Source: Burkholderia sp. Nafp2/4-1b (lineage in GTDB: Bacteria; Pseudomonadota; Gammaproteobacteria; Burkholderiales; Burkholderiaceae). From it: 64,000 nucleotides of DNA. The notes below the pieces were generated by a model. That model was not told the origin of the DNA and made no database searches. It worked only from the letters and a program-made list of their open reading frames with translations. The stretch spans positions 372,001-436,000 of the forward strand of contig NZ_ML058616.1 in NCBI RefSeq assembly GCF_003635165.1, given 5' to 3'. Made by a program: the position numbers and the translations under genes. Positions 1-64,000 of this stretch are shown piece by piece (position 1 is the stretch's first letter; every line of letters starts with the position of its first letter).

Positions 1-84
1 GCCGCGCTGTGGCCGATCGCGAGCCACCTGCTGCTGATGCCGCAACGCCGCCCGGTCGATCCGGACGATACGCGCCCCATCTGA
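1..84 (+). CDS. mreD: MreD, rod shape-determining protein (3' end only)
   Basis: The window opens inside a plus-strand reading frame whose last 27 codons end at a TGA at 82-84. The visible tail (AALWPIASHLLLMPQRRP, then a short acidic and polar end) fits the C-terminus of MreD, an integral membrane protein of the elongasome that links MreB/MreC to peptidoglycan synthesis. Assignment rests mainly on position: mreD normally lies directly before mrdA and rodA in Burkholderia. The start and membrane segments lie outside the window. Confidence 0.75.
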   Translation, partial: AALWPIASHLLLMPQRRPVDPDDTRPI

Positions 85-193
85 GCCGGACCGACCTTGA
101 ATACCCGCCGCCCCCACGCCCGCCGCGCGTCGCGCTCCGGGGCGGCCCCTCGCCCGCGTGCGGTTCACGCACACGGGCCTCGACCGTAACCGC

Positions 194-2482
194 ATGACCG
201 AATTCAACGACACCCAACAGCAGCTCTCGAAGTTCCGCCTGCGCGTCGCGGCGGCGGGCGTGTTCGTGTTCGTCTGCTTCGGGCTGCTCGCGAGCCGCTT
301 CTTCTACCTGCAGCTGATGCAGCACGGCAAATACGCGCTGCAGGCCGAGGAAAACCGCATCTCGGTCGCGCCGATCGTGCCGAACCGCGGGATCATCACC
401 GATCGCAACGGCGTGGTGCTCGCGAAGAACTATTCGGCGTACACGCTCGAGATCACGCCGTCGAAGCTCAATGACACGCTCGACAACACGATCGACAAGC
501 TGTCCGAGATCATCCCGATCGACGCACGCGACCGCCGCCGCTTCAAGAAACTGCAGGAAGACTCGAAGAACTTCGAGAGCCTGCCGATCCGCACGCGCCT
601 GACCGACGCGGAAGTCGCGCGCTTCACCGCGCAGCGCTTTCGCTTCCCCGGCGTCGACGTGCGCGCGCGGCTGTTCCGCCAGTACCCGCTCGGCATGACG
701 GCCGCGCACGTGATCGGCTACATCGGCCGGATCTCGAAGCGCGACCAGGATCGCATCGACGCGATGAGCGACGACAACGACAGCGATCAGGAACACTACG
801 ATCCGCGCCGCGACGCGAACAACTACAAGGGCACCGACTACATCGGCAAGATCGGCGTCGAGCAGAGCTACGAAGCCGAGCTGCATGGCCTCACGGGCTT
901 CGAGGAAGTCGAGGTGACGGCCGGCGGCCGGCCGGTGCGCACGCTGTCGCGCACGCAGGCGACGCCCGGCAACAACCTCGTGCTGTCGCTCGACATCGGG
1001 CTGCAGCAGGTGGCCGAACAAGCGTTCGCCGGCAAGCGCGGCGCGCTCGTCGCGATCGAGCCGAAGACGGGCGACGTGCTCGCGTTCGTGTCGTCGCCGA
1101 GCTTCGACCCGAACTCGTTCGTCGACGGGATCGACCAGCAGACTTGGGACGAGCTGAACAACTCGTCCGACAAGCCGCTCCTGAACCGCCCGCTGCACGG
1201 CACCTACCCGCCCGGCTCGACCTACAAGCCGTTCATGGCGCTGGCCGGCCTGACGCTCGGCAAGCGCACGCCGGGCTGGGGCTTCCAGGATCCCGGCTAC
1301 TTCACGTTCGGCGGCCACACGTTCCGCAACGACGTGCGCTCGGGCCAGGGCTGGGTCGACATGAACAAGGCGATCATGGTGTCGAACGACACCTACTTCT
1401 ACATGCTCGCGCGCGACCTCGGCGTGAATGCGATCGCGAATTTCATGAAGCCGTTCGGCTTCGGCCAGATCACCGGGATCGACATCCAGGGCGAGGCGCG
1501 CGGGATCCTGCCGTCGACCGACTGGAAGAAGAAGGCGTTCAAGAAGGCCGCGCAGCAGAAGTGGTTCGACGGCGAGACGATCAGCCTCGGGATCGGCCAG
1601 GGCTACAACTCGTTCACGATCCTGCAGCTCGCGCATGCGACGGCAACGCTCGCGAACAACGGCGTCGTGATGAAGCCTCACCTCGTGAAGGAAGTCGAGG
1701 ATCCGATCACGCGCGCGCGCCACCTGACGGTGCCGAAGGAAAGCGAAGTGATCCCGCTCAAGCAGTCCGACATCGACGTCGTGAAGCGCGGGATGGAAAA
1801 CGTGATCGAAAACCCGTCCGGCACCGCGTACACCGTGTTCCGCGGCGCGTCGTACCTCGCGGCCGGCAAGACCGGTACCGCGCAGGTGTTCTCGCTGCAG
1901 GGCTCGAACTACAAGGGCCACCTGCTCGCCGAGCACCTGCGCGACCACGCACTGTTCATTTCGTACGCGCCGGTCGACCATCCGCAGATCGCCGTCGCGC
2001 TGGTCGTCGAGAACGGCGGCTGGGGCGCACAGGCCGCGGGCCCGATTGCGCGCCGCGTGCTCGATTACTATCTGGTCGAACGCCAGAACCCGAAGAGCGA
2101 GGCCGCGGCCGTGGCGGCCGCCGCGTCGGCGACCGAGCCGGTCAGCGCGCCGGTGGTCGGTGACACGTCGAAGCCCGCCGCCGTCGCGGCCGGCTTCACC
2201 GCGCTGCCGCAGCCGGTCGTGCAGAACGCGGCGAGCGCGGCGGACGCTGCGTCGGCCGCGTCGGCTGCGTCGGCGCCCGCTACGGCGAGCGCAATCTCGT
2301 CAAACACGCCGGCCGACGCGAGCGCCGCGCCGCCGATGGCCGCGAGCCTGCCGCCGATCCGGCGCCCGCACCGGCCGCGCCGGCCCGCCAGCGACGCGCA
2401 GCCGCTCGCCACCGCGCCGCGCGACGACAACTTCCGTGCGTCGGCCCCCGCGAAAGCGGCGAACGCCGGCACGATTCATTAA
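194..2482 (+). CDS. mrdA: Penicillin-binding protein 2 (MrdA), peptidoglycan D,D-transpeptidase
   Basis: Class B penicillin-binding protein that cross-links peptidoglycan during cell elongation; it is the partner of RodA just downstream. One N-terminal membrane anchor is seen around residues 20-40, followed by the PBP dimerisation domain and the transpeptidase. The three active-site motifs are present: STYK with Ser342, SND with Ser397, and KTG with Lys559. At 762 residues it is longer than the E. coli protein (about 630). The excess is an Ala/Ser/Pro-rich, low-complexity C-terminal tail after about residue 640. The ATG at 194 is preferred over one 36 bases upstream because MTEFND begins the usual short cytoplasmic segment before the anchor. 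Confidence 0.95.
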   Translation: MTEFNDTQQQLSKFRLRVAAAGVFVFVCFGLLASRFFYLQLMQHGKYALQAEENRISVAPIVPNRGIITDRNGVVLAKNYSAYTLEITPSKLNDTLDNTIDKLSEIIPIDARDRRRFKKLQEDSKNFESLPIRTRLTDAEVARFTAQRFRFPGVDVRARLFRQYPLGMTAAHVIGYIGRISKRDQDRIDAMSDDNDSDQEHYDPRRDANNYKGTDYIGKIGVEQSYEAELHGLTGFEEVEVTAGGRPVRTLSRTQATPGNNLVLSLDIGLQQVAEQAFAGKRGALVAIEPKTGDVLAFVSSPSFDPNSFVDGIDQQTWDELNNSSDKPLLNRPLHGTYPPGSTYKPFMALAGLTLGKRTPGWGFQDPGYFTFGGHTFRNDVRSGQGWVDMNKAIMVSNDTYFYMLARDLGVNAIANFMKPFGFGQITGIDIQGEARGILPSTDWKKKAFKKAAQQKWFDGETISLGIGQGYNSFTILQLAHATATLANNGVVMKPHLVKEVEDPITRARHLTVPKESEVIPLKQSDIDVVKRGMENVIENPSGTAYTVFRGASYLAAGKTGTAQVFSLQGSNYKGHLLAEHLRDHALFISYAPVDHPQIAVALVVENGGWGAQAAGPIARRVLDYYLVERQNPKSEAAAVAAAASATEPVSAPVVGDTSKPAAVAAGFTALPQPVVQNAASAADAASAASAASAPATASAISSNTPADASAAPPMAASLPPIRRPHRPRRPASDAQPLATAPRDDNFRASAPAKAANAGTIH

Positions 2483-2493
2483 CGGAGAAAGGC

Positions 2494-3642
2494 ATGCAAT
2501 TCGACAAGCGCGCCTGGCTCGACAAGATCAAGCAGATGTTCGCGGGCTTCGACCGCCCGCTCGCCCTCATCGTGTTCCTGCTGCTGTGCGTCGGCATCGT
2601 CACGCTGTACAGCGCGGCGATCGACATGCCCGGCCGCGTGGAAGACCAGTTGCGCAACATCCTGCTGACGTTCGTGCTGATGTGGGTGATCGCCAACATT
2701 CCACCCACCACGCTGATGCGCTTCGCGGTCCCGCTCTACACGTTCGGGGTCGCGCTGCTGGTCGCGGTCGCGCTGTTCGGGATGACCAAGAAGGGCGCGA
2801 AGCGCTGGCTGAACGTCGGCGTCGTGATCCAGCCGTCGGAAATCCTCAAGATCGCGACCCCGCTGATGCTCGCGTGGTACTACCAGCGCCGCGAAGGCGG
2901 ACTGCGCTGGTACGACTTCATCGCGGCGTTCGGGATCCTGATGGTGCCGGTCGGCCTGATCGCGAAGCAGCCCGACCTCGGCACCGGCCTGCTCGTGTTC
3001 GCAGCCGGCTTCTTCGTGATCTATCTCGCCGGCCTGTCGTTCAAGCTGATCGTGCCGGTGCTCGTCGCGGGCGTGATCGCGGTGGGCTCGATCGCCGTGT
3101 TCGAAGAGCGCATCTGCCAGCCCGAAGTGCAGTGGCCGCTGATGCACGACTACCAGAAGCACCGCGTGTGCACGCTGCTCGACCCGACTTCCGACCCGCT
3201 CGGCAAGGGCTTCCACACGATCCAGGCCGTGATCGCGATCGGCTCCGGCGGCGCGCTCGGCAAGGGCTACCTGAAGGGCACGCAGGCCCACCTCGAATTC
3301 ATTCCGGAGAAACATACCGACTTCATCTTCGCGGTGTTCTCCGAAGAATGGGGGCTCGCCGGCGGCCTCGTGCTGCTGACGCTGTACATGGCGCTGATCG
3401 CACGCGGGCTCTACATCGCCGCGCAGGGCGCGACGCTGTTCGGCCGGCTGCTCGCAGGCTCGCTCACGCTCGCGTTCTTCGTCTATGCGTTCGTCAATAT
3501 CGGGATGGTGAGCGGCGTGCTGCCGGTGGTCGGCGTGCCGTTGCCGTTCATGAGTTACGGCGGCACCGCACTCGCGACGCTCGGCGTCGCGATCGGCATG
3601 ATCATGAGCGTCGGACGACAGCGGCGGCTGATGAAGAGCTGA
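2494..3642 (+). CDS. rodA: RodA, SEDS-family peptidoglycan glycosyltransferase
   Basis: Polytopic membrane protein of 382 residues from the SEDS family, which polymerises lipid II glycan strands in the elongasome together with PBP2. About ten hydrophobic segments are visible. The family signature near the C-terminus is present (FIPEKHTDFIFAVFSEEWG and later PFMSYGG). It starts 11 bases after the mrdA stop with the sequence GGAGAAAGGC before the ATG, so the two are cotranscribed. The length matches the family. Confidence 0.95.
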   Translation: MQFDKRAWLDKIKQMFAGFDRPLALIVFLLLCVGIVTLYSAAIDMPGRVEDQLRNILLTFVLMWVIANIPPTTLMRFAVPLYTFGVALLVAVALFGMTKKGAKRWLNVGVVIQPSEILKIATPLMLAWYYQRREGGLRWYDFIAAFGILMVPVGLIAKQPDLGTGLLVFAAGFFVIYLAGLSFKLIVPVLVAGVIAVGSIAVFEERICQPEVQWPLMHDYQKHRVCTLLDPTSDPLGKGFHTIQAVIAIGSGGALGKGYLKGTQAHLEFIPEKHTDFIFAVFSEEWGLAGGLVLLTLYMALIARGLYIAAQGATLFGRLLAGSLTLAFFVYAFVNIGMVSGVLPVVGVPLPFMSYGGTALATLGVAIGMIMSVGRQRRLMKS

Positions 3643-3674
3643 CCGGGCGGCACGTAATCGCACGCAGTCGCAGC

Positions 3675-3708
3675 AATGAACAACGGCGCCTCGGCGCCGT
3701 TTTTCATT
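3675..3708 (+). terminator. Bidirectional hairpin terminator between rodA and the Sel1-repeat gene
   Basis: A 9-bp GC-rich stem (3682-3690 with 3693-3701, sequence AACGGCGCC/GGCGCCGTT) with a 2-base loop is flanked by TTTTT on the right. The outer arms AATGAA/TTCATT extend the symmetry. It sits between convergent genes, so it probably ends transcription from both sides. Confidence 0.8.
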
Positions 3709-3742
3709 GAGCCGATGGAAACCACCAGCGGGCGCGGCTCGC

Positions 3743-4516
3743 TCACTGCGGCGTCGCGCGCGGGCTCCCCGGGCTCGCGCCGGCGCCCGATGCCGGCTCC
3801 GGCGTCTTCAGCCGTGCGCTCAGCTCCTTGAATTTCAGTCCGGCCGTCTCGTCGCCCTGCGCGGCCGCGGCCGCGTAATACGCCCGCGCGATGTTCAGGT
3901 TCTGCGTGACGCCGTCGCCGCCGCGCTCGTAGAACGAAGCCGTCACGTACTGCGCGGTCGGCTCGCCCGCGTCGGCCGCCTGCTTGTACCACGTGAACGC
4001 CTGGCGGTTGTCGCGCGGCGTGCCGCGCCCGTCGAGGAACTGGTTCGCGAGCGACAGCTCGGCCTGCACGTGCCCCTGCTTCGCCGCACGCAGGAACCAG
4101 CGGTGCGCTTCGGCCGGATTGCGTGCGACGAACTCGCCGTCGTCGAACATCCGCCCGTATACGTACTGCGCATGCGACATGTTCGCGTCGGCGGCCCGCT
4201 TCAGCCAGCGCAGCCCTTCGTCGACGTTCGCGGTCACGCCGACGCCGGTGAGCAGCATCATCGCGTAGTTGAACTGCGCGAGCCGGTCGCCGCGCTCGGC
4301 CGCGTCGTGAAACTGCACCAGCGCCGCGCGATAATCGCCCGCGTTGTAGTCGGCCACCGCCGATTGGGTCTCGCGCGCCGGATCGGGCTTCGCATGGGGC
4401 GCATTCTGCGCGACCGCCGCGACACACACGACCCACAGCGCGAGCAGCGCGCCGATCCGCCCGCACGCGCCGGCCACGCAGCGCGCGGAGCGTGAAACCG
4501 CACCGCCGCCCTTCAT
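3743..4516 (-). CDS. Exported Sel1-like repeat (SLR/TPR) protein
   Basis: Predicted secreted or periplasmic protein of 257 residues. An N-terminal signal peptide is visible (hydrophobic GALLALWVVCVAAVA, ending near AQN). About five Sel1-like helical repeats follow, of the type ADYNAGDYRAAL, AERGDRLAQFNYAMML and ANMSHAQYVYGRMF. Such repeats usually mediate protein-protein contacts; no enzymatic motif is seen. The C-terminus is a disordered Pro/Ala/Ser tail. The start at 4516 overlaps the stop of the upstream aldolase gene (ATGA) and has a strong AGGAGGT ribosome site, so the two genes are translationally coupled. The specific role is unknown. Confidence 0.85.
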   Translation of the reverse strand: MKGGGAVSRSARCVAGACGRIGALLALWVVCVAAVAQNAPHAKPDPARETQSAVADYNAGDYRAALVQFHDAAERGDRLAQFNYAMMLLTGVGVTANVDEGLRWLKRAADANMSHAQYVYGRMFDDGEFVARNPAEAHRWFLRAAKQGHVQAELSLANQFLDGRGTPRDNRQAFTWYKQAADAGEPTAQYVTASFYERGGDGVTQNLNIARAYYAAAAAQGDETAGLKFKELSARLKTPEPASGAGASPGSPRATPQ

Positions 4517-5298
4517 GACCGCACCTCCTGCAGCGCCTGGCGCGTCGCGCGCAGCAGCCAGCTGACGTCGGCCGACAGCGTGATCATCCGGTAGCCGGCC
4601 TCGCGATACTGGCGCGCAGTGGCCGTATCGCTCGCGAAGATGCCGACGGCAACGCCGGCCTGCTTGCCGGCCGCGAGCACGCGCGCCATCGCGGTTTCGA
4701 CATCCGGGTGACGGCTGTCGCCGAGATGCCCGAGGCTCGCCGCCAGATCGCCCGGGCCGACGAACAGGCAGTCGACGCCCGGCGTCGCGGCGATCCGCTC
4801 CACTTCGTCGATACCGCGCGCCGATTCGATCTGCACGATCACCGCGACCTGCGCGTTCGCCGTCTGCAGGTAATCGCGGCGCATGCCGTACGCCGCCGCG
4901 CGCACCATGCCGGCGACACCGCGCAGCCCGTCCGGGGAATCCGGCGACGGAAAGCGCGTGAGCCGCACCGCGTGCGCGGCGTCGTCGGGCGTCTCGATGC
5001 ACGGGAACATCAGCGTGCGCGCACCGGCGTCGAGCGCGCGCTTCACGAGCCACGGCTCGCGCCCCGGCACGCGCACGACGGGCTCGCTCGGCAGATGCGC
5101 GGCGGCCAGCGCGCGCAGTTGCGACGCGACGTCGCGACTGTCGTTCGGCGCGTGCTCCATGTCGATGCAGAGCCAGTCGTAACCGGCATGCGCGAGCGCT
5201 TCCGTGGCCGAATCGCAGCCGAGCGACAGCCACAGGCCGTACAGCGGCTCATCGCCGTCGTGCAGACGTTGCTTGAGGGAATTGGTGAGCGTGCTCAT
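4513..5298 (-). CDS. HpaI/HpcH-type aldolase (class II pyruvate aldolase, 2,4-dihydroxyhept-2-ene-1,7-dioate aldolase family)
   Basis: A 261-residue member of the HpcH/HpaI aldolase family: a TIM barrel that makes or splits 4-hydroxy-2-oxo acids using a divalent metal and pyruvate. Family signatures visible are LWLSLGCDSATEALAHAGYDWLCIDMEHAPND near the start, the QIESARGIDEVERIAATPGVD metal-binding glutamate region, and FVGPGDLAASLG. Substrate cannot be read from sequence, since no hpa catabolic genes are adjacent. The start at 5298 has CAGGAGG eight bases upstream. It is followed, overlapping by four bases, by the Sel1-repeat gene. Confidence 0.85.
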   Translation of the reverse strand: MSTLTNSLKQRLHDGDEPLYGLWLSLGCDSATEALAHAGYDWLCIDMEHAPNDSRDVASQLRALAAAHLPSEPVVRVPGREPWLVKRALDAGARTLMFPCIETPDDAAHAVRLTRFPSPDSPDGLRGVAGMVRAAAYGMRRDYLQTANAQVAVIVQIESARGIDEVERIAATPGVDCLFVGPGDLAASLGHLGDSRHPDVETAMARVLAAGKQAGVAVGIFASDTATARQYREAGYRMITLSADVSWLLRATRQALQEVRS

Positions 5299-5627
5299 CG
5301 ATACGGCCTCCTGGACGGAACGGCAATCGAACGGGACAAGCAACAGGCGGAAGCGGCAACGCGTCGTGCAGCGCAGCACGGCGGCTGCGCCGGGCCGCAC
5401 CCAGGAACGTTGGTCGGCGCTGGACGACCGATCTGACAGCACGGGCCGCGCGAGGCCGCACGCGCGCGCTTGCCGGTGCCACGCAACGATCATAGCGCGG
5501 CGACAAGCGGATGGGGAATCAGGCGGGAAGTGGTGCCGGGCGGGTGCCGCGCGGGCCCGATCGCGCACCGCATGGCGGGCGACCGCCGGCCGGCAGCCGC
5601 GCGAACGCGCGGGCCGGCAGCGGAACG

Positions 5628-6080
5628 TCAGCGAGCCGGGTCGCGCTCGACGTCGGCCCAGCAGTTCGGCGTTTCGTACAGGCGCACGCGCTCGAGGCGC
5701 AGGTTCACGCCGTAGTGCGCGTCGTACACGTTCGAGAGGATGTCGAACGCGATCGCCGCGAGGTTCTCGACGGTCGGGATCCGGTCGAGCACGATGGTCT
5801 TGTGGTCGGCCATCTGCTCGAGGAACGAGCGCACGACTTCGTCGCGCGCGTAGACCAGGAACGCGTGGTCCCACTTGTTGACGAGGTGCTCGACCGCGAG
5901 CGCCTTCACGTCGGCGAAATCCATCACCATGCCGCGGTCGGGCGCCCCCTCGGTATCGACGAGATCGCCGCGCAGCGTGACTTCGAGCACGTAGCGATGG
6001 CCGTGCAGGTTGCGGCACTGGCTGCGGTGATCGGGAATGCGGTGGCCCGCGTCGAATTCGAGTTTTCGGGTAATCAGCAC
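5628..6080 (-). CDS. queD: 6-carboxy-5,6,7,8-tetrahydropterin synthase QueD
   Basis: Converts 7,8-dihydroneopterin triphosphate to 6-carboxytetrahydropterin, the second step of the pathway to preQ0 and queuosine. The 150-residue protein has the 6-pyruvoyl-tetrahydropterin-synthase fold signatures, including zinc-binding histidines in FDAGHRIPDH and NLHGHRYVLEV and the catalytic-type motif GMVMDFADVK. It lies 18 bases downstream of queE and in the same direction, forming a queC-queE-queD group. Confidence 0.93.
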   Translation of the reverse strand: MLITRKLEFDAGHRIPDHRSQCRNLHGHRYVLEVTLRGDLVDTEGAPDRGMVMDFADVKALAVEHLVNKWDHAFLVYARDEVVRSFLEQMADHKTIVLDRIPTVENLAAIAFDILSNVYDAHYGVNLRLERVRLYETPNCWADVERDPAR

Positions 6081-6098
6081 GATGTCAAAAGCCGGGGC

Positions 6099-6731
6099 TC
6101 AGGGAATGTTCAGGTATTTGTGGGTCTGCATCGACAGCCGCCACTGCGGATGCCGCTTGCACCAGTCGATCGCGAGCTTCGTGTTGAGGTCGCGCGACGG
6201 GCCGTCCATCGGCTGCACGAGAAAATACTCGAAATCGAGCTTCGCGTAGTCGGCGAGCCGCTGGTTGTCCTGCGGGATCACGATCTTCAGTTCGTTGCCT
6301 TTCGTGACGACGAGCGGCGCGTCGGCCTTCGGGCTCACGCAGATCCAGTCGATCGTCTCGAGCACCGGCAGCGAGCCGTTGGTCTCGATCGCGATCTCGA
6401 AGCCCGCCGCGTGCAGCGCGTCGACGAGCGGCTGGTCGAGCTGCAGCATCGGCTCGCCGCCCGTGCAGACGACGAAGCGGTGCGCCTCGCCGTCCGGCCA
6501 CAGGCCGGCGATCGTCGCGACGAGCGCTTCGGCATCCTTGAACTTGCCGCCGTTCTCGCCGTCGGTGCCGACGAAGTCGGTATCGCAGAAGCGGCACACG
6601 GCCTCCGCACGATCCTCTTCGCGGCCCGACCACAGATTGCAGCCGGCGAACCGGCAGAACACGGCCGGCCGGCCCGCGTTCGCGCCCTCGCCCTGCAACG
6701 TGTAGAAAATTTCCTTGACCGCGTAAGTCAT
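6099..6731 (-). CDS. queE: 7-carboxy-7-deazaguanine synthase QueE (radical SAM)
   Basis: Radical-SAM enzyme that rearranges 6-carboxytetrahydropterin to 7-carboxy-7-deazaguanine. The 210-residue protein opens with MTYAVKEIFYTLQGEG, the usual QueE start. It then has a modified cluster motif: CRFAGCNLW followed after an insertion by CRFCDTDF. This spaced, non-CX3CX2C cysteine arrangement is characteristic of the QueE form in many proteobacteria. TGGEPML, the GGE SAM-binding element, is also present. It lies between queC and queD. Confidence 0.93.
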   Translation of the reverse strand: MTYAVKEIFYTLQGEGANAGRPAVFCRFAGCNLWSGREEDRAEAVCRFCDTDFVGTDGENGGKFKDAEALVATIAGLWPDGEAHRFVVCTGGEPMLQLDQPLVDALHAAGFEIAIETNGSLPVLETIDWICVSPKADAPLVVTKGNELKIVIPQDNQRLADYAKLDFEYFLVQPMDGPSRDLNTKLAIDWCKRHPQWRLSMQTHKYLNIP

Positions 6732-6804
6732 CGTGCTTCGTCCGGCTCGCGCCGCTCGTTGTCGATCAGAATCCGTTGTTCATTCACCGTGCCGGGCAGC
6801 CGCG

Positions 6805-7539
6805 TCACAGCGGCGCTTCGGTCACCCGCTCGCCCTTCAGGTAGGCCTCGTAGCCGCGCTTGCGCAGCTTGCAGGCCGGGCATTCGCCGCAGCCGAAGCC
6901 CCAGTCGTTCAGTTCCGCGCGCTCGCCCACGTAGCACGTATGCGTCTCGACGCGAATCAGCTCGACGAGCGCCTCGCCGCCGAGCTGCTCGGCGAGTTGC
7001 CAGGTCTGCGCCTTGTCGAGCCACATCAGCGGCGTCTCGAGCACGATGCGCGTGTCCATCCCGAGGTTCAGCGCGACCTGCAGCGCCTTCATCGTATCGT
7101 CGCGGCAGTCGGGGTAGCCCGAGAAGTCGGTCTCGCACATCCCGCCGACCAGCACGCGCAAGCCGCGGCGATAGGCGATCGCGGCCGCGATCGTCATGAA
7201 CAGCAGGTTGCGGCCCGGCACGAACGTGTTCGGCAAGCCGTTCGCCGTGGTCTCGATCTCGATCGTGCGCGTCATCGCGGTATCGCTGATCGCGCCGAGC
7301 ACCGACAGGTCGATCATGTGATCGTCGCCGAGACGGCCGGCCCACGCGGGAAATTGATGCTTCAGTGCGTCGCGCACGCCTTCGCGACATTCGAGTTCGA
7401 CGCGGTGGCGCTGGCCGTAATCGAAGCCGAGCGTCTCGACCGTCTGGTAGCGTTCCAGGGCCCAGGCCACGCACGTGGCCGAGTCCTGCCCGCCGGAAAA
7501 CAACACGAGCGCGCCGTCTTTAGCGTCTGTCCGAATCAC
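6805..7539 (-). CDS. queC: 7-cyano-7-deazaguanine synthase QueC
   Basis: ATP-dependent enzyme that turns 7-carboxy-7-deazaguanine plus ammonia into preQ0. The 244-residue protein has the PP-loop SGGQDSATC near residue 15. The C-terminal zinc site is [22 protein letters not shown], with the four cysteines in place. The start is taken as the GTG at 7539, with GGAG seven bases upstream, because homologues begin with [16 protein letters not shown]. Longer ATG-started readings would add about 59 unrelated residues. It is first in the queC-queE-queD group. Confidence 0.92.
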
Positions 7540-7850
7540 CGTGATACTCCGTGAATGTGTAGGCTCGCGTCGCACTGCGCCCCGGGGCCGGCTGCCGCCG
7601 GGCGGCCCGACGCGGCCGGCCTGCGCCGGCTCGACCAGTATAGGCAGCGCGCTCGGCCGCAAACGCGGCGGCGCGCTTATACCGCCCATCGCGCCGGCAT
7701 CGTTGCCGCGCGTCACGGCGGCGCCTGCGGGCTGCCAGCCGTGCTGCTTGAAGCGATGCGCTAAGTCATTGAGCGGGCACGGATTTTATCATGCCCCGGC
7801 GAATGCTGCCGGGCACGCCGCCCACGACACGCGATACCCACCACAAACGA
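7540..7850. other. Intergenic stretch between queC and the tRNA-Phe terminator
   Basis: About 310 bases. The only elements identified are the queC ribosome site and presumably its promoter on the minus strand. The proximal part is GC-rich with no coding pattern that matches a known family. A preQ1 riboswitch was looked for and no convincing aptamer or pseudoknot was seen. Confidence 0.4.
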
Positions 7851-7885
7851 AAAACCCCAAGAACCTTCCGATTCTTGGGGTTTTA
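7851..7885 (-). terminator. Intrinsic terminator after tRNA-Phe
   Basis: Arms AACCCCAAGAA (7853-7863) and TTCTTGGGGTT (7872-7882) pair perfectly over 11 bp around an 8-base loop. A/T runs on both sides allow termination in either direction. It lies just downstream of the minus-strand tRNA-Phe gene. Confidence 0.9.
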
Positions 7886-7890
7886 AATGC

Positions 7891-7966
7891 TGGTGGCCTG
7901 GGACGGAATCGAACCATCGACACGCGGATTTTCAATCCGCTGCTCTACCAACTGAGCTACCGGGCC
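7891..7966 (-). tRNA. tRNA-Phe (anticodon GAA)
   Basis: A 76-base cloverleaf is read on the minus strand, with the CCA end encoded. The anticodon loop TTGAAAA gives GAA for phenylalanine. The D-loop AGTTGGTAGA and T-loop TTCGATT are canonical. In the acceptor stem, position 5 (C) faces position 68 (A), a mismatch in an otherwise paired stem. Confidence 0.97.
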
Positions 7967-7980
7967 AACGAAGAAGAGAA

Positions 7981-8009
7981 AGTATATCCACCCATCGACA
8001 CTTGCGCAA
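7981..8009 (-). promoter_or_regulatory. Sigma-70-type promoter of tRNA-Phe
   Basis: On the minus strand, TTGCGC (8004-8009) and TATACT (7981-7986) are separated by exactly 17 bases. The -10 element lies 14 bases upstream of the tRNA 5' end, which suits a stable-RNA promoter. Confidence 0.75.
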
Positions 8010-8028
8010 GGGTTTTGGCGAAATATTT

Positions 8029-8730
8029 TTATGCGGCGCCTTCCGACGGCTTCTTGCCGAGCTCGACGCCCAGCTGCTTGAGCTTGCGATACAGGTGCGT
8101 GCGCTCGAGGCCCGTCTTTTCCGCGACGCGCGTCATGCTGCCGTTCTCGCGCGCGAGGTGATATTCGAAGTACGCGCGCTCGAACGCGTCGCGCGCTTCG
8201 CGCAACGGAATGTCGAACGGAATCGCGGCCGTCTGGCCCGCGAGGCCGAGCGCCGCCGCCATGTCGTCGCCGAGCGTCGGCAGCGCGGCCGCGGACGCGA
8301 CCGCCGCCGGCCCCGACGCCTGACCGCCACCGGCCTTCGCGGCCGCGTTGGCGGACACCGGTGCCGCGCCGCGCGCGAGACCGTGCTCGACCGACTTCAG
8401 CAGCTTCTGCAGCGCGATCGGCTTTTCGAGGAAGTCGAGCGCACCGATCTTCGTTGCCTCGACGGCCGTGTCGATCGTCGCGTGCCCGGACATCATGATC
8501 ACCGGCATCGTCAACAGGCCCTGCGCCGCCCATTCCTTGAGCAGCGTGACGCCGTCGGTATCGGGCATCCAGATATCGAGCAGCACGAGATCGGGCGCCT
8601 GATTCAGCCGGTATTCCCGCGCGGCCTGCGCGTTCTCCGCCGCCTCGACGACATGTCCTTCATCGCTGAGGATTTCCGAGAGCAATTCCCGGATGCCCAT
8701 TTCATCATCTACCACCAGGATGGTTGCCAT
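8029..8730 (-). CDS. NtrX-like response regulator lacking the AAA+ domain
   Basis: A 233-residue response regulator. The receiver domain spans residues 1-120, with the acidic pair at D8/D9, phospho-acceptor Asp52 in LLDIWMPD and Lys103 in LEKP. A Gly/Ala-rich linker follows, then a C-terminal Fis-type helix-turn-helix (about 185-225, with MTRVAEKTGLERTHLYRKL). The receiver and HTH resemble NtrX, but the sigma-54-activating ATPase domain is absent, so it cannot act as a classical enhancer-binding protein. It begins directly after the TAA stop of the NtrY-like kinase gene, so the two form a cotranscribed two-component system. The signal and targets are unknown. Confidence 0.88.
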   Translation of the reverse strand: MATILVVDDEMGIRELLSEILSDEGHVVEAAENAQAAREYRLNQAPDLVLLDIWMPDTDGVTLLKEWAAQGLLTMPVIMMSGHATIDTAVEATKIGALDFLEKPIALQKLLKSVEHGLARGAAPVSANAAAKAGGGQASGPAAVASAAALPTLGDDMAAALGLAGQTAAIPFDIPLREARDAFERAYFEYHLARENGSMTRVAEKTGLERTHLYRKLKQLGVELGKKPSEGAA

Positions 8731-11145
8731 TTACGCTGCCTTTGTCTGCACACTTGCTTTTGTCTTAGCGGGAGCCGTCCCGCCCTGCGCGCCATGTTCG
8801 GCGCCTGGCGTATCGCTCGCCATCTGCAGGAACAGGATCGACACCTGCGCACCCTCGACGGTCTCGCCGTGCATGCGATTGCGCAGATCGATCCGCGCGC
8901 CGTGCTCGTCGACGATTTTCTTGACCGTGGCCAACCCGAGCCCCGTGCCCTTCGCCTTCGTCGTCACGTAAGGCTCGAACGCACGGGTCAGGATGCGTGC
9001 CGGAAAACCGGGCCCGTTGTCGGACACGGTCAGACGTACCGCGACGCGCGTTTTGCCCTCGGCGTCGGGGTCGCCATATTCTACTGTCTTGGTTTCGATC
9101 AACACACGCGGATGCGCGACTTCCGCGACCGAATCCTGCGCGTTCTGCAGCAGGTTGTGAATCACCTGGCGCAGTTGCGTCGCGTCGCCACGGATCACCG
9201 GCAGCGACGGCGCGAGTTCCGCGACGATCGCGCTCTTGCCTTCGCCGACACCATACAGCCCGAGCACCTCGCTCGCCAGCTCGTTCAGCTGCAGGTTCGC
9301 GAGCACCGCCGGCGGCGTGCGCGCATATTCGCGGAAGTCGTCGACCATCCGCTTCATCGCGGCCACCTGGTTGACGATCATCGTCGCGCCGCGCTTGAGC
9401 ACGTCCGCATCGCTCGGCGCGAGCTTGTCGGAGAGCTTCATCTGCAGCCGCTCGGCCGACAGCTGGATCGGCGTCAGCGGATTCTTGATCTCGTGCGCGA
9501 GCCGTCGCGCGACCTCGCCCCACGCGACCGAACGCTGCGCGGAAATCACGTCGGAGATGTCGTCGAACACGACGACGTAGCCGGACGTTTGCGGATCGTC
9601 GGCCTCGCCTTCGACCGTCGACACGAGGCGCGTGCCGCGCACGAGCAGCGTGAGCGGATCGGCTTCGCCCGGCACTTCGACCGCGAACTGCTGCTGCCAG
9701 TGGCCGCGATCGCCGCTGCCGCCGTCGGACGCCGCTTCGCGATCGGCGAACGCCTTGCGCACCATCGCGCCGAATTCCGCGACGACGCCGATCCGGTCGA
9801 GCGCCGTGCCGATCATCGAACCGAACGGCTGCCGGAAAATGCGCTCGGCGCCGCGGTTGGCCGTCGTCAGCCGGAACTGGCGGTCGAGCACGAACACGCC
9901 GGCAGTCAGGTTCGCGAGGATGCTCTCGAGATACGTCTTCGAATGCTCGAGCGCGACCCGGTTCTTCTCGACCGCGAGCCGCGCCTCGGACAGCTGGCGC
10001 GTCATCGCGTTGAACGACTGCGTGAGGAAGCCGAGCTCGTCGCGCGACTTGATCTCGCGCTTCGGCGTGTAGTCGCCTTCCGTGATTTCCTTCGTGCCCT
10101 GCGCGAGCAGGAACAGCGGCCGCGCGAGCTGCTGGCCGAGCGCGAGCGCGAGCATCATCGCGATGAAGGTCGCGAGGAACAGCGCGAGCGTCAGCGTGCC
10201 GATGTACATCTTGCGCAAACCGGTGCGGCCGAGCGCTTTTTCCTGGTACTCGCGATACGCGCGCTGCACCGCGTCGGCGTTGTGCGCGAGCGCGGGCGGC
10301 ACCGGCTGCGTGAGCTGCAGGAATCGCTCCGCCGGCTGCAGCAGCGACGTCGTCGCGTCGGGAATCGGCCGCACGACGCGCAATCGTAGCGCGCCCTTCG
10401 CACCGTGCGCGCTCGGGTCGCCGTCCACTTCGCCCTCGATCGCCGCGTATGCGCCGTGCTCGCGGGCCTGGCTCAGCATCAAGGGCGTCGGCAGGTCGTC
10501 GGGAATCAGCGCAGCGAAATTGCCCGATGCCTGCGCAACGATGTGCAGGTCGGGTGCCGCGCCGGAGCCGCCGCGGCTCGGCTCGACGATCGTCGCGTCC
10601 TGCACGCCGAACTGGTCGCGCAGGCGCAGCAGCGTGAGCGTCGTGCCGTTCGTGTTCACATCGACGCTCGCGAGCTGGTCGGACATCATCCGCGCCTTCG
10701 TCTGGAGGTCGGACAGCGACGCGTCGAGCATCCCGCGGCCGAGGTTCAGACCGGCCGTCAGCGCCGTCTCGACGTTCACGTCGAACCACGACTCGATACT
10801 GCGCGACACGAACTGGTACGACACGATGTAGATGATCCCGCCAGGCACCACGCCGACGAGCGCGAAGAACACCGCGAGCTTCGCGAGCAGCCGCGTGCCG
10901 AACTTGCCCTTCCTCAGGCGCACGACGATCATCCCGATCAGCCCGAGCACCACCAGCAGGAACACGAGCGCGACGATGATGTTCATCGCGTACAGCCACG
11001 AGTAGTAGCGGTCGAAGAATTCGGTGTTCGCGCTCGCGGCCGCGAGCAGCACGAGCAGCAGCAATGCGGTGATCGCGACGGTCGAGACGATCACGCGAAT
11101 GAGGAGGCTCTTCCCGCTGGCCGCGCGGCGTACTTTATTTAGCAC
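8731..11145 (-). CDS. NtrY-like membrane sensor histidine kinase
   Basis: An 804-residue sensor kinase partnered with the regulator downstream. Hydrophobic segments lie near residues 14-39, 51-72, 84-110 and 316-340, enclosing a large extracytoplasmic region of about 200 residues. A HAMP linker (around 335-390), a PAS domain and a HisKA domain with phospho-acceptor histidine in RLAHEIKNPLTP follow. The HATPase domain contains NLLQNAQDS, DNGPGF and GTGLGLATVKKI. This matches the NtrY family, whose members sense nitrogen or redox state in some bacteria; the cue here is unknown. Its start overlaps the upstream DUF4390 gene by 11 bases. Confidence 0.9.
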   Translation of the reverse strand: MLNKVRRAASGKSLLIRVIVSTVAITALLLLVLLAAASANTEFFDRYYSWLYAMNIIVALVFLLVVLGLIGMIVVRLRKGKFGTRLLAKLAVFFALVGVVPGGIIYIVSYQFVSRSIESWFDVNVETALTAGLNLGRGMLDASLSDLQTKARMMSDQLASVDVNTNGTTLTLLRLRDQFGVQDATIVEPSRGGSGAAPDLHIVAQASGNFAALIPDDLPTPLMLSQAREHGAYAAIEGEVDGDPSAHGAKGALRLRVVRPIPDATTSLLQPAERFLQLTQPVPPALAHNADAVQRAYREYQEKALGRTGLRKMYIGTLTLALFLATFIAMMLALALGQQLARPLFLLAQGTKEITEGDYTPKREIKSRDELGFLTQSFNAMTRQLSEARLAVEKNRVALEHSKTYLESILANLTAGVFVLDRQFRLTTANRGAERIFRQPFGSMIGTALDRIGVVAEFGAMVRKAFADREAASDGGSGDRGHWQQQFAVEVPGEADPLTLLVRGTRLVSTVEGEADDPQTSGYVVVFDDISDVISAQRSVAWGEVARRLAHEIKNPLTPIQLSAERLQMKLSDKLAPSDADVLKRGATMIVNQVAAMKRMVDDFREYARTPPAVLANLQLNELASEVLGLYGVGEGKSAIVAELAPSLPVIRGDATQLRQVIHNLLQNAQDSVAEVAHPRVLIETKTVEYGDPDAEGKTRVAVRLTVSDNGPGFPARILTRAFEPYVTTKAKGTGLGLATVKKIVDEHGARIDLRNRMHGETVEGAQVSILFLQMASDTPGAEHGAQGGTAPAKTKASVQTKAA

Positions 11146-11725
11146 GTTCGGTCACCGTGAAGTTGAAGCGCTTCCAGTCGGACCCGAGCGTCCAGTCGCG
11201 GTTGTTCACCGCGTCGACCTGGAACGGCTTCGGCATCAGCGCCGTGTCGAGCTGCATGCGCACCGAGGCCGTATAGGTTTCGCCGGTGCGCACCTGATTG
11301 CGGTCGATCACGTGCCACGACGTGATGTGGCGGACAACCGCCAGCGCATCCTTCAGCGACGGGAAGCCGAGTTGCAGCCCGCCCGTCGACACGCGGTACT
11401 CGCGCGTGAGCGGCTGGAACGACAGGCGGATCGTCTGCGACACCGACACCGGCTGCTCGTCGAACCAGTACCAGCGCGCGCGGCTCAGGTCGAAGTCCGT
11501 CGTGAAGTAAAGCGGGATGCCCTTGTTGACGGCATCCTCGAGGTTCGAATTCAGCTCGAAGTCGAAGCGCGCATCGAGGCTCCAGCCGCTTCCGTCAGCC
11601 TGCAGCGATGCGCGCTGCACGGCGATCGACTCGGCACGCGCCGGCCGAACGACAGCCAGGCACAGCGCCAGCGCGACCAGCAGGAGCACCGCGAGCCGAA
11701 ATGGAAAAAGGTGTTTGATCGTCAC
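11135..11725 (-). CDS. DUF4390 exported protein
   Basis: A 196-residue protein with a clear signal peptide (hydrophobic LAVLLLVALALCLAVV, cleavage near ARA-ES). The mature part is beta-rich and belongs to the DUF4390 family, often found beside NtrY-like kinases. No catalytic motif is seen, so a periplasmic accessory role to the kinase is inference only. It starts with GTG, overlapping the rsmB stop by four bases (GTGA), and its 3' end overlaps the kinase start, showing tight translational coupling in the run rsmB, DUF4390, kinase, regulator. Confidence 0.85.
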   Translation of the reverse strand: MTIKHLFPFRLAVLLLVALALCLAVVRPARAESIAVQRASLQADGSGWSLDARFDFELNSNLEDAVNKGIPLYFTTDFDLSRARWYWFDEQPVSVSQTIRLSFQPLTREYRVSTGGLQLGFPSLKDALAVVRHITSWHVIDRNQVRTGETYTASVRMQLDTALMPKPFQVDAVNNRDWTLGSDWKRFNFTVTERAK

Positions 11726-13110
11726 CGTTTCTGAAACCGCGCGTAGAAAAATCCGTCGTGATCGGTGTTCTGGTCGAGTGCGCCGGCCGCCCCGCCGTGC
11801 ACGCCGCCCGGCAGCAGTTGGCCGGGCGCGTCCAATCGTACCGCATCTTCACAGGCCGCTTCAAACCAGCGGGCCTGCAATTCGCCTTCTTCGGGGAAGA
11901 TCGAACAGGTCACGTAGAGCAGTTCGCCGCCCGGCTTCACGAGCGGCCACAGCGCGCTCAGGATGCGACGCTGTTCCGCGACGAGCGCGGCGATGTCGGT
12001 TTCGCGGCGCAGCCAGCGGATGTCGGGATGGCGACGCACGATGCCGGACGCCGAGCACGGCACGTCGGCCAGGATGCGATCGAACGGACAGCCGTCGTAC
12101 CACGCGTCCGGCGCGCCTGCGTCGCCGACGCGCACGTCCGCCGCGAGCGACAGCCGCGCGAGGTTCTCGCCGATGCGCGCCGCGCGGGCCCCATCGCTTT
12201 CGAGCGCAACCACTTCCGCGTCGGCCAGCTCGAGGATGTGGCCGGTTTTGCCGCCCGGTGCCGCGCACGCGTCGAGCACGCGCATGCCGTCGCGCGCACC
12301 GAGCCATTCGGCCGCGAGCTGCGCGCCGGCATCCTGCACCGACACGACGCCGTCGGCGAAGCCCGGAATGCGATCGACCGGCAGCGCCGACGCAAGCCGC
12401 ACCGCATGGCGGCCGATCGCGCGCGCGTCGATGCCGTGTTCGCGCAGCGTGTCGAGATACGCATCGACGCTCGCGCGGCGCGCGTTCACGCGCAGCGCCA
12501 GCGGCCCCTGCCGGTCGCCCGCCGCGAGGATCGCCTGCCAGGCGTCGGGCCATGCGCGCTTCACCGCGTCCACCCACCACGTGCGGTAATTCCAGCGCGC
12601 GACCGGATCGTCCTGCAGCGCCGCGACGAGTGCGTCGCGCTCACGCTGGAAACGGCGCAGCACCGCGTTGACCAGCCCCTTCGCGAACGCGTATTCGCGC
12701 CGCGCGCCGATCACGGTCACGGCCTGGTCGACGATCGTGAACGCCGGATACGCGGCCGTCTCCTCCGGATCGAGCATCAGCGCGAGCGCGGCGGCGAGCA
12801 CCGCGTGCACGTGCGCGGGCGGCGCCTTGCCGACGAGCCGGCCGATCAGCCAGTCCGCGCTGCCGAGCCGACGCATCGTCCGGTATGCGACGTCCTGCGT
12901 CGCACCGCGCGCGAGCGCCTGCGCACCGACCGGCATCTGCGCGAACACCGCGGCCAGCGCCGCCGGCAACGCAGTGCCGCGCCGCACCGCATCGACTGCC
13001 TGCGCGGCCGCATCGAGCGCGAAGCCCAGCGAATCGGGCGCGAGACGCAGCGCGGACAGGCGCGCAGCGCGGCCGGAGGAAGTCGAAGCGGAGGAACGGG
13101 TTCGTGTCAT
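11722..13110 (-). CDS. rsmB: 16S rRNA m5C967 methyltransferase RsmB
   Basis: Methylates C967 of 16S rRNA using S-adenosylmethionine. The 462-residue protein has an N-terminal NusB-like domain (about 30-170) and a C-terminal Rossmann methyltransferase domain. SAM-binding DACAAPGGKTGHILE is present, together with the two catalytic cysteines in PCSASG and YVTCSIFPEE. The start MTRTRSSAS at 13110 is chosen; upstream codons in the same frame are Arg/Cys-rich and unlike homologues. It heads the overlapping run that includes DUF4390 and the two-component system. Confidence 0.93.
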   Translation of the reverse strand: MTRTRSSASTSSGRAARLSALRLAPDSLGFALDAAAQAVDAVRRGTALPAALAAVFAQMPVGAQALARGATQDVAYRTMRRLGSADWLIGRLVGKAPPAHVHAVLAAALALMLDPEETAAYPAFTIVDQAVTVIGARREYAFAKGLVNAVLRRFQRERDALVAALQDDPVARWNYRTWWVDAVKRAWPDAWQAILAAGDRQGPLALRVNARRASVDAYLDTLREHGIDARAIGRHAVRLASALPVDRIPGFADGVVSVQDAGAQLAAEWLGARDGMRVLDACAAPGGKTGHILELADAEVVALESDGARAARIGENLARLSLAADVRVGDAGAPDAWYDGCPFDRILADVPCSASGIVRRHPDIRWLRRETDIAALVAEQRRILSALWPLVKPGGELLYVTCSIFPEEGELQARWFEAACEDAVRLDAPGQLLPGGVHGGAAGALDQNTDHDGFFYARFQKR

Positions 13111-13409
13111 CGGAACGGGATCGGCAATCAAGCGCGGCAAACGGGCGCAGCAAACAGGCGCGACAAACGGGCACTGCAAACACAGACGGCAAACGATGGG
13201 ATCGCGGCGGCGAGGCCGCGCGATCCCAAACCGCGCATTGTAGCGTGCAGCCACGCGGCGCCTTTGGCCCCTTTACCGCGCTGCCGCGTTTCGCGTTATC
13301 GCATTACCGCGCGCAGAAATGAAACACCCCGCAGCGCGAAGCATGCGGGGTGGCTGGGTGGCACTCGCGCGCGGCAATGGCCGTGCGGCGGGCCCGGGAT
13401 TGCCCGACG
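13111..13409. other. rsmB-htpX intergenic region with a hairpin
   Basis: About 300 bases. The one structured element is an inverted repeat, CACCCCGCA (13325-13333) and TGCGGGGTG (13344-13352). On the minus strand it is followed by a short T-run and could end htpX transcription. Nothing else with coding character was seen. Confidence 0.5.
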
Positions 13410-14273
13410 TTAGTCGAAGCGGCCGGTACGCGCCATCTCCATCAGGCGCGCAATGCGCTCCTCGGTCGCGGGGTGCGTCGAGAACAGGTTCTGCAGGCCC
13501 CCGCCGTGCAGCGGGTTCATGATCATCATCTGCGCGGTGGCCGGATGCGCTTCGGCCGCCTGGAACGGAATGCCGGCCGCATAGCGATGGATCTTGTCGA
13601 GCGCGGTGGCGAGCGACTGCGGATCGCCGGAAATCTGCGCGCCGCCGCGGTCGGCCTCGAATTCACGCGCCCGCGAAATCGCCATCTGGATCAGCGCGCC
13701 GGCGATCGGTGCGAGCAGCGCGACCGCGATCCCCGCGATCGGGTTGGCCGGACGGCCGTTTTCGTCACGCCCGCCGAAGAACATCGCGAAGTTCGCCAGC
13801 GCCGAGATCGCGCCGGCCATCGTCGCGGTGATCGTCGAGATCAGGATGTCGCGGTGCTTAACGTGCGCGAGCTCGTGCGCCATCACCCCGCGCATCTCGC
13901 GCTCGGACAGCACGCGCAGGATGCCCGTCGTCGCGGCGACCGCCGCGTGCTCGGGGTTGCGGCCCGTCGCGAACGCGTTCGGCGCGTCCTCGTTGATCAG
14001 GTAGACGCGCGGCATCGGCAGGTTCGCGCGCGTGGCGAGCTCGCGCACCATCCGGTAGAACTGCGGCGCCGTGCTCTCGTCGACTTCCTGCGCGTTGTAC
14101 ATGCGCAGCACCATCTTGTCGGAGAACCAGTACGAGAAGAAATTCATGGCGAGCGCGAACAGCAGCGCGATCGTCATGCCGCGCGACCCGCCGATCATCC
14201 CGCCGATCACGATGAACAGGGCCGTGATCGCGGCCATCAGCATCGCCGTTTTGACCCAATTGAACATACCCAC
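13410..14273 (-). CDS. htpX: HtpX, membrane zinc metalloprotease (M48)
   Basis: Inner-membrane protease that takes part in quality control of membrane proteins. The 287-residue length is standard. Two N-terminal membrane segments (about 5-50) precede the catalytic HEXXH motif in [11 protein letters not shown]. Two further hydrophobic segments ([16 protein letters not shown] region) and the downstream zinc-ligand glutamate region FEADRGG follow. In E. coli htpX responds to the Cpx envelope stress system; no such site was recognised here. Confidence 0.94.
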
Positions 14274-14366
14274 TCCTTATCCGTCAGGGGACCCGCCGCA
14301 CGTCACAGGCGCGGCGGAAAATTGTAAGCGATCTGTTAGATAAGGTCTCGCCGGAAAAATTCAATC

Positions 14367-15008
14367 TCAGCGTTGCGCCGCCGCGAGCCGCAGCCCGAGG
14401 CCGACGAACGCGCTGCCGACCGTGCGATCGAGCCACTTCTTGACGCCCGGCTTGCCGGAAAAGCGTTGCGTGACGCTGCCCGCGACCCACGCGACGATAC
14501 AGGTCCAGATCGTGCTCATCACGACGAACACCGATCCGAGGGCCAGGAACGCCAGCGCCTTGCGCGGGCTGTCGGGCGACACGAACTGCGGGAAGAACGA
14601 CACGAAGAACAGCACGACCTTCGGGTTCAGCACGTTGGTCCAGAAACCCTGCATGAACAACTGGCGCAGCGGCTTCGCGGCCGTGGCCCGCGCCGCCTCG
14701 CCACCCGCCGGCGCGGCGGCCTGCGTCGTGAGCAGCATGCGCACGCCGAGGTAGATCAGATAGGCGGCGCCGACCAGCTTGATCACCGTGAACGCGGCCG
14801 CCGACGCCGCGAGCAACGCGGTCAGCCCGAACGCGCACGCGAGCGCATGCACGCAGCAGCCGGCCGAGATGCCGAGCGCCGACATCAGCCCCGCGCCACG
14901 GCCCTGCGCGACGCTGCGGCCGACGATGTACGCCGTATCGGGGCCGGGCGTGACGTTCAGCAGAAAGACCGCGAGCACGAAGAAGCCGAAATCGGTGATG
15001 CCAAGCAT
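14367..15008 (-). CDS. LysE/RhtB-family amino-acid exporter
   Basis: A 213-residue inner-membrane protein with about six hydrophobic segments. The LysE/RhtB family opening is clear: FVLAVFLLNVTPGPDTAYIVGRSVAQG, with the conserved TPGPD. Members export amino acids or homoserine lactone-like compounds; the substrate cannot be predicted. It lies between fmt and htpX in the same direction, with about 110 bases to fmt. Confidence 0.88.
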   Translation of the reverse strand: MLGITDFGFFVLAVFLLNVTPGPDTAYIVGRSVAQGRGAGLMSALGISAGCCVHALACAFGLTALLAASAAAFTVIKLVGAAYLIYLGVRMLLTTQAAAPAGGEAARATAAKPLRQLFMQGFWTNVLNPKVVLFFVSFFPQFVSPDSPRKALAFLALGSVFVVMSTIWTCIVAWVAGSVTQRFSGKPGVKKWLDRTVGSAFVGLGLRLAAAQR

Positions 15009-15118
15009 GAGAACCTCGAAACCGGAAAGCGCAGGGAAATTCTACGCGCGCCTGCCGCGCCGCGCGACTCGGCCATTCGGCCGATTGCGCGCGGCCCGGA
15101 TGCCGTGTCGAATGACGG

Positions 15119-16102
15119 TCAGGCCGCGTCGGGCAACGCGAAGCGCTGGCCCGCGGCGAGCGGCGAGCCGGCCAGGAATTCGCGCGCGGGCAGCCGCTTG
15201 CCGCCCGGCTTCTGCAGCTGCGTGACGCGCAGCGCGCCGCTGCCGCACGCGACCACTACGCCTTCCGGCGCGGCTTCGACGATCGTCCCGGGCGCCGCAT
15301 CGCCGCGCGCCGCCACGGGCTCGGCCGCCCACAGCTTGATCGCCGCGCCGTCGAGCGTCGCGACGCCGCCGGGGAACGGGTCGAACGCGCGCACCTGGCG
15401 CGCGAGCACGTCGGCCGGCTTGCGCCAGTCGAGCGCCGCTTCGTGCTTGCCGATCTTTTCCGCATAGGTCACGCCGTCGGCCGGCTGCGCGATGGCCGGC
15501 AGCGTACCGTCGCGCTCGAGCCGCACCAGCGCGTCGACGATCAGCCGCGCGCCGTCGGCGGCCAGCCGGTCGTGCAGCGTCGCGGTCGTGTCGTCGGGCG
15601 CGATTGCAAGACGCGCTTCCTCGATCATCGCGCCGGTGTCGAGGCCGACGTCCATCTGCATCAGCGTGACGCCCGTCTCGGCGTCGCCGGCCTCGATCGC
15701 GCGGTGGATCGGCGCCGCGCCGCGCCAGCGCGGCAGCAGCGACGCATGGATGTTGATGCAGCCGGCGCGCGGAATGTCGAGCACTTCCTGCGGCAGCAGC
15801 AGGCCGTACGCGGCGACCACCATTACGTCGTGCGGGGTCGTGCGCAGCAGCTCGATCGCGTCGGCGGCCTCGGCCGGGTACTTGCCCGCGCGGCGCAGCG
15901 ACGGCGGCTGCGCAACGGGCATCCCGTGCTCGACGGCATAGCGCTTCACGGCGCTCGCCTGCAGTTTCATCCCGCGCCCGGCGGGGCGATCGGGTTGGGT
16001 CAGCACGAGCGGAACCGGAAAACCGGCCTCGTGGATCGCGGCGAGTGCGGCCGCGGCGAATTCCGGCGTGCCGGCAAAAATCACGCGCAACGTATGGGTC
16101 AT
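15119..16102 (-). CDS. fmt: Methionyl-tRNA formyltransferase
   Basis: Formylates initiator Met-tRNA using 10-formyltetrahydrofolate. The 327-residue protein shows [15 protein letters not shown] at the start, the catalytic segment [18 protein letters not shown] and the [15 protein letters not shown]-terminal domain. It follows def by 32 bases, the classic def-fmt pair. The ATG at 16102 gives [15 protein letters not shown], the standard N-terminus. Confidence 0.96.
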
Positions 16103-16134
16103 GAAAGCGTTCGAGAGGGCTTGGCGAACGCGCG

Positions 16135-16638
16135 TCACATCGCGCGTTCGAGTTTCTTCATCTTCGTCTTGATGCGGGTCTGCTTCAGCGGCGACAGGTA
16201 TTCGACGAACACGCGCCCCATCAGGTGATCCATCTCGTGCTGCACGCACACGGCCAGCAGGCCCTCGCAATCGAGCTCGAAGGTCTCGCCGTGCTCGTTG
16301 AGCGCACGCACGCGGACGTGGTCAGGGCGCTCGACCTCGTCGTAGATCCCCGGCACCGAGAGACAACCCTCTTCGTAGATCTGCTTCTCGTCGCTCGACC
16401 AGATGATCTCCGGATTGATGAACGCGCGCAGCTCGTTCTTCTCCTCGGAGACGTCGATCACGATCACGCGCTCATGCACGTCGACCTGCGTCGCCGCCAG
16501 GCCGATGCCCGGCGCGGCGTACATGGTTTCGGCCATGTCTGCGACGAGCTTGCGGATCCGGTCGTCGACCTTGTCGACGGGCTTGGCGACCTTGTGCAGT
16601 CGCTTGTCGGGGTAATGAAGAATGTTCAGCAAAGCCAT
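16135..16638 (-). CDS. def: Peptide deformylase
   Basis: Iron- or zinc-dependent enzyme that removes the N-formyl group from nascent proteins. The 167-residue protein contains all three motifs: [16 protein letters not shown] and the metal-binding QHEMDHLMG. The start [14 protein letters not shown] is conserved. It is the first gene of def-fmt and divergent from dprA. Confidence 0.96.
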
Positions 16639-16868
16639 GGTGTTCGGTATTCGGTGGAGCGGCACGCCGCATCGGCCATCCGGCCGGCTGGCGCCATTGC
16701 CGGGATGCAATGAAGATGAGGCGGACACGCGGCATGTCAACGCCGCAGGTCATGCCTCCTGCAATCGGCCGGACGCCTTGGCGCGCGGCCCTGTCGAGTA
16801 TTTCGGATGATGAAAATTTTATCATGGCGCCACGCGCTTCGCTGGCCGTCGCATTCGAGGGGCACCTC

Positions 16869-18161
16869 ATGTCGCCGCAAGCGCTGACTCCCTCCGCGCT
16901 GCGCGCGTGGCTGCAGCTCGCCCACGCGCCGGGCCTTTCGCCCGCGGTGCTGCTCGCGCTGCTCGACGCATTCGGCTCGCCCGCGGCGCTGCTGCGCGCG
17001 TCCGACCAGGCGATCGGCGCGGCGAGCAGCGCTGCCGCCGCACGGGCGGTGCGCGCCAGCGAGCGGGACGACCTCGACGCGCGCACCGACGCCGCGCTCG
17101 CGTGGCTCGATGCGCCCGGCAACGCGATCGTCGCGCTCACCGATCCGTGCTATCCGCCACGGTTGCGCGACCTGCACGATCCGCCGCCGCTGCTATATGT
17201 AAAGGGCAGGCTCGAGTTGCTGCATACCCGTGCGCTCGCGGTGGTCGGCAGCCGTCACGCAACGCCGCAAGGGCTCGCCGACGCCACGCGTTTCGCGCAG
17301 GCGCTGTCCGACGCGGGGCTCGCGATCGTCTCCGGCCTCGCGCTCGGTATCGACGGCGCCGCGCATCGCGGCGGGCTCGACGGCCGCGCCGGCACGATCG
17401 CGGTGATCGCGACAGGTGCCGACCTCGTCTATCCGGCCCGGCACCGCCCGCTCGCGCACGAGATCGCCGCACGCGGCGCGATCGTGTCGGAATGGCCGCT
17501 CGGCACGCCCGCACGGGCGTCGCATTTCCCGCAGCGCAACCGGCTGATCGCCGCGCTAGCGCTCGGCGCGCTCGTCGTCGAAGCCGCGCCGCGCTCCGGC
17601 TCGCTGATCACCGCGCGGCTCGCGAACGAACTGGGCCGCGACGTGTTCGCGATGCCGGGCTCGATCCACGCGCCGCTCGCGCAGGGCTGCCACGCGCTGA
17701 TCCGCGACGGCGCGAAGCTCACCGCGACGCCGCTCGACGTGCTCGAGGAATACGGGCTGGACGAGCCGGCGCGGCACGTCAGCCACGCCGCCGCCGCGGA
17801 TCCGCGTTCATGCCCCGATAACGGTGACGCAGCCGGCACGACCGGCCAACGCCCGCGCGAGCACGTTGCGAAGGAGGATTTCGCCATTCCGGCAGCAGGC
17901 GAGGCCGCGCGAACCGAACGAGCGCCGCCCGACAGCCCGGCTGAACGATCCGTACTCGCCGCGCTGGGATACGGCCCCGTGACGTACGAGTGGCTCGCCG
18001 AGCACAGCGGCCTCGCCGACGACGTGCTGCACCGCGCGCTCCTCGCACTGGAACTGGCCGGCCGCGTCGCCAGCGTGCCCGGCGGGCGCTTCGCACGGCT
18101 CGACGTGTCGCCCGCCGCTGCCACCCCGCCCTCGTCCGGCGTGCTACATTCCCCCGCATAG
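16869..18161 (+). CDS. dprA: DprA/Smf, DNA-processing protein
   Basis: Loads RecA onto incoming single-stranded DNA during natural transformation. The 430-residue protein has an N-terminal helical region (LRAWLQLAHAPGLSP) and the Rossmann-like DprA core with VVGSRHATPQG, VSGLALGIDGAAH and FPQRNRLIAALA. A C-terminal winged-helix-like domain (DVLHRALLALELAGRVASVPGGRF) follows. The ATG at 16869 has GAGGGG just upstream. An ATG at 16824 is an alternative start adding 15 residues. Confidence 0.93.
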   Translation: MSPQALTPSALRAWLQLAHAPGLSPAVLLALLDAFGSPAALLRASDQAIGAASSAAAARAVRASERDDLDARTDAALAWLDAPGNAIVALTDPCYPPRLRDLHDPPPLLYVKGRLELLHTRALAVVGSRHATPQGLADATRFAQALSDAGLAIVSGLALGIDGAAHRGGLDGRAGTIAVIATGADLVYPARHRPLAHEIAARGAIVSEWPLGTPARASHFPQRNRLIAALALGALVVEAAPRSGSLITARLANELGRDVFAMPGSIHAPLAQGCHALIRDGAKLTATPLDVLEEYGLDEPARHVSHAAAADPRSCPDNGDAAGTTGQRPREHVAKEDFAIPAAGEAARTERAPPDSPAERSVLAALGYGPVTYEWLAEHSGLADDVLHRALLALELAGRVASVPGGRFARLDVSPAAATPPSSGVLHSPA

Positions 18162-18197
18162 GAGCGGCCGTGCCGCCGACGATATCCAAGGAATTCC

Positions 18198-18578
18198 ATG
18201 CCCGCGCTGAATCTCGACACCGACGCCGATCGGATCGCCGAGCGCCTCGCCGATCCCGCCACGCTGCTGGTCGCCTGCCTGTGCGCCGACTGGTGCGGCA
18301 CCTGCCGCGACTACCGGACGGCCTTCGACCAGCTCGCCGACGCCCATCCCGACGCCTGCTTCGCGTGGATCGACATCGAAACCCACGCCGACCGGCTCGA
18401 CGATCTCGACGTCGAGAATTTCCCGACGATCCTGATCGAGGACGCGAACACCGCCCGCTTCTTCGGCACGGTGCTGCCGCACGCGGCGATCGTCGAGCGG
18501 ATGCTGTCCGACCTGAGCGCGGTACCCGGCGCGCCGCACGCACCGAAATTGCGCAACATCCTGAACGTCGAGGCGTAA
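18198..18578 (+). CDS. Thioredoxin-family protein
   Basis: A 126-residue thioredoxin-fold protein with the redox motif WCGTC in LCADWCGTCRDYRTAF. The cis-proline context is VENFPTILIEDA. No signal peptide is visible, so it is expected in the cytoplasm. It lies 36 bases after dprA and is probably cotranscribed with it. Its partner is unknown. Confidence 0.85.
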   Translation: MPALNLDTDADRIAERLADPATLLVACLCADWCGTCRDYRTAFDQLADAHPDACFAWIDIETHADRLDDLDVENFPTILIEDANTARFFGTVLPHAAIVERMLSDLSAVPGAPHAPKLRNILNVEA

Positions 18579-18779
18579 CCGCGCACCGGCCGGGGCGGCC
18601 CGGGCGGCTTTTTGCGCCGTTGCGCGTGCCGCCGCGCCGGGCGCTTGCCGCCGCGACAGCCCCCCTCTATGATGGGCCGCTTTTTTGCACGCCGAGCCGC
18701 CGTCGCCGCCGCGTGTGCTATAAAGCCGTCGTTAAAGGGACCCACACCGGCGTACCCGGTCTACCAACACACACCTGTC

Positions 18780-21377
18780 ATGTCCAAAGCTCTGATCATT
18801 GCGGAAAAGCCTTCTGTCGCGAACGACATCGCGCGCGCTTTGGGCGGCTTTACCAAGCATGACGAATACTTCGAAAGCGACGAATTCGTCCTGTCGTCGG
18901 CGGTCGGCCACCTGCTGGAAATCGCCGCCCCGGAAGAGTACGAGGTCAAGCGCGGGAAATGGAGCTTCGCTCATCTGCCCGTCATCCCCCCGCATTTCGA
19001 CCTGAACCCGATCGCAAAAAGCGAATCGCGCCTCAAGGTGCTCACCAAGCTGATGAAGCGCAAGGACGTCGACCGCCTGATCAACGCATGTGACGCGGGG
19101 CGCGAAGGCGAGCTGATTTTCCGCCTGATCGCGCAGCACGCGAAGGCGAAACAGCCGGTCCAGCGGCTGTGGCTGCAATCGATGACGCCGCAGGCGATCC
19201 GCGACGGTTTCGCGAACCTGCGCAGCGACGCGGACATGCAGCCGCTCGCCGACGCCGCCCGCTGCCGCTCGGAAGCCGACTGGCTCGTCGGGATCAACGG
19301 CACGCGCGCGATGACCGCGTTCAACAGCAAGGGCGGCGGCTTCTTCCTGACGACCGTCGGGCGTGTTCAGACGCCAACGCTGTCGATCGTCGTCGAACGC
19401 GAAGAGAAAATCCGCCGCTTCATCCCGCGCGACTACTGGGAGGTGAAGGCCGAATTCGCATGCGCGGGCGGCTTCTACGAAGGCCGGTGGTACGACCCGA
19501 AATTCAAGCGCGACGAATTCGATCCGGAAAAGCGCGACTCGCGCCTCTGGAGCCTGCCGGCCGCCGAAACGATCGTCGCGGCCTGCCGCGACCAGGTCGG
19601 CACGGTGTCCGAGGAATCGAAGCCGTCGACGCAACTGTCGCCGCTGCTGTTCGACCTGACCAGCCTGCAGCGCGAGGCGAACGGCCGCTTCGGCTTCTCC
19701 GCGAAGAACACGCTCGGCCTCGCCCAGGCGCTGTATGAAAAGCACAAGGTGCTGACCTACCCGCGTACCGACGCGCGGGCGCTGCCGGAAGACTATCTGT
19801 CGACGGTCGAGTCCACGCTCGAGATGCTCAAGGAGAGCAACAACTATCTGCCGCATGCGAAGCAGGTGCTCGACAAGGGCTGGGTGAAGCCGAACAAGCG
19901 GATCTTCGACAACTCGAAGATCAGCGACCACTTTGCAATCATCCCGACGCTGCAGGCGCCGAAATCGCTGTCCGAGCCGGAGCAGAAGCTGTACGACCTG
20001 GTCGTGAAGCGTTTCCTCGCGGTGTTCTTCCCGGCGGCCGAATTCCGCGTCACGACGCGGATCACCGAAGTCGCCGGCCATCACTTCAAGACCGAAGGCA
20101 AGGTGCTCGTCGAGCCGGGCTGGCTGCAGGTGTACGGCCGCGACGCCGAAGGCGCGGATGCGAACCTCGTGCCGGTGCAGAAGGACGAGAAGGTGAAGAC
20201 GGACGAGATCGCCGCCGTCGCGCTGGTGACGAAGCCGCCCGCACGCTACTCGGAAGCGACGCTGCTGTCCGCGATGGAAGGCGCGGGCAAGCTCGTCGAG
20301 GACGACGAGCTGCGCGAGGCGATGGCCGCGAAGGGGCTCGGCACGCCGGCCACGCGCGCGGCGATCATCGAAGGCCTGCTCGGCGAGAAGTATCTCGTGC
20401 GCGAAGGCCGCGAGCTGATCCCGACCGCGAAGGCATTCCAGCTGATGACGCTGCTGCGCGGGCTCGGCGTGAAGGAACTGACCGCGCCCGAACTCACCGG
20501 CGAATGGGAGTACAAGCTGTCGCAGATGGAGCGCGGCAACCTCGGGCGCGACGCGTTCATGCAGGAAATCGCCCGCATGACGCAGCAGATCGTCAAGCGC
20601 GCGAAGGAATACGATTCCGACACGATCCCCGGCGATTACGCGACGCTCGAGACGCCGTGCCCGAACTGCGGCGGCCAGGTGAAGGAAAACTACCGCCGCT
20701 TCGCGTGCACGAAGTGCGAGTTCTCCATTTCGAAGATCCCGGGCAGCCGGCAGTTCGAGATCGCGGAAGTCGAGGAATTGCTGCGGGAGAAAACCATCGG
20801 CCCGCTGTCCGGTTTCCGCAGCAAGATGGGCCGCCCGTTCTCGGCGATCCTGAAGCTGTCGTTCGACGACGAAACGAAGAACTACAAGCTCGAGTTCGAC
20901 TTCGGCCAGGACCAGGGCGGCGAGGAAGGCGAAGCGCCCGACTTCTCCGCGCAGGAACCGGTCGGCGCGTGCCCGAAGTGCAATGGCCGCGTGTTCGAGC
21001 ACGGGATGAGCTACGTGTGCGAGCACTCGGTCGCGAATCCGAAGACCTGCGACTTCCGCTCGGGCAAGGTGATCCTGCAGCAGGAAATCACGCGCGAGCA
21101 AATGGCCAAGCTGCTCGCCGACGGCCGCACGGATCTGCTGCCCGGCTTCAAGTCGTCGCGCACGGGCCGCAACTTCAAGGCGTTCCTCGTGAAGCAGCCG
21201 GACGGCAAGATCGGCTTCGAGTTCGAGAAGAAGGAGCCGAAGGCCGCGGCCGCGAAGAAGACGGCGAAATCGGCGACGAAGGATGCCGAAACCGTGACGG
21301 AAGGCGCCGACGAGAAGCCGGCACCGGCGCGCAAGACGGCCGCTCGCAAGACGACGGCGCGCAAGACGGGCTCGTAA
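18780..21377 (+). CDS. topB: DNA topoisomerase III (TopB), type IA
   Basis: Type IA topoisomerase that decatenates DNA. The 865-residue protein opens with the Toprim domain (ALIIAEKPSVANDIARALGG). The active-site tyrosine is Tyr327 in LTYPRTDARALPEDY. After the core come zinc-ribbon modules with CPNCGG...CTKCEF and CPKCNG...C. The tail is Lys/Ala-rich, with repeated ARKTAARKT-like units that probably bind DNA non-specifically. The tail and zinc-ribbon region make it longer than the E. coli enzyme (about 650), as is usual in beta-proteobacteria. The ATG at 18780 gives the conserved N-terminus. Confidence 0.94.
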   Translation: MSKALIIAEKPSVANDIARALGGFTKHDEYFESDEFVLSSAVGHLLEIAAPEEYEVKRGKWSFAHLPVIPPHFDLNPIAKSESRLKVLTKLMKRKDVDRLINACDAGREGELIFRLIAQHAKAKQPVQRLWLQSMTPQAIRDGFANLRSDADMQPLADAARCRSEADWLVGINGTRAMTAFNSKGGGFFLTTVGRVQTPTLSIVVEREEKIRRFIPRDYWEVKAEFACAGGFYEGRWYDPKFKRDEFDPEKRDSRLWSLPAAETIVAACRDQVGTVSEESKPSTQLSPLLFDLTSLQREANGRFGFSAKNTLGLAQALYEKHKVLTYPRTDARALPEDYLSTVESTLEMLKESNNYLPHAKQVLDKGWVKPNKRIFDNSKISDHFAIIPTLQAPKSLSEPEQKLYDLVVKRFLAVFFPAAEFRVTTRITEVAGHHFKTEGKVLVEPGWLQVYGRDAEGADANLVPVQKDEKVKTDEIAAVALVTKPPARYSEATLLSAMEGAGKLVEDDELREAMAAKGLGTPATRAAIIEGLLGEKYLVREGRELIPTAKAFQLMTLLRGLGVKELTAPELTGEWEYKLSQMERGNLGRDAFMQEIARMTQQIVKRAKEYDSDTIPGDYATLETPCPNCGGQVKENYRRFACTKCEFSISKIPGSRQFEIAEVEELLREKTIGPLSGFRSKMGRPFSAILKLSFDDETKNYKLEFDFGQDQGGEEGEAPDFSAQEPVGACPKCNGRVFEHGMSYVCEHSVANPKTCDFRSGKVILQQEITREQMAKLLADGRTDLLPGFKSSRTGRNFKAFLVKQPDGKIGFEFEKKEPKAAAAKKTAKSATKDAETVTEGADEKPAPARKTAARKTTARKTGS

Positions 21378-21441
21378 CGCGCCCAGCGCCGGGGTGCTCC
21401 CCGGCGCTCCCTGTCACGGCCTACGCTGGCCGAACGGCAAT

Positions 21442-21477
21442 AAAAAACGCGGATCGATCACTCGATCCGCGTTTTTA
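21442..21477 (+). terminator. Bidirectional terminator between topB and the LysR gene
   Basis: An 11-bp stem (21447-21457 with 21462-21472) around a TCAC loop, flanked by A5 on the left and T5 on the right. It serves the convergent topB and LysR-type genes. Confidence 0.93.
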
Positions 21478-21514
21478 TTTGTGCCGACGCGATTGGCGCG
21501 CGGCCGCCGCGCCG

Positions 21515-22564
21515 TTACAGCGGCGACGGCACCGCGACGCGCGGGCGCGCCGAACGGGCGAGGCGCGGCTGCAGGTTCGGGTCGCTCGATTCGGGCGTCT
21601 CGGCCCGCATTTCGACGCCGAGCGGCGCAGGCGCCGCCCCCTGTGCGACCCACTGTTCGCCGATCATCGCGTCGGTCGAGTGGCTGAAATACTCGACGAG
21701 GTGATCGATGAACGTGCGCACCTTCGCGGGCAAATGGCGCCGGCTCGGGTATGCGATGTTGATCTCCACCTGCGGCAGCCGGAAATCCGGCAGCAGGCGC
21801 ACCAGCGCGCCGCGCGCGATGTCGCTGCCGATCAGGTAGCTCGGCAGGATCGCAACGCCCATCCCGAGCAGCGCGAACTGGCGCAGCATCGCGGTGTTGT
21901 TCGCGACGATCACGTTGGTCGGGCGCACGCGCACTTCGCCGTCCGGCCCCGTGAACACGCGCTCGTCGCCCCAGTATTCGGTCGGCAGGCTCAGTGCCGG
22001 GTGCTCGGCGAGCTGTTCCGGGTGGGTCGGCACGCCGTGCTTTTCCAGATAGCTCGGCGTCGCGCACACGGTCATGCAGCCCGTGGTCAGGCGCCGCGTG
22101 ACGATGCTTGCGCTGCGCATCTGGCGCGTGACGACGATACCGACGTCGAAACCTTCCTCGACGAGATCGACCTGGCGATCAACCAGCGTCAGATCCGGCA
22201 CCACTTTCGGGAAATTCTCCGTGTACGACTGCAGGACGGGAGCAAGGTTGTGCAGGCCGAACACGACGGGCGCGACGATGCGCAACGTGCCGACCGGCTC
22301 GTGATTGCGCGCCACCACCATCTGTTCGACATCCTCGAGCTCATCGAGAATCTGGCGCGCCCGCTCCAGATAGACCTGGCCCGACTCCGTCAGCGAAAGG
22401 CTGCGCGTGGTGCGGTTCAGCAACCGCGTGCCCAGCCGGCCTTCCAGGTCGGCGACGTGACGCGTCGCGACCGCGTTGGAGATATCCATTGCACTCGCGG
22501 CCCGCGCAAAACTGCCGAGATCTGCAACCTTGACGAACACGCGCATCGACTGCAAATGATCCAT
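21515..22564 (-). CDS. LysR-family transcriptional regulator
   Basis: A 349-residue LysR-type regulator. The N-terminal winged helix (MDHLQSMRVFVKVADLGSFARAA and a recognition helix near SNAVATRHVADLE) is followed by a substrate-binding domain (about 95-300). The extended tail of about 45 residues is rich in Ala/Pro/Arg and looks disordered. AGGAG precedes the ATG at 22564. It is divergent from the D-2-hydroxyacid dehydrogenase gene, which is its most likely target; this is inference from position. Confidence 0.88.
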   Translation of the reverse strand: MDHLQSMRVFVKVADLGSFARAASAMDISNAVATRHVADLEGRLGTRLLNRTTRSLSLTESGQVYLERARQILDELEDVEQMVVARNHEPVGTLRIVAPVVFGLHNLAPVLQSYTENFPKVVPDLTLVDRQVDLVEEGFDVGIVVTRQMRSASIVTRRLTTGCMTVCATPSYLEKHGVPTHPEQLAEHPALSLPTEYWGDERVFTGPDGEVRVRPTNVIVANNTAMLRQFALLGMGVAILPSYLIGSDIARGALVRLLPDFRLPQVEINIAYPSRRHLPAKVRTFIDHLVEYFSHSTDAMIGEQWVAQGAAPAPLGVEMRAETPESSDPNLQPRLARSARPRVAVPSPL

Positions 22565-22988
22565 AACGACTCCTGCCGCTGTTACAACTTCAAAAAGATG
22601 AAGCAAATGCGTAATTCTCCTACGACAGCGGAAATGATGCAGAGTTGCTCAACAACGTAGGTGTTAGCGATAAAAATAGTCAAAAATCCTCACCCATCGC
22701 GAAGGGATGATCCAATTATTCTGATTGAAGCAACAATTGGGTGAACCTGGTCGCGTTAACGGTCGAATCAGAAAGGACCTGTTTGATGCGACACAACAGC
22801 GCAGCCCGCCGCATCGGCCGGAAGCGGCGCCGGATCAGGCCGGCGCCGATTGCGGCGGAGCGTAACAACCTGTTAAAAAGACACCACGACGGAGCCCGGC
22901 GTAGCATCATGTCGGCCCCGGCCGGGCGGGACGGTGCGCGACCTGCGCCGCCGCCCCTGCCGCTTTCAACGCGCGACTCCTGCTGACC
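22565..22988. other. Divergent regulatory region between LysR gene and dehydrogenase
   Basis: A 424-base spacer that must hold both promoters. The part nearer the LysR gene is unusually AT-rich for this genome (about 22590-22740), as expected for a regulated promoter region. Short dyads such as GTTG-CTC-AACAAC near 22635 are present, but none can be assigned with confidence to LysR binding. An 81-codon reading frame here has no recognisable character. Confidence 0.4.
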
Positions 22989-24002
22989 ATGAAAATTGCC
23001 ATCCTCGACGACTACCAGGACGCCGTCCGCAAGCTGAACTGCTTCGAGATGCTCGCCGAGCACGACGTGAAGGTCTTCAACAACACGGTGCGTGGCCTGG
23101 GGCAACTCGCGAGCCGTCTCGCGGAAGTCGAGGCGCTCGTGCTGATTCGCGAGCGCACGCCGATTTCGTCGCAACTGCTCGCCAAGCTGCCGAACCTGCG
23201 CATGATCAGCCAGACCGGCCGCATCTCGACCCACATCGACCTCGAAGCGTGTACCGACCGCGGCATCGCGGTGCTCGAAGGCACCGGCTCGCCGGTCGCG
23301 CCGGCCGAACTGACCTGGGCGCTCGTGATGGCCGCCCAGCGCCGCATTCCGCAGTACGTCGCGAACCTGAAGCAGGGTGCATGGCAGCAGTCGGGCCTGA
23401 AGACGTCGGCACTGCCGCCGAACTTCGGCCTCGGCCAGGTGCTGCGCGGCCAGACGCTCGGCATCTGGGGCTACGGCAAGATCGGCCGGCTGGTCGCCGG
23501 CTACGGCAAGGCGTTCGGGATGAACGTGCTGATCTGGGGCCGCGAGCATTCGCTCGAGGCCGCGCGCGCCGACGGCTACACGGCCGCCGAGAGCCGCGAA
23601 GCCCTGTTCGAGCAGAGCGACGTGCTGTCGCTGCACCTGCGCATGCACGACGACACGCGCGGGATCGTCAAGCAGGAAGACCTGATGCGGATGAAGCCGA
23701 CGTCGCTGCTCGTCAACACGAGCCGCGCCGAGCTGCTCGAGGAAAACGCGCTCGTCAACGCGCTGTCGCACAACCGCCCGGGGATGGTCGCGATCGACGT
23801 GTTCGAGAGCGAGCCGATCCTGCAGGGCTACAGCCTGCTGCGGATGGAAAACGTGATCTGCACGCCGCACATCGGCTATGTCGAGCGCGAAAGCTACGAG
23901 CTGTATTTCAGCGCGGCGTTCAGGAACATCCTCGCATTCGACCAGGGCGACATGTCGAGCGTCGTCAATCCGGAAGCGCTGACGCCGCGCCGCGTGCGCT
24001 GA
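22989..24002 (+). CDS. D-2-hydroxyacid dehydrogenase family protein
   Basis: A 337-residue NAD(P)-dependent dehydrogenase of the D-isomer-specific 2-hydroxyacid family (D-3-phosphoglycerate dehydrogenase-like). The nucleotide-binding motif GIWGYGKIGRLVAGYG is in the centre. The catalytic triad is Arg in NTSRAELL, Glu in FESEPIL and His in TPHIGYVE. The substrate is not predictable. It is divergent from a LysR regulator. Confidence 0.9.
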   Translation: MKIAILDDYQDAVRKLNCFEMLAEHDVKVFNNTVRGLGQLASRLAEVEALVLIRERTPISSQLLAKLPNLRMISQTGRISTHIDLEACTDRGIAVLEGTGSPVAPAELTWALVMAAQRRIPQYVANLKQGAWQQSGLKTSALPPNFGLGQVLRGQTLGIWGYGKIGRLVAGYGKAFGMNVLIWGREHSLEAARADGYTAAESREALFEQSDVLSLHLRMHDDTRGIVKQEDLMRMKPTSLLVNTSRAELLEENALVNALSHNRPGMVAIDVFESEPILQGYSLLRMENVICTPHIGYVERESYELYFSAAFRNILAFDQGDMSSVVNPEALTPRRVR

Positions 24003-24075
24003 CCGGAGTCGACCCGAGTCGACCGGCGCGGGCCACGCTCGCCGCGGCCCGTCCGCCGGCTGGCGCCGCCCCTCT

Positions 24076-24942
24076 TCAGGCGACCACGCGGCCGCCCGTC
24101 AGCGCATCGACGCGCGTGAGGAAATGCTCGCCGTCGCGCCGTCCGAGATCGTACGCATGCCGCATCTGCGACGGACTCGTGTAATCCCAACTGGAAATCG
24201 GCACCTTGCTCGACGGCTGTACATAGAGCCGCCGCTGGTCGCCGTGCGCGACCGTGAACATCTGCGGGCGCGGATACAGCCGCGTGACGAGCACCAGCAC
24301 GTCGCCCGGCGACGCGTCGAGCGCATCGACCGGCACGTTGTCGACCATCCCGCCATCGAGTACCGGCCGGCCGTCGCGCCGCAGCACCGGCGTGAACGGC
24401 GGCGTGCACGACGATTGCAGGATCAGGTCGGCGAGTTCGTCGACGCTCGTGCAGGCCTGCGCGCGCACGAACTCGGGGCGAAAGCCGAGCGACCGCCCGA
24501 GCGTCGGATGCAGCGTCTTGCGCAGGTACTTTTCGATGTTGTACGCGACGAGGCCCGCCGCGACCGCGCTGCGCGCACCGAGCCAGCGCGGCACGTGCGA
24601 CACGCCGATGCGGATCTCCGGCGCGTCGGCGAGCTGCGCGAACGGCTCACCGTAGATGTCGAGCAGCGCCTGCCGGTAGATCCGGTAATGCGGAAACACG
24701 GGCTCGCGCCCGAACAGGTTGCCCCAGTACGCGTTCTTGCGGTTGTGGCGCAGCGCTTCTTCGTAATAGCGCATCACCCACGCGGCGTCGCGCGTGTACA
24801 GCATGCAGGCGGTCGCCGCGCCGGCCGAGATGCCGGCGATCACGCGCGGACGCAGCGCGAGCGCCGGGCGCGCGACGTCCCAGAAGCCGGCCTGCCACCA
24901 GCAGCGATTGCCGCCGCCCGCGAACACGATCTGGTCGAACAT
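24076..24942 (-). CDS. Patatin-like phospholipase
   Basis: A 288-residue patatin-family acyl hydrolase. The oxyanion motif is AGGGNRCWW near residue 8. The nucleophile is Ser39 in GISAG, and the catalytic Asp196 lies in LDGGMVDN. No signal peptide or membrane segment is seen, so it is probably cytosolic or membrane-peripheral. It starts 8 bases after the thioesterase stop, so both are likely one unit acting on acyl groups. The substrate is unknown. Confidence 0.88.
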   Translation of the reverse strand: MFDQIVFAGGGNRCWWQAGFWDVARPALALRPRVIAGISAGAATACMLYTRDAAWVMRYYEEALRHNRKNAYWGNLFGREPVFPHYRIYRQALLDIYGEPFAQLADAPEIRIGVSHVPRWLGARSAVAAGLVAYNIEKYLRKTLHPTLGRSLGFRPEFVRAQACTSVDELADLILQSSCTPPFTPVLRRDGRPVLDGGMVDNVPVDALDASPGDVLVLVTRLYPRPQMFTVAHGDQRRLYVQPSSKVPISSWDYTSPSQMRHAYDLGRRDGEHFLTRVDALTGGRVVA

Positions 24943-24950
24943 CGCGCCGC

Positions 24951-25355
24951 TCAGCTGACGAGCGCGTAGGTCGACGTCGCGTGCACGGCCATCTTGCCGT
25001 CCTCGTCGAACAGCTCGACTTCGCCGAATACCAGGTTGCGGCCCATGCGCAGCACGCGCGCGGTGACGAGCACGTCGCCCTTGCGCACCGGCCGCATGAA
25101 GTTCGTGTTCAGCGACACGGTCGTCATCGGCTTGAATTCGCCAAGCGCAACCGAGATCGCGACCACCATCGCGGTGTCGGCGGCGGCCGTGAATACCTGG
25201 CCGCAGATGATGCCGCCCGAGTGACGGAATTCGCCGGAGAACGGCAGGCGCATCGTGACGCTGTCGTCGCCGATCGATACGGGGACCAGACCCAGCGAGC
25301 GGACCCACGGGGCCAGCAGGCGATCCAGCAATTCGCGGACTGCGTTTTCGTCCAT
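24951..25355 (-). CDS. PaaI-family hotdog thioesterase
   Basis: A 134-residue hotdog-fold acyl-CoA thioesterase of the PaaI type. Visible are FRHSGGIICGQVFTAAADTAMVVAI (the helix carrying the catalytic acidic residue) and MTTVSLNTNFMRPVRKGDV. It is located directly upstream of the patatin-like gene in the same direction. Confidence 0.85.
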   Translation of the reverse strand: MDENAVRELLDRLLAPWVRSLGLVPVSIGDDSVTMRLPFSGEFRHSGGIICGQVFTAAADTAMVVAISVALGEFKPMTTVSLNTNFMRPVRKGDVLVTARVLRMGRNLVFGEVELFDEDGKMAVHATSTYALVS

Positions 25356-25502
25356 CTTCGAATGCCCAGAAAGCGTTGCGCGACCGCCGCGCAACAGGTG
25401 GACGTCATCATACCGGGAGCGGGCCAACTGCGATGGCTCGTTACCGCGTCGACAGCCGCCGTTGCCCCGACGAAATATTTTGAGGAAATTTCGAGAAAGG
25501 AC

Positions 25503-25531
25503 TTGCCAAGACCGAAATACCCATGCATAAT
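25503..25531 (+). promoter_or_regulatory. Promoter of tRNA-Lys
   Basis: TTGCCA (25503-25508) and CATAAT (25526-25531) with a 17-base spacer; the -10 ends 13 bases before the mature tRNA start. Confidence 0.8.
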
Positions 25532-25544
25532 CTTTCTTCTGTTG

Positions 25545-25620
25545 GGGGCGTTAGCTCAGTTGGTAGAGCAGCGGACTCTTAATCCGTAGGTCGAGTGTTC
25601 GAGTCACTCACGCCCCACCA
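25545..25620 (+). tRNA. tRNA-Lys (anticodon CTT)
   Basis: A 76-base cloverleaf with encoded CCA. The acceptor arms GGGGCGT and ACGCCCC pair fully. The anticodon loop CTCTTAA gives CTT, reading AAG. The D-loop and T-loop (TTCGAGT) are canonical. Confidence 0.97.
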
Positions 25621-25628
25621 GGAATTCC

Positions 25629-25663
25629 AAAGGCCGGTCAGCGCAAGCTGACCGGCCTTTTTC
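25629..25663 (+). terminator. Intrinsic terminator after tRNA-Lys
   Basis: A 14-bp stem (25629-25642 with 25647-25660) capped by a GCAA tetraloop and followed by TTTTT. Confidence 0.95.
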
Positions 25664-25978
25664 CATTTGCGGCCGCTTCCGGCCATTTCCGGCGCCGCCC
25701 GGCTTCTCCCCGTCTCCCTCGCGACAGGCCATCACATTGATGCCTTGCCGATGCGCTTTCCGCTAGAATCGTCCGATAAATAATCACACGACCGGCAGGC
25801 GAACGCCGAATATCGCCACCGGCACTGAGAGAACATGGGACGTCAGACATGGAAGCATGTGAACGAGACGCAACCATTGAGAGGGTATCGTCACGCCAAT
25901 ATCGGCGCGCACGTCGCGTCGCGCCCTCACCCCGATCGCATCCGGATCCGTCGCACGACGCGCACTGCGGATCCGGTC

Positions 25979-26884
25979 ATGCAGCGTAAGGACGCCCTCG
26001 TCGTATTCGCGCTCGGCATCGCGCTGCTCGTCGTGGCCGCCGCGCTCGCCGTCACCGCGAGCCGCGCGGCCGGCCATCTGGTCCGCACGCCGGGCACGGT
26101 CGTGCGCATCGTGCAGGACAGTGACGCGATGCGCGCCTATCGCCCGATCGTCGCTTATCTCGCGAACGACGGCCGGCGCCGCGAGGTCGCCGGCAATACC
26201 GCATCGACGGTCCCGGCGTACGACATCGGCGAAAGCGTCGATGTGCTGGTCGATCCGGACCATCCGGGCCGCCCCGCGCTGATCGACGATTTTGCGCAAC
26301 GCTGGTTTCCCGTCGCGGTGCCGGCATTGCTCGCGGTCGCGTCGCTTGCGATGGGCAGCCTGCTGGTCGCGAACGAGCGCCGCAGCCGGCACGTCGACAC
26401 GCTTTCCACACGGGCCGCGCGCAAGACGACCCGGCGCCGCTGGAACATCGCGATGGTGCTGATTCCGATCGCGATCGGCACCGGCTTCCTCGCCGGCGCA
26501 GGTGCGGCAGGACTGCGTCAGTGGCAGGTCGCCCGCCACTACGCGCACTCGACCGGCCATGTCGTCGAGATCGCCGAAACCGCCCAGTCGCCCAGCGCGC
26601 GCTCGCCGCTCTATTCGGCGATCGTCGCGTTCACGACCGACAGCGGCCGCCCGGTCACGTTCGCGCAAGGCTCGGCATCGTCGCGCCCTACGCTCTACGA
26701 AGGCGAAATCGTCAACGTGCTGTACGACCCCGTCACGCCCGAACGCGCGGTCATCGACCAGTTCTGGGATCGCTGGGCGCTCACGGCAATCCTGTTCGCG
26801 ATCGGCACGCCGTTCCTCGTCGCCGGGCTGTTCGTCGCCGGCACCCTGTGGCCCGAGCATCGGCCGCTGGAAATCGCCGAATGA
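25979..26884 (+). CDS. Membrane protein with two DUF3592 units
   Basis: About 301 residues, four hydrophobic segments (near 8-28, 120-140, 160-182 and 270-293) and two related extracytoplasmic units. Unit one contains GTVVRIVQDS...VDVLVDPDHPGRPALIDDF; unit two contains GHVVEIAETA...VNVLYDPVTPERAVIDQF. Each is a DUF3592-like domain, so the gene looks like an internal duplication. Function is unknown. The start is uncertain: the ATG at 25979 puts the first membrane helix at the N-terminus but has a weak ribosome site. An ATG at 25835 would add 48 polar residues. Confidence 0.75.
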   Translation: MQRKDALVVFALGIALLVVAAALAVTASRAAGHLVRTPGTVVRIVQDSDAMRAYRPIVAYLANDGRRREVAGNTASTVPAYDIGESVDVLVDPDHPGRPALIDDFAQRWFPVAVPALLAVASLAMGSLLVANERRSRHVDTLSTRAARKTTRRRWNIAMVLIPIAIGTGFLAGAGAAGLRQWQVARHYAHSTGHVVEIAETAQSPSARSPLYSAIVAFTTDSGRPVTFAQGSASSRPTLYEGEIVNVLYDPVTPERAVIDQFWDRWALTAILFAIGTPFLVAGLFVAGTLWPEHRPLEIAE

Positions 26885-26923
26885 CGCGCACCGCGTCGAG
26901 CCATCGACGCCGCGGCGCACACG

Positions 26924-27553
26924 TCATCGCTCCCTGAACGCCTCCACCTTCGCGCGGTTGCCGCACGTGCGCATGTCGCACCAGCGTCGCCCGACGCCGC
27001 GGCCGCGGTCGACGAAGAACCACGTACAGCGGCCGCACTGCCGCACACGCGCGAAATCGTCGCTGCGCAGCAGATGCTCGAACCCGAGCGCCGCCGCATC
27101 GACCCAACGCGACGCCGCGCGCGCGTCCGGCCGCCACGCGAAACGGCCATCGACCGCGTCAAACGTGCTGCGCCCGATCGCCGCGCGAATCGCCTCCGCG
27201 AGCCGGTTCGCCGCTCGCGCGCCGGCGCTGCCGCCTTCGCCGCCTTCGCCGTTTCCGGCCGTCAAATGTGCGAGCGCGGCATACGCGTCCTCGCGAAAGC
27301 CGTGCAGCGCGGCGAGTTCGCCTGCGCCGTCCTGCCGCGACTGACGCAGAAACCGCGTCAGATCGGCCTCCGCCAGCAAGCCCGACTGCGCGGCCCACGC
27401 ACGCACGGCCGGCCAGTCGACGAGCTTGTCGTCGTCGCGCGTCTTGCCCGTGTCGGCCACCGTGTTCAGGAAGTCGAGCGCTGGATGGCCGCCGACGAAA
27501 TCGGCCGCGCTCCACGCGTGCGCCGCTCGCGCAGGCTCATGTCGAGTAACCAT
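26924..27553 (-). CDS. ABATE/CGNR zinc-finger transcriptional regulator
   Basis: A 209-residue protein with an N-terminal ABATE-type helical domain (FVGGHPALDFLNTVADTG, the typical family opening). A C-terminal CGNR zinc finger follows, with CGRCTWFFVDRGRGVGRRWCDMRTCGNR carrying four cysteines. Such proteins are predicted DNA-binding, ligand-responsive regulators. It is divergent from an alpha/beta hydrolase, with a strong inverted repeat between the two genes, so autoregulation and control of the hydrolase are likely (inference). Confidence 0.87.
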   Translation of the reverse strand: MVTRHEPARAAHAWSAADFVGGHPALDFLNTVADTGKTRDDDKLVDWPAVRAWAAQSGLLAEADLTRFLRQSRQDGAGELAALHGFREDAYAALAHLTAGNGEGGEGGSAGARAANRLAEAIRAAIGRSTFDAVDGRFAWRPDARAASRWVDAAALGFEHLLRSDDFARVRQCGRCTWFFVDRGRGVGRRWCDMRTCGNRAKVEAFRER

Positions 27554-27593
27554 TTATTTCCACCTATCGGTTTCATATCCGGACAAACCGGCG

Positions 27594-27620
27594 TAACCTG
27601 TTAACAACCATAACAGGTTA
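27594..27620. promoter_or_regulatory. Candidate operator: two TAAC-N2-GTTA elements in a perfect inverted repeat
   Basis: TAACCTGTTA (27594-27603) and TAACAGGTTA (27611-27620) are exact reverse complements separated by 7 bases. Each half is itself a TAAC/GTTA dyad. The element lies 14 bases before the hydrolase ATG and 40 bases from the regulator start, where it would overlap the hydrolase transcript start. Confidence 0.7.
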
Positions 27621-27634
27621 TCACGGAGGAACCG

Positions 27635-28450
27635 ATGCTCGATCTCGCCCATCGCTTCACTTTCGAAGGTCACCGGATCGCCTGGGGTGTGCTCGGTGAA
27701 GGGCCGCCGCTCGTGCTCGTGCACGGCACGCCGTTTTCGTCGCAGGTGTGGCGCCGGATCGCGCCGTGGCTCGCGCGGCGTCATCGCGTGTTCTTCTACG
27801 ACCTGCTCGGTTACGGCCAGTCGGACATGCCCGACGCGGATGTCTCGCTCGGCCGGCAGAACGTGCTGTTCGGCGCGCTGCTCGACGAATGGAACCTTTC
27901 ACGCCCGCGCGTGCTCGCGCACGACTACGGCGGCGCAACCGTGCTGCGCGCGCATTTCCTCGACGGCATCGCGTATTCGGACCTGACGCTCGTGAACCCG
28001 GTCGCGATCGCACCACAAGGCTCGCCGTTCGTGCGGCACGTCGCGCAGCACGAAGCGGCGTTCACCGGGTTGCCCGCGTATGCGCACCACGCGCTCGTGT
28101 CGGCCTATATCGGCAATGCGGTCGCGCGGCCACTGAGCGACGATGCGCTAGCGATCTACCGTGCTCCGTGGCTCACGCCGGCCGGGCAGTCGGCGTTCTA
28201 TCGGCAGATCGCGCAGATGCGCCAGCGCTACATCGAGGAAGCCGAGGCCCGCTATGCGCGGCCCGACTTTCCGGTGCGCATCGTCTGGGGCGAGGACGAT
28301 GCGTGGATTCCGCTCGAACAAGGGCAGGCGCTCGCGGATCGCATCGCAGGCGGCCAGTTGATCCGCGTGCCGCGCGCGGGCCATCTCGTCCAGGAAGATG
28401 CGCCGGAAGCGATCGTCGCCGCCGTGCTCGACGCGCACGCGCAGCGCTGA
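27635..28450 (+). CDS. Alpha/beta-fold hydrolase (haloalkane dehalogenase/epoxide hydrolase-like)
   Basis: A 271-residue cytosolic alpha/beta hydrolase. The oxyanion region VLVHGTPFSSQVWRRI and the nucleophile elbow HDYGGA (Asp nucleophile, as in dehalogenases and epoxide hydrolases rather than esterases) are visible. A late acid in VWGEDDAWIPLEQG and the histidine in GHLVQEDAPE complete the triad. CACGGAGGAACCG precedes the ATG. Expression is probably set by the adjacent CGNR regulator. Confidence 0.87.
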   Translation: MLDLAHRFTFEGHRIAWGVLGEGPPLVLVHGTPFSSQVWRRIAPWLARRHRVFFYDLLGYGQSDMPDADVSLGRQNVLFGALLDEWNLSRPRVLAHDYGGATVLRAHFLDGIAYSDLTLVNPVAIAPQGSPFVRHVAQHEAAFTGLPAYAHHALVSAYIGNAVARPLSDDALAIYRAPWLTPAGQSAFYRQIAQMRQRYIEEAEARYARPDFPVRIVWGEDDAWIPLEQGQALADRIAGGQLIRVPRAGHLVQEDAPEAIVAAVLDAHAQR

Positions 28451-28474
28451 GCGCGCCGGCATCGCGTCGTGTCG

Positions 28475-29233
28475 TCAGAACGCCGGCACGCCCTGCGCGA
28501 GCGTGGCGACGAACTTCGCGGTGCGCGGGTCGCGCGGTCGCCCGAACAGTTCGCGCGATGCGCCGGCCTCGACGACCCGCCCTTCCGCGAGAAACACCGC
28601 ATCGTGCGCGACCGACGCGGCGAGGCGGAGGTCGTGCGTGGCCATCAGCATCGTCGTGCCTTCCCGAGCGAGCTGGCGCAGCACTTCGACGACTTCGACC
28701 GACAACTCGGGATCGAGCGCCGACGTCGGCTCGTCGCACAACAACACCTGCGGCGACGGCGCGAGCGCACGCGCAATGGCGACGCGCTGCTGCTGGCCAC
28801 CCGACAGCGTCGCCGGCCATGCGTCGGCCTTGTCGGCGATGCCGACCTTGTCCAGCAACGCGAGGGCCCGTTCACGCGCTTGCTCGCGCGGCCAGCGCTG
28901 CACGGTCACGAGCCCTTCCATCACGTTCTGCACGACGGTGAGGTGCGGGAACAGCTGGAAGTTCTGGAACACCATGCCGGTCTGCCGGCGCACCGCGAAC
29001 ACGGCATCGCGCGACGGCCGCTGCCCGGCTGCAAAGTCGATACGCGCGTCGCCGACCGTCAGCGTGCCCGTCTCCGGCACTTCGAGCAGATTCACGCAGC
29101 GCAGCAGCGTGCTCTTGCCGCTGCCCGACGGCCCGATCAACGCGGTCACGCTGCCCGGCTGCAAGGCGAGATCGATTCCGCTCAGCACGCGGTGCGCGCC
29201 GAACGACTTGTCGATGCGTTCGAGACGAATCAT
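28475..29233 (-). CDS. Polar amino-acid ABC transporter, ATP-binding subunit
   Basis: A 252-residue ATPase of the polar amino-acid uptake family (GlnQ/TcyN type). Walker A is GPSGSGKST, the Q-loop lies in VFQNFQLFPHL, the signature is LSGGQQQR, Walker B is VLLCDEPTSALDPE and the H-loop is ATHDL. It is the third gene of a substrate-binding protein, permease, ATPase operon; its start overlaps the permease stop by four bases. Confidence 0.93.
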   Translation of the reverse strand: MIRLERIDKSFGAHRVLSGIDLALQPGSVTALIGPSGSGKSTLLRCVNLLEVPETGTLTVGDARIDFAAGQRPSRDAVFAVRRQTGMVFQNFQLFPHLTVVQNVMEGLVTVQRWPREQARERALALLDKVGIADKADAWPATLSGGQQQRVAIARALAPSPQVLLCDEPTSALDPELSVEVVEVLRQLAREGTTMLMATHDLRLAASVAHDAVFLAEGRVVEAGASRELFGRPRDPRTAKFVATLAQGVPAF

Positions 29234-29910
29234 CGCAACTCCGCATGGAACAGCGCGTGCCGGCCGAAGCGAAGCTCGAGCCGACGTTGCAGCGATGAGA
29301 GCACCGAACTGAACAGCAGATAGATCAGCGCGGCTTCGGTATAGAGGATCAACGGCTCGTAGGTAACGGCCGCGATGCGCTGCGCGGCCTGGAAGATCTC
29401 GGGCACGGTCAGCACGGCCGCGAGCGACGTGTCCTTCACGAGCGAGATGAACGAGTTCGACAGCGCGGGCAGCGCGACGCGCGTGGCCTGCGGCAGGATC
29501 GCGCGGCGCAGCGCCTGCGCGCGCGTCATCGCCATCGAGTACGCAGCTTCCCACTGCCCTTTCGGGATCGATTCGATCACGCCGCGGATCACCTCGGCGT
29601 TGTACGCGCCGACGTTCAGCGAGAAACCGATCACGGCGGCGGTCAGCGGATCGAGCACGATGCCGACGTTCGGCAACCCGTAGAAGATCACGAACAGCTG
29701 CACGAGCAGCGGCGAGCCGCGAAACAGCCAGATGTAGAAACGCACACCGGCCTGCGCCCAGCGCGGCCCGAACAGGCGCGTGAGCGCCGCGCCGAACGCG
29801 AGCAAGAGGCCGATCGCGAACGACGCGAGCGTGAGCGGAACCGTGAACACGAGCCCCGCCACCAGCAGGGGCCGCAGCGATTCCGCCATCAGTTGAAGCC
29901 AGGGCGGCAT
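29230..29910 (-). CDS. Polar amino-acid ABC transporter, permease
   Basis: A 226-residue membrane permease of the HisM/GlnP/TcyL type with about five membrane segments. The conserved opening FTVPLTLASFAIG and the EAA-loop region EAAYSMAMTRAQALRRAILPQA are visible, as is RGSPLLVQLFVIFYGLP. The downstream gap to the ATPase is negative (overlap), and the upstream gap to the binding protein is 14 bases. Confidence 0.92.
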   Translation of the reverse strand: MPPWLQLMAESLRPLLVAGLVFTVPLTLASFAIGLLLAFGAALTRLFGPRWAQAGVRFYIWLFRGSPLLVQLFVIFYGLPNVGIVLDPLTAAVIGFSLNVGAYNAEVIRGVIESIPKGQWEAAYSMAMTRAQALRRAILPQATRVALPALSNSFISLVKDTSLAAVLTVPEIFQAAQRIAAVTYEPLILYTEAALIYLLFSSVLSSLQRRLELRFGRHALFHAELR

Positions 29911-29924
29911 CGATCAGCCTCGCG

Positions 29925-30707
29925 TCACGGCTGCGACACGTCGCGGCCGAAGTACTTCTGCGAGATCTTCGCGTAGGTGCCGTCGGCCTTGATGTCCGCG
30001 AGCGCCTTGTCGACCGCGGCCACCAGCGCGGGATTGCCCTTGCGCAGCAGCACGCCCGACGCATCGCCGGCACCCGTCGTGTCGGTCGCCGCGATCTTCA
30101 GCTTCGCGTCCGGCTTGTGCTTGCGGAAATCGAGGTACGACAGCGAATCGTTGATCGTCGCGTCGACGCGCCCCGAGCTCAGCAGATCGATGGATTCGTT
30201 GAAGCCCTGCACCGGCACCACGTCCGCGCCGTGTGCGGCCGCGAGCTTGCCGAAGTTGCTGGTCAGCGTGTTCGCGGATTTCTTGCCCTTCAGGTCGTCG
30301 AACGAGCGGATCGACGTGTTGTCCGCGCGCACGATCAGCACCGCATGCGACGTGATGTACGGCGTCGAGAAATCGTATTTCGCCTTGCGCGCATCGGTGA
30401 TCGACACTTCGTTGACGACCGCGTCGTAGCGGTTCACGTCGAGGCCCGCGATCAGTCCGTCCCACTTGCCTTCGATGAACTCGGGCTTCACGCCGAGCCG
30501 CTGCGCGATCGCGGTCGCGATGTCGACGTCGAAGCCGGTCAGCTTGCCCGATGCGTCGTGATACGTGAACGGCGCATACGTGCCTTCGGTGCCGACCCGG
30601 AACACGCCGGCCGACTTGATCTGCGACAGGTCGTCGGCAGCGAGTGCGCTCGTGGCCGCGACGGCCTGCAGCATCGCGACGACCAGGAGGGAGCGGAGGA
30701 TTTTCAT
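29925..30707 (-). CDS. Polar amino-acid ABC transporter, periplasmic substrate-binding protein (cystine-type)
   Basis: A 260-residue solute-binding protein of family 3. A signal peptide (MKILRSLLVVAMLQAVAATSALA) ends at residue 23. The mature opening LSQIKSAGVFRVGTEGTYAPF is followed by DASGKLTGFDVDIATAIAQRLG. This resembles cystine-binding proteins (TcyJ/FliY), but ligand specificity is only inferred. It is the first gene of the three-gene operon, and GGAGCGGAGGA precedes its ATG. Confidence 0.9.
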   Translation of the reverse strand: MKILRSLLVVAMLQAVAATSALAADDLSQIKSAGVFRVGTEGTYAPFTYHDASGKLTGFDVDIATAIAQRLGVKPEFIEGKWDGLIAGLDVNRYDAVVNEVSITDARKAKYDFSTPYITSHAVLIVRADNTSIRSFDDLKGKKSANTLTSNFGKLAAAHGADVVPVQGFNESIDLLSSGRVDATINDSLSYLDFRKHKPDAKLKIAATDTTGAGDASGVLLRKGNPALVAAVDKALADIKADGTYAKISQKYFGRDVSQP

Positions 30708-30899
30708 GGTGCGGACCCCGAATGATTGGTGGGTGTGATCCCGGCGGCACACGTGTGCCGTGCGAGAGGTCCGCGAATTCTACCGACGCGTCGAGGCCCG
30801 GCAAAAACGCAAATCGGCTATCGATATGAGCCGATCGAATAACGCCCGCCGCGGCCGTGGGGCCGGTGCGGGCGCAGGTGCGCGCACATTACGCGCCGC

Positions 30900-32354
30900 T
30901 TACCACGGCAGCGAATAGGTCTTCGTATTCGTGAAGCTCTTCATCGCTTCCTGCACGCCTTCCTTGTAGCCGAGGCCCGAATCCTTCACGCCGCCGAACG
31001 GCGTCAGTTCGAGCCGGTAGCCCGGCACCTCGCGCACGTTCACGCTGCCGACTTCCAGCTCGGTGATGAAGCGCGTGATGTTGTCGAAGCGGTTCGTGCA
31101 GACCGACGACGACAGCGCATAGTCGGTGCTGTTCGACATCCGGATCGCCTCGTCGATGTCGCGAAAGCGCATGATCGGCGACACGGGCCCGAACGTCTCG
31201 TACTTCACGAGCGGCATGTCGGGCGTCACGCGATCGATGACGGTCGGCGAATACAGCGCGCCGTCGCGTACGTTGCCCACCAGCAGCCGCGCACCGCGCG
31301 CGATCGCATCGTTCACCTGCTGCTCGCAGAACTTCGCGGCCGCTTCGTCGATCACGGTGCCCATGTCGACCGACGGATCGGCCGGGTTGCCGTACGCCCA
31401 CGCGCGGGTTTTCTCGACGACCAGCTCGGTGAAGTGATCGGCCACCGCCTCGTGCACGAGCATCCGCTTGATCGCGGTGCAGCGCTGCCCCGAGTTCTTG
31501 TACGAGCCCGACACGGCCAGCGTGCTCGCTTCGTCGAGATCGGCGTCTTCCATCACGATGATCGGATCGTTGCCGCCGAGCTCGAGCACCGCGCGCCGGT
31601 AGCCCATCCGCGACGCGATCGACTTGCCGATCGACACACCGCCGGTGAAGGTGATCAGGTCGATTGCCGGGTTCGTGATCAGTTCGTCCGCGATGTCCTT
31701 CGGGTCGCCGGTGAGCACCTGCAGCATCTGCGGCGGCAGGCCGGCTTCGTACAGGATGTCCGCGAACAGATAGCACGACAGCGGCACCTTCTCCGACGGC
31801 TTCACGACGATCCGGTTATTGGTCGCGACCGACGGCACGACCTTGTGCGCGACCTGGTTCATCGGATGGTTGAACGGCGTGATCGCGGAAATCACGCCGA
31901 GCAGCGGCTCGCGCTGCGTGTACACGCGGCGCTTCTTGCCGTGCGGCGTCAGATCGCACGAGAAGATCTGCCCGTCGTCCTTCAGCACTTCGCCCGCGCC
32001 GAACGTGAGCACGTCGGCGACGCGGCCGGCTTCGTACGTCGAATCCTTGATGCACAACCCGGCCTCGGCCGTGATCAGCGCCGCGATCTCGGCGGTGCGC
32101 GCCCGCACGATGTCGGCCGCGCGGCGCAGGATCGCCGCACGCTCGTGGCGCGTGAGCGACGGCCGGTACGCACGCGCGACCGCGAACGCGCGCCGCACGT
32201 CGTCGAGCGTCGCCTTCGGCACGGTGCCGACGAGCGAGCCGTCGTACGGGTTGCGTACTTCGATCACCGCGTCGCGGTAGATCTTTTCACCGTCGATTCG
32301 CAGTGCTTCACGATGAAGCGTGCGCACATCCGTCGATTCTGCAATGGCGTTCAT
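30900..32354 (-). CDS. phnY: Phosphonoacetaldehyde dehydrogenase PhnY
   Basis: NAD-dependent aldehyde dehydrogenase of 484 residues that oxidises phosphonoacetaldehyde to phosphonoacetate. The catalytic cysteine is in NSGQRCTAIKR and the general-base glutamate in AVLELGGNDP. The cofactor loop FTGGVSIGKSIA is present. The assignment to PhnY rather than another aldehyde dehydrogenase is supported by its position 27 bases after phnA and by phnW across the divergent promoter. Confidence 0.92.
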   Translation of the reverse strand: MNAIAESTDVRTLHREALRIDGEKIYRDAVIEVRNPYDGSLVGTVPKATLDDVRRAFAVARAYRPSLTRHERAAILRRAADIVRARTAEIAALITAEAGLCIKDSTYEAGRVADVLTFGAGEVLKDDGQIFSCDLTPHGKKRRVYTQREPLLGVISAITPFNHPMNQVAHKVVPSVATNNRIVVKPSEKVPLSCYLFADILYEAGLPPQMLQVLTGDPKDIADELITNPAIDLITFTGGVSIGKSIASRMGYRRAVLELGGNDPIIVMEDADLDEASTLAVSGSYKNSGQRCTAIKRMLVHEAVADHFTELVVEKTRAWAYGNPADPSVDMGTVIDEAAAKFCEQQVNDAIARGARLLVGNVRDGALYSPTVIDRVTPDMPLVKYETFGPVSPIMRFRDIDEAIRMSNSTDYALSSSVCTNRFDNITRFITELEVGSVNVREVPGYRLELTPFGGVKDSGLGYKEGVQEAMKSFTNTKTYSLPW

Positions 32355-32381
32355 GAGTGTCTCCTGGCGGATGCGTCCGCG

Positions 32382-33732
<1,351 letters not shown>

Positions 33733-33838
33733 CATGCAAAGAACAGAAAGCAAAAAACGAAAACACGAAGCAGCAGGAAGAGGGCTGGTCTCCACTCATC
33801 CGCCGCGTGCCGCGGCGCCACAGTCAAGGGGTCTGAAG

Positions 33839-34894
33839 ATGAACGAAGTGCCGGTACACAAGCGTTTCAATGGATGGGCGACGGGCGCGGCCCGTCTGGC
33901 GCTGGCCGCCGCGGTCGCACTCGGCGCCGCGCAGGCGGCGCACGGGAAGACGTCGCTGCTCGTCTACACCGCGCTGGAAGACGAGGCGATGAAGCCCTAC
34001 AAGGACGCGTTCGAGAAGGCGAACCCCGACATCGAGATCCGCTGGGTGCGCGACTCGACCGGCTCGGTCACCGCGAAGCTGCTCGCGGAGAAGAACAATC
34101 CGCGCGCGGACGTCATCCTCGGCCTCGCCGCATCGAGCCTCACGCTGCTCGACCTGCAGGGGATGCTGATGCCGTACACGCCGAAGGGCTTCGACCAGCT
34201 CACGCGCAAGTACAGCGACGCGAACACGCCGCCGCACTGGGTCGGCATGGACGTGTGGGGCGCGACGATCTGCTACAACCGCGTCGCCGCGCAGGCGAAG
34301 AACATTCCGAAGCCGACGTCGTGGGAAGACCTGACGAAGCCGGTCTACAAAGGCGCGATCGTGATGCCGAGCCCGGTGTCGTCGGGCACCGGCTACCTCG
34401 ACGTGACCGCATGGCTGCAGACCTTCGGTGACGACAAGGGCTGGAAATTCATGGACGCGCTCGACAAGAACGTCGCGCAATACGTGCACTCGGGCTCGAA
34501 GCCGTGCACGCTCGCCGGCACCGGCGAATTCCCGATCGGCATCTCGTTCGAGTTTCGCGGCCACGAACTGCAGGCGCAGGGCGCGCCGATCGACCTCGTG
34601 TTCCCGAAGGAAGGGCTCGGGTGGGACATGGAAGGCACGGCGATCATGAAGACGACGAAGCAACCCGACGCCGCGAAGAAGCTCGCCGACTTCATGGCGA
34701 GCAAGGACGCGAACCAGATCACCGCGCGCTGGTGGGCGATCGTCGCGTACCCGGGCGTCGCGCGCAAGCTGAGCGGCATCCCCGACAACTATTCGGATCT
34801 GCTCGTGAAGAACGACTTCGTGTGGTCCGCGAAGAACCGTCAATCGATCCTCGACAACTGGCAGAAGCGCTACGGGGCGAAGGCACAGCAATGA
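33839..34894 (+). CDS. phnS: 2-aminoethylphosphonate ABC transporter, periplasmic binding protein PhnS
   Basis: A 351-residue periplasmic binding protein of the iron/AEP (family 1) type. The signal sequence runs to AAHG near residue 37, and the mature part opens TSLLVYTALEDEAMKPYKDAF. The family-like WVRDSTGSVTAKLLAEKNNPRADVILGLA follows. It is first in the phnS-T-U-W unit. The ATG at 33839 is chosen for its AAGGGG ribosome site and basic signal-peptide N-region. Confidence 0.9.
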   Translation: MNEVPVHKRFNGWATGAARLALAAAVALGAAQAAHGKTSLLVYTALEDEAMKPYKDAFEKANPDIEIRWVRDSTGSVTAKLLAEKNNPRADVILGLAASSLTLLDLQGMLMPYTPKGFDQLTRKYSDANTPPHWVGMDVWGATICYNRVAAQAKNIPKPTSWEDLTKPVYKGAIVMPSPVSSGTGYLDVTAWLQTFGDDKGWKFMDALDKNVAQYVHSGSKPCTLAGTGEFPIGISFEFRGHELQAQGAPIDLVFPKEGLGWDMEGTAIMKTTKQPDAAKKLADFMASKDANQITARWWAIVAYPGVARKLSGIPDNYSDLLVKNDFVWSAKNRQSILDNWQKRYGAKAQQ

Positions 34895-35015
34895 CACGGC
34901 ACTGACGCGGCAATAACGCCGCAACCGGCCGCGGGGCCGCGCGACGCGCCGCCCCGCATCCTTCCGATCGTCGTATCCGGCCCGCGTCCGGGCCGCCCGC
35001 AGCGTGGAGGCGTGC

Positions 35016-36107
35016 ATGGCACCCTATCTGAGCGTAGAACGCATCGAAAAGCGGTACAACGACACACAGGTCCTCACCGACATCAACCTGAGCGTGATGA
35101 AGGGCGAGATGATCTGCTTCCTGGGGCCGTCCGGCTGCGGGAAAACCACGCTGCTGCGGATCATCGCGGGGCTCGAGGCGCAAAGCGCCGGCCACATCAT
35201 GCAGGACGGCCGCGACATCTCGCGGCTGCCGCCGCAACTGCGCGACTACGGGATCGTGTTCCAGTCGTACGCGCTGTTTCCGAACCTCACCGTGTTCGAC
35301 AACGTCGCGTACGGGCTCGTGAACCGCAAGATGAAGCGCGACGCGATCCACGAGCGCGTGCACACGCTGCTCGCGCTGGTCGGCCTGCCGGACAGCCATC
35401 GCAAGCATCCCGGTCAATTGTCCGGCGGCCAGCAGCAGCGCATCGCACTGGCGCGCGCGCTCGCCACGTCCCCCGGCCTGCTGCTGCTCGACGAGCCGCT
35501 GTCGGCGCTCGATGCGCGCGTGCGCGTGCGGCTGCGCCAGGAAATCCGCGCGCTGCAGCAGCGGCTCGGCGTGACGACGATCATGGTCACGCACGACCAG
35601 GAAGAAGCGCTGTCGATGGCCGACCGCATCGTCGTGATGAACCAGGGGGTGATCGAGCAGATCGGCACGCCGCTCGAAATCTACCGGCAGCCCGCGTCGC
35701 CGTTCGTCGCGGACTTCATCGGCCGCGTCAACACGATCCCCGCCGAAGTCGCGCAGGACGGCACGCTGCGCGCGGGCGGCGTCGGCTTCGACTGCCGGCA
35801 CGGCACCACCCGGCCGGCCCAGGGCGCGGCCGTGTCGGTCTACGTGCGGCCCGAGGACCTGCGCATCCGCATTCCGGGCGAGACGGCCGACAACGTGCTG
35901 GCCGGCCGGGTCGAAAAGCTCGAATTCCTCGGCGCGTTCTGCCGCGTGAGCTTCCGGATCGACGGGCTCGACGGCCAGGAGATCGTCGCCGACCTGTCGT
36001 ATCACGACGTCGATCGCACCGGCGTGCAGGCCGGCGCGCGCATCGACCTCGCGCTCGATCGCGAGCATGTGCGCGTGTTCCCGAGCGCGAAGGAGCGACT
36101 GCAATGA
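35016..36107 (+). CDS. phnT: 2-aminoethylphosphonate ABC transporter, ATP-binding protein PhnT
   Basis: A 363-residue ABC ATPase of the spermidine/iron/AEP class with a C-terminal TOBE-like regulatory domain (about 240-363). Walker A is GPSGCGKTTLL, the signature is LSGGQQQRIALARAL, Walker B is LLLLDEPLSALDARVRVRLR and the H-loop is VTHDQEEA. The ATG at 35016 has TGGAGGC upstream. Its stop overlaps the permease start (ATGA). Confidence 0.92.
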   Translation: MAPYLSVERIEKRYNDTQVLTDINLSVMKGEMICFLGPSGCGKTTLLRIIAGLEAQSAGHIMQDGRDISRLPPQLRDYGIVFQSYALFPNLTVFDNVAYGLVNRKMKRDAIHERVHTLLALVGLPDSHRKHPGQLSGGQQQRIALARALATSPGLLLLDEPLSALDARVRVRLRQEIRALQQRLGVTTIMVTHDQEEALSMADRIVVMNQGVIEQIGTPLEIYRQPASPFVADFIGRVNTIPAEVAQDGTLRAGGVGFDCRHGTTRPAQGAAVSVYVRPEDLRIRIPGETADNVLAGRVEKLEFLGAFCRVSFRIDGLDGQEIVADLSYHDVDRTGVQAGARIDLALDREHVRVFPSAKERLQ

Positions 36108-37831
36108 GCACCGTCCTCACCGAACGCCGCCGCGGCGCGGCCGCCCCCGCCGACGTGCGGCAGATCACGCACTGGCACGACCGCATCGCGCAGCTCGCGC
36201 TCGTCGCGATGGCCGCGCTGATGTCGCTGTTCCTGCTGGTGCCGCTCGCGCTCGTCGTGCAGAAATGCTTCGTCGATGCGGACGGCCGTTTCGTCGGCGC
36301 GCGCAACTTCGTCGACTATCTCGAGGACAGCGGCGTGCTGCGCTCGATGCTCCATTCGCTGACGGTCGGCGCGCTCGTCACGTCGATCGTCGTGCCGATG
36401 GCGTTCACGTTCGCGTATGCGTTGACGCGCTCGTGCATGCCGCTGAAGAACGCCGCGCGCACGATCGCGCTGCTGCCGCTGCTCGCGCCGACGCTGCTGT
36501 CCGCCGTGTCGTTCATCTACTGGTTCGGCAACGCGGGGCTGCTCAAGCCGCTGCTGCACGGCCACTCGATCTACGGGCTGCCGGGGATCGTCGCGAGCAT
36601 GGTGTATGCATCGTTCCCGCACGTGCTGATGATCCTCGTGACCGCGCTGTCGCTCGCGGACGGCCGACTGTACGAAGCCGCCGACGCGATGGGCACGAGC
36701 CGCACGCGCAAGTTCTTCACGATCACGCTGCCCGGCGCGAAGTACGGGCTGATCAGCGCGACGATGGTCGCGTTCACGATGTGCATCAACGACTTCGGCG
36801 TGCCGGTGGTGATCGGCGGCTCGTACAACGTGCTGTCGACCGACATCTACAAGCTGATCATCGGGCTGCAGGACTTCAACCGCAGCGCGGTCGTGAGCCT
36901 GATGCTGCTGTGCCCGGCCCTCGTCGCGTTCGGCGTCGACTTCTTCATCCGCCGCCGCCAGCAGTCGCAGCTCGGCGCGCGCTCGACGCCGTACCAGCCG
37001 AAGCCGTCGCGCGGCTTCGACGCCGCGATGCTCGCGTACTGCGCGCTGGTGTGCGCGTTCTTCATCGCGGTGGTCGGCATCTCGGTGTTCGCGTCGTTCG
37101 TGAAATTCTGGCCGTACCAGATGACCCTCGGGCTGCAGCATTACGAGATGGGGCTGATCGGCGCCGGGATCTTCGATGCGTACAAGAACAGCCTGCGGAT
37201 GGCCGCGACGGTCGCGCTCGGCGGCACGATCGTCGTGTTCGGCGGCGCCTACCTGATCGAGAAGACCCGCGGCGCGCGCTGGCTGCGCGGCTTCATCAGC
37301 CTGTGCGCGATCCTGCCGATGGGCGTGCCGGGCCTCGTGCTCGGCATCAGCTACATCTTCCTGTTCAACGCACCCGGCAATCCGCTGAACGGGCTGTACG
37401 GGTCGCTGTGGCTGCTCGCGATCGTCACGGTCGTCCACTACTACGCGTCGAGCCACCTCACGGCCGTCACCGCGCTGCGGCAGATCGACAGCGAGTTCGA
37501 GGCCGTATCCGCCTCGCTGAAGGTGCCGTTCTACAAGACCTTCGTGCGCGTGACCGTGCCCGTGTGCCTGCCGGCGATCCTGCTGATCGCGCGCTACCTG
37601 TTCGTCAACGGGATGACGACGGTTTCCGCCGTCGCGTTCCTGTACTCGCCCGACACGCAGCCGGCCTCCGTCGCGATCCTGAACCTCGACGACGCGGGCC
37701 AGATGGGCCCGGCCGCCGCGATGGCGACGCTCGTGCTCGCGACCTCGTCGTTCGCCTGCGTGCTGTTCGCATGCATCTCGCACCGCCTGTTGCGCCGCAC
37801 GCAGGCGTGGCGCAACACGCATCGCCGCTGA
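36104..37831 (+). CDS. 2-aminoethylphosphonate ABC transporter, fused double permease
   Basis: A 575-residue permease with two complete MetI-like transmembrane units in one chain, each with about six helices. Each has an EAA loop, namely YEAADAMGTSRTRKFFTITLPGA (first half) and FEAVSASLKVPFYKTFVRVTVP (second half). In Salmonella this role is split between PhnU and PhnV; the fused form is known in Burkholderia-type clusters. It overlaps phnT by four bases and is followed by phnW after 48 bases. Confidence 0.91.
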   Translation: MSTVLTERRRGAAAPADVRQITHWHDRIAQLALVAMAALMSLFLLVPLALVVQKCFVDADGRFVGARNFVDYLEDSGVLRSMLHSLTVGALVTSIVVPMAFTFAYALTRSCMPLKNAARTIALLPLLAPTLLSAVSFIYWFGNAGLLKPLLHGHSIYGLPGIVASMVYASFPHVLMILVTALSLADGRLYEAADAMGTSRTRKFFTITLPGAKYGLISATMVAFTMCINDFGVPVVIGGSYNVLSTDIYKLIIGLQDFNRSAVVSLMLLCPALVAFGVDFFIRRRQQSQLGARSTPYQPKPSRGFDAAMLAYCALVCAFFIAVVGISVFASFVKFWPYQMTLGLQHYEMGLIGAGIFDAYKNSLRMAATVALGGTIVVFGGAYLIEKTRGARWLRGFISLCAILPMGVPGLVLGISYIFLFNAPGNPLNGLYGSLWLLAIVTVVHYYASSHLTAVTALRQIDSEFEAVSASLKVPFYKTFVRVTVPVCLPAILLIARYLFVNGMTTVSAVAFLYSPDTQPASVAILNLDDAGQMGPAAAMATLVLATSSFACVLFACISHRLLRRTQAWRNTHRR

Positions 37832-37879
37832 TCCTTTCGCCGCATTCACGTGACGTCCCGACTTCACCAAGGAGACACC

Positions 37880-39010
37880 ATGACGCTCGCCCCCCAGCCC
37901 ATCCTGCTCACCCCCGGCCCCCTGACGACCTCGGACCGCACGCGCGACGCGATGCTGCGCGACTGGGGTTCGTGGGACAGCGACTTCAACGCGATCACCG
38001 CGCGGCTGCGCGAACGGCTGCTGCAGATCGTGCACGGCGAAGGCACGCACGAATGCGTGCCGCTGCAGGGCAGCGGCACGTTCTCGGTCGAGGCCGCGAT
38101 CGGCACGCTCGTGCCGCGCGACGGCCACGTGCTCGTGCCGAACAACGGCGCGTACTGCCAGCGCCTCGCGAAGATCTGCCGCGTGCTCGGCCGCAAGCTC
38201 ACGACGATCGACTACACCGAAGACCGCCGCGTCGATCCGGCCGACGTCGAGCGTGCGCTCGCGGCCGATCCGTCGATCACGCACGTCGCGCTCGTGCACT
38301 GCGAAACCGGCGCCGGCGTGCTGAATCCGCTGCACGACGTCGCGCAAGTGGTCGCGAAGCACGGCCGCGGGCTGATCGTCGATGCGATGAGCTCGTTCGG
38401 CGCGATCGATATCGACGCGCGCACGACGCCGTTCGACGCGGTGATCGCGGCGTCCGGCAAGTGCCTCGAAGGCGTGCCGGGCCTCGGCTTCGTGATCGCG
38501 AAGCGCGCGACGCTCGAGCGCTGCGAAGGCAACAGCCACTCGCTCGCGATGGACCTGTACGACCAGTGGGTCTACATGCAGCGCACGACGCAATGGCGCT
38601 TCACGCCGCCGACGCACGTGGTCGCGGCGCTCGACGCGGCCGTCGCGCAGTACGTCGACGAAGGCGGGCTCGCCGCGCGCGGCGGGCGCTACCAGCGCAA
38701 CACGCGCGCGCTGATCGACGGGATGCGCGCGCTCGGTTTCCGGCCGTTCCTCGATCCGGCGATCCAGGCGCCGATCATCGTCACGTTTCACGCGCCGGAC
38801 GATCCGAACTACGACTTCAAGCGCTTTTATCAGGAGGTCAAAAAGCGCGGCTACATTCTGTATCCGGGCAAGCTGACCGAAGTCGACACGTTCCGGGTCG
38901 GCTGCATCGGCCACTTCGGCGAAGCCGGCATTCCGGGCGCGGTCGCCGCGATCGCCGATACGCTGAAGGCGATGGGCGTGCGGCGCGTGTCCGCGCAAGC
39001 AGCGGCCTGA
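37880..39010 (+). CDS. phnW: 2-aminoethylphosphonate:pyruvate aminotransferase PhnW
   Basis: PLP-dependent class V aminotransferase of 376 residues converting AEP and pyruvate to phosphonoacetaldehyde and alanine. The PLP lysine is Lys194 in [12 protein letters not shown], and the phosphate-binding [10 protein letters not shown] is near residue 63. The start LTPGPLTTS is characteristic. Its product is the PhnY substrate. AAGGAG precedes the ATG. Confidence 0.94.
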
Positions 39011-39127
39011 CGCGACCAACCCAGCCGCACCACGGTGCGCGGCCCCGCCGCCGCGCGTCGTGGTGAAGCTGGTTTTTCGCCGTGTGTGCGGCACGGCAAT
39101 CTTCGACCCTTACTGGCACGACATCCG

Positions 39128-40516
39128 ATGCGACCCTTCTGGATCGAACAAGCGCTGTTCAATGACGGCGATCTCGCACCCGCGCTGCAGGGCGCGACCC
39201 AGGCCGACGTCTGTATCGTCGGCGGCGGCTTCACCGGGCTCTGGACCGCGATCCAGGCGAAACAGCAGAACCCGGCGCTCGACATCGCGATACTCGAGGC
39301 CGACCTGTGCGGCGCCGGCGCGAGCGGACGCAACGGCGGCTGCCTGCTCACGTGGTCCGCGAAATTCCTGACGCTGCGCCGCCTGTTCGGCGAAGCGGAG
39401 GCGATCCGGCTCGTGAAGGCGTCGGAAGCGGCGGTCCAGCACATCGCCGACTTCTGCCGCGCGCATCGCATCGATGCCGAGTTGCGGCTCGACGGCACGC
39501 TGTACACCGCGACGTCGCGCGCGCAGGTCGGCACGCTCGCGCCGGTGCTCGACGCGCTCGCCGCGTGCGGCATCCACAGCTACGAGCCGCTGCCGGCCGC
39601 CGAAGTCGTACGCCGTTCGGGCTCCACCCGCAATCTCGACGGCGTGTACTCGCCGATCGCCGCGACCGTGCATCCGGGCAAGCTCGTGCGCGGGCTGCGC
39701 CGCGTCGCGCTCGACATGGGAATCCGGATCTACGAGCGCACCCCGCTCGTCGACTTCACGCCGGGTCAGCCGGCCGTCGTGCAAACGCCCTCCGGCAGCG
39801 TGCGCGCAGGCAAGCTGGTATTCGCGATCAACGCGTGGATGGCGAGCCGCTTTCCGCAGTTCGAGCGCACGATCGCGGTCGTGTCGAGCGACATGGTCAT
39901 CACCGAGAAATGCCCGGCGCTGCTGGAAAGGACGGGGCTCGTCGATGGCGTATCGGTGCTCGATTCGCGGATCTTCGTGTACTACTACCGCACGACCGCC
40001 GACGGCCGGCTGATGCTCGGCAAGGGCGGCAACACGTTCTCGTGGCGCAGCCGCATCGCACCGGTGTTCGACCGGCGCTCGCCGTACGAGGCGCAGCTCA
40101 CGCAGAGCCTGCGCGAGTTCTTCCCGTCGCTCGCGGGCGTGCCGGTCACCGCGAGCTGGAACGGCCCGTCGGACCGATCGGTGACGGGCTTCCCGTTCTT
40201 CGGCCGCCTCGACGACGCGCCGAACGTGTTCTACGGCTTCGGCTATTCAGGCAACGGCGTCGGGCCGACCTACATGGGCGGGCAGATTTTGTCGTCGCTG
40301 GTGCTCGGCCTCGACAACGCATGGACACGCAGCCCGATCGTACGCGGCCCGCTCGGCCATTTCCCGCCGGAGCCGATCCGCTATGTCGGCGCGCACGTCG
40401 TGCGCAATGCGATCCGCCGCAAGGAGCGTGCGGAAGACGAGAGCCGGCGGCCGGCTATGGTCGACACGTGGCTCGCTAAATTCGCGAGCGCGGCGGGCAA
40501 GGCCGACAAGGCGTGA
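39128..40516 (+). CDS. FAD-dependent aminophosphonate oxidoreductase (D-amino-acid oxidase family)
   Basis: A 462-residue flavoprotein of the DAO family. The FAD-binding dinucleotide fold is CIVGGGFTGLWTAIQA near residue 35, followed by SGRNGGCLLTWSAKF. The C-terminal flavin-binding GYSGNGVGPTYMGGQIL is present. This matches the putative aminophosphonate oxidoreductases that recur in AEP loci, some of which act on N-methylated or other modified AEP. Its substrate here is unproven. The ATG at 39128 gives MRPFWIEQAL; an upstream in-frame ATG at 39035 would add 31 Arg-rich residues. Confidence 0.85.
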   Translation: MRPFWIEQALFNDGDLAPALQGATQADVCIVGGGFTGLWTAIQAKQQNPALDIAILEADLCGAGASGRNGGCLLTWSAKFLTLRRLFGEAEAIRLVKASEAAVQHIADFCRAHRIDAELRLDGTLYTATSRAQVGTLAPVLDALAACGIHSYEPLPAAEVVRRSGSTRNLDGVYSPIAATVHPGKLVRGLRRVALDMGIRIYERTPLVDFTPGQPAVVQTPSGSVRAGKLVFAINAWMASRFPQFERTIAVVSSDMVITEKCPALLERTGLVDGVSVLDSRIFVYYYRTTADGRLMLGKGGNTFSWRSRIAPVFDRRSPYEAQLTQSLREFFPSLAGVPVTASWNGPSDRSVTGFPFFGRLDDAPNVFYGFGYSGNGVGPTYMGGQILSSLVLGLDNAWTRSPIVRGPLGHFPPEPIRYVGAHVVRNAIRRKERAEDESRRPAMVDTWLAKFASAAGKADKA

Positions 40517-40564
40517 CGCCGCATAGACGTAACGACGCGCCGATGCGATGACGTGACGCGCAAT

Positions 40565-40594
40565 GCAAAAGGGACGCTGCGAAGCGTCCCTTTG
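40565..40594 (+). terminator. Convergent terminator between the FAD oxidoreductase and GntR genes
   Basis: AAAGGGACGCT (40568-40578) pairs with AGCGTCCCTTT (40583-40593) around a GCGA tetraloop. An A-run and T-run flank it, so it can act in both directions. Confidence 0.85.
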
Positions 40595-40623
40595 CTGTTG
40601 CCGCGGCGGCCCGTGCAGCGGCG

Positions 40624-41352
40624 TTACACGCGCTCGGCTTTCTCCCGCGCTGCCTTGCCCGTCCCGGGCAGCCCCTGCTCGTGCGTGCGGCGCATCCGCG
40701 CGAGGCCGTGCGCGACGTGCTCGCGCACGAGCGCGACGGCCTTCTCCTCGTCGCCGCTCGCAAGCGCCTGCACGATCTTGTCGTGCTCGGCCGCCGACAC
40801 CGCGATCGCATCCTCCTCGGCCTCGATCGCGGCCTGGCGCAGCAGCCCGAGCTGGCGCACGAGCCGGCGATAGGTATCGGTGAGGTGCGTATTGCCGACG
40901 CCGACCACCATCGCGTCGTGGAACTGCACGTTCAGCTCGGTGTAGCGCGTGACGTCGCGCGTCTTCGCCGCATCCTTCATCGACTGGATGATGCCCTTCA
41001 GCACCTTCAGCGTGTCGGGCGAAATGCGCTTCGCGAGCGCGCGTGCGACCGACTCGTCGAGCATTGCGCGCACTTCGTAGATTTCCTCGGCCTCGCGCAG
41101 CGGCACGACGCGCACCGTCACGCCGCGGTTCTTCTCGTTGCGCAGCAGACCGGCCTGCTCGAGCGCGCGAAATGCCTCGCGCACGGGGCCGCGCGACACG
41201 TTCAGCCTGGTCGCGATGTCGACTTCGTTGAGCTTTTCGCCCGGCGCGTATTCGCCGGATACGATCGCGCGCTCGAGCATGTCCTGGACAATCATCGCGA
41301 GCGACTGGCTTTGCAGGAGTTCGATGGCGTTGAGCGCGTTCGGGGCAGTCAT
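40624..41352 (-). CDS. GntR/FadR-family regulator of phosphonate use (PhnR-type)
   Basis: A 242-residue FCD-domain GntR regulator. The winged helix is at the N-terminus (YAPGEKLNEVDIATRLNVSRGPVREAFRALEQAGL). The all-helical FCD ligand domain (about 95-225) contains the metal-site histidine and aspartate pattern (VQFHDAMV). It fits the Burkholderia phosphonate-associated regulator family, though the ligand is unknown. It is convergent to the phn operon, with its own promoter at 41412-41440. Confidence 0.88.
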   Translation of the reverse strand: MTAPNALNAIELLQSQSLAMIVQDMLERAIVSGEYAPGEKLNEVDIATRLNVSRGPVREAFRALEQAGLLRNEKNRGVTVRVVPLREAEEIYEVRAMLDESVARALAKRISPDTLKVLKGIIQSMKDAAKTRDVTRYTELNVQFHDAMVVGVGNTHLTDTYRRLVRQLGLLRQAAIEAEEDAIAVSAAEHDKIVQALASGDEEKAVALVREHVAHGLARMRRTHEQGLPGTGKAAREKAERV

Positions 41353-41411
41353 GGTCGGGCAGGCAGCGAAGCCGCGGTGAAAACGAGGGCGCCATATCGG
41401 CGAATGATCGT

Positions 41412-41443
41412 TATATACCCTCGGCCCGACACATTGTCAACAG
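41412..41443 (-). promoter_or_regulatory. Promoter and candidate auto-operator of the GntR gene
   Basis: On the minus strand, TTGACA (complement of 41435-41440), a 17-base spacer and TATATA (complement of 41412-41417). ATTGTCAACA (41433-41442) covers the -35 and is identical over ten bases to 33722-33731 in the phnA/phnS control region. Six of those ten bases are the -35 hexamer itself. Confidence 0.6.
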
Positions 41444-41485
41444 TTTTCAGTTTCCAAAAACCCGTTCCACGTGCGTGAAACGGGG

Positions 41486-41524
41486 CGTCGTGCGGCCCGC
41501 ATGAGCACACCGTGCCGCACGACG
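41486..41524. repeat. 11-bp inverted repeat after the phospholipase gene
   Basis: CGTCGTGCGGC (41486-41496) and GCCGCACGACG (41514-41524) are exact complements with a 17-base loop. No T-run follows on either strand. It sits just past the phospholipase stop and may be a weak terminator or an mRNA 3'-end stabiliser. Confidence 0.5.
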
Positions 41525-41536
41525 CGAGCCGGTTCG

Positions 41537-43708
41537 TCAGGCCGTCTGCTTCACCGGCCCCGGGTCGCTCTGGCTCGGCCGGCCCGTCTCAACGTGGCCC
41601 GCGAAGCGCCGCACGACCTTGTCGTCGCCGCCGCGCAGCGTCGTCGCGGTGAGCGTCAGATCGTACCAGCCGTGGCTCGACGACAGCTCGAAGTGATCCT
41701 CGACGCGTTCGCCCGGCTCCAGCGTGTAGGTGCGTGCCTGCGCATGGCTGTACGCGTTGTCGACGACCACGCGGCAGGTTGCCCGGCCGCTGTTGCGCAG
41801 CTGCAGGTACACGTGGCGGTTGCGCACGTCGTAGCCGATCTTCGCTTCGGGGTTCGCGTGGCGGCCGTCCGCGGCCAGCCGCGTGTTGCCCTGGAATTCG
41901 CACAGATAGCCGTTCGGGCCATAGGCGGCGAGATGGTAGTCGCCGCGCGCGGCCGACGTGCTCCACGTATCGGCGAAGCGGTCGTGCGAGGCGACTGCGT
42001 AGCGGCGCGGCGGCGTCGCCGGATTGCGGCGGTCGTACACGTAGAACGCGGCGCCCGCGTCGCCCGAGTTCGCGAAATCGAGCGACACGCTGTCGTCGCG
42101 GCCGTTCACGCGGGCATGCACGAACAGCTCGTACGGCAGCGCGCGCGCCGGACGCGTGCCCGGCTCCTGCGCCGGCATCGACTGCTGCGCGGGCACCTGA
42201 TACGCGTGGCCGGCCGTCTGGATGTGCTGCGGCACCGTGAAGCTCACCGTGCGCGTATCGGGCCGCGCGGAGAAATCGAACGCCGACGTAAGGTCGCCGC
42301 AGATGGACCGGCGCCACGCACTGATGTTCGGCTCCTGCACGCCGAAGCGCGCTTCGAGGAAACGCAGCACCGACGTGTGGTCGAACGTCTCCGAGCAGAC
42401 CCAGCCGCCCTTCGTCCACGGCGAGATGATGATCAGCGGCACGCGCGGCCCGAGGCCGATCGGCTGGATGCCGCCCGGGTCCGCGCCCGGCACCAGCGGG
42501 CTCATCTCGCCCGGGTACTTGTTCAGGTCGAGCAGTTCGTCGCCCAGGTTCGACAGCAGGTTCGACGACACGATGCCCTGCCCGCCCACGCCGCTCGTGA
42601 CCGGCGGCACCGGCGGCACGACGTGGTCGAACAGCCCGTCGTTCTCGTCGTAGTTGAGGATGAACACCGTCTTCGCCCATACCTCCGGGTTCGACGTCAG
42701 CGCTTCGAGCACCATGTTGATGTAGAACGCGCCGTCGGTCGGCGACGCCTGCGGGTGCTCGCTGTACTTGTACGGCGACACGATCCACGACACCTGCGGC
42801 AGGCGGTTCGCCTGCACGTCGGCCTTCAACTCGGCGAGCGTGTGGTCCGACGCACCCTTGTCGACCAGCGGGCCGCTCGCGCCTTCCTTCACCTGGAAGC
42901 GCTTGAAGAACATCAGCGAGTTGTCGGTGTAGTTGTCGGTCGGGTCGCCCGGGATGCCGGTGCCGCCCTGGTACACCTTCCAGCTGATCTTCGCGTTCTC
43001 GAGGCGTTCCGCGTAGGTCGTCCACGTGTAGCCGTTCACGTCGTCGCGCTCGCCGATGCCCGGCCCGTTCGGCGGGTTGCCGTAGATGTTGCGCGGGTCG
43101 ATCGTGCCGGTCCACAGATAGATGCGGTTCGGCGCCGTGTCGGCGTGCGCGGAGCAGAAGTACGAATCGCAGATCGTGAACGCGTCGGCGAGCGCGTAGT
43201 GGTACGTGAGGTCCTGGCGCTTCAGGTAGCCCATCGTCAGCACGTCCTGCTTCTGGTTCACCCACTGGTCCCACTGGCCGTTGTTCCAGGACAGGTGGCC
43301 GCTGCTCCAGCCGTGGTTGGTGCCGGGCTGGAATTCGGTCGTCTGCTTCGGATCGAGGTAGAACGGCAGCACGTACGGCGCGGCCGGGTCGAGCCCGCGC
43401 GAATGGTAGTTCTTCGTGAACACCGATGCCGGCGGCTGCTGCCACACCGGCGCGCCGCTCGGCAGCAGGTGCGGGCGCGGGTCGTTGAAGCCGCGCACGC
43501 CGCGCAGCCCGCCGAAGTAGTGGTCGAACGAGCGGTTTTCCTGCATGAAGATCACGACGTGTTCGACGTCGCGGATCGTGCCGGTGCGATACGCGGCCGG
43601 CATCGCGAGGGCCTTGCGGATCGCCGGCGGAAAGCCGGCATAGGCGGCCATCGCGCCGGCCGACTGGGCGGCGAGGCGCAGGAAATCGCGTCGATTGGTG
43701 GCGGACAT
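41537..43708 (-). CDS. Tat-exported phospholipase C (phosphocholine-type, phosphoesterase family)
   Basis: A 723-residue non-haemolytic/haemolytic phospholipase C of the phosphoesterase superfamily. The twin-arginine signal is ATNRRDFLRLAAQ. The catalytic domain opens with VVIFMQENRSFDHYFGGLRG and includes HADTAPNRIYLWTGTID and the DHTSVLRFLEARFG region. Two C-terminal repeated beta domains of the family follow. It hydrolyses phosphatidylcholine or sphingomyelin outside the cytoplasm, releasing phosphocholine. Its placement between the two phosphonate regulators suggests a link to phosphorus acquisition. The ATG at 43708 is chosen to begin just before the Tat signal. Confidence 0.92.
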   Translation of the reverse strand: MSATNRRDFLRLAAQSAGAMAAYAGFPPAIRKALAMPAAYRTGTIRDVEHVVIFMQENRSFDHYFGGLRGVRGFNDPRPHLLPSGAPVWQQPPASVFTKNYHSRGLDPAAPYVLPFYLDPKQTTEFQPGTNHGWSSGHLSWNNGQWDQWVNQKQDVLTMGYLKRQDLTYHYALADAFTICDSYFCSAHADTAPNRIYLWTGTIDPRNIYGNPPNGPGIGERDDVNGYTWTTYAERLENAKISWKVYQGGTGIPGDPTDNYTDNSLMFFKRFQVKEGASGPLVDKGASDHTLAELKADVQANRLPQVSWIVSPYKYSEHPQASPTDGAFYINMVLEALTSNPEVWAKTVFILNYDENDGLFDHVVPPVPPVTSGVGGQGIVSSNLLSNLGDELLDLNKYPGEMSPLVPGADPGGIQPIGLGPRVPLIIISPWTKGGWVCSETFDHTSVLRFLEARFGVQEPNISAWRRSICGDLTSAFDFSARPDTRTVSFTVPQHIQTAGHAYQVPAQQSMPAQEPGTRPARALPYELFVHARVNGRDDSVSLDFANSGDAGAAFYVYDRRNPATPPRRYAVASHDRFADTWSTSAARGDYHLAAYGPNGYLCEFQGNTRLAADGRHANPEAKIGYDVRNRHVYLQLRNSGRATCRVVVDNAYSHAQARTYTLEPGERVEDHFELSSSHGWYDLTLTATTLRGGDDKVVRRFAGHVETGRPSQSDPGPVKQTA

Positions 43709-43937
43709 GAAGAGGATCCTGTGGGTCGATGAGGGTGGCGCCGGTCGAGCGGGGCCGGCGGTCGGTGGGTTGCCGTTATTACTCCGCATCGGCGTGTCCC
43801 CACCGTGACCGGTTCCAGCAGGTTTCTTGCGCTCACCCCCAGCTTTTTTTCGAAGCGGCGCACGCAGCGCCCTTCATCCGGCCGACACATGCATACGCTA
43901 CGCTGACGCGCGATGAAGAGGGGGGAGAAGCCGAGCC

Positions 43938-44867
43938 GTGTTCGATCAGCTGAAGGCGTTCCACGCGACCGTCCGGCAGGGCAGCATCACGCGCGCCGCG
44001 CGCCACCTGGGCGTGAGCCAGCCGACGATTGCCGCGCAGATCCGGCAGGTCGAGCAGCTGTACGGCGTCGAGCTGTTCTACCGCAGCGGCCGCAAGCTCG
44101 AGGTCACCGAGACCGGGATCGAGCTGCTGCCGCTCGTCGAGAAGATGATCGCGCTCGAGGCGCAGGCCGACATCATGCTGCGCAACGTCGGCGGCCTGTT
44201 CGAAGGGCACCTGCGGATCGGCGCGACGGGGCCCTACTACATCATGGACGCCGTCGGCCGCTTCTCGCATGCGCATCCGTCGATCGCGCTCACGTGCCGG
44301 ATCGGCAATTCCGAGGAAATCCTGCAGGCGCTGCAGGAGTTCCGCATCGACCTCGCGGTGTCGTCGCAGCGCAATGATGCGGACGGCCTCGAGCGCAAGG
44401 TGATCTCGACCGATCCGCTCGTGCTCGTCGTGCACCGCGATCATCCGCTCGCGCGCTTCGACGCGATCGCCGCCGCGCAGCTCGCCGACGTGCGGCTCCT
44501 GATCCGCGAGGAAGGGTCGGTCACGCGCCGCTGCACGGAGACGATCCTCGCGGCGGCCGGCGTCGCGGCCACGTCGGTCGCCGAAATCGGCAGCCGCGAA
44601 GCGATCCGCGAGGCGATCCTGCACGGCGTGGGCGGGAGCCTCTTTCCACGCGGCGAGGCCGAGCGCCATCCGGACCTGCGGGTCGTCGCGCTGCGCGGCG
44701 TCGACACGACGATCGACGAATACGTGTACTACCTGAAGGCGCGCCGCCACAGCCCCGCGATCGATGCGTTCCTCGCGTGCATCCTGCCAGCGCAGCAGGC
44801 GGCGGGCGAAGTGGCGCGTGCAACCGCGACCGCGACTGGCGCCACGTCGCCGGTGAACGCGCGCTGA
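43938..44867 (+). CDS. LysR-family regulator associated with aminoethylphosphonate catabolism
   Basis: A 309-residue LysR-type regulator starting at GTG. The winged helix includes FHATVRQGSITRAARHLGVSQPTIAAQIRQVE, and the co-inducer domain is at about 90-290. It resembles the LysR family found with AEP genes, which fits its position next to the phn locus. It is divergent from the phospholipase C gene. Its ligand and sites are unknown. Confidence 0.87.
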   Translation: MFDQLKAFHATVRQGSITRAARHLGVSQPTIAAQIRQVEQLYGVELFYRSGRKLEVTETGIELLPLVEKMIALEAQADIMLRNVGGLFEGHLRIGATGPYYIMDAVGRFSHAHPSIALTCRIGNSEEILQALQEFRIDLAVSSQRNDADGLERKVISTDPLVLVVHRDHPLARFDAIAAAQLADVRLLIREEGSVTRRCTETILAAAGVAATSVAEIGSREAIREAILHGVGGSLFPRGEAERHPDLRVVALRGVDTTIDEYVYYLKARRHSPAIDAFLACILPAQQAAGEVARATATATGATSPVNAR

Positions 44868-44919
44868 GCCGCCGAGCGTTCAGCGGTTTCGCTGTTGCTG
44901 CCCGCCGCCCCACCCGAGT

Positions 44920-46560
44920 TCACTTCGGCAGCGCGGGAATCATCCACGTCAACACGTGCTGCTGCAGGAACACGAGCACGCCGAGCAGCAGCGTGAGGAT
45001 CACGCTGTGCCAGAACGTGCGCGCGAACACGACGCCTTCCTGCCCCTTCAGGTCGGTCGTCGACACGCCCGTCGCGATGTTCTGCGGCGAGATCATCTTG
45101 CCCATCACGCCGCCCGACGAGTTGGTCGCGGCCATCAGCACCGGATCGAAGCCGAGCTGCCGGGCGGCCACGACCTGCAGGTTGCCGAACAGCGCATTGC
45201 CGGACGTGTCGCTGCCGGACAGGAACACCGCGATCCAGCCGAGCGACGCCGACACGAGCGGAAACAGCGCGCCGGTCGACGCGACGCCGGTGCCGAGCGT
45301 GTAGCTGATCCCCGAGTAGTTCAGCAGGTACGCGAGCCCGACGATCATCATCACCGTGACGATCGCGATCCACGTCTGCCGCCACGTCTTGACCACGCAT
45401 TCGAAGAACGCGCCGATGCCGGTGCGCGTCAGCACGGCCGTGATGATCGCCGACACGAGGATCGCGGTGCCGGTGCCGAGCGGCTGGAAGTCCCAGATCG
45501 CTGCATACGGCTTGTGATACAGCGACACGAACACCGTGTTGTGCAGGCCCGGCCACTTGATCTTCACGTCGCCGATCGCCGCGATGTTCGCGTGCACCCA
45601 GACGATCACGATCACCGACACGACGATCCACGGCAGCCAGCCGCCGAAACCCGCGCGCGCGGCGCCGGCCGTCGCAGGCACGCTGCGCGTGAGCGCGAAT
45701 TCCGGATCGGGCTGCGGCTTCCACATCTGCAGGAAGCCGATCGTGACGATCAGCGACGTGAGCGACGACAGCACGTCGGTGAGCTGGTAGCCGAGGAAGT
45801 TCGACGTGACGAACTGCGCGATCGCGAAGCTGCCGCCCGACACGAGCAGCGCGGGCCACAACTTCGCGATCGAGCGCAGGCCGCCGTACGTGCCGACCAC
45901 GTAGAACGGCAGCAGCAGCGCGAAGAACGGCAGTTGCCGGCCGACCATCGCGCCGAGCGTCGCGGGAGGCAGCGACGTGACCGCGCCGAGCACGGTGATC
46001 GGCACGCCGAGCGCGCCGAACGCGACCGGCGCTGTGTTGAACAGCAGCGTGTAGGTCAGCGCTTCGAGCGCGGGGAAGCCGAGCGCGATCAGGAGCGCGC
46101 TGGTGATCGCGACCGGCGTGCCGAACCCGGAGATCCCTTCGAGCAGACAGCCGAACGAGAACGCGACGACGAGGAGCACGAGGCGGCGGTCGTCGGGCAG
46201 GTTGTCGAGCATCCACTGCCGGAACTGGTCGAAGCGGCCCGACTTCACCGCGATGTTGTACAGCAGCAAGGCGTTGAACACGATCCACATCACCGGCACG
46301 ACCGCGAGCGCCATGCCGGCGCCGACCGCGTCGAATGCGAGGCCGGCCGGCATGCCCCACGCGCCGATCGCGACCGCGAGGCCGGCGACGAGACCGGCCA
46401 GCGACGCCTGCCACGCCGGCCGGCGCAGCACGCCGAGCGCGATCAGCGCGACCGCGATCGGGATCACGGCGACGAGGAACGACAGCAAGAGCGAGTTGGC
46501 GACGGGCGTCAACGGCTGCGCGAACAGGATGCCGGGCGGCAGGGCTGCGGTGGGATTCAT
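44920..46560 (-). CDS. lldP: L-lactate permease (LctP family)
   Basis: A 546-residue inner-membrane transporter with about 13 hydrophobic segments. The LctP hallmarks are visible: GCLLEGISGFGTPVAITSALLIALG near the first third and LFLSGSDTSGNALFG-like residues (FLSGSDTSGNALF) in the last third. It imports lactate or glycolate with protons. No lactate dehydrogenase gene is adjacent. Confidence 0.93.
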   Translation of the reverse strand: MNPTAALPPGILFAQPLTPVANSLLLSFLVAVIPIAVALIALGVLRRPAWQASLAGLVAGLAVAIGAWGMPAGLAFDAVGAGMALAVVPVMWIVFNALLLYNIAVKSGRFDQFRQWMLDNLPDDRRLVLLVVAFSFGCLLEGISGFGTPVAITSALLIALGFPALEALTYTLLFNTAPVAFGALGVPITVLGAVTSLPPATLGAMVGRQLPFFALLLPFYVVGTYGGLRSIAKLWPALLVSGGSFAIAQFVTSNFLGYQLTDVLSSLTSLIVTIGFLQMWKPQPDPEFALTRSVPATAGAARAGFGGWLPWIVVSVIVIVWVHANIAAIGDVKIKWPGLHNTVFVSLYHKPYAAIWDFQPLGTGTAILVSAIITAVLTRTGIGAFFECVVKTWRQTWIAIVTVMMIVGLAYLLNYSGISYTLGTGVASTGALFPLVSASLGWIAVFLSGSDTSGNALFGNLQVVAARQLGFDPVLMAATNSSGGVMGKMISPQNIATGVSTTDLKGQEGVVFARTFWHSVILTLLLGVLVFLQQHVLTWMIPALPK

Positions 46561-46997
46561 CGTGTGTCGTGTCTCCGTTGTGGATCGGAGTCGGCGCTTC
46601 GGCGCTTGCCCGGTCTCGTATCAAACGTGCGTTCCACGGCGGCAAGGATCGGGCCGACGCTTGCGCATGCAACCATGCGGCAGCGCCGACCGATCGGTCG
46701 CTTAAAAAAGGTTAGGAGGCGCATCGCGCTTTCACAAGGAGGGCAAGCCCGATGCGCGCGTCGTCGATACAACGCCTCCGCCGCACGTTGAACGGCAACA
46801 GGCGGCCGGCTGGCGCGCACGCCAGGAAAGGCGCAGGTGCAGGTGAGGTGCAATGTTGCGCAGCAGGCAAAGGTGACTGACGGCGAGCGGGGTGTTTCGT
46901 CTGGCGGCCGAAGCCTAGACTGCCTGCATCGATTCCGCCCGCGGCGACACAGACGCAAACGCAGACGCGGCGCCGGAAACCTCACGGAGCACACACG
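46561..46997. other. Intergenic region between lldP and the DUF4148 gene
   Basis: About 437 bases holding the divergent promoters of lldP (minus) and the DUF4148 gene (plus). Apart from a purine-rich AGGAGG-like patch near 46711, no defined site was recognised. Reading frames crossing it are shadows without family character. Confidence 0.35.
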
Positions 46998-47309
46998 ATG
47001 AAAACCATGAAACTTGCGGCCTGCACGTTACTGCTGATCGGCTCGGCCGTCGCCGCCCAGGCCCACGCCGCGTCGACGCTGACGCGTGCGGACGTTCGCC
47101 AGGAACTCGTGGAATTGCAGGCTGCCGGCTACCGGGCCAGCCTCGCCAGTAGTCCCGACTTTCCGCAGAACATGCAGGCAATCATGCAGCGTGCCGCACA
47201 GACACGCGGCGACGCGGCCGGCTACGGCAGCGATGGCCATGCAAACGGGGAATCGGGCAAGCCGGCGTTGCCGCACGCGGTCGATCGCGACACGTACGCG
47301 CATCACTGA
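46998..47309 (+). CDS. DUF4148 small exported protein
   Basis: A 103-residue protein with a signal peptide (MKTMKLAACTLLLIGSAVAAQAHA) and a mature DUF4148 domain (STLTRADVRQELVELQAAGYRAS). Family members are abundant in Burkholderia, and their function is unknown. The C-terminal part is Gly/His/Asp-rich and probably disordered. Confidence 0.85.
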   Translation: MKTMKLAACTLLLIGSAVAAQAHAASTLTRADVRQELVELQAAGYRASLASSPDFPQNMQAIMQRAAQTRGDAAGYGSDGHANGESGKPALPHAVDRDTYAHH

Positions 47310-47414
47310 AGGACATCACTGAAGCGGGTGAAACCGGCGCCGCGCGCGTGAACGCGCGACGATCCGTCCCGCAGCCGGCATGCCCGCCGCGCGCCGCGCA
47401 GCGGGCGGCGGCGA

Positions 47415-49028
47415 TCACACGCTGAAGCGGTTCAGCGTATAGGCACGATAGGCCGCGACGAACGCATCGAACGATCCGGCCTCCTTTGCTTCCAGGTCGG
47501 CCTGCTCGGCCAGCGACTTCGCCGCGAGCGCCTGCTCGGTGCGCAGCGTCTCCGCCGACGGCGGGTTCGCACGGAAGTGCGCGGCATGCGCTTCGCTGTG
47601 CGCGAGCGCGAACGCGAGGAACGACTGCCCGTTTTCGCGCATCGTGCGCAGCACGCGCGCCGACGGCGTGCGTTCCGGATCGGCGAGCTTCTCGCGCTGC
47701 GCGGCGATCGCACGCGCATGCTCGTCGCCGCCGCGAATCTCGTCGAGACGGCGCCCGACCGTTTCGATATCGGTCATCAGGTCGTCCGCCCACGCCTGCA
47801 GCGTCACCGGCTGGCCGTCGCGCGTCAGCGTGAGCCCCGGCTTGCGCCCGTCCATCGTCACGCTGCCGAAGTTCGCATTCGCTTCCTTGTACGCGTCGCA
47901 GTCGAGCGCGGGGCTCTCGTCGAGCGCGCATGCGAGCAGGAATGCGTCGATGAAGCGGGCGGTGTCGAGCGCGATGCCGGTCGGCTCGAACGGATCGATG
48001 TCGAGGCAGCGCACTTCGATGTACTGCACGCCGCGCGACGCGAGCGCATGCAGCGGCCGTTCGCCCGAATACGTGATGCGCTTCGGCCGGATCGTCGAGT
48101 AGAACTCGTTCTCGATCTGCAGCACGTTTGTGTTGATCTGGATCCACTCGCCGTCCCGATGCGTGCCGATCGCCTCGTAAGCCGGATACGGTTCGCTCAC
48201 GGCCTTCGACAGCGCATCGAGATAGCCGGACAGCGTGTTGTAGTCGACGTGCAGCGCGGCCTGCGCGGTCGTGTTCGAGTAACCGAGGTCGCTCATCCGC
48301 AGGCTCGTCGCATACGGGCGGTACAGCGTGTCGGCATCGAACGTGTCGAGCTTGTGCGGCTTGCCGCGCAGGAATTTCGTATCGAGCGCGGGCGACGCGC
48401 CGAACAGGTACATCAGCAGCCAGCTGCGACGACGGAAGTTGCGGATCTGCGCGAGATAGCGCTCCGACTGGTAATCGACGAGCGTGGCCGTCGAGCCCTC
48501 TTCCGCATGCAGCCGCCGCCACACTTCCTCGTGCAGCGAGTAGTTGTAGTGAATGCCGGCGATGCACTGCATCGTGCGGCCGTAGCGATACGCGAGGCCG
48601 CGGCGATACACCGTCTTCAGGCGGCCGATGTTCGACGTGCCGTAGTTCGCGATCGGGATTTCATCGTCGGCCGGCAGCAGGCCCGGCATCGACTCGTTCC
48701 ACAGCATCTCGTCGCCGAGCGATGCATACACGTAGCGGTGCAGATCGTCGAGGCGTTCGAGCGTGATCGACGCGTCGGGTTCCGCCGGCGTGATCAGTTC
48801 GATCAGCGCTTCGGAATAGTCAGTCGTCACCGACGGGTGCGTGAGCGCCGAACCGAGCGCGCGCGGATGCGGCGTGAACGCGATCATCCCGTCGCGCGTC
48901 ACGCGCAGGCTTTCCTTTTCGATGCCGCGCAGGCCGTCGGGCAGATGCTGCCGCGTCGGGCCCGAGCTCAGCGCTTCGAGACGATTCAGCAGCAGTTCGG
49001 ACTGGCGGTGAGTCATGGTGTTCGACAT
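47415..49028 (-). CDS. gshA: Glutamate-cysteine ligase GshA
   Basis: ATP-dependent first step of glutathione synthesis. The 537-residue protein belongs to the proteobacterial type 1 family. Family regions visible are LRGIEKESLRVT near residue 35, TDYSEALIELITP and the GIHYNYSL core. Nothing in the flanks resembles gshB. The start MSNTMTHRQSELLL is taken from 49028; the internal Met5 is an alternative. Confidence 0.94.
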   Translation of the reverse strand: MSNTMTHRQSELLLNRLEALSSGPTRQHLPDGLRGIEKESLRVTRDGMIAFTPHPRALGSALTHPSVTTDYSEALIELITPAEPDASITLERLDDLHRYVYASLGDEMLWNESMPGLLPADDEIPIANYGTSNIGRLKTVYRRGLAYRYGRTMQCIAGIHYNYSLHEEVWRRLHAEEGSTATLVDYQSERYLAQIRNFRRRSWLLMYLFGASPALDTKFLRGKPHKLDTFDADTLYRPYATSLRMSDLGYSNTTAQAALHVDYNTLSGYLDALSKAVSEPYPAYEAIGTHRDGEWIQINTNVLQIENEFYSTIRPKRITYSGERPLHALASRGVQYIEVRCLDIDPFEPTGIALDTARFIDAFLLACALDESPALDCDAYKEANANFGSVTMDGRKPGLTLTRDGQPVTLQAWADDLMTDIETVGRRLDEIRGGDEHARAIAAQREKLADPERTPSARVLRTMRENGQSFLAFALAHSEAHAAHFRANPPSAETLRTEQALAAKSLAEQADLEAKEAGSFDAFVAAYRAYTLNRFSV

Positions 49029-49521
49029 GGAGACGCAAGTGCGTGACGGCCGCGCGCGGAATGCCGCGCACGGCCGGCTGGATTATTGGTCGCTTCGTTG
49101 GTAGCGGGCACTTTAACATCTCGCCGTCACACGCGCTTGAGGTGGCTCAGCGCGGTGCCTGACGGCCGCTGCGGGCCGCCGGGCGGCCCGCTGGGGGAGG
49201 CCAATCGCGGTGATCGACGCGTGCGCGGCCGGCGGCCATGGGCAGCGCCAAATGTGGCGATCAGAGCGAATTCGTCCGAAGGAAGGGCACGCTACGCGCA
49301 GTCGCACCGGCGGGTGCAACCCGCGCAATTGAACCCGTGATGCGGCACCGTCGCGGTCGAGCCGACCGTCCACCAAAGGCGACGGAAGCCGACGCGGATC
49401 GATCGCCATCAAACGTCGCAACCATGAGGACCACCGACCGATCGCGCTCGGGATCACACTCGGGCCCGCGCCCGCATCGCGACCCTGCCCGGTCGCGCCT
49501 ACCGGCCGGCGACGTCGATCC
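49029..49521. other. Spacer between gshA and the alkA gene; no gene recognised
   Basis: About 490 bases. Frames up to 114 codons cross it but show Arg/Pro-rich random composition and no family motif. It must contain the gshA promoter on the minus strand. No tRNA, repeat or terminator with T-run was seen. Confidence 0.4.
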
Positions 49522-50496
49522 TCATCCGCCGCGCGCGCCGCCGGCCCGGTCCGCCACGTCGTTCCACAGATGCAGCGCCGCGTACGCGCGCCACGGCCGC
49601 CAGCCTTCGGTGCGGCGCTTCTGGCTCGCGAGCCGGTCGAGCGACGGATCGCGCGCGGTGATCGACTGCATCAGCACGAGATCGGACGCCGGCCACGCGT
49701 CGGGGTCGCGCCACGCACGCATCGCGATGTATTCGACGGTCCACGGGCCGATGCCGGGCAGATCGAGCCATGCGCTGCGCAGTGTCGCGAGATCGGCGTG
49801 CGCCGGATCGAGCGGCACGTGACCGGCCGCCACCGCGCGCGCCATGCCCGTCAGCGCGGCGGCCCGCTTGCCGGGCATCCCGATCTTCTCGAGATCGCAT
49901 GCGGCGAGCGCGTCCGGCGTCGGGAAACGCCACGCGGGGGCCCCATCCGGCGCCGGCATGTCGTCGCCGTGCACGACGCGCTCGCCTGCGCGCTGGACGA
50001 GCCGGCCGACGATCGTCGTCGCCGCCTTCACGCTCACCTGCTGACCCACGATCGCACGCACCGCCAGCTCGAATCCCGACCAGGCGCCCGGCACACGCAG
50101 CCCCGGCGCGGCTTCGACGAGCGGCGCGAACCACGGATCGCGCGCGAGCCCGCCGCCGATCGCGGCCGGATCCGCGCCGAGGTCGAACATCGACGCGACG
50201 CGGCGCGCGAACGCATCGTCGACGTGACGCGCGGCCGCGCCTTCGACGGTGGCGATCAGGCAATGCCGGCGCGGATGCTTCGTGACGGTAAGCCGGCCCG
50301 CGTCGCCGTTCAGGTCGACGATGCGGCGATACGCGCCGTCCGCGACCTGCTCGACGCCCGGAATCGCCCGGCCGCTGAAGAAACGCAGCACGCGCGCCCA
50401 GTCGTACGGCGCCTTGAAGCGCAGCTCCATCTGCGCGGACGGCGGCACGCGGCCGCCGTCTTCGATCGACGTGATCTCGGTGTTATCGATGCTCAA
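49522..50496 (-). CDS. alkA: DNA-3-methyladenine glycosylase II (AlkA-type)
   Basis: Base-excision glycosylase of 324 residues that removes alkylated purines. The AlkA N-terminal domain (about 20-130) is followed by the helix-hairpin-helix glycosylase domain. The hairpin is LPGIGPWTVEYIAMR, with the catalytic Asp shortly after in PASDLVLM. Its start overlaps the ada stop by four bases, so the pair form one alkylation-repair operon. Confidence 0.9.
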   Translation of the reverse strand: MSIDNTEITSIEDGGRVPPSAQMELRFKAPYDWARVLRFFSGRAIPGVEQVADGAYRRIVDLNGDAGRLTVTKHPRRHCLIATVEGAAARHVDDAFARRVASMFDLGADPAAIGGGLARDPWFAPLVEAAPGLRVPGAWSGFELAVRAIVGQQVSVKAATTIVGRLVQRAGERVVHGDDMPAPDGAPAWRFPTPDALAACDLEKIGMPGKRAAALTGMARAVAAGHVPLDPAHADLATLRSAWLDLPGIGPWTVEYIAMRAWRDPDAWPASDLVLMQSITARDPSLDRLASQKRRTEGWRPWRAYAALHLWNDVADRAGGARGG

Positions 50497-51584
50497 ACTG
50501 CGTTGCCCTCCGCAACGGCTTCGGTTTCATCGTCGCGCACATGACGCGCCTCGGACGCGAGCAGCGTCGCCTTGCGCCGCACGCCCCAGCGATAGCCGGC
50601 CAGCGCGCCGCCCTTCTGCACGACACGGTGGCACGGAATGGCGAGTGCGACCGGGTTCGAGGCGCACGCCGATGCGACGGCCCGCACCGCACGCGGCGAG
50701 CCGAGCGCCTCGGCGATCTCCGAGTAGCTGCGCGTTTCGCCGTACGGGATGTGCGTGAGCGCTTCCCACACCCGCTGCTGGAACGCGGTCGGCGCGATGT
50801 CGAGCGGCAGGTCGAACGCGTGCCGCGTTCCGTCCAGGTACGCGTGGATCTGCGCGACGAACGGCGCGAGCCGCGACGGCGCTTCAACCAGCTCGGCGCG
50901 CGCGAACGCATCCTTCAGCTCGTCGACCAGCACCGACGGTGCGTCGCCGAACGCGATCCGGCAGATGCCCTGTCCGGTCGCGGCGACGAGCACCGCGCCG
51001 AGCGGTGTCGCTGCGGTCGCATAGTCGATCCGCAGGCCGGCGCCCTGGCGACGGAACGCGGACGGCGCCATCCCCAGCTCGCGCGGCACCGATGCATAGA
51101 GCCGCGACGGCGAATTGAACCCGGCGTCGACGGCCGCTTGCGTGACCGGCTGCCCGCTTTGCAGCGCGTCGCGCAAGGCGGCGCCGCGCTGCGCGGCCTG
51201 GTACTGCCGCGGCGACACGCCGACCACTCGTTTGAACAGCCGCTGCAGATGGAACGGGCTCACGTGCACGGCATCGCTCAGCTGCTGCAGCGTGAGCCGC
51301 TCCGAATGCGCATCGAGCACCGCGCACGCGCGATTGACGATCTCGAGCTCGCGCGGCAGTCCTTCCGGCTGACAGCGCTTGCACGGGCGGAAGCCGGCCG
51401 CGCGCGCGTCGGCCGGACTGGCGAAGAAGGACACATGCTCGCGCCGCGGCAGCCGCGACGCGCAGCTCGGGCGGCAGAACACGCCGGTCGTGCGCACGGC
51501 ATAGAAGAACGCGCCGTCCGCATGCTGATCGCGGGCGGTCACGGCGCCCCAGCGGGCATCGTCGGTCGGATAGGGGGTTTTCAT
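50493..51584 (-). CDS. ada: Ada, bifunctional alkylation-response regulator and O6-methylguanine-DNA methyltransferase
   Basis: A 363-residue protein with three parts. The N-terminal zinc/methyl-acceptor domain (FFYAVRTTGVFCRPSCASR, with further cysteines in FRPCKRCQPEG) takes methyl groups from phosphotriesters. An AraC-type DNA-binding domain follows (about 100-185). The C-terminal methyltransferase has the acceptor cysteine in IPCHRVVQ. In E. coli, methylated Ada activates ada and alkA; the overlapping gene order here fits the same logic. The start MKTPYPTDDARW at 51584 is preferred over frame extensions upstream. Confidence 0.93.
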   Translation of the reverse strand: MKTPYPTDDARWGAVTARDQHADGAFFYAVRTTGVFCRPSCASRLPRREHVSFFASPADARAAGFRPCKRCQPEGLPRELEIVNRACAVLDAHSERLTLQQLSDAVHVSPFHLQRLFKRVVGVSPRQYQAAQRGAALRDALQSGQPVTQAAVDAGFNSPSRLYASVPRELGMAPSAFRRQGAGLRIDYATAATPLGAVLVAATGQGICRIAFGDAPSVLVDELKDAFARAELVEAPSRLAPFVAQIHAYLDGTRHAFDLPLDIAPTAFQQRVWEALTHIPYGETRSYSEIAEALGSPRAVRAVASACASNPVALAIPCHRVVQKGGALAGYRWGVRRKATLLASEARHVRDDETEAVAEGNAV

Positions 51585-51860
51585 CTGAACCTCGCACTCT
51601 CTAGTGTAGATGGTGCCTACTCTAGCCATCGGCATGGGCCGTCGCGCCCTGATTCTTGCTCTGTGATTCGGGCCGCCGATATCGCGACATCGCGGGGACA
51701 CATCGCGGGCGCGCACCGAAATCGCGCATGAAATCGATCAATCTGACGAAAATCCACGCGAGCGCTGCGGGAACGCCGTTTTCGCCATCATTGCGTCACC
51801 GTTTTGCTGCAGTGCGGCTGCGACCAATCGCCGTCCTGACCATTTTTTACACTCGGAATA
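51585..51860. other. Upstream region of ada
   Basis: About 275 bases, AT-richer towards the right. It should contain the ada promoter on the minus strand. No E. coli-like Ada box was confirmed. The only strong element nearby is the opposite-strand promoter of the small-RNA candidate. Confidence 0.35.
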
Positions 51861-51889
51861 TTGCAACGCACCATCGCCGTGTGTATAGT
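51861..51889 (+). promoter_or_regulatory. Sigma-70-type promoter of candidate small RNA
   Basis: TTGCAA (51861-51866) and TATAGT (51884-51889) are separated by exactly 17 bases. Each matches the consensus at five of six positions. No coding sequence starts downstream before a terminator about 40 bases on. Confidence 0.75.
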
Positions 51890-51895
51890 TGGAAC

Positions 51896-51963
51896 TGTCT
51901 CCTCCATGTCTCCTCCTGATATGGATTAAGCCCGTTCCGCTCTGCGTGAACGGGCTTTTTTTC
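51896..51963 (+). ncRNA. Candidate small RNA with two anti-Shine-Dalgarno motifs
   Basis: A predicted transcript of about 65-70 bases begins 7 or so bases after the -10 and ends at a strong intrinsic terminator. Two pyrimidine motifs, CTCCTCC (51899-51905) and CTCCTCCT (51910-51917), are complementary to ribosome-binding sites. The linker CTGATATGGATT follows before the terminator stem. There is no credible open reading frame. Similar CCUCCUCC-type motifs define the alphaproteobacterial 'cuckoo' RNAs; a Burkholderia relative is likely, but the name and homology cannot be checked here. The exact 5' end is inferred. Confidence 0.65.
51928..51963 (+). terminator. Terminator of the small-RNA candidate
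   Basis: AAGCCCGTTC (51928-51937) pairs perfectly with GAACGGGCTT (51948-51957) around a 10-base loop and is followed by a run of T. Confidence 0.9.
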
Positions 51964-52048
51964 GTCCGTCGATCGTGTAGCGTTCCGGCATCCGCCGCCG
52001 GTGAGGGCTACACTCGGTGCACACCCACCGCGAAGGGAGTGCCCGCTC

Positions 52049-52462
52049 ATGAAACCGACCATCCGCGCGATCGATCACGTCGTGCTGCGTGTGAGCGACA
52101 TGGCTGCGATGACGCGCTTTTACTGCGATGCCGTCGGCTGCCACGTCGAGAAGGAACAGCCCGATCTGGGCCTCGTGCAATTGCGCGCCGGCGACGCGCT
52201 GATCGACCTGCTGGCCGTCGGCGGCCCGATCGATCGTCCCGACAGCGGGCCGCCCGGCGCCGGACGCAACGTCGATCATTTGTGCCTGCGCGTCGAGCCG
52301 TTCGATCCCGATGCGCTGATCGAGCATTTCGCCGCATTCGGCGCGCGGCCCGAGCCGCCCGCCGAACGCTACGGCGCGGGCGGCTACGGGCCGTCGATCT
52401 ACCTGTTCGATCCCGAAAGAAACATGCTGGAATTCAAGGGGCCGCCCGCCGCGCTCGGCTGA
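52049..52462 (+). CDS. VOC-superfamily (glyoxalase/bleomycin-resistance) protein
   Basis: A 137-residue single VOC-fold domain. IRAIDHVVLRVSDMAAMTRFYCDAVGC is the standard opening, with the metal-ligand histidine in IDHVVL. A second one lies in VDHLCLRVEPFD and the glutamate in RNMLEFKGP. AAGGGAG precedes the ATG at 52049. Substrate unknown; members range from glyoxalase-like lyases to dioxygenases. Confidence 0.85.
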   Translation: MKPTIRAIDHVVLRVSDMAAMTRFYCDAVGCHVEKEQPDLGLVQLRAGDALIDLLAVGGPIDRPDSGPPGAGRNVDHLCLRVEPFDPDALIEHFAAFGARPEPPAERYGAGGYGPSIYLFDPERNMLEFKGPPAALG

Positions 52463-52472
52463 GCGCCGGCCG

Positions 52473-53027
52473 TCACGCGTCGGCGAACGGCTTCACCACC
52501 GTCCATTCGACCGCGACCGGATCGTGGTCGGCGCTCGAGATCCAGGCGGCGCCGTCCTGCACCGTGCACTGCAGGCGCATCGTGCGTTCGGCGAGGCGCC
52601 CGAGCGCTGCCGCGACGCCGTCGGCCAGCGACAGCACCTGCACGTTGCGCAGCCGCTCGACCTTGCTGCGCACGCCCTGCCACCAGATATCCGAGGTCTT
52701 GCCGCCGTACGCGATCACCGTGACCCGGCCGGCGCGGCCGGCCGCCTTCGAGATGCGCCGTTCGTCGGGCTGGCCGGCCTCGATCCACACGTCGATCGCG
52801 CCCGTCAGGTCCTTTTGCCACAGATCGGGCTCGTCGACGTCCGACAGCCCCTTGCAGAATTCGAGCCGCTCGTGCGCGAACAGCGCGAACGCGACGATGC
52901 GCACCATCATCCGGTCGTCGGTTTCCGACGGGTGACGGGCGACCGTCAACGCGTGATCGGCGTAGTAGTGCCGATCCATGTCGGCGATTTGCAGCTCGGC
53001 TTTGTAGATGGTGGATTTCAGCGCCAT
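52473..53027 (-). CDS. YaeQ family protein
   Basis: A 184-residue YaeQ-family protein (MALKSTIYKAELQIADMDRHYYADHALTVARHPSE). The conserved core DLWQKDLTGAIDVWIEAGQPDERRI is present, a fold likened to PD-(D/E)XK nucleases. Its role remains unsettled. The ATG at 53027 gives the conserved start; 43 upstream in-frame codons are not family-like. Confidence 0.9.
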   Translation of the reverse strand: MALKSTIYKAELQIADMDRHYYADHALTVARHPSETDDRMMVRIVAFALFAHERLEFCKGLSDVDEPDLWQKDLTGAIDVWIEAGQPDERRISKAAGRAGRVTVIAYGGKTSDIWWQGVRSKVERLRNVQVLSLADGVAAALGRLAERTMRLQCTVQDGAAWISSADHDPVAVEWTVVKPFADA

Positions 53028-53120
53028 GCGGATACGGCCCGGGCGGGCATTCGGTTCGGTCGGGCCGTGATGATACCGAATGCGCGCCGCCCGGCGTGCG
53101 CCGGGCACTCCACAGCACGA

Positions 53121-53178
53121 CGGCCCGGCATCGGCCGGGCCGCGTTCAGGCCGCAACGCCGGCCGTTCAGGCCGGCGT
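53121..53178. repeat. Two tandem GC-rich hairpins
   Basis: CGGCCCGG (53121-53128) pairs with CCGGGCCG (53135-53142). ACGCCGGCC (53156-53164) pairs with GGCCGGCGT (53170-53178). They follow the minus-strand small exported gene and precede yaeQ. No T-run follows, so these may be mRNA-end structures rather than true terminators. Confidence 0.5.
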
Positions 53179-53198
53179 GCGTCGGCGAGAGCTGCGCG

Positions 53199-53546
53199 TT
53201 ACTGCTTGACGAAGCGCGAATCGGTCCACAGGCCTTGCTGGTCGCTGTTGTCGGCGCTGACGAACTGGACGTCGCCCTGGTCGACCGACACCACGCGGAA
53301 ACGCTGCCCTTCCGGCACCGACAGGCAACGGTAGTCGTCGAAGTATTGCTGCTTCGCCTGCGACTTGCCGTCACGTTCGTGGCTCAGTACGGAGTCCAGA
53401 TTGTCTTTCGACAGACAGCCCCACGCATTCTTCGTCAGCTGGATTTCCTGCTTCGGCTGGACAGCCGCATCGCCGCCCGCCTGCGCGATCGACACCACGG
53501 AAAATGCACCGACAAGGGCAAAGAGGACACCGGTTCGCTTCATCAT
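53199..53546 (-). CDS. Small exported protein of unknown function
   Basis: A 115-residue protein with a signal peptide (MKRTGVLFALVGAFSVVSIAQA). The mature chain has exactly two cysteines (in NAWGCLSK and DYRCLSVPEG), which could form a disulphide, and a C-terminal beta-rich part. No family was recognised. GGAG lies seven bases before the first ATG (53546). Confidence 0.75.
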   Translation of the reverse strand: MMKRTGVLFALVGAFSVVSIAQAGGDAAVQPKQEIQLTKNAWGCLSKDNLDSVLSHERDGKSQAKQQYFDDYRCLSVPEGQRFRVVSVDQGDVQFVSADNSDQQGLWTDSRFVKQ

Positions 53547-54062
53547 GTTCTGTCTCCAGGCTTGCGGGCACCAGGCTGGGTTAGCTATGTGTTTAAAGGT
53601 GATCGTGAACCCGCGTTTTTCACTTTAGAAGACCGGCAAGCGATAGCAAGCACATTTGTTGTGCGATCGCAATAGCGGCGAATTGTCGCACCTCACGCGC
53701 ACCCGGTTTTTCGCGCTCCGCGCACGCGCGGCGGCGTATGCCCGTCGCCGGACAAGCCTGCGCCGCCGCGCGCAAAGCGTTGTCCGGCAAGCCTTTCAGG
53801 AAAGTTGCATTGCGCCGGCTGTACGGTTTGGATAATTCACTTCAATATCGGAACCGTTTTGATGCATTGCACACAAAGTCATCTTGAAACGATATGAATT
53901 TACCGCAGTGCGGAAGCGAATTTACCTGATACAAGAAAAATGCCAGGTATAAGCGCGTGCGTATTTACCCGTATTTTCCCGAGGCGGTCGGACGCCCGCG
54001 GCAGCGGGGCCGTCGGGCGTTGTCGTTAATGTCTCGTTGGTATCTTTTTTACCCGGCGTAAT
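53547..54062. other. Spacer between the small exported gene and speG
   Basis: A 516-base stretch that is clearly less GC-rich than its surroundings between about 53830 and 53990. It contains an inverted repeat GCCGGACAA (53747-53755) / TTGTCCGGC (53780-53788). No gene, tRNA or terminator with T-run was found. It probably carries the promoter of the small exported gene at its left end, plus 3' untranslated sequence of speG at its right end. Confidence 0.35.
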
Positions 54063-54611
54063 TCACGCCGATTGCGGTCGCTCGAAATAATCGCGCTGGA
54101 AGATGCACATGCGATATGCGTTGTGATACGCGCCGTTTCCGAAAAATTCTTCCTTCAATTCGGCCTCGTGCTGGAATCCGCATTTCTCGTATACGTGGAT
54201 CGCCGCTGCATTCGACGTATCGACGATCAGGTACAGCTTGCGCATGTTCAGCACCTTGAACGCGTATTCGATCGCGAGGCGTGTTGCCTGACCCGCATAG
54301 CCGCGCCCCTGGCATTGCGGCGCGATGATGATCTGGAACTCGCCGCGGCGGTGGATATAGTCGAGCTCGATCAGCTCGACGAGGCCCACCAGTTCGTCCT
54401 GCGCATCGACCGCGACGAAGCGGCGCTCGCGCTGGTCGTGCACGTGGCGGTCGTACAGTTGCGACAGCTCGGAGAAGGTTTCGTACGGCTCCTCGAACCA
54501 GTAGCGCATGATCTTTGCGTCGTTGTTCAGTTCGTGCACGAAGCGCAGGTCCTGGCGCTCGAGCGGCCGGAGTGCGAGCGTGTGCTTGTCGTTCTGGAGT
54601 TGCATGTTCAT
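54063..54611 (-). CDS. speG: Spermidine N-acetyltransferase SpeG
   Basis: A 182-residue GNAT acetyltransferase that acetylates spermidine and spermine, reducing polyamine stress. It matches the E. coli SpeG pattern closely: [59 protein letters not shown] (the CoA loop Q-x-x-G-x-G/A) and [10 protein letters not shown]. No polyamine gene is adjacent. Confidence 0.9.
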
Positions 54612-54755
54612 GTCCTTTTTAGGCCCGCGCGCGCGTGAAACAACCGTGCGGCACTGCCGCGAACCGGTGCATTCCGCGCTGCAGGAAGTTCACCGCGGGC
54701 CAGGTTCAGAGCCTAGAATGGGAGCAAGGGTTCCTGCCACCGCAAGGAGGCTATC

Positions 54756-54926
54756 GTGATCGAGCAAGTCATACTCGGCATTTTCCTCGTACTGCCACTC
54801 GTGATCGTGGCTGCGCTGTTCTCCGACGAACTATGGCAGGAACATCGGCGCCAGCATCCGCGCGACGAAAACGCACCGCATATCGACTGGAAGCATCCGT
54901 GGCGGCGGGTGCGGCGCGGGCACTGA
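54756..54926 (+). CDS. Small single-span membrane protein (56 residues)
   Basis: A short frame opened by GTG, preceded at 5 bases by the strong AAGGAGG. It encodes one N-terminal hydrophobic segment (VILGIFLVLPLVIVAALF) followed by a cytoplasmic, charged, His/Arg/Trp-rich tail (DWKHPWRRVRRGH). Coding support comes from the ribosome site and the sensible topology; no family is recognised. It may be a regulatory microprotein, but this is speculation. Confidence 0.65.
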   Translation: MIEQVILGIFLVLPLVIVAALFSDELWQEHRRQHPRDENAPHIDWKHPWRRVRRGH

Positions 54927-55022
54927 CGCGATCGCGACCCATGCGGGTCGCTCCGGGCGGTGCAACCGCCCTCCTCACGAACCGTTACGACCCGATTCCC
55001 GCCCAACCCGCGAGACACCGAC

Positions 55023-55271
55023 GTGAACGACAAACCCGCGCTCCCTCCCCACGACATTCCCGGCGAAGCGATCGATCTGCAGATCGCCGACGTGCTGGCC
55101 GCTGTCCGCTATCCCGCGAACAAGGATGCGCTCGTCGACGCCGCGCGCGACGCGGGCGCGAGCAACGAGGTGCTGTCGATGCTCGACGGCCTGCCCGAAC
55201 AGGACTACGCGGACGTCGACGCCGTCACGCGTTGGGTCGCCGGCAATTTCGGCCCGGGCCTCGGCATTTGA
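55023..55271 (+). CDS. DUF2795 family protein
   Basis: An 82-residue protein started at GTG. The DUF2795 pattern is visible: DLQIADVLAAVRYPANKDALVDAARDAGASNEVLSMLDGLPEQDYADVDAVTRWV. Family members are short helical proteins of unknown role. The likely neighbour in transcription is the 56-residue membrane protein upstream. Confidence 0.75.
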   Translation: MNDKPALPPHDIPGEAIDLQIADVLAAVRYPANKDALVDAARDAGASNEVLSMLDGLPEQDYADVDAVTRWVAGNFGPGLGI

Positions 55272-55381
55272 GCGCCGGCCAATAACAGGATAGGATCGGG
55301 CCGCACCGGTCGCACCGCGGCCGGACGCATGGTGCCCGGCGCCAAGACCGGGAATGACCGTACGAGCGCTCGGGGGAATCC

Positions 55382-56740
55382 ATGGAAGGCATCCTGATCC
55401 AGCACACGACGCGTCGCCAGCTGTGGTTCGGCGCGCTGACCGCGCTCGTCATCCTGCTGGCGCTCGGGATCGCCGTGCCCCGCGCTAACGTCGCGCTGCC
55501 GGCCGTCGAACCGTTCATGCCGATGTGCGCGCTGACCGTGTTCACCACCGCGAGCATCGCCGCGTTCTTCCTCGCTGCGCAGTTCACCGTCACGCGCCAG
55601 CCCGTGCTTGGCGCCCTCGGCGGCGCTTATGCGTTCACCGCGCTCGCCGTCGCCCTGCAGCTGCTCACCTTTCCCGGCGTGTTCGCGCCGCATGGACTGT
55701 TCGGCGCGCGTCCGCAAACCGCCGCATGGATGTGGATCTTCTGGCATGCCGGCTTTCCGTGCTTCGTGATGGCCGCGCTCGTTGCGCGCGAGCGGCTCAC
55801 GCGTGCGCCGGTCGGCGCGACGCAGACACGCAGGTGGGCGGTCGCGCTGGTCGGCGGTCCGGCCGTCGCGGCCGCGCTGCTGTGCGTGGTCGCGCTCAAC
55901 GTCGCGCTGCCCCCCGCGTTCCAGCAACCGGGCGATGCGGCCGCGCTGCCCGTCGACGGAATCGCGCTGGCCGTGTGGGTCCTCAATGCCCTCGCGCTCG
56001 TCACCGTGGTGGCAACGGGCCGGCTGCGCACGACGCTCGACCTTTGGCTCGCGATCGCGGTGCTCGCGTGCCTCACCGACACCACGCTGAACCTGCTGAC
56101 CAGCAACCGCTTCACGATCGGCTGGTATCTTGCGCGCGTGTTCAGCATGTTCACGCCCGGCGTGCTGGTGTGCGTGCTCGCCTGGGAAGTGACCCGGTTG
56201 TATCAGCAACTGTCCGAAGCTCATGCGACGCTGATTCATTCGTCCGCCCGCGACGGTCTGACCGGCGCGTTCAACCGCAGTCACTTCAACGATCACTTTC
56301 ACACGCTGTTCCTTCAGGCGCGGCGCCAGGGCGAGCCGTTGTCGCTGTTGATGGTCGACGTCGATCACTTCAAGGCGTACAACGACGCGTTCGGTCACGT
56401 GAAGGGCGATGCGTGCCTGATCGCGGTCGCGCATGCGCTGGCGGGCGCGGTGCGGCGCCCGGCGGATATGGTCGCGCGCTATGGCGGTGAGGAATTCGCG
56501 ATCGTGCTGCCGAACACCGGCGCACGGGGTGCGCGGCTGGTTGCCGAAGAAGCGCGCGAAGGGGTGCTGCGGCTCGATCTCGCGATGCCTGGGTCGCCGG
56601 CGGGACGCGTGAGCGTCAGCGTCGGCTGCGCGACCGTGTCGCCCGATGATCTATCGACGCCCGATGCACTGATCGAAGCCGCCGATGCCGCGCTGTATCG
56701 TGCGAAGGATGCGGGGCGAAACCGGGTCGTCGTCGCGTGA
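55382..56740 (+). CDS. Membrane diguanylate cyclase (MASE4-GGDEF)
   Basis: A 452-residue protein with eight or so N-terminal membrane segments (residues about 15-275) that look like the MASE4 sensory domain, then a GGDEF domain (about 285-450). The catalytic motif is GGEEF in ARYGGEEFAIVLPNTGARG. DLSTPDALIEAADAALYRAKDAGRN is the family end. An I-site (RxxD) is not obvious. It makes cyclic-di-GMP, the signal for biofilm versus motility. No EAL partner is adjacent. Confidence 0.9.
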   Translation: MEGILIQHTTRRQLWFGALTALVILLALGIAVPRANVALPAVEPFMPMCALTVFTTASIAAFFLAAQFTVTRQPVLGALGGAYAFTALAVALQLLTFPGVFAPHGLFGARPQTAAWMWIFWHAGFPCFVMAALVARERLTRAPVGATQTRRWAVALVGGPAVAAALLCVVALNVALPPAFQQPGDAAALPVDGIALAVWVLNALALVTVVATGRLRTTLDLWLAIAVLACLTDTTLNLLTSNRFTIGWYLARVFSMFTPGVLVCVLAWEVTRLYQQLSEAHATLIHSSARDGLTGAFNRSHFNDHFHTLFLQARRQGEPLSLLMVDVDHFKAYNDAFGHVKGDACLIAVAHALAGAVRRPADMVARYGGEEFAIVLPNTGARGARLVAEEAREGVLRLDLAMPGSPAGRVSVSVGCATVSPDDLSTPDALIEAADAALYRAKDAGRNRVVVA

Positions 56741-56890
56741 AACGTCTGTGGAATGGGGATTTGTTACGGTCATTGTGACCGGAATAATCCGCCGTTACGG
56801 ATTGCGGGGCAGGGAAACGATCGCTTACAGCCGGTGTTGTGGGTGCTCGCTATGCTGGGTTTCATATTGAACCCCAAGCAGGTGAACGCG

Positions 56891-57019
56891 ATGAAGAAAA
56901 CCCTTTTGCTGATTGCCGGTGTGGCCGTGTTGCTGAGCGGCTGCATCGTGGTGCCGGATGGTGGCGGGTATTACGGTGATGGCGGGTATTACCACCATCA
57001 TCATCGGGGTTGGGATTGA
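56891..57019 (+). CDS. Tiny lipoprotein with Gly-Tyr and His runs
   Basis: A 42-residue lipoprotein. The signal peptide ends with the lipobox LLSGC (Cys near residue 18). The mature part is only about 25 residues, GGGYYGDGGYYHHHHRGWD-like, with a four-histidine run and Tyr/Gly pairs. The ATG at 56891 is chosen because MKKTLLLIAGVAVLLSGC is a standard lipoprotein start; longer frames upstream lack it. The His run suggests metal binding (inference). Confidence 0.75.
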   Translation: MKKTLLLIAGVAVLLSGCIVVPDGGGYYGDGGYYHHHHRGWD

Positions 57020-57158
57020 GGGTGCCGGTTCTCGCCTTCGCGTCCCGCATGCTTGGAACCGCGTGAGGAACGCTTCGACTGTCCCCGTTCCCACCGAAGC
57101 CGGTCGCTGGGCATCGCCGGGTGACGGGTGCGTGCGATGCCTGCGACCACCGACCGGC

Positions 57159-59984
57159 TCAAATTGCTTTGTACCGTTTCGCGTACTCCGCCGTGAGTTC
57201 GATGTACTGTCGGCCGTACTCCTTGCTCTCGCAGATCGCCGTCCCCTCGAAGAACTCGTTCCACGTCTCGATGTGCACCATCCCCGGCCGCGGATCCATC
57301 GCGAGGATGCGCTCCCAGTTCCGTCGATATAGCGCGCCCTTCTCGCGCGGCACTTCGATCGGATGACGTGACGACAAGTTTTTCTGGCTGTAGCCGGGCC
57401 CGATCGACACGACGCCGCGGAAAGTCGGACAGATCGCCGCGCTCCAGTAAAACGTGCTGTCGAACGAGCCGGGATAGAATCGGCCGAGATAGTAGAACAG
57501 CACATACGACACCAGCGCCTCCGCGGTCGGATACTCCTTCACGAACGCGAGCAGCGCCGACCGTCGGTCCCGCATCTTCAAACGGACCCGCAGTTCGTCA
57601 CGCATGGCGCCGTCAGTCGACGTGGTCGAGCAGGTTCGGCACTGGGGATTCGTGCACCGCCACAACACTCGCTGCAAGACCCCTTCAACCAGCGCATCGG
57701 CGCTCGAACCGCTGAATCGGTAGAACGCGTCCGACGCCAGGATATCGGCGAGCAGCGCGTAGTAGTCGCCGCCCTGCACGAAGCGGCGGACCGAGCCGCG
57801 CGACGCGAGCTGCCTCTGCAGCGAATCGAACGACTGCCCGATCGGCATCAACCGCTCATGGAGATCGGCGGCGAGCGCCACGCGCGCAGACGCCGTGCTC
57901 AACAGCATGCGCGCCGCCGCGGCACGTCCTTGTGCAGTCGCGACCGGCGCAAGCCCCCGCAACTCATCCTGCGTCGGCGCGCGGCGATAGATCTTTTCGT
58001 ACAGGCGATTGACGAAGCCGGCCGTCGACTGGCCGGCCCGGCCATAGAACTCGTTCGCACCGAGCAGTTCGGCGAGCTGATCCAGATAGGACGCGTTCAC
58101 GAAACGCGACGCGATCGACTTCAGGCCGCGCGGATCTGTGACGCGCGGCGCCTCCTCTTCAGCAGCCGACACGATATAGGGATCCACGCCAAACTCGAGC
58201 TGGAACCGGTGGCGCACGAACGGATAGAGATCCTCGCCTACGCGCGCCGCGAAGCTGGGGTGATACACGTAGATCACCGGACGTCCGTCGATGCACGCCC
58301 AGTGCTCGGTCGGCACGATCGAGAAGAAGTTTCGGACCGTCTCGTAGAACCACGCCTTGCCTGCATACACCGCCGAATCCACGTGCCACGACTTCGCATT
58401 GTTCGGCGTCAGCGTCGTGGTGTCGTAAAACATCCCGACTCGCGGCACCGTCTGCCCGCTCTGCTTGCGCCGGTTCAGCGCGGCAACGATCTGAACGAGC
58501 CCGGGATCGCTGAAGCGCGATGGCCGGTTCGCACCGGCTTCGGCTTGCGTCAGGTCATCCGCGCTCGCGAACGGCGAGCCGAAGTACACCGGAAGGATCA
58601 CGTCGATGCCGGAGCTCACGATGTCGCGCAGTTGCTCGTCGTGCCAGGCCGGCAACGTATAGCTCAAACCCTTCAGGTCGCTGGGCGTAACCGCGAACGC
58701 ATACTCGTCGCCGCTCGCCTGCGCGCCGTCCGGGTTCTTCAGATAGTCTGCGCCCTTGATCACGTCGTACCAGTAGAAATACGTCGTGCAGACGACCCGC
58801 TCGTCGCTGCGATAGCTCGGCGGTGGGCCTTGCGTGTCGACCGGTACGTTGAGATCGCCCGACGCGCCCCGCCAGCCTGGCGGCGCCCGGCGCAGGACCG
58901 ATGGATCCCATCCGAGGCACTCTGTCGATGCGAGATAGGCTGCCGTCTTCGCGCGGGACGCCCGGCTTTCGGCCACCTGCGCGGCACGCACCATCCGTGC
59001 GCCGGTCGGCGCCCGCGCTGCGTGCGCGTTCGATGCGTCGCGCCGACTGACGGACGCAACGCGCTCAGCCAGCTTCAGACGCCGGGGCGACGATCGCGAC
59101 GCCAGCGGCCGCACTGCGGTCAGCAACTCGTACGCGACGACATTCAGGCCGATGTCGCCGCTGATGTATTGTGCGGCGCGATGCTGCAGCCGTACGCGCA
59201 CGGCAGGCTCGAGCGAGTCGACGCCCGCGGCGGCCATCAGGCTGCCGACGATGCGCGCACTGTCGTCGTCGGCGACGAACGACGTGCGCGTCGCTCGTTG
59301 ATAGAACGCATCGCTCGCGAGTACCGCGGCGATCACGCGCGCCGTGGAGCCCTCGCCGCCGAATTGTGCGGCATCCGCGGGAACCGTGGCGCGCGACAGG
59401 TAGGCACCGACTGCGTGCGCAACCTTCGCCGAAACGGCGGCCCGGCTACCCAGCAGTTGTCGGGCGATATCGGCGCGGTTCGCCCCTCCGTCAAGTTTGC
59501 CGACGATTGCGTCCATGCCACCGATGCTCGATCGGTCGAGCAGATCGCACGCGAGTGCCGTCACGTACATGCGATTGCTGCTGCCGGCCCGGACCTGAAA
59601 ATACTCGTCGGAGGACAGGATCGCGACGATAGCATCGTCAAGGCCGCTCGTGCGTGCCACTTCGCTCAACGTCTGCCAGCCACCCTCGTCGGGTTCTCGT
59701 CCAAGCAAACAACGGTAGCAATTCGCGACCAGATACCGGCAACAATCCGGGCTGACCAGCGCAGTGCGCAGCAGCGCCTCTTTCCCGCCAGTGTTCAGCG
59801 TGCGCTGCCATTTTTCCTTCTCGCCCGCAGTCGGCGCCCGCCCGGTCGTCGCCATGGCGACCGCGGTGATGTACATCTTGTCGAGCTCGCCCGAGCGAGC
59901 ATCGGCCGACATTGAAACCAAAATCGAGGGAGAAAGGGCTAGCGTCCCAAGAAATGCCCGTCGCGTAGTCAAAGCTGTCTCCAT
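57159..59984 (-). CDS. Tat-exported large protein: DUF4214-like repeats with a GH99/WbsX-like catalytic region
   Basis: A 941-residue predicted secreted protein. A twin-arginine signal (LTTRRAFLGTLALS) is at residues 5-18. Residues about 34-230 carry several helical repeat units of the DUF4214 type, e.g. CYRCLLGREPDEGGW...AILSSDEYFQ and VIAAVLASDAFYQR. From about residue 385 a barrel-like region begins (TTYFYWYDVIKGADYL, then VILPVYFGSP and GMFYDTTTL). It closes with ETWNEFFEGTAICESKEYGRQYIE near residue 908, resembling the WNEW-EG motif of GH99/WbsX glycan-active proteins. A further DUF4214-like stretch (about 640-760) interrupts it. The ATG at 59984 is chosen for the Tat signal. The function is inferred only as glycan-active. 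Confidence 0.7.
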   Translation of the reverse strand: METALTTRRAFLGTLALSPSILVSMSADARSGELDKMYITAVAMATTGRAPTAGEKEKWQRTLNTGGKEALLRTALVSPDCCRYLVANCYRCLLGREPDEGGWQTLSEVARTSGLDDAIVAILSSDEYFQVRAGSSNRMYVTALACDLLDRSSIGGMDAIVGKLDGGANRADIARQLLGSRAAVSAKVAHAVGAYLSRATVPADAAQFGGEGSTARVIAAVLASDAFYQRATRTSFVADDDSARIVGSLMAAAGVDSLEPAVRVRLQHRAAQYISGDIGLNVVAYELLTAVRPLASRSSPRRLKLAERVASVSRRDASNAHAARAPTGARMVRAAQVAESRASRAKTAAYLASTECLGWDPSVLRRAPPGWRGASGDLNVPVDTQGPPPSYRSDERVVCTTYFYWYDVIKGADYLKNPDGAQASGDEYAFAVTPSDLKGLSYTLPAWHDEQLRDIVSSGIDVILPVYFGSPFASADDLTQAEAGANRPSRFSDPGLVQIVAALNRRKQSGQTVPRVGMFYDTTTLTPNNAKSWHVDSAVYAGKAWFYETVRNFFSIVPTEHWACIDGRPVIYVYHPSFAARVGEDLYPFVRHRFQLEFGVDPYIVSAAEEEAPRVTDPRGLKSIASRFVNASYLDQLAELLGANEFYGRAGQSTAGFVNRLYEKIYRRAPTQDELRGLAPVATAQGRAAAARMLLSTASARVALAADLHERLMPIGQSFDSLQRQLASRGSVRRFVQGGDYYALLADILASDAFYRFSGSSADALVEGVLQRVLWRCTNPQCRTCSTTSTDGAMRDELRVRLKMRDRRSALLAFVKEYPTAEALVSYVLFYYLGRFYPGSFDSTFYWSAAICPTFRGVVSIGPGYSQKNLSSRHPIEVPREKGALYRRNWERILAMDPRPGMVHIETWNEFFEGTAICESKEYGRQYIELTAEYAKRYKAI

Positions 59985-60351
59985 TATTTGCGGGTTTATT
60001 GATTTTATTGACGGCTTTGTCGGCATCGCGCGAATTGCGGTCGCGCAACGCGCCCTCGGCCCCTCGGAATGGGAAGCGACGAAATCTCGACATAACGCCT
60101 GACAATTAGCTGTCGACAAGACAGTAATTGGAGCGAAATATTTTGACAACCCGGGACGATGGCCGCTCGTTTCAGCGGACGCATGGCGTATTCAGACGGC
60201 AGCCCGCTGGTGGCGCAAATCCCGGCGCGATCGGCCGGGGGAATGCCAGTCTTTTATACGGCGGGATAACGCGGTAAAACCGGGCCCGGATCAGTCGGTC
60301 GATCGCGGCGGCAATCGCCGCGATAACCCGGCCGGTTTTTCGCGTGACGTA
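59985..60351. other. Spacer between the large exported gene and mnmE
   Basis: About 367 bases. It contains an inverted repeat ATCGCGGCG (60302-60310) / CGCCGCGAT (60316-60324), and a palindromic CCGGGCCCGG-like patch upstream of it that could fold at the mnmE 3' end. The mid part (60100-60145) is AT-richer and may hold the promoter of the exported gene. Nothing else was recognised. Confidence 0.35.
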
Positions 60352-61746
60352 TTACTTCCCAATACAAAACCTGCTGAAAATCACCCCCAGCAAATCATCC
60401 GAAGTGAACTCTCCCGTAATCGCATTGAGCTGCTCCTGCGCGAGCCGCAGTTCCTCCGCGAACAGATCGAGCGACTGCGCCCTCTGCTCGGCATGATCGG
60501 CCGCCTGCGCGAGATGTTCCTGCGCAGCCCGCAATGCAATCAGATGCCGCTCCCGCGCCAGATAAACGCCCTCGGCCCCCGCCTGCCACCCGGCGATCCG
60601 CAGCAGCTCCGCGCGCAGCATGTCGATCCCGTCGCCGCGCTTCGCCGACAGATGCACCTCCGTCAGATCGCCTTCCGCCGCCGGATGCTCGACGCACGCC
60701 GGCACGCCGGTCAGATCCGTCTTGTTCAACACCCGAACTACCGGCACGCCATCCGGAAACCGCGCCGCGATCGTCTCGTCGTCCGCCGTCATCCCCGTGC
60801 GCGAATCCAGCAGATGCAGCACGACATCCGCGCGCTCGATCTCGCTCCACGTGCGCGCAATCCCGATCCGCTCGACCTCGTCCTCCGTCTCGCGCAACCC
60901 GGCCGTATCGATGATGTGCAGCGGAATCCCTTCGACCTGGATCGTCTGCGCAACCTTGTCGCGCGTCGTGCCCGCGATCGGCGTGACGATCGCCAGCTCC
61001 GCGCCGGCGAGCGCATTCAGCAGCGACGACTTGCCGACGTTCGGCTGCCCCGCGAGCACGACCGACAGCCCCTCGCGCAGCAGCGCGCCCTGCCGCGCAT
61101 CGCCGAGCACGTGCGCCAGTTGTTCGCGGATCCTCCCGAGCTTGCCGCGCGCATCGGCCGCTTCCAGGAAGTCGATCTCCTCTTCCGGGAAATCGAGCGT
61201 CGCCTCGACCAGCATCCGCAGCGTGATCACGTCCTCGACGAGCGCGTGGATCTGCCGCGAGAACGCGCCGTCGAGCGAGCGCCCGGCCGAGCGCGCCGCT
61301 GCTTCGGTGCTCGCCTCGATCAGGTCGGCCACCGCCTCGGCCTGCGCCAGGTCGAGCTTGTCGTTGAGAAACGCCCGCCGCGTGAACTCGCCCGGCTCCG
61401 CGAGCCGCAGCCCGAAGCCGCGCCCCGCATCGAGGCAACGCTGCAGCAGCAGCTGCATCACGATCGGCCCGCCATGCCCCTGCAGCTCCAGCACATGCTC
61501 GCCGGTGTACGAATGCGGCGCGGGGAAATACAGCGCGATCCCGCGGTCGAGCGGCGCGCCGTGCGCGTCGAGGAACGGCACGTAGCTCGCATGCCGCGGC
61601 GCGAGCCGCTGCCCGCACAACGCGTCGATCAGCGGCAGCGCGGCCGCCTCGCCGCTCCGCCCGAACGACACGCGGACGACGCCGATGCCACCCCGGCCGG
61701 CAGCAGTGGCAATGGCGACGATCGGATCGGAATCGGTAGCGAGCAT
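60352..61746 (-). CDS. mnmE: MnmE, tRNA uridine-5-carboxymethylaminomethyl modification GTPase
   Basis: A 464-residue GTPase that, with MnmG, modifies U34 of several tRNAs using a folate one-carbon unit. The N-terminal folate-binding domain ([20 protein letters not shown]-type start) is followed by a helical domain and the inserted G domain. G1 is [13 protein letters not shown]3 is DTAGLRE and G4 is NKTD. The protein ends with the conserved FCIGK. The ATG at 61746 gives [17 protein letters not shown], the standard start. Confidence 0.96.
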
Positions 61747-62084
61747 GGGAATCGGATGAATCAGGTAAGCAGACGGTGAATGGTGCGCCCGCGCAACAGT
61801 TCTGGCGTCGGGACGCCGGCATTGTAGCGTGCCGGCCCGCATGCCATCGGACGCCGCATCGGCTTCGAACTCGCCCGAATTTATCCCGACGGGGATAAGT
61901 CGCGTATCAATCCGAGCGGAACCCGACCTGCCCGTTTCGGACGAGTATGCCTGTTGGAGTGGCCCGACACTGGGGCCCTCAATTGTGCCGCACACTCCGC
62001 GACAGGTTGGGATTCATCCGAATAAGCTACGTTTAGCTTAGATGGTTGTCTGAGACGTGCTGGTGAACTTGCACAATCACCCCC
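61747..62084. promoter_or_regulatory. Region between mnmE and the HTH regulator, with an inverted repeat
   Basis: A 338-base divergent spacer. TAAGCT (62023-62028) and AGCTTA (62035-62040) form an inverted repeat with a 6-base centre, 45 bases before the regulator start. It is a plausible operator for the HTH gene itself. No other structure was seen. Confidence 0.45.
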
Positions 62085-62522
62085 ATGCCGACACCCGAAG
62101 AAAAAGCAGCGTTCTCGGAACGCCTGAAGTTCGCCCTGCGGCGCAGCCCGGACAAGGTCACCGGCGCGACGGAGCTCGCGAACCGGTTCAATCTGCGTCA
62201 TCGCGGCGCGCAGCCGGTTTCGCCGCAAACCGCGCACAAGTGGCTGACGGGCCGCACGATTCCGACGCCGGACAAACTCGAAACGCTCGCCGAGTGGTTG
62301 CGCGTCGAACTGCACTGGCTGCACTACGGCCCGTCGCCGAGCGTGACCGAGCACATCACGCCGCAACCGCTGCCGCGTGACGAGCGCTATCCGCCGACGC
62401 CCGAAACGATCGAACTCGCGTCGAAGATCGAGGCGCTGGCGCCGCATCAGCGTTACCTCGTTCAGGAACTCATCGAGCAGTTCTACGGCGGCGACGCGAA
62501 AGTCGAAGCGAAAAAAGCCTGA
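62085..62522 (+). CDS. XRE/lambda-repressor-like HTH regulator
   Basis: A 145-residue protein with a Cro/C1-type helix-turn-helix (about residues 10-75: FSERLKFALRRSP, TGATELANRFNLRH, SPQTAHKWLTGRTIPTPDKLETLAEWL). The C-terminal helical stretch is IEALAPHQRYLVQELIEQF. It has no protease (S24) domain, so it is not a classical phage repressor. It sits in the mnmE-yidC interval. It may autoregulate through the repeat at 62023-62040. Confidence 0.83.
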   Translation: MPTPEEKAAFSERLKFALRRSPDKVTGATELANRFNLRHRGAQPVSPQTAHKWLTGRTIPTPDKLETLAEWLRVELHWLHYGPSPSVTEHITPQPLPRDERYPPTPETIELASKIEALAPHQRYLVQELIEQFYGGDAKVEAKKA

Positions 62523-62580
62523 CCGGCAGCGGCCAACGTACGCATACGTCGCCGCACGCCCGCAGCGTCCGCATGAAATG

Positions 62581-62616
62581 AAAAAGCCGCATGGTTCGCA
62601 CCATGCGGCTCTTTTA
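62581..62616 (+). terminator. Bidirectional terminator between the HTH regulator and yidC
   Basis: AGCCGCATGG (62585-62594) pairs with CCATGCGGCT (62601-62610) around a 6-base loop, with an A-run before and CTTTT after. It serves the two convergent genes. Confidence 0.88.
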
Positions 62617-62658
62617 CGTGCATCGCGGGCGGCTCGGCGCCCGCGTGTGCCGCGAGCG

Positions 62659-64000
62659 TCAGGCCGGCTTCTTCTTGACGCCGCCGAGCTTGCGCGTGAT
62701 GTAGTACTGCTGCGCGATCGACAGCACGTTGTTCACGACGTAGTACAGCACGAGACCGGCCGGGAAGAAGAAGAACATCACCGAGAACGCGATCGGCATG
62801 AACTTCATCATCTTCGCCTGGACCGGGTCCGGCGGGGTCGGGTTCAGGCTCGTCTGCACGAACATCGACACGGCCATCAGCACCGGCAGGATGAAGAACG
62901 GATCGCGCTGCGACAGGTCGTGAATCCACAGCATCCACGGCGCGCCGCGCATTTCGACCGAAGCCAGCAGCACCCAGTACAGCGAGATGAACACCGGAAT
63001 CTGGATCACGACCGGCAGACAGCCGCCGAACGGATTGACCTTCTCGGTCTTGTACAGCTCCATCAGCGCGGCATTCATCTTCTGCGGATCGCTCTTGAAG
63101 CGTTCGCGCAGCGCCTGCATGCGCGGCGTGATTTCCTTCATGCGCGCCATCGACTTGTAGCTCGCAGCCGACAGCGGGAAGAACACGGCCTTGATCAGCA
63201 CCGTCAGCAGCACGATCGCCCAGCCCCAGTTGCCGACCACGCCGTGGATCTTCTCGAGCAGCCAGAACAGCGGCTTCGCGATGATCGTCACCCAGCCGTA
63301 GTCCTTCACGAGCTCCAGGCCCGGCGCGATGCCTTCGAGCATGCGCTCTTCTTCCGGACCGGCGAACAGGCGTGCCTGAATGTCGGCCGACTGGCCCGGC
63401 GCGATCGCGGCGACCGGCTGCTTCACGCCGACGCGGTACAGCGTCGGATCGATCTTTTCAGCGTAGATGTCGCGCTTCGCGCCCTGCTGCGGAATCCATG
63501 CCGACGCGAAGTAGTGCTGCACCATCGCGACCCAGCCGTTGTCGGCGGCCTTCTCGAAGTTCGCCTTGTTCTTGTCGAGGTCGCTGAAGTCGATCTTCTG
63601 GAAGTGCTTCGCGTCCGTGTAGACCGCCGGCCCGAGGAACGTATGCGAGAACATCGGCGTTTCGACGGCCGTGTTGTCGCGCACCAGTTCCATGTAGACC
63701 GTCGGCGTGACCGGTGCCGTGCCGACGTTGTCGATCTTGGTGTCGACGCCGATCACGTAGCTGCCGCGCGTGAACGTGTAGGTCTTGACCACCTTCACGC
63801 CGCCCTTCACCGGCGATTCGAACGACAGCTTCAGCGTGTTCTGGTCGCCCGTCAGCGACGTCGGGCCCGCATTGACCTGCGAGTAGACGTCGTTGTGGTT
63901 CGGGAAGTCGCCGCCGAGCAGGCCCGTGCGCGCGAGGTACGTGTGGCCGGCCGTGTGGTCGAACAGCGTGATGTACAGGTCGGGCTGCTTGCCGTCGCCT
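62659..64000 (-). CDS. yidC: Membrane protein insertase YidC (5' end beyond the window)
   Basis: Inner-membrane insertase/chaperone that works with and without SecYEG. The visible part covers about 447 codons, from within the large periplasmic beta domain to the C-terminus. The conserved Oxa1-like core ([57 protein letters not shown]) is complete. The tail ends Arg-Lys-rich ([11 protein letters not shown]), typical for ribosome contact. The gene continues past the right edge, where rnpA, rpmH and dnaA would be expected. Confidence 0.94.

What the first reader, a model, noticed from the sequence alone, without database searches (positions are those of the whole stretch)
51861..51963. Candidate small RNA carrying two anti-Shine-Dalgarno motifs, with its own promoter and terminator
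Seen: TTGCAA-N17-TATAGT, then within about 30 bases CTCCTCC and CTCCTCCT spaced 11 bases apart, then a perfect 10-bp terminator stem with a T-run; no coding frame fits. Known: alphaproteobacterial 'cuckoo' RNAs use CCUCCUCC-type motifs to block ribosome-binding sites, and stress-linked sRNAs exist in Burkholderia. Inference: a short (about 65-70 nt) RNA that titrates or masks ribosome sites of several mRNAs, adjacent to the alkylation-repair operon. The twin motif and compact size are the unusual part.
Basis: partly seen in the sequence, partly recalled or inferred. Interest (0 to 1): 0.75.

Follow-up and report, generated by a model that had tools for sequence, protein, structure and literature searches.

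The report
Known Burkholderia ribosome-site-blocking small RNA
This is an ordinary copy of an already described family of very short bacterial RNAs thought to stick to the ribosome-landing sites of messages for nutrient uptake and breakdown; its counterpart in a close relative was detected years ago and named ncS05.

Summary
Window 51896-51963 (+) matches Rfam RF02278 (Betaproteobacteria_toxic_sRNA) over its full length at 75.8 bits, gathering score 50. The own genome holds four copies above that score; 36 of 36 same-genus genomes searched carry 4-7 matches at E<=0.001. Synteny and spacing identify this copy as the orthologue of B. cenocepacia ncS05, a published 'double-hairpin RNA' (PMC4603805, PMC5688073). 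The 31-nt core with both anti-Shine-Dalgarno motifs is identical in 79 of 80 ada loci of Burkholderia and Paraburkholderia; the 80th contig ends too soon. Its hairpins covary. The complement of its 5' end, GGAGGAGACA, occurs 24 times in the genome (reversed control: 2); excluding 5 sites in the sRNA genes, 17 of 19 lie just before start codons (random positions: 629 of 4000), mostly of transport, catabolic and regulator genes. This fits masking of ribosome-binding sites, as shown for the relative S17. Nothing found links it to alkylation repair beyond stable gene order.

The parts
51861..51889 (+). Promoter: -35-like TTGCAA, 17-nt spacer, -10 TATAGT; lies in an upstream block (consensus TATTGCgtCGCAcCA ... 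TGTGTATA.T) conserved across 79 orthologues
   Evidence: 5' end of the orthologue ncS05 detected by dRNA-seq (PMC4603805, PMC5688073 passages)
51896..51963 (+). RF02278 small RNA, orthologue of B. cenocepacia ncS05 (about 67 nt)
   Evidence: 75.8 bits, gathering 50; synteny and spacing
51896..51905 (+). Site 1: 5' anti-Shine-Dalgarno UGUCUCCUCC, first 7 of 10 nt unpaired in the predicted fold; best conserved part across the copies above threshold
51910..51917 (+). Site 2: CUCCUCCU, 7 of 8 nt in the loop of hairpin 1; invariant in the 79 orthologues, degenerate in paralogues C12 and C1
51903..51925 (+). Hairpin 1 (8 bp, 7-nt loop)
51928..51962 (+). Hairpin 2: intrinsic terminator, 10-bp stem with bulged upper stem, then a T-run
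50493..51584 (-). ada (divergent neighbour; stable synteny, not shown to be functionally linked; ATG at 51584, searches used 51587)
52049..52462 (+). Glyoxalase/VOC-family gene downstream (stable synteny)

Best explanation
A trans-acting small RNA of family RF02278 (double-hairpin RNA, 'toxic small RNA'), orthologous to B. cenocepacia ncS05. Shown by sequence: a conserved promoter directly upstream, a largely single-stranded 5' UGUCUCCUCC, a hairpin that presents a second CUCCUCCU in its loop, and a terminator hairpin with a U-tail. Inferred from relatives and from complementarity: Site 1 (helped by Site 2) pairs with the Shine-Dalgarno-to-start region (GGAGGAGACA type) of many mRNAs for nutrient uptake, catabolism and their regulators, and blocks ribosome entry. 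Together with three paralogues it lowers uptake and breakdown of substrates when growth slows, in biofilm or in glucose medium. Help by Hfq is likely (reported for Bordetella S17) but untested here.
For: Full-length Rfam match far above threshold. Four copies above threshold in the genome. Core 31 nt identical in 79 of 80 ada loci, while mean column identity beyond -60 upstream is 0.40-0.59. Covariation: 9 of 16 pairs with two-sided changes, 98.8% of cells paired; 0 of 500 shuffles reach four of the five measures and 1 of 500 the fifth (the alignment was fitted to the model and includes three sub-threshold copies and one spurious partial row). GGAGGAGACA: 24 genomic sites against 2 for the reversed pattern; 17 of the 19 outside the sRNA genes lie 9-15 nt (motif start to start codon) before an ORF of at least 76 aa, against 629 of 4000 random window positions by the same rule; counting ATG only, 16 of 19 against 185 of 4000. 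Pfam: four MFS transporters, lactate permease, Na+:dicarboxylate symporter, solute-binding protein, OmpW, acyl-CoA dehydrogenase, CoA-transferase, LysR and sigma-54 regulators and others. Literature (passages): ncS05 is 67 nt, RF02278, lies between BCAL0436 and BCAL0437 in the same gene orientation, up 3.5x in biofilm and 6.9x in glucose medium; overexpressed paralogue ncS27 attenuates growth (PMC4603805, PMC5688073). S17: 70 of 91 genes (92 in the abstract) raised in its deletion strain have complementarity near the RBS, and compensatory mutations restored regulation of BP2158 (PMC11722255).
Against: No RNA or protein data for this strain. Many RBSs may resemble GGAGGAGACA regardless of the RNA, so the enrichment shows that the RNA can mask RBSs, not that these 17 genes are its real targets; the reversed pattern and random positions are not controls for that. 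Only one 10-mer was scanned, so weaker targets are not counted. Two of the 17 leaders (L163, L168) score just short of the best 1% of random 50-mers. The paralogues share the seed, so this copy may have little effect alone. S17 overexpression only modestly impaired E. coli growth, on entry into stationary phase, so the 'toxic' label is not general.
Confidence: 0.93

Rival explanations
1. A small RNA of the ada/alkylation stress response, co-controlled with or acting on ada-alkA.
For: In 79 of 80 loci the first motif lies 219-403 nt from the Ada match, and the VOC gene follows in 77 of 80. The ada leader (-13.9 kcal/mol) scores better than the random median (-10.5).
Against: The loci were fetched by Ada, so presence of ada is by design. 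The RNA is divergent from ada. Duplex energies of the ada (-13.9) and alkA (-12.9) leaders do not reach the best 5% of random window 50-mers (-17.5). No Ada match within the fetched stretches of the three paralogues (about 3 kb) or of four loci from other families of the order (2.1-2.5 kb). Published qPCR inducers of ncS05 are biofilm, stationary phase, starvation, glucose medium and osmotic stress; alkylation was not among the conditions seen.
Confidence: 0.03
2. A member of the alphaproteobacterial cuckoo/alpha-r14 family.
For: Same principle: repeated anti-SD motifs in unpaired regions, transport mRNAs as predicted targets (PMC10746234 passage).
Against: Alpha-r14 RNAs have three hairpins each with CCUCCUCCC; here there are two hairpins and CUCCUCC, with no CCUCCUCCC. 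None of the 14 Rfam matches at E<=10 is named cuckoo or ar14; whether Rfam holds such a model was not checked.
Confidence: 0.01
3. A leader, attenuator or small peptide gene rather than a trans-acting RNA.
For: An ATG frame of 7 codons lies inside the RNA. The Bordetella precursor S17L holds a putative 32-residue frame.
Against: The frame's end is not conserved (stops after MSPPDMD in 32 of 79, other ends in 47), the sequence before the ATG is anti-SD rather than SD, a terminator follows directly, and the three paralogues are not beside ada or the VOC gene.
Confidence: 0.02

Closest known systems
Rfam RF02278 Betaproteobacteria_toxic_sRNA; B. cenocepacia ncS03, ncS05, ncS27, ncS62 ('double-hairpin RNAs')
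   Same: Sequence family, length, two hairpins, both CU-rich sites, gene neighbourhood (ncS05)
   Different: Only a different strain or species; the 31-nt core is the same in the B. cenocepacia locus L070
Bordetella pertussis S17 (S17S, 67 nt)
   Same: Conserved 5' region with two single-stranded CU-rich sites that pair with RBSs
   Different: S17S is cut from a 190-nt precursor by RNase E; this RNA has a conserved promoter directly upstream (PMC11722255 passages)
Neisseria NmsRA/NmsRB (RF02877)
   Same: Two anti-SD sites, one between stems and one in a loop, acting on metabolic mRNAs; an order relative (L156) matches RF02278 (59.5 bits) and NmsRb (41.4 bits, below its 52) at one place
   Different: Three stem-loops, tandem pair, TCA-cycle targets (PMC5362039 passages); the window scores 22.8 bits on NmsRb
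Burkholderia anti-hemB RNA (RF02837, ncS04)
   Same: Similar first hairpin with a CU-rich loop (alignment)
   Different: Window scores 25.5 against a gathering score of 49.5
Alphaproteobacterial cuckoo/alpha-r14 RNAs (NfeR1)
   Same: Principle of repeated anti-SD motifs
   Different: Three hairpins with CCUCCUCCC; other class of bacteria (PMC10746234 passage)

Membership tests
RF02278 | Covariance-model score at or above 50 bits over the model | tested here: met
   75.8 bits, model 1-64 of 64
RF02278 | Two hairpins with CU-rich anti-SD in 5' end and first loop | tested here: met
   definition from PMC5688073 passages
RF02278 | Inhibits growth when expressed in E. coli | not testable with these tools
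   Described for the family in PMC4603805 and PMC5688073 passages; the original paper is not held
ncS05 orthologue | Same orientation among neighbours as between BCAL0436 and BCAL0437, and 258126 nt from ncS03 in J2315 | tested here: met
   Contig G003:C9 (379426 bases, same length as the B. cenocepacia NCTC13227 record of L070) has a second copy and the ada-adjacent copy 258127 nt apart, strands + and - as in J2315. J2315 itself was not read, and that BCAL0436/0437 are VOC and ada is inferred from orientation and spacing.
Cuckoo / alpha-r14 RNA | Three hairpins each carrying CCUCCUCCC | tested here: not met
   Two hairpins, CUCCUCC twice; definition
NmsR (RF02877) | Covariance-model score at or above 52 bits | tested here: not met
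   22.8 bits
anti-hemB (RF02837) | Covariance-model score at or above 49.5 bits | tested here: not met
   25.5 bits

The most novel reading that the evidence does not exclude
RF02278, S17, NmsR, anti-hemB and further unnamed Burkholderia copies (such as the conserved CACCUCCUU-bearing element at G000:C28:215131-215183) are one betaproteobacterial superfamily of ribosome-binding-site mimics whose members diverged in seed and promoter, so that paralogues share out different sets of translation starts.
Probability: 0.25. Interest if true: 0.4.

Novelty: already known. Interest (0 to 1): 0.15.

Why it matters
It does not add a new RNA. The deep invariance of the 31-nt core and the match of its complement to start sites of transport and catabolism genes make target sharing among the four paralogues easy to test.

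Tried and rejected
Link to ada/alkylation: tested by leader duplex energies and by looking for Ada beside other copies; not supported. Peptide: rejected by the non-conserved frame end. Neighbouring VOC and yaeQ leaders as targets: weak duplexes (-9.9, -12.4; random median -10.5). These duplex energies use RNA nt 1-24 and 50-nt leaders and ignore folding within each strand. First paralogue alignment A1 was useless because four of six rows were in the wrong orientation; replaced by A3, A4 and A5. The terminator scanner found nothing. Covariation within orthologues alone is thin (2 of 16 pairs with a two-sided change), because hairpin 1 never varies there. Of 79 orthologues, 33 distinct sequences entered A2 together with the window. 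A4 left out the weak copies L010 and L011, whose 5' motif is altered. A5 searched 20 chosen loci and kept a spurious partial opposite-strand row. Of the 20 stretches taken only L152-L156 entered an analysis. At E<=10 the own genome gave 22 RF02278 matches, 18 of them below the cut-off, and 13 of 14 control genomes also gave some at that setting, so the weakest are taken as chance. The original paper on the toxic RNAs (PMC3317161) is not held; the 2019 ncS27 paper was seen only through a review passage and reference lists. Papers were seen as search listings and passages, none in full. Six paper searches were made.

Full report
Observation. The motif pair is rare by chance (mean 0.01 in shuffles of the 64 kb), and the RNA folds far better than shuffles (z = -9.85). 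The simple terminator scan missed the terminator.

Identity. cmscan gives RF02278 over 51896-51963 at 75.8 bits, E = 4.9e-15 in a 2-kb stretch, and as the only match besides two tRNAs above gathering score in the whole window. Weaker overlapping matches to anti-hemB (25.5 bits) and NmsRb (22.8 bits) are below their gathering scores.

Copies and spread. The own genome has four copies above 50 bits and 18 matches below it at E<=10, the best at 42.5, 32.2 and 28.6 bits; 13 of 14 control genomes also give matches at that lax setting, none above the cut-off. In 61 genomes including the own, 51 have a match at E<=0.001 and 44 exceed the cut-off; all 36 same-genus relatives match (4-7 each), as do 14 of 24 from other families of the order. 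In a class-wide draw of 185 genomes, 44 have a match at E<=0.0001 but only 2 exceed the cut-off, the own genome and one of the same order (stricter filters). So strong members are centred on the order Burkholderiales (inference).

Orthology. Eighty Burkholderia and Paraburkholderia loci with record titles were fetched with the neighbouring Ada protein (the best 80 of 380 kept by the tool). In 79 of 80 the RNA lies divergent from ada, its first motif 219-403 nt from the Ada match, with an identical 31-nt core; in L067 the contig ends 90 nt before ada. The VOC gene follows on the same strand in 77 of 80; L067 and L126 are cut by contig ends, L096 is not and lacks it. In J2315, ncS05 lies on the minus strand between BCAL0436 (minus) and BCAL0437 (plus), 258126 nt from ncS03 (PMC4603805 Table 3). 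In G003:C9, a contig of the same length as the B. cenocepacia NCTC13227 record of L070, two copies with the same strands are 258127 nt apart, and the right-hand one is the ada-adjacent copy. The window copy is therefore the ncS05 orthologue.

Anatomy. Of the 5' UGUCUCCUCC, seven nt are unpaired; hairpin 1 shows CUCCUCCU in its loop; hairpin 2 is the terminator. Within orthologues all of hairpin 1 is invariant. Across paralogues and order relatives, 9 of 16 pairs show changes on both sides and 98.8% of cells pair; 0 of 500 shuffles reach four of the five measures, 1 of 500 the fifth, and the slid structures stay far below (alignment fitted to the model). Site 1 (GUCUCCUCCA) is invariant in the 13 sequences of A4, which left out the weak copies L010 and L011, whereas Site 2 is shortened or altered in several. 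The twin motif is therefore not strictly kept by the family. Upstream, mean column identity is 0.85-0.88 from -40 to -11, 0.77 in the last 10 nt, 0.69-0.73 from -60 to -41 and 0.40-0.59 beyond, so the promoter region is probably under selection; the block TATTGCgtCGCAcCA over the -35 region may be a regulator site (inference).

Mechanism. GGAGGAGACA, the complement of Site 1, occurs 24 times in the genome, the reversed pattern twice. Five sites are the antisense strands of the four sRNA genes. Of the other 19, 17 precede a start codon at 9-15 nt (from the motif start) with an ORF of at least 76 aa, 16 of them with ATG; two do not (L167, L180). Random window positions meet the same rule in 629 of 4000 cases, and in 185 of 4000 with ATG only. 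Sixteen of these 17 ORFs have Pfam matches: MFS transporters (4), lactate permease, dicarboxylate symporter, solute-binding protein, OmpW, DUF3311, LysR regulator, sigma-54 activator, fatty acid hydroxylase, acyl-CoA dehydrogenase, CoA-transferase, ParA-like ATPase, and an FAD oxidoreductase with an ETF-QO segment; L170 has none. Duplex energies for the 17 are -20.0 to -34.7 kcal/mol against a random-50-mer 5% point of -17.5 and 1% point of -20.8. [quoted passage not shown]) and with S17, which represses a sigma-54 activator. The controls do not prove specificity, because RBSs may resemble this motif anyway.

Literature (passages only). ncS03, ncS05, ncS27 and ncS62 were named double-hairpin RNAs; ncS05 is raised in biofilm (3.5x), stationary phase (2.2x), starvation (3.9x), glucose medium (6.9x) and osmotic stress (2.9x) by qPCR, with no significant change at low pH or low iron (PMC5688073). 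Reverse complements of RBSs were already marked in that paper's Figure 5 legend, and 55-80% of predicted interactions of the double-hairpin RNAs fall around gene starts. So both the RNA and the proposed mechanism are in print.

Verdict. Real, conserved, well explained by relatives, already known. Interest is low; what remains open is how near-identical seeds share targets and what controls each promoter.

Noticed in passing
L010:1495-1600 (-) = G000:C28:215131-215183 region: An intergenic element with the core GTAGTTCGTGTGACACCTCCTTGACTGGGATTC and a terminator; CACCTCCTT resembles the 16S rRNA anti-SD tail (recalled). It matches RF02278 only weakly (32.2 bits), and no other Rfam family at E<=0.05. 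Found in 18 of 18 same-genus relatives searched and 0 of 12 from other families; core identical in the 8 loci aligned, the own genome included. Lies between a solute-binding-protein gene and an MFS-transporter gene (names by eye). Possibly an unnamed RBS-mimic RNA or a leader.
   Followed up: partly
L009:1501-1569 (-) = G000:C25:25593-25661: Fifth, sub-threshold RF02278-like copy (42.5 bits, gathering 50) with only one intact CTCCTCC; found in 18 of 18 same-genus relatives searched and 0 of 12 from other families.
   Followed up: partly
L153:1061-1128 and 1439-1503 (+): A genome of another family in the order (G043) has nine RF02278 matches at E<=0.001, two of them about 380 nt apart on one strand.
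   Followed up: no
window 51860-51875 and orthologues: Conserved block TATTGCgtCGCAcCA over the -35 region contains the dyad TGCG-T-CGCA in the consensus of the orthologues; possible binding site of an unknown regulator. The window itself reads TGCAACGCA there.
   Followed up: no
L008 upstream of the RNA; L087-L135 upstream of the RNA: GGGTTTTCCCTTAAA occurs upstream of paralogue C1 in the own genome and upstream of the ada-adjacent copy in most of the Paraburkholderia loci printed, but not in the window copy.
   Followed up: no
L118: Record titled Burkholderia multivorans WS-FJ9 has an Ada only 72% identical to the window's, lower than expected for a cepacia-complex species (expectation recalled); the species label may be wrong.
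   Followed up: no
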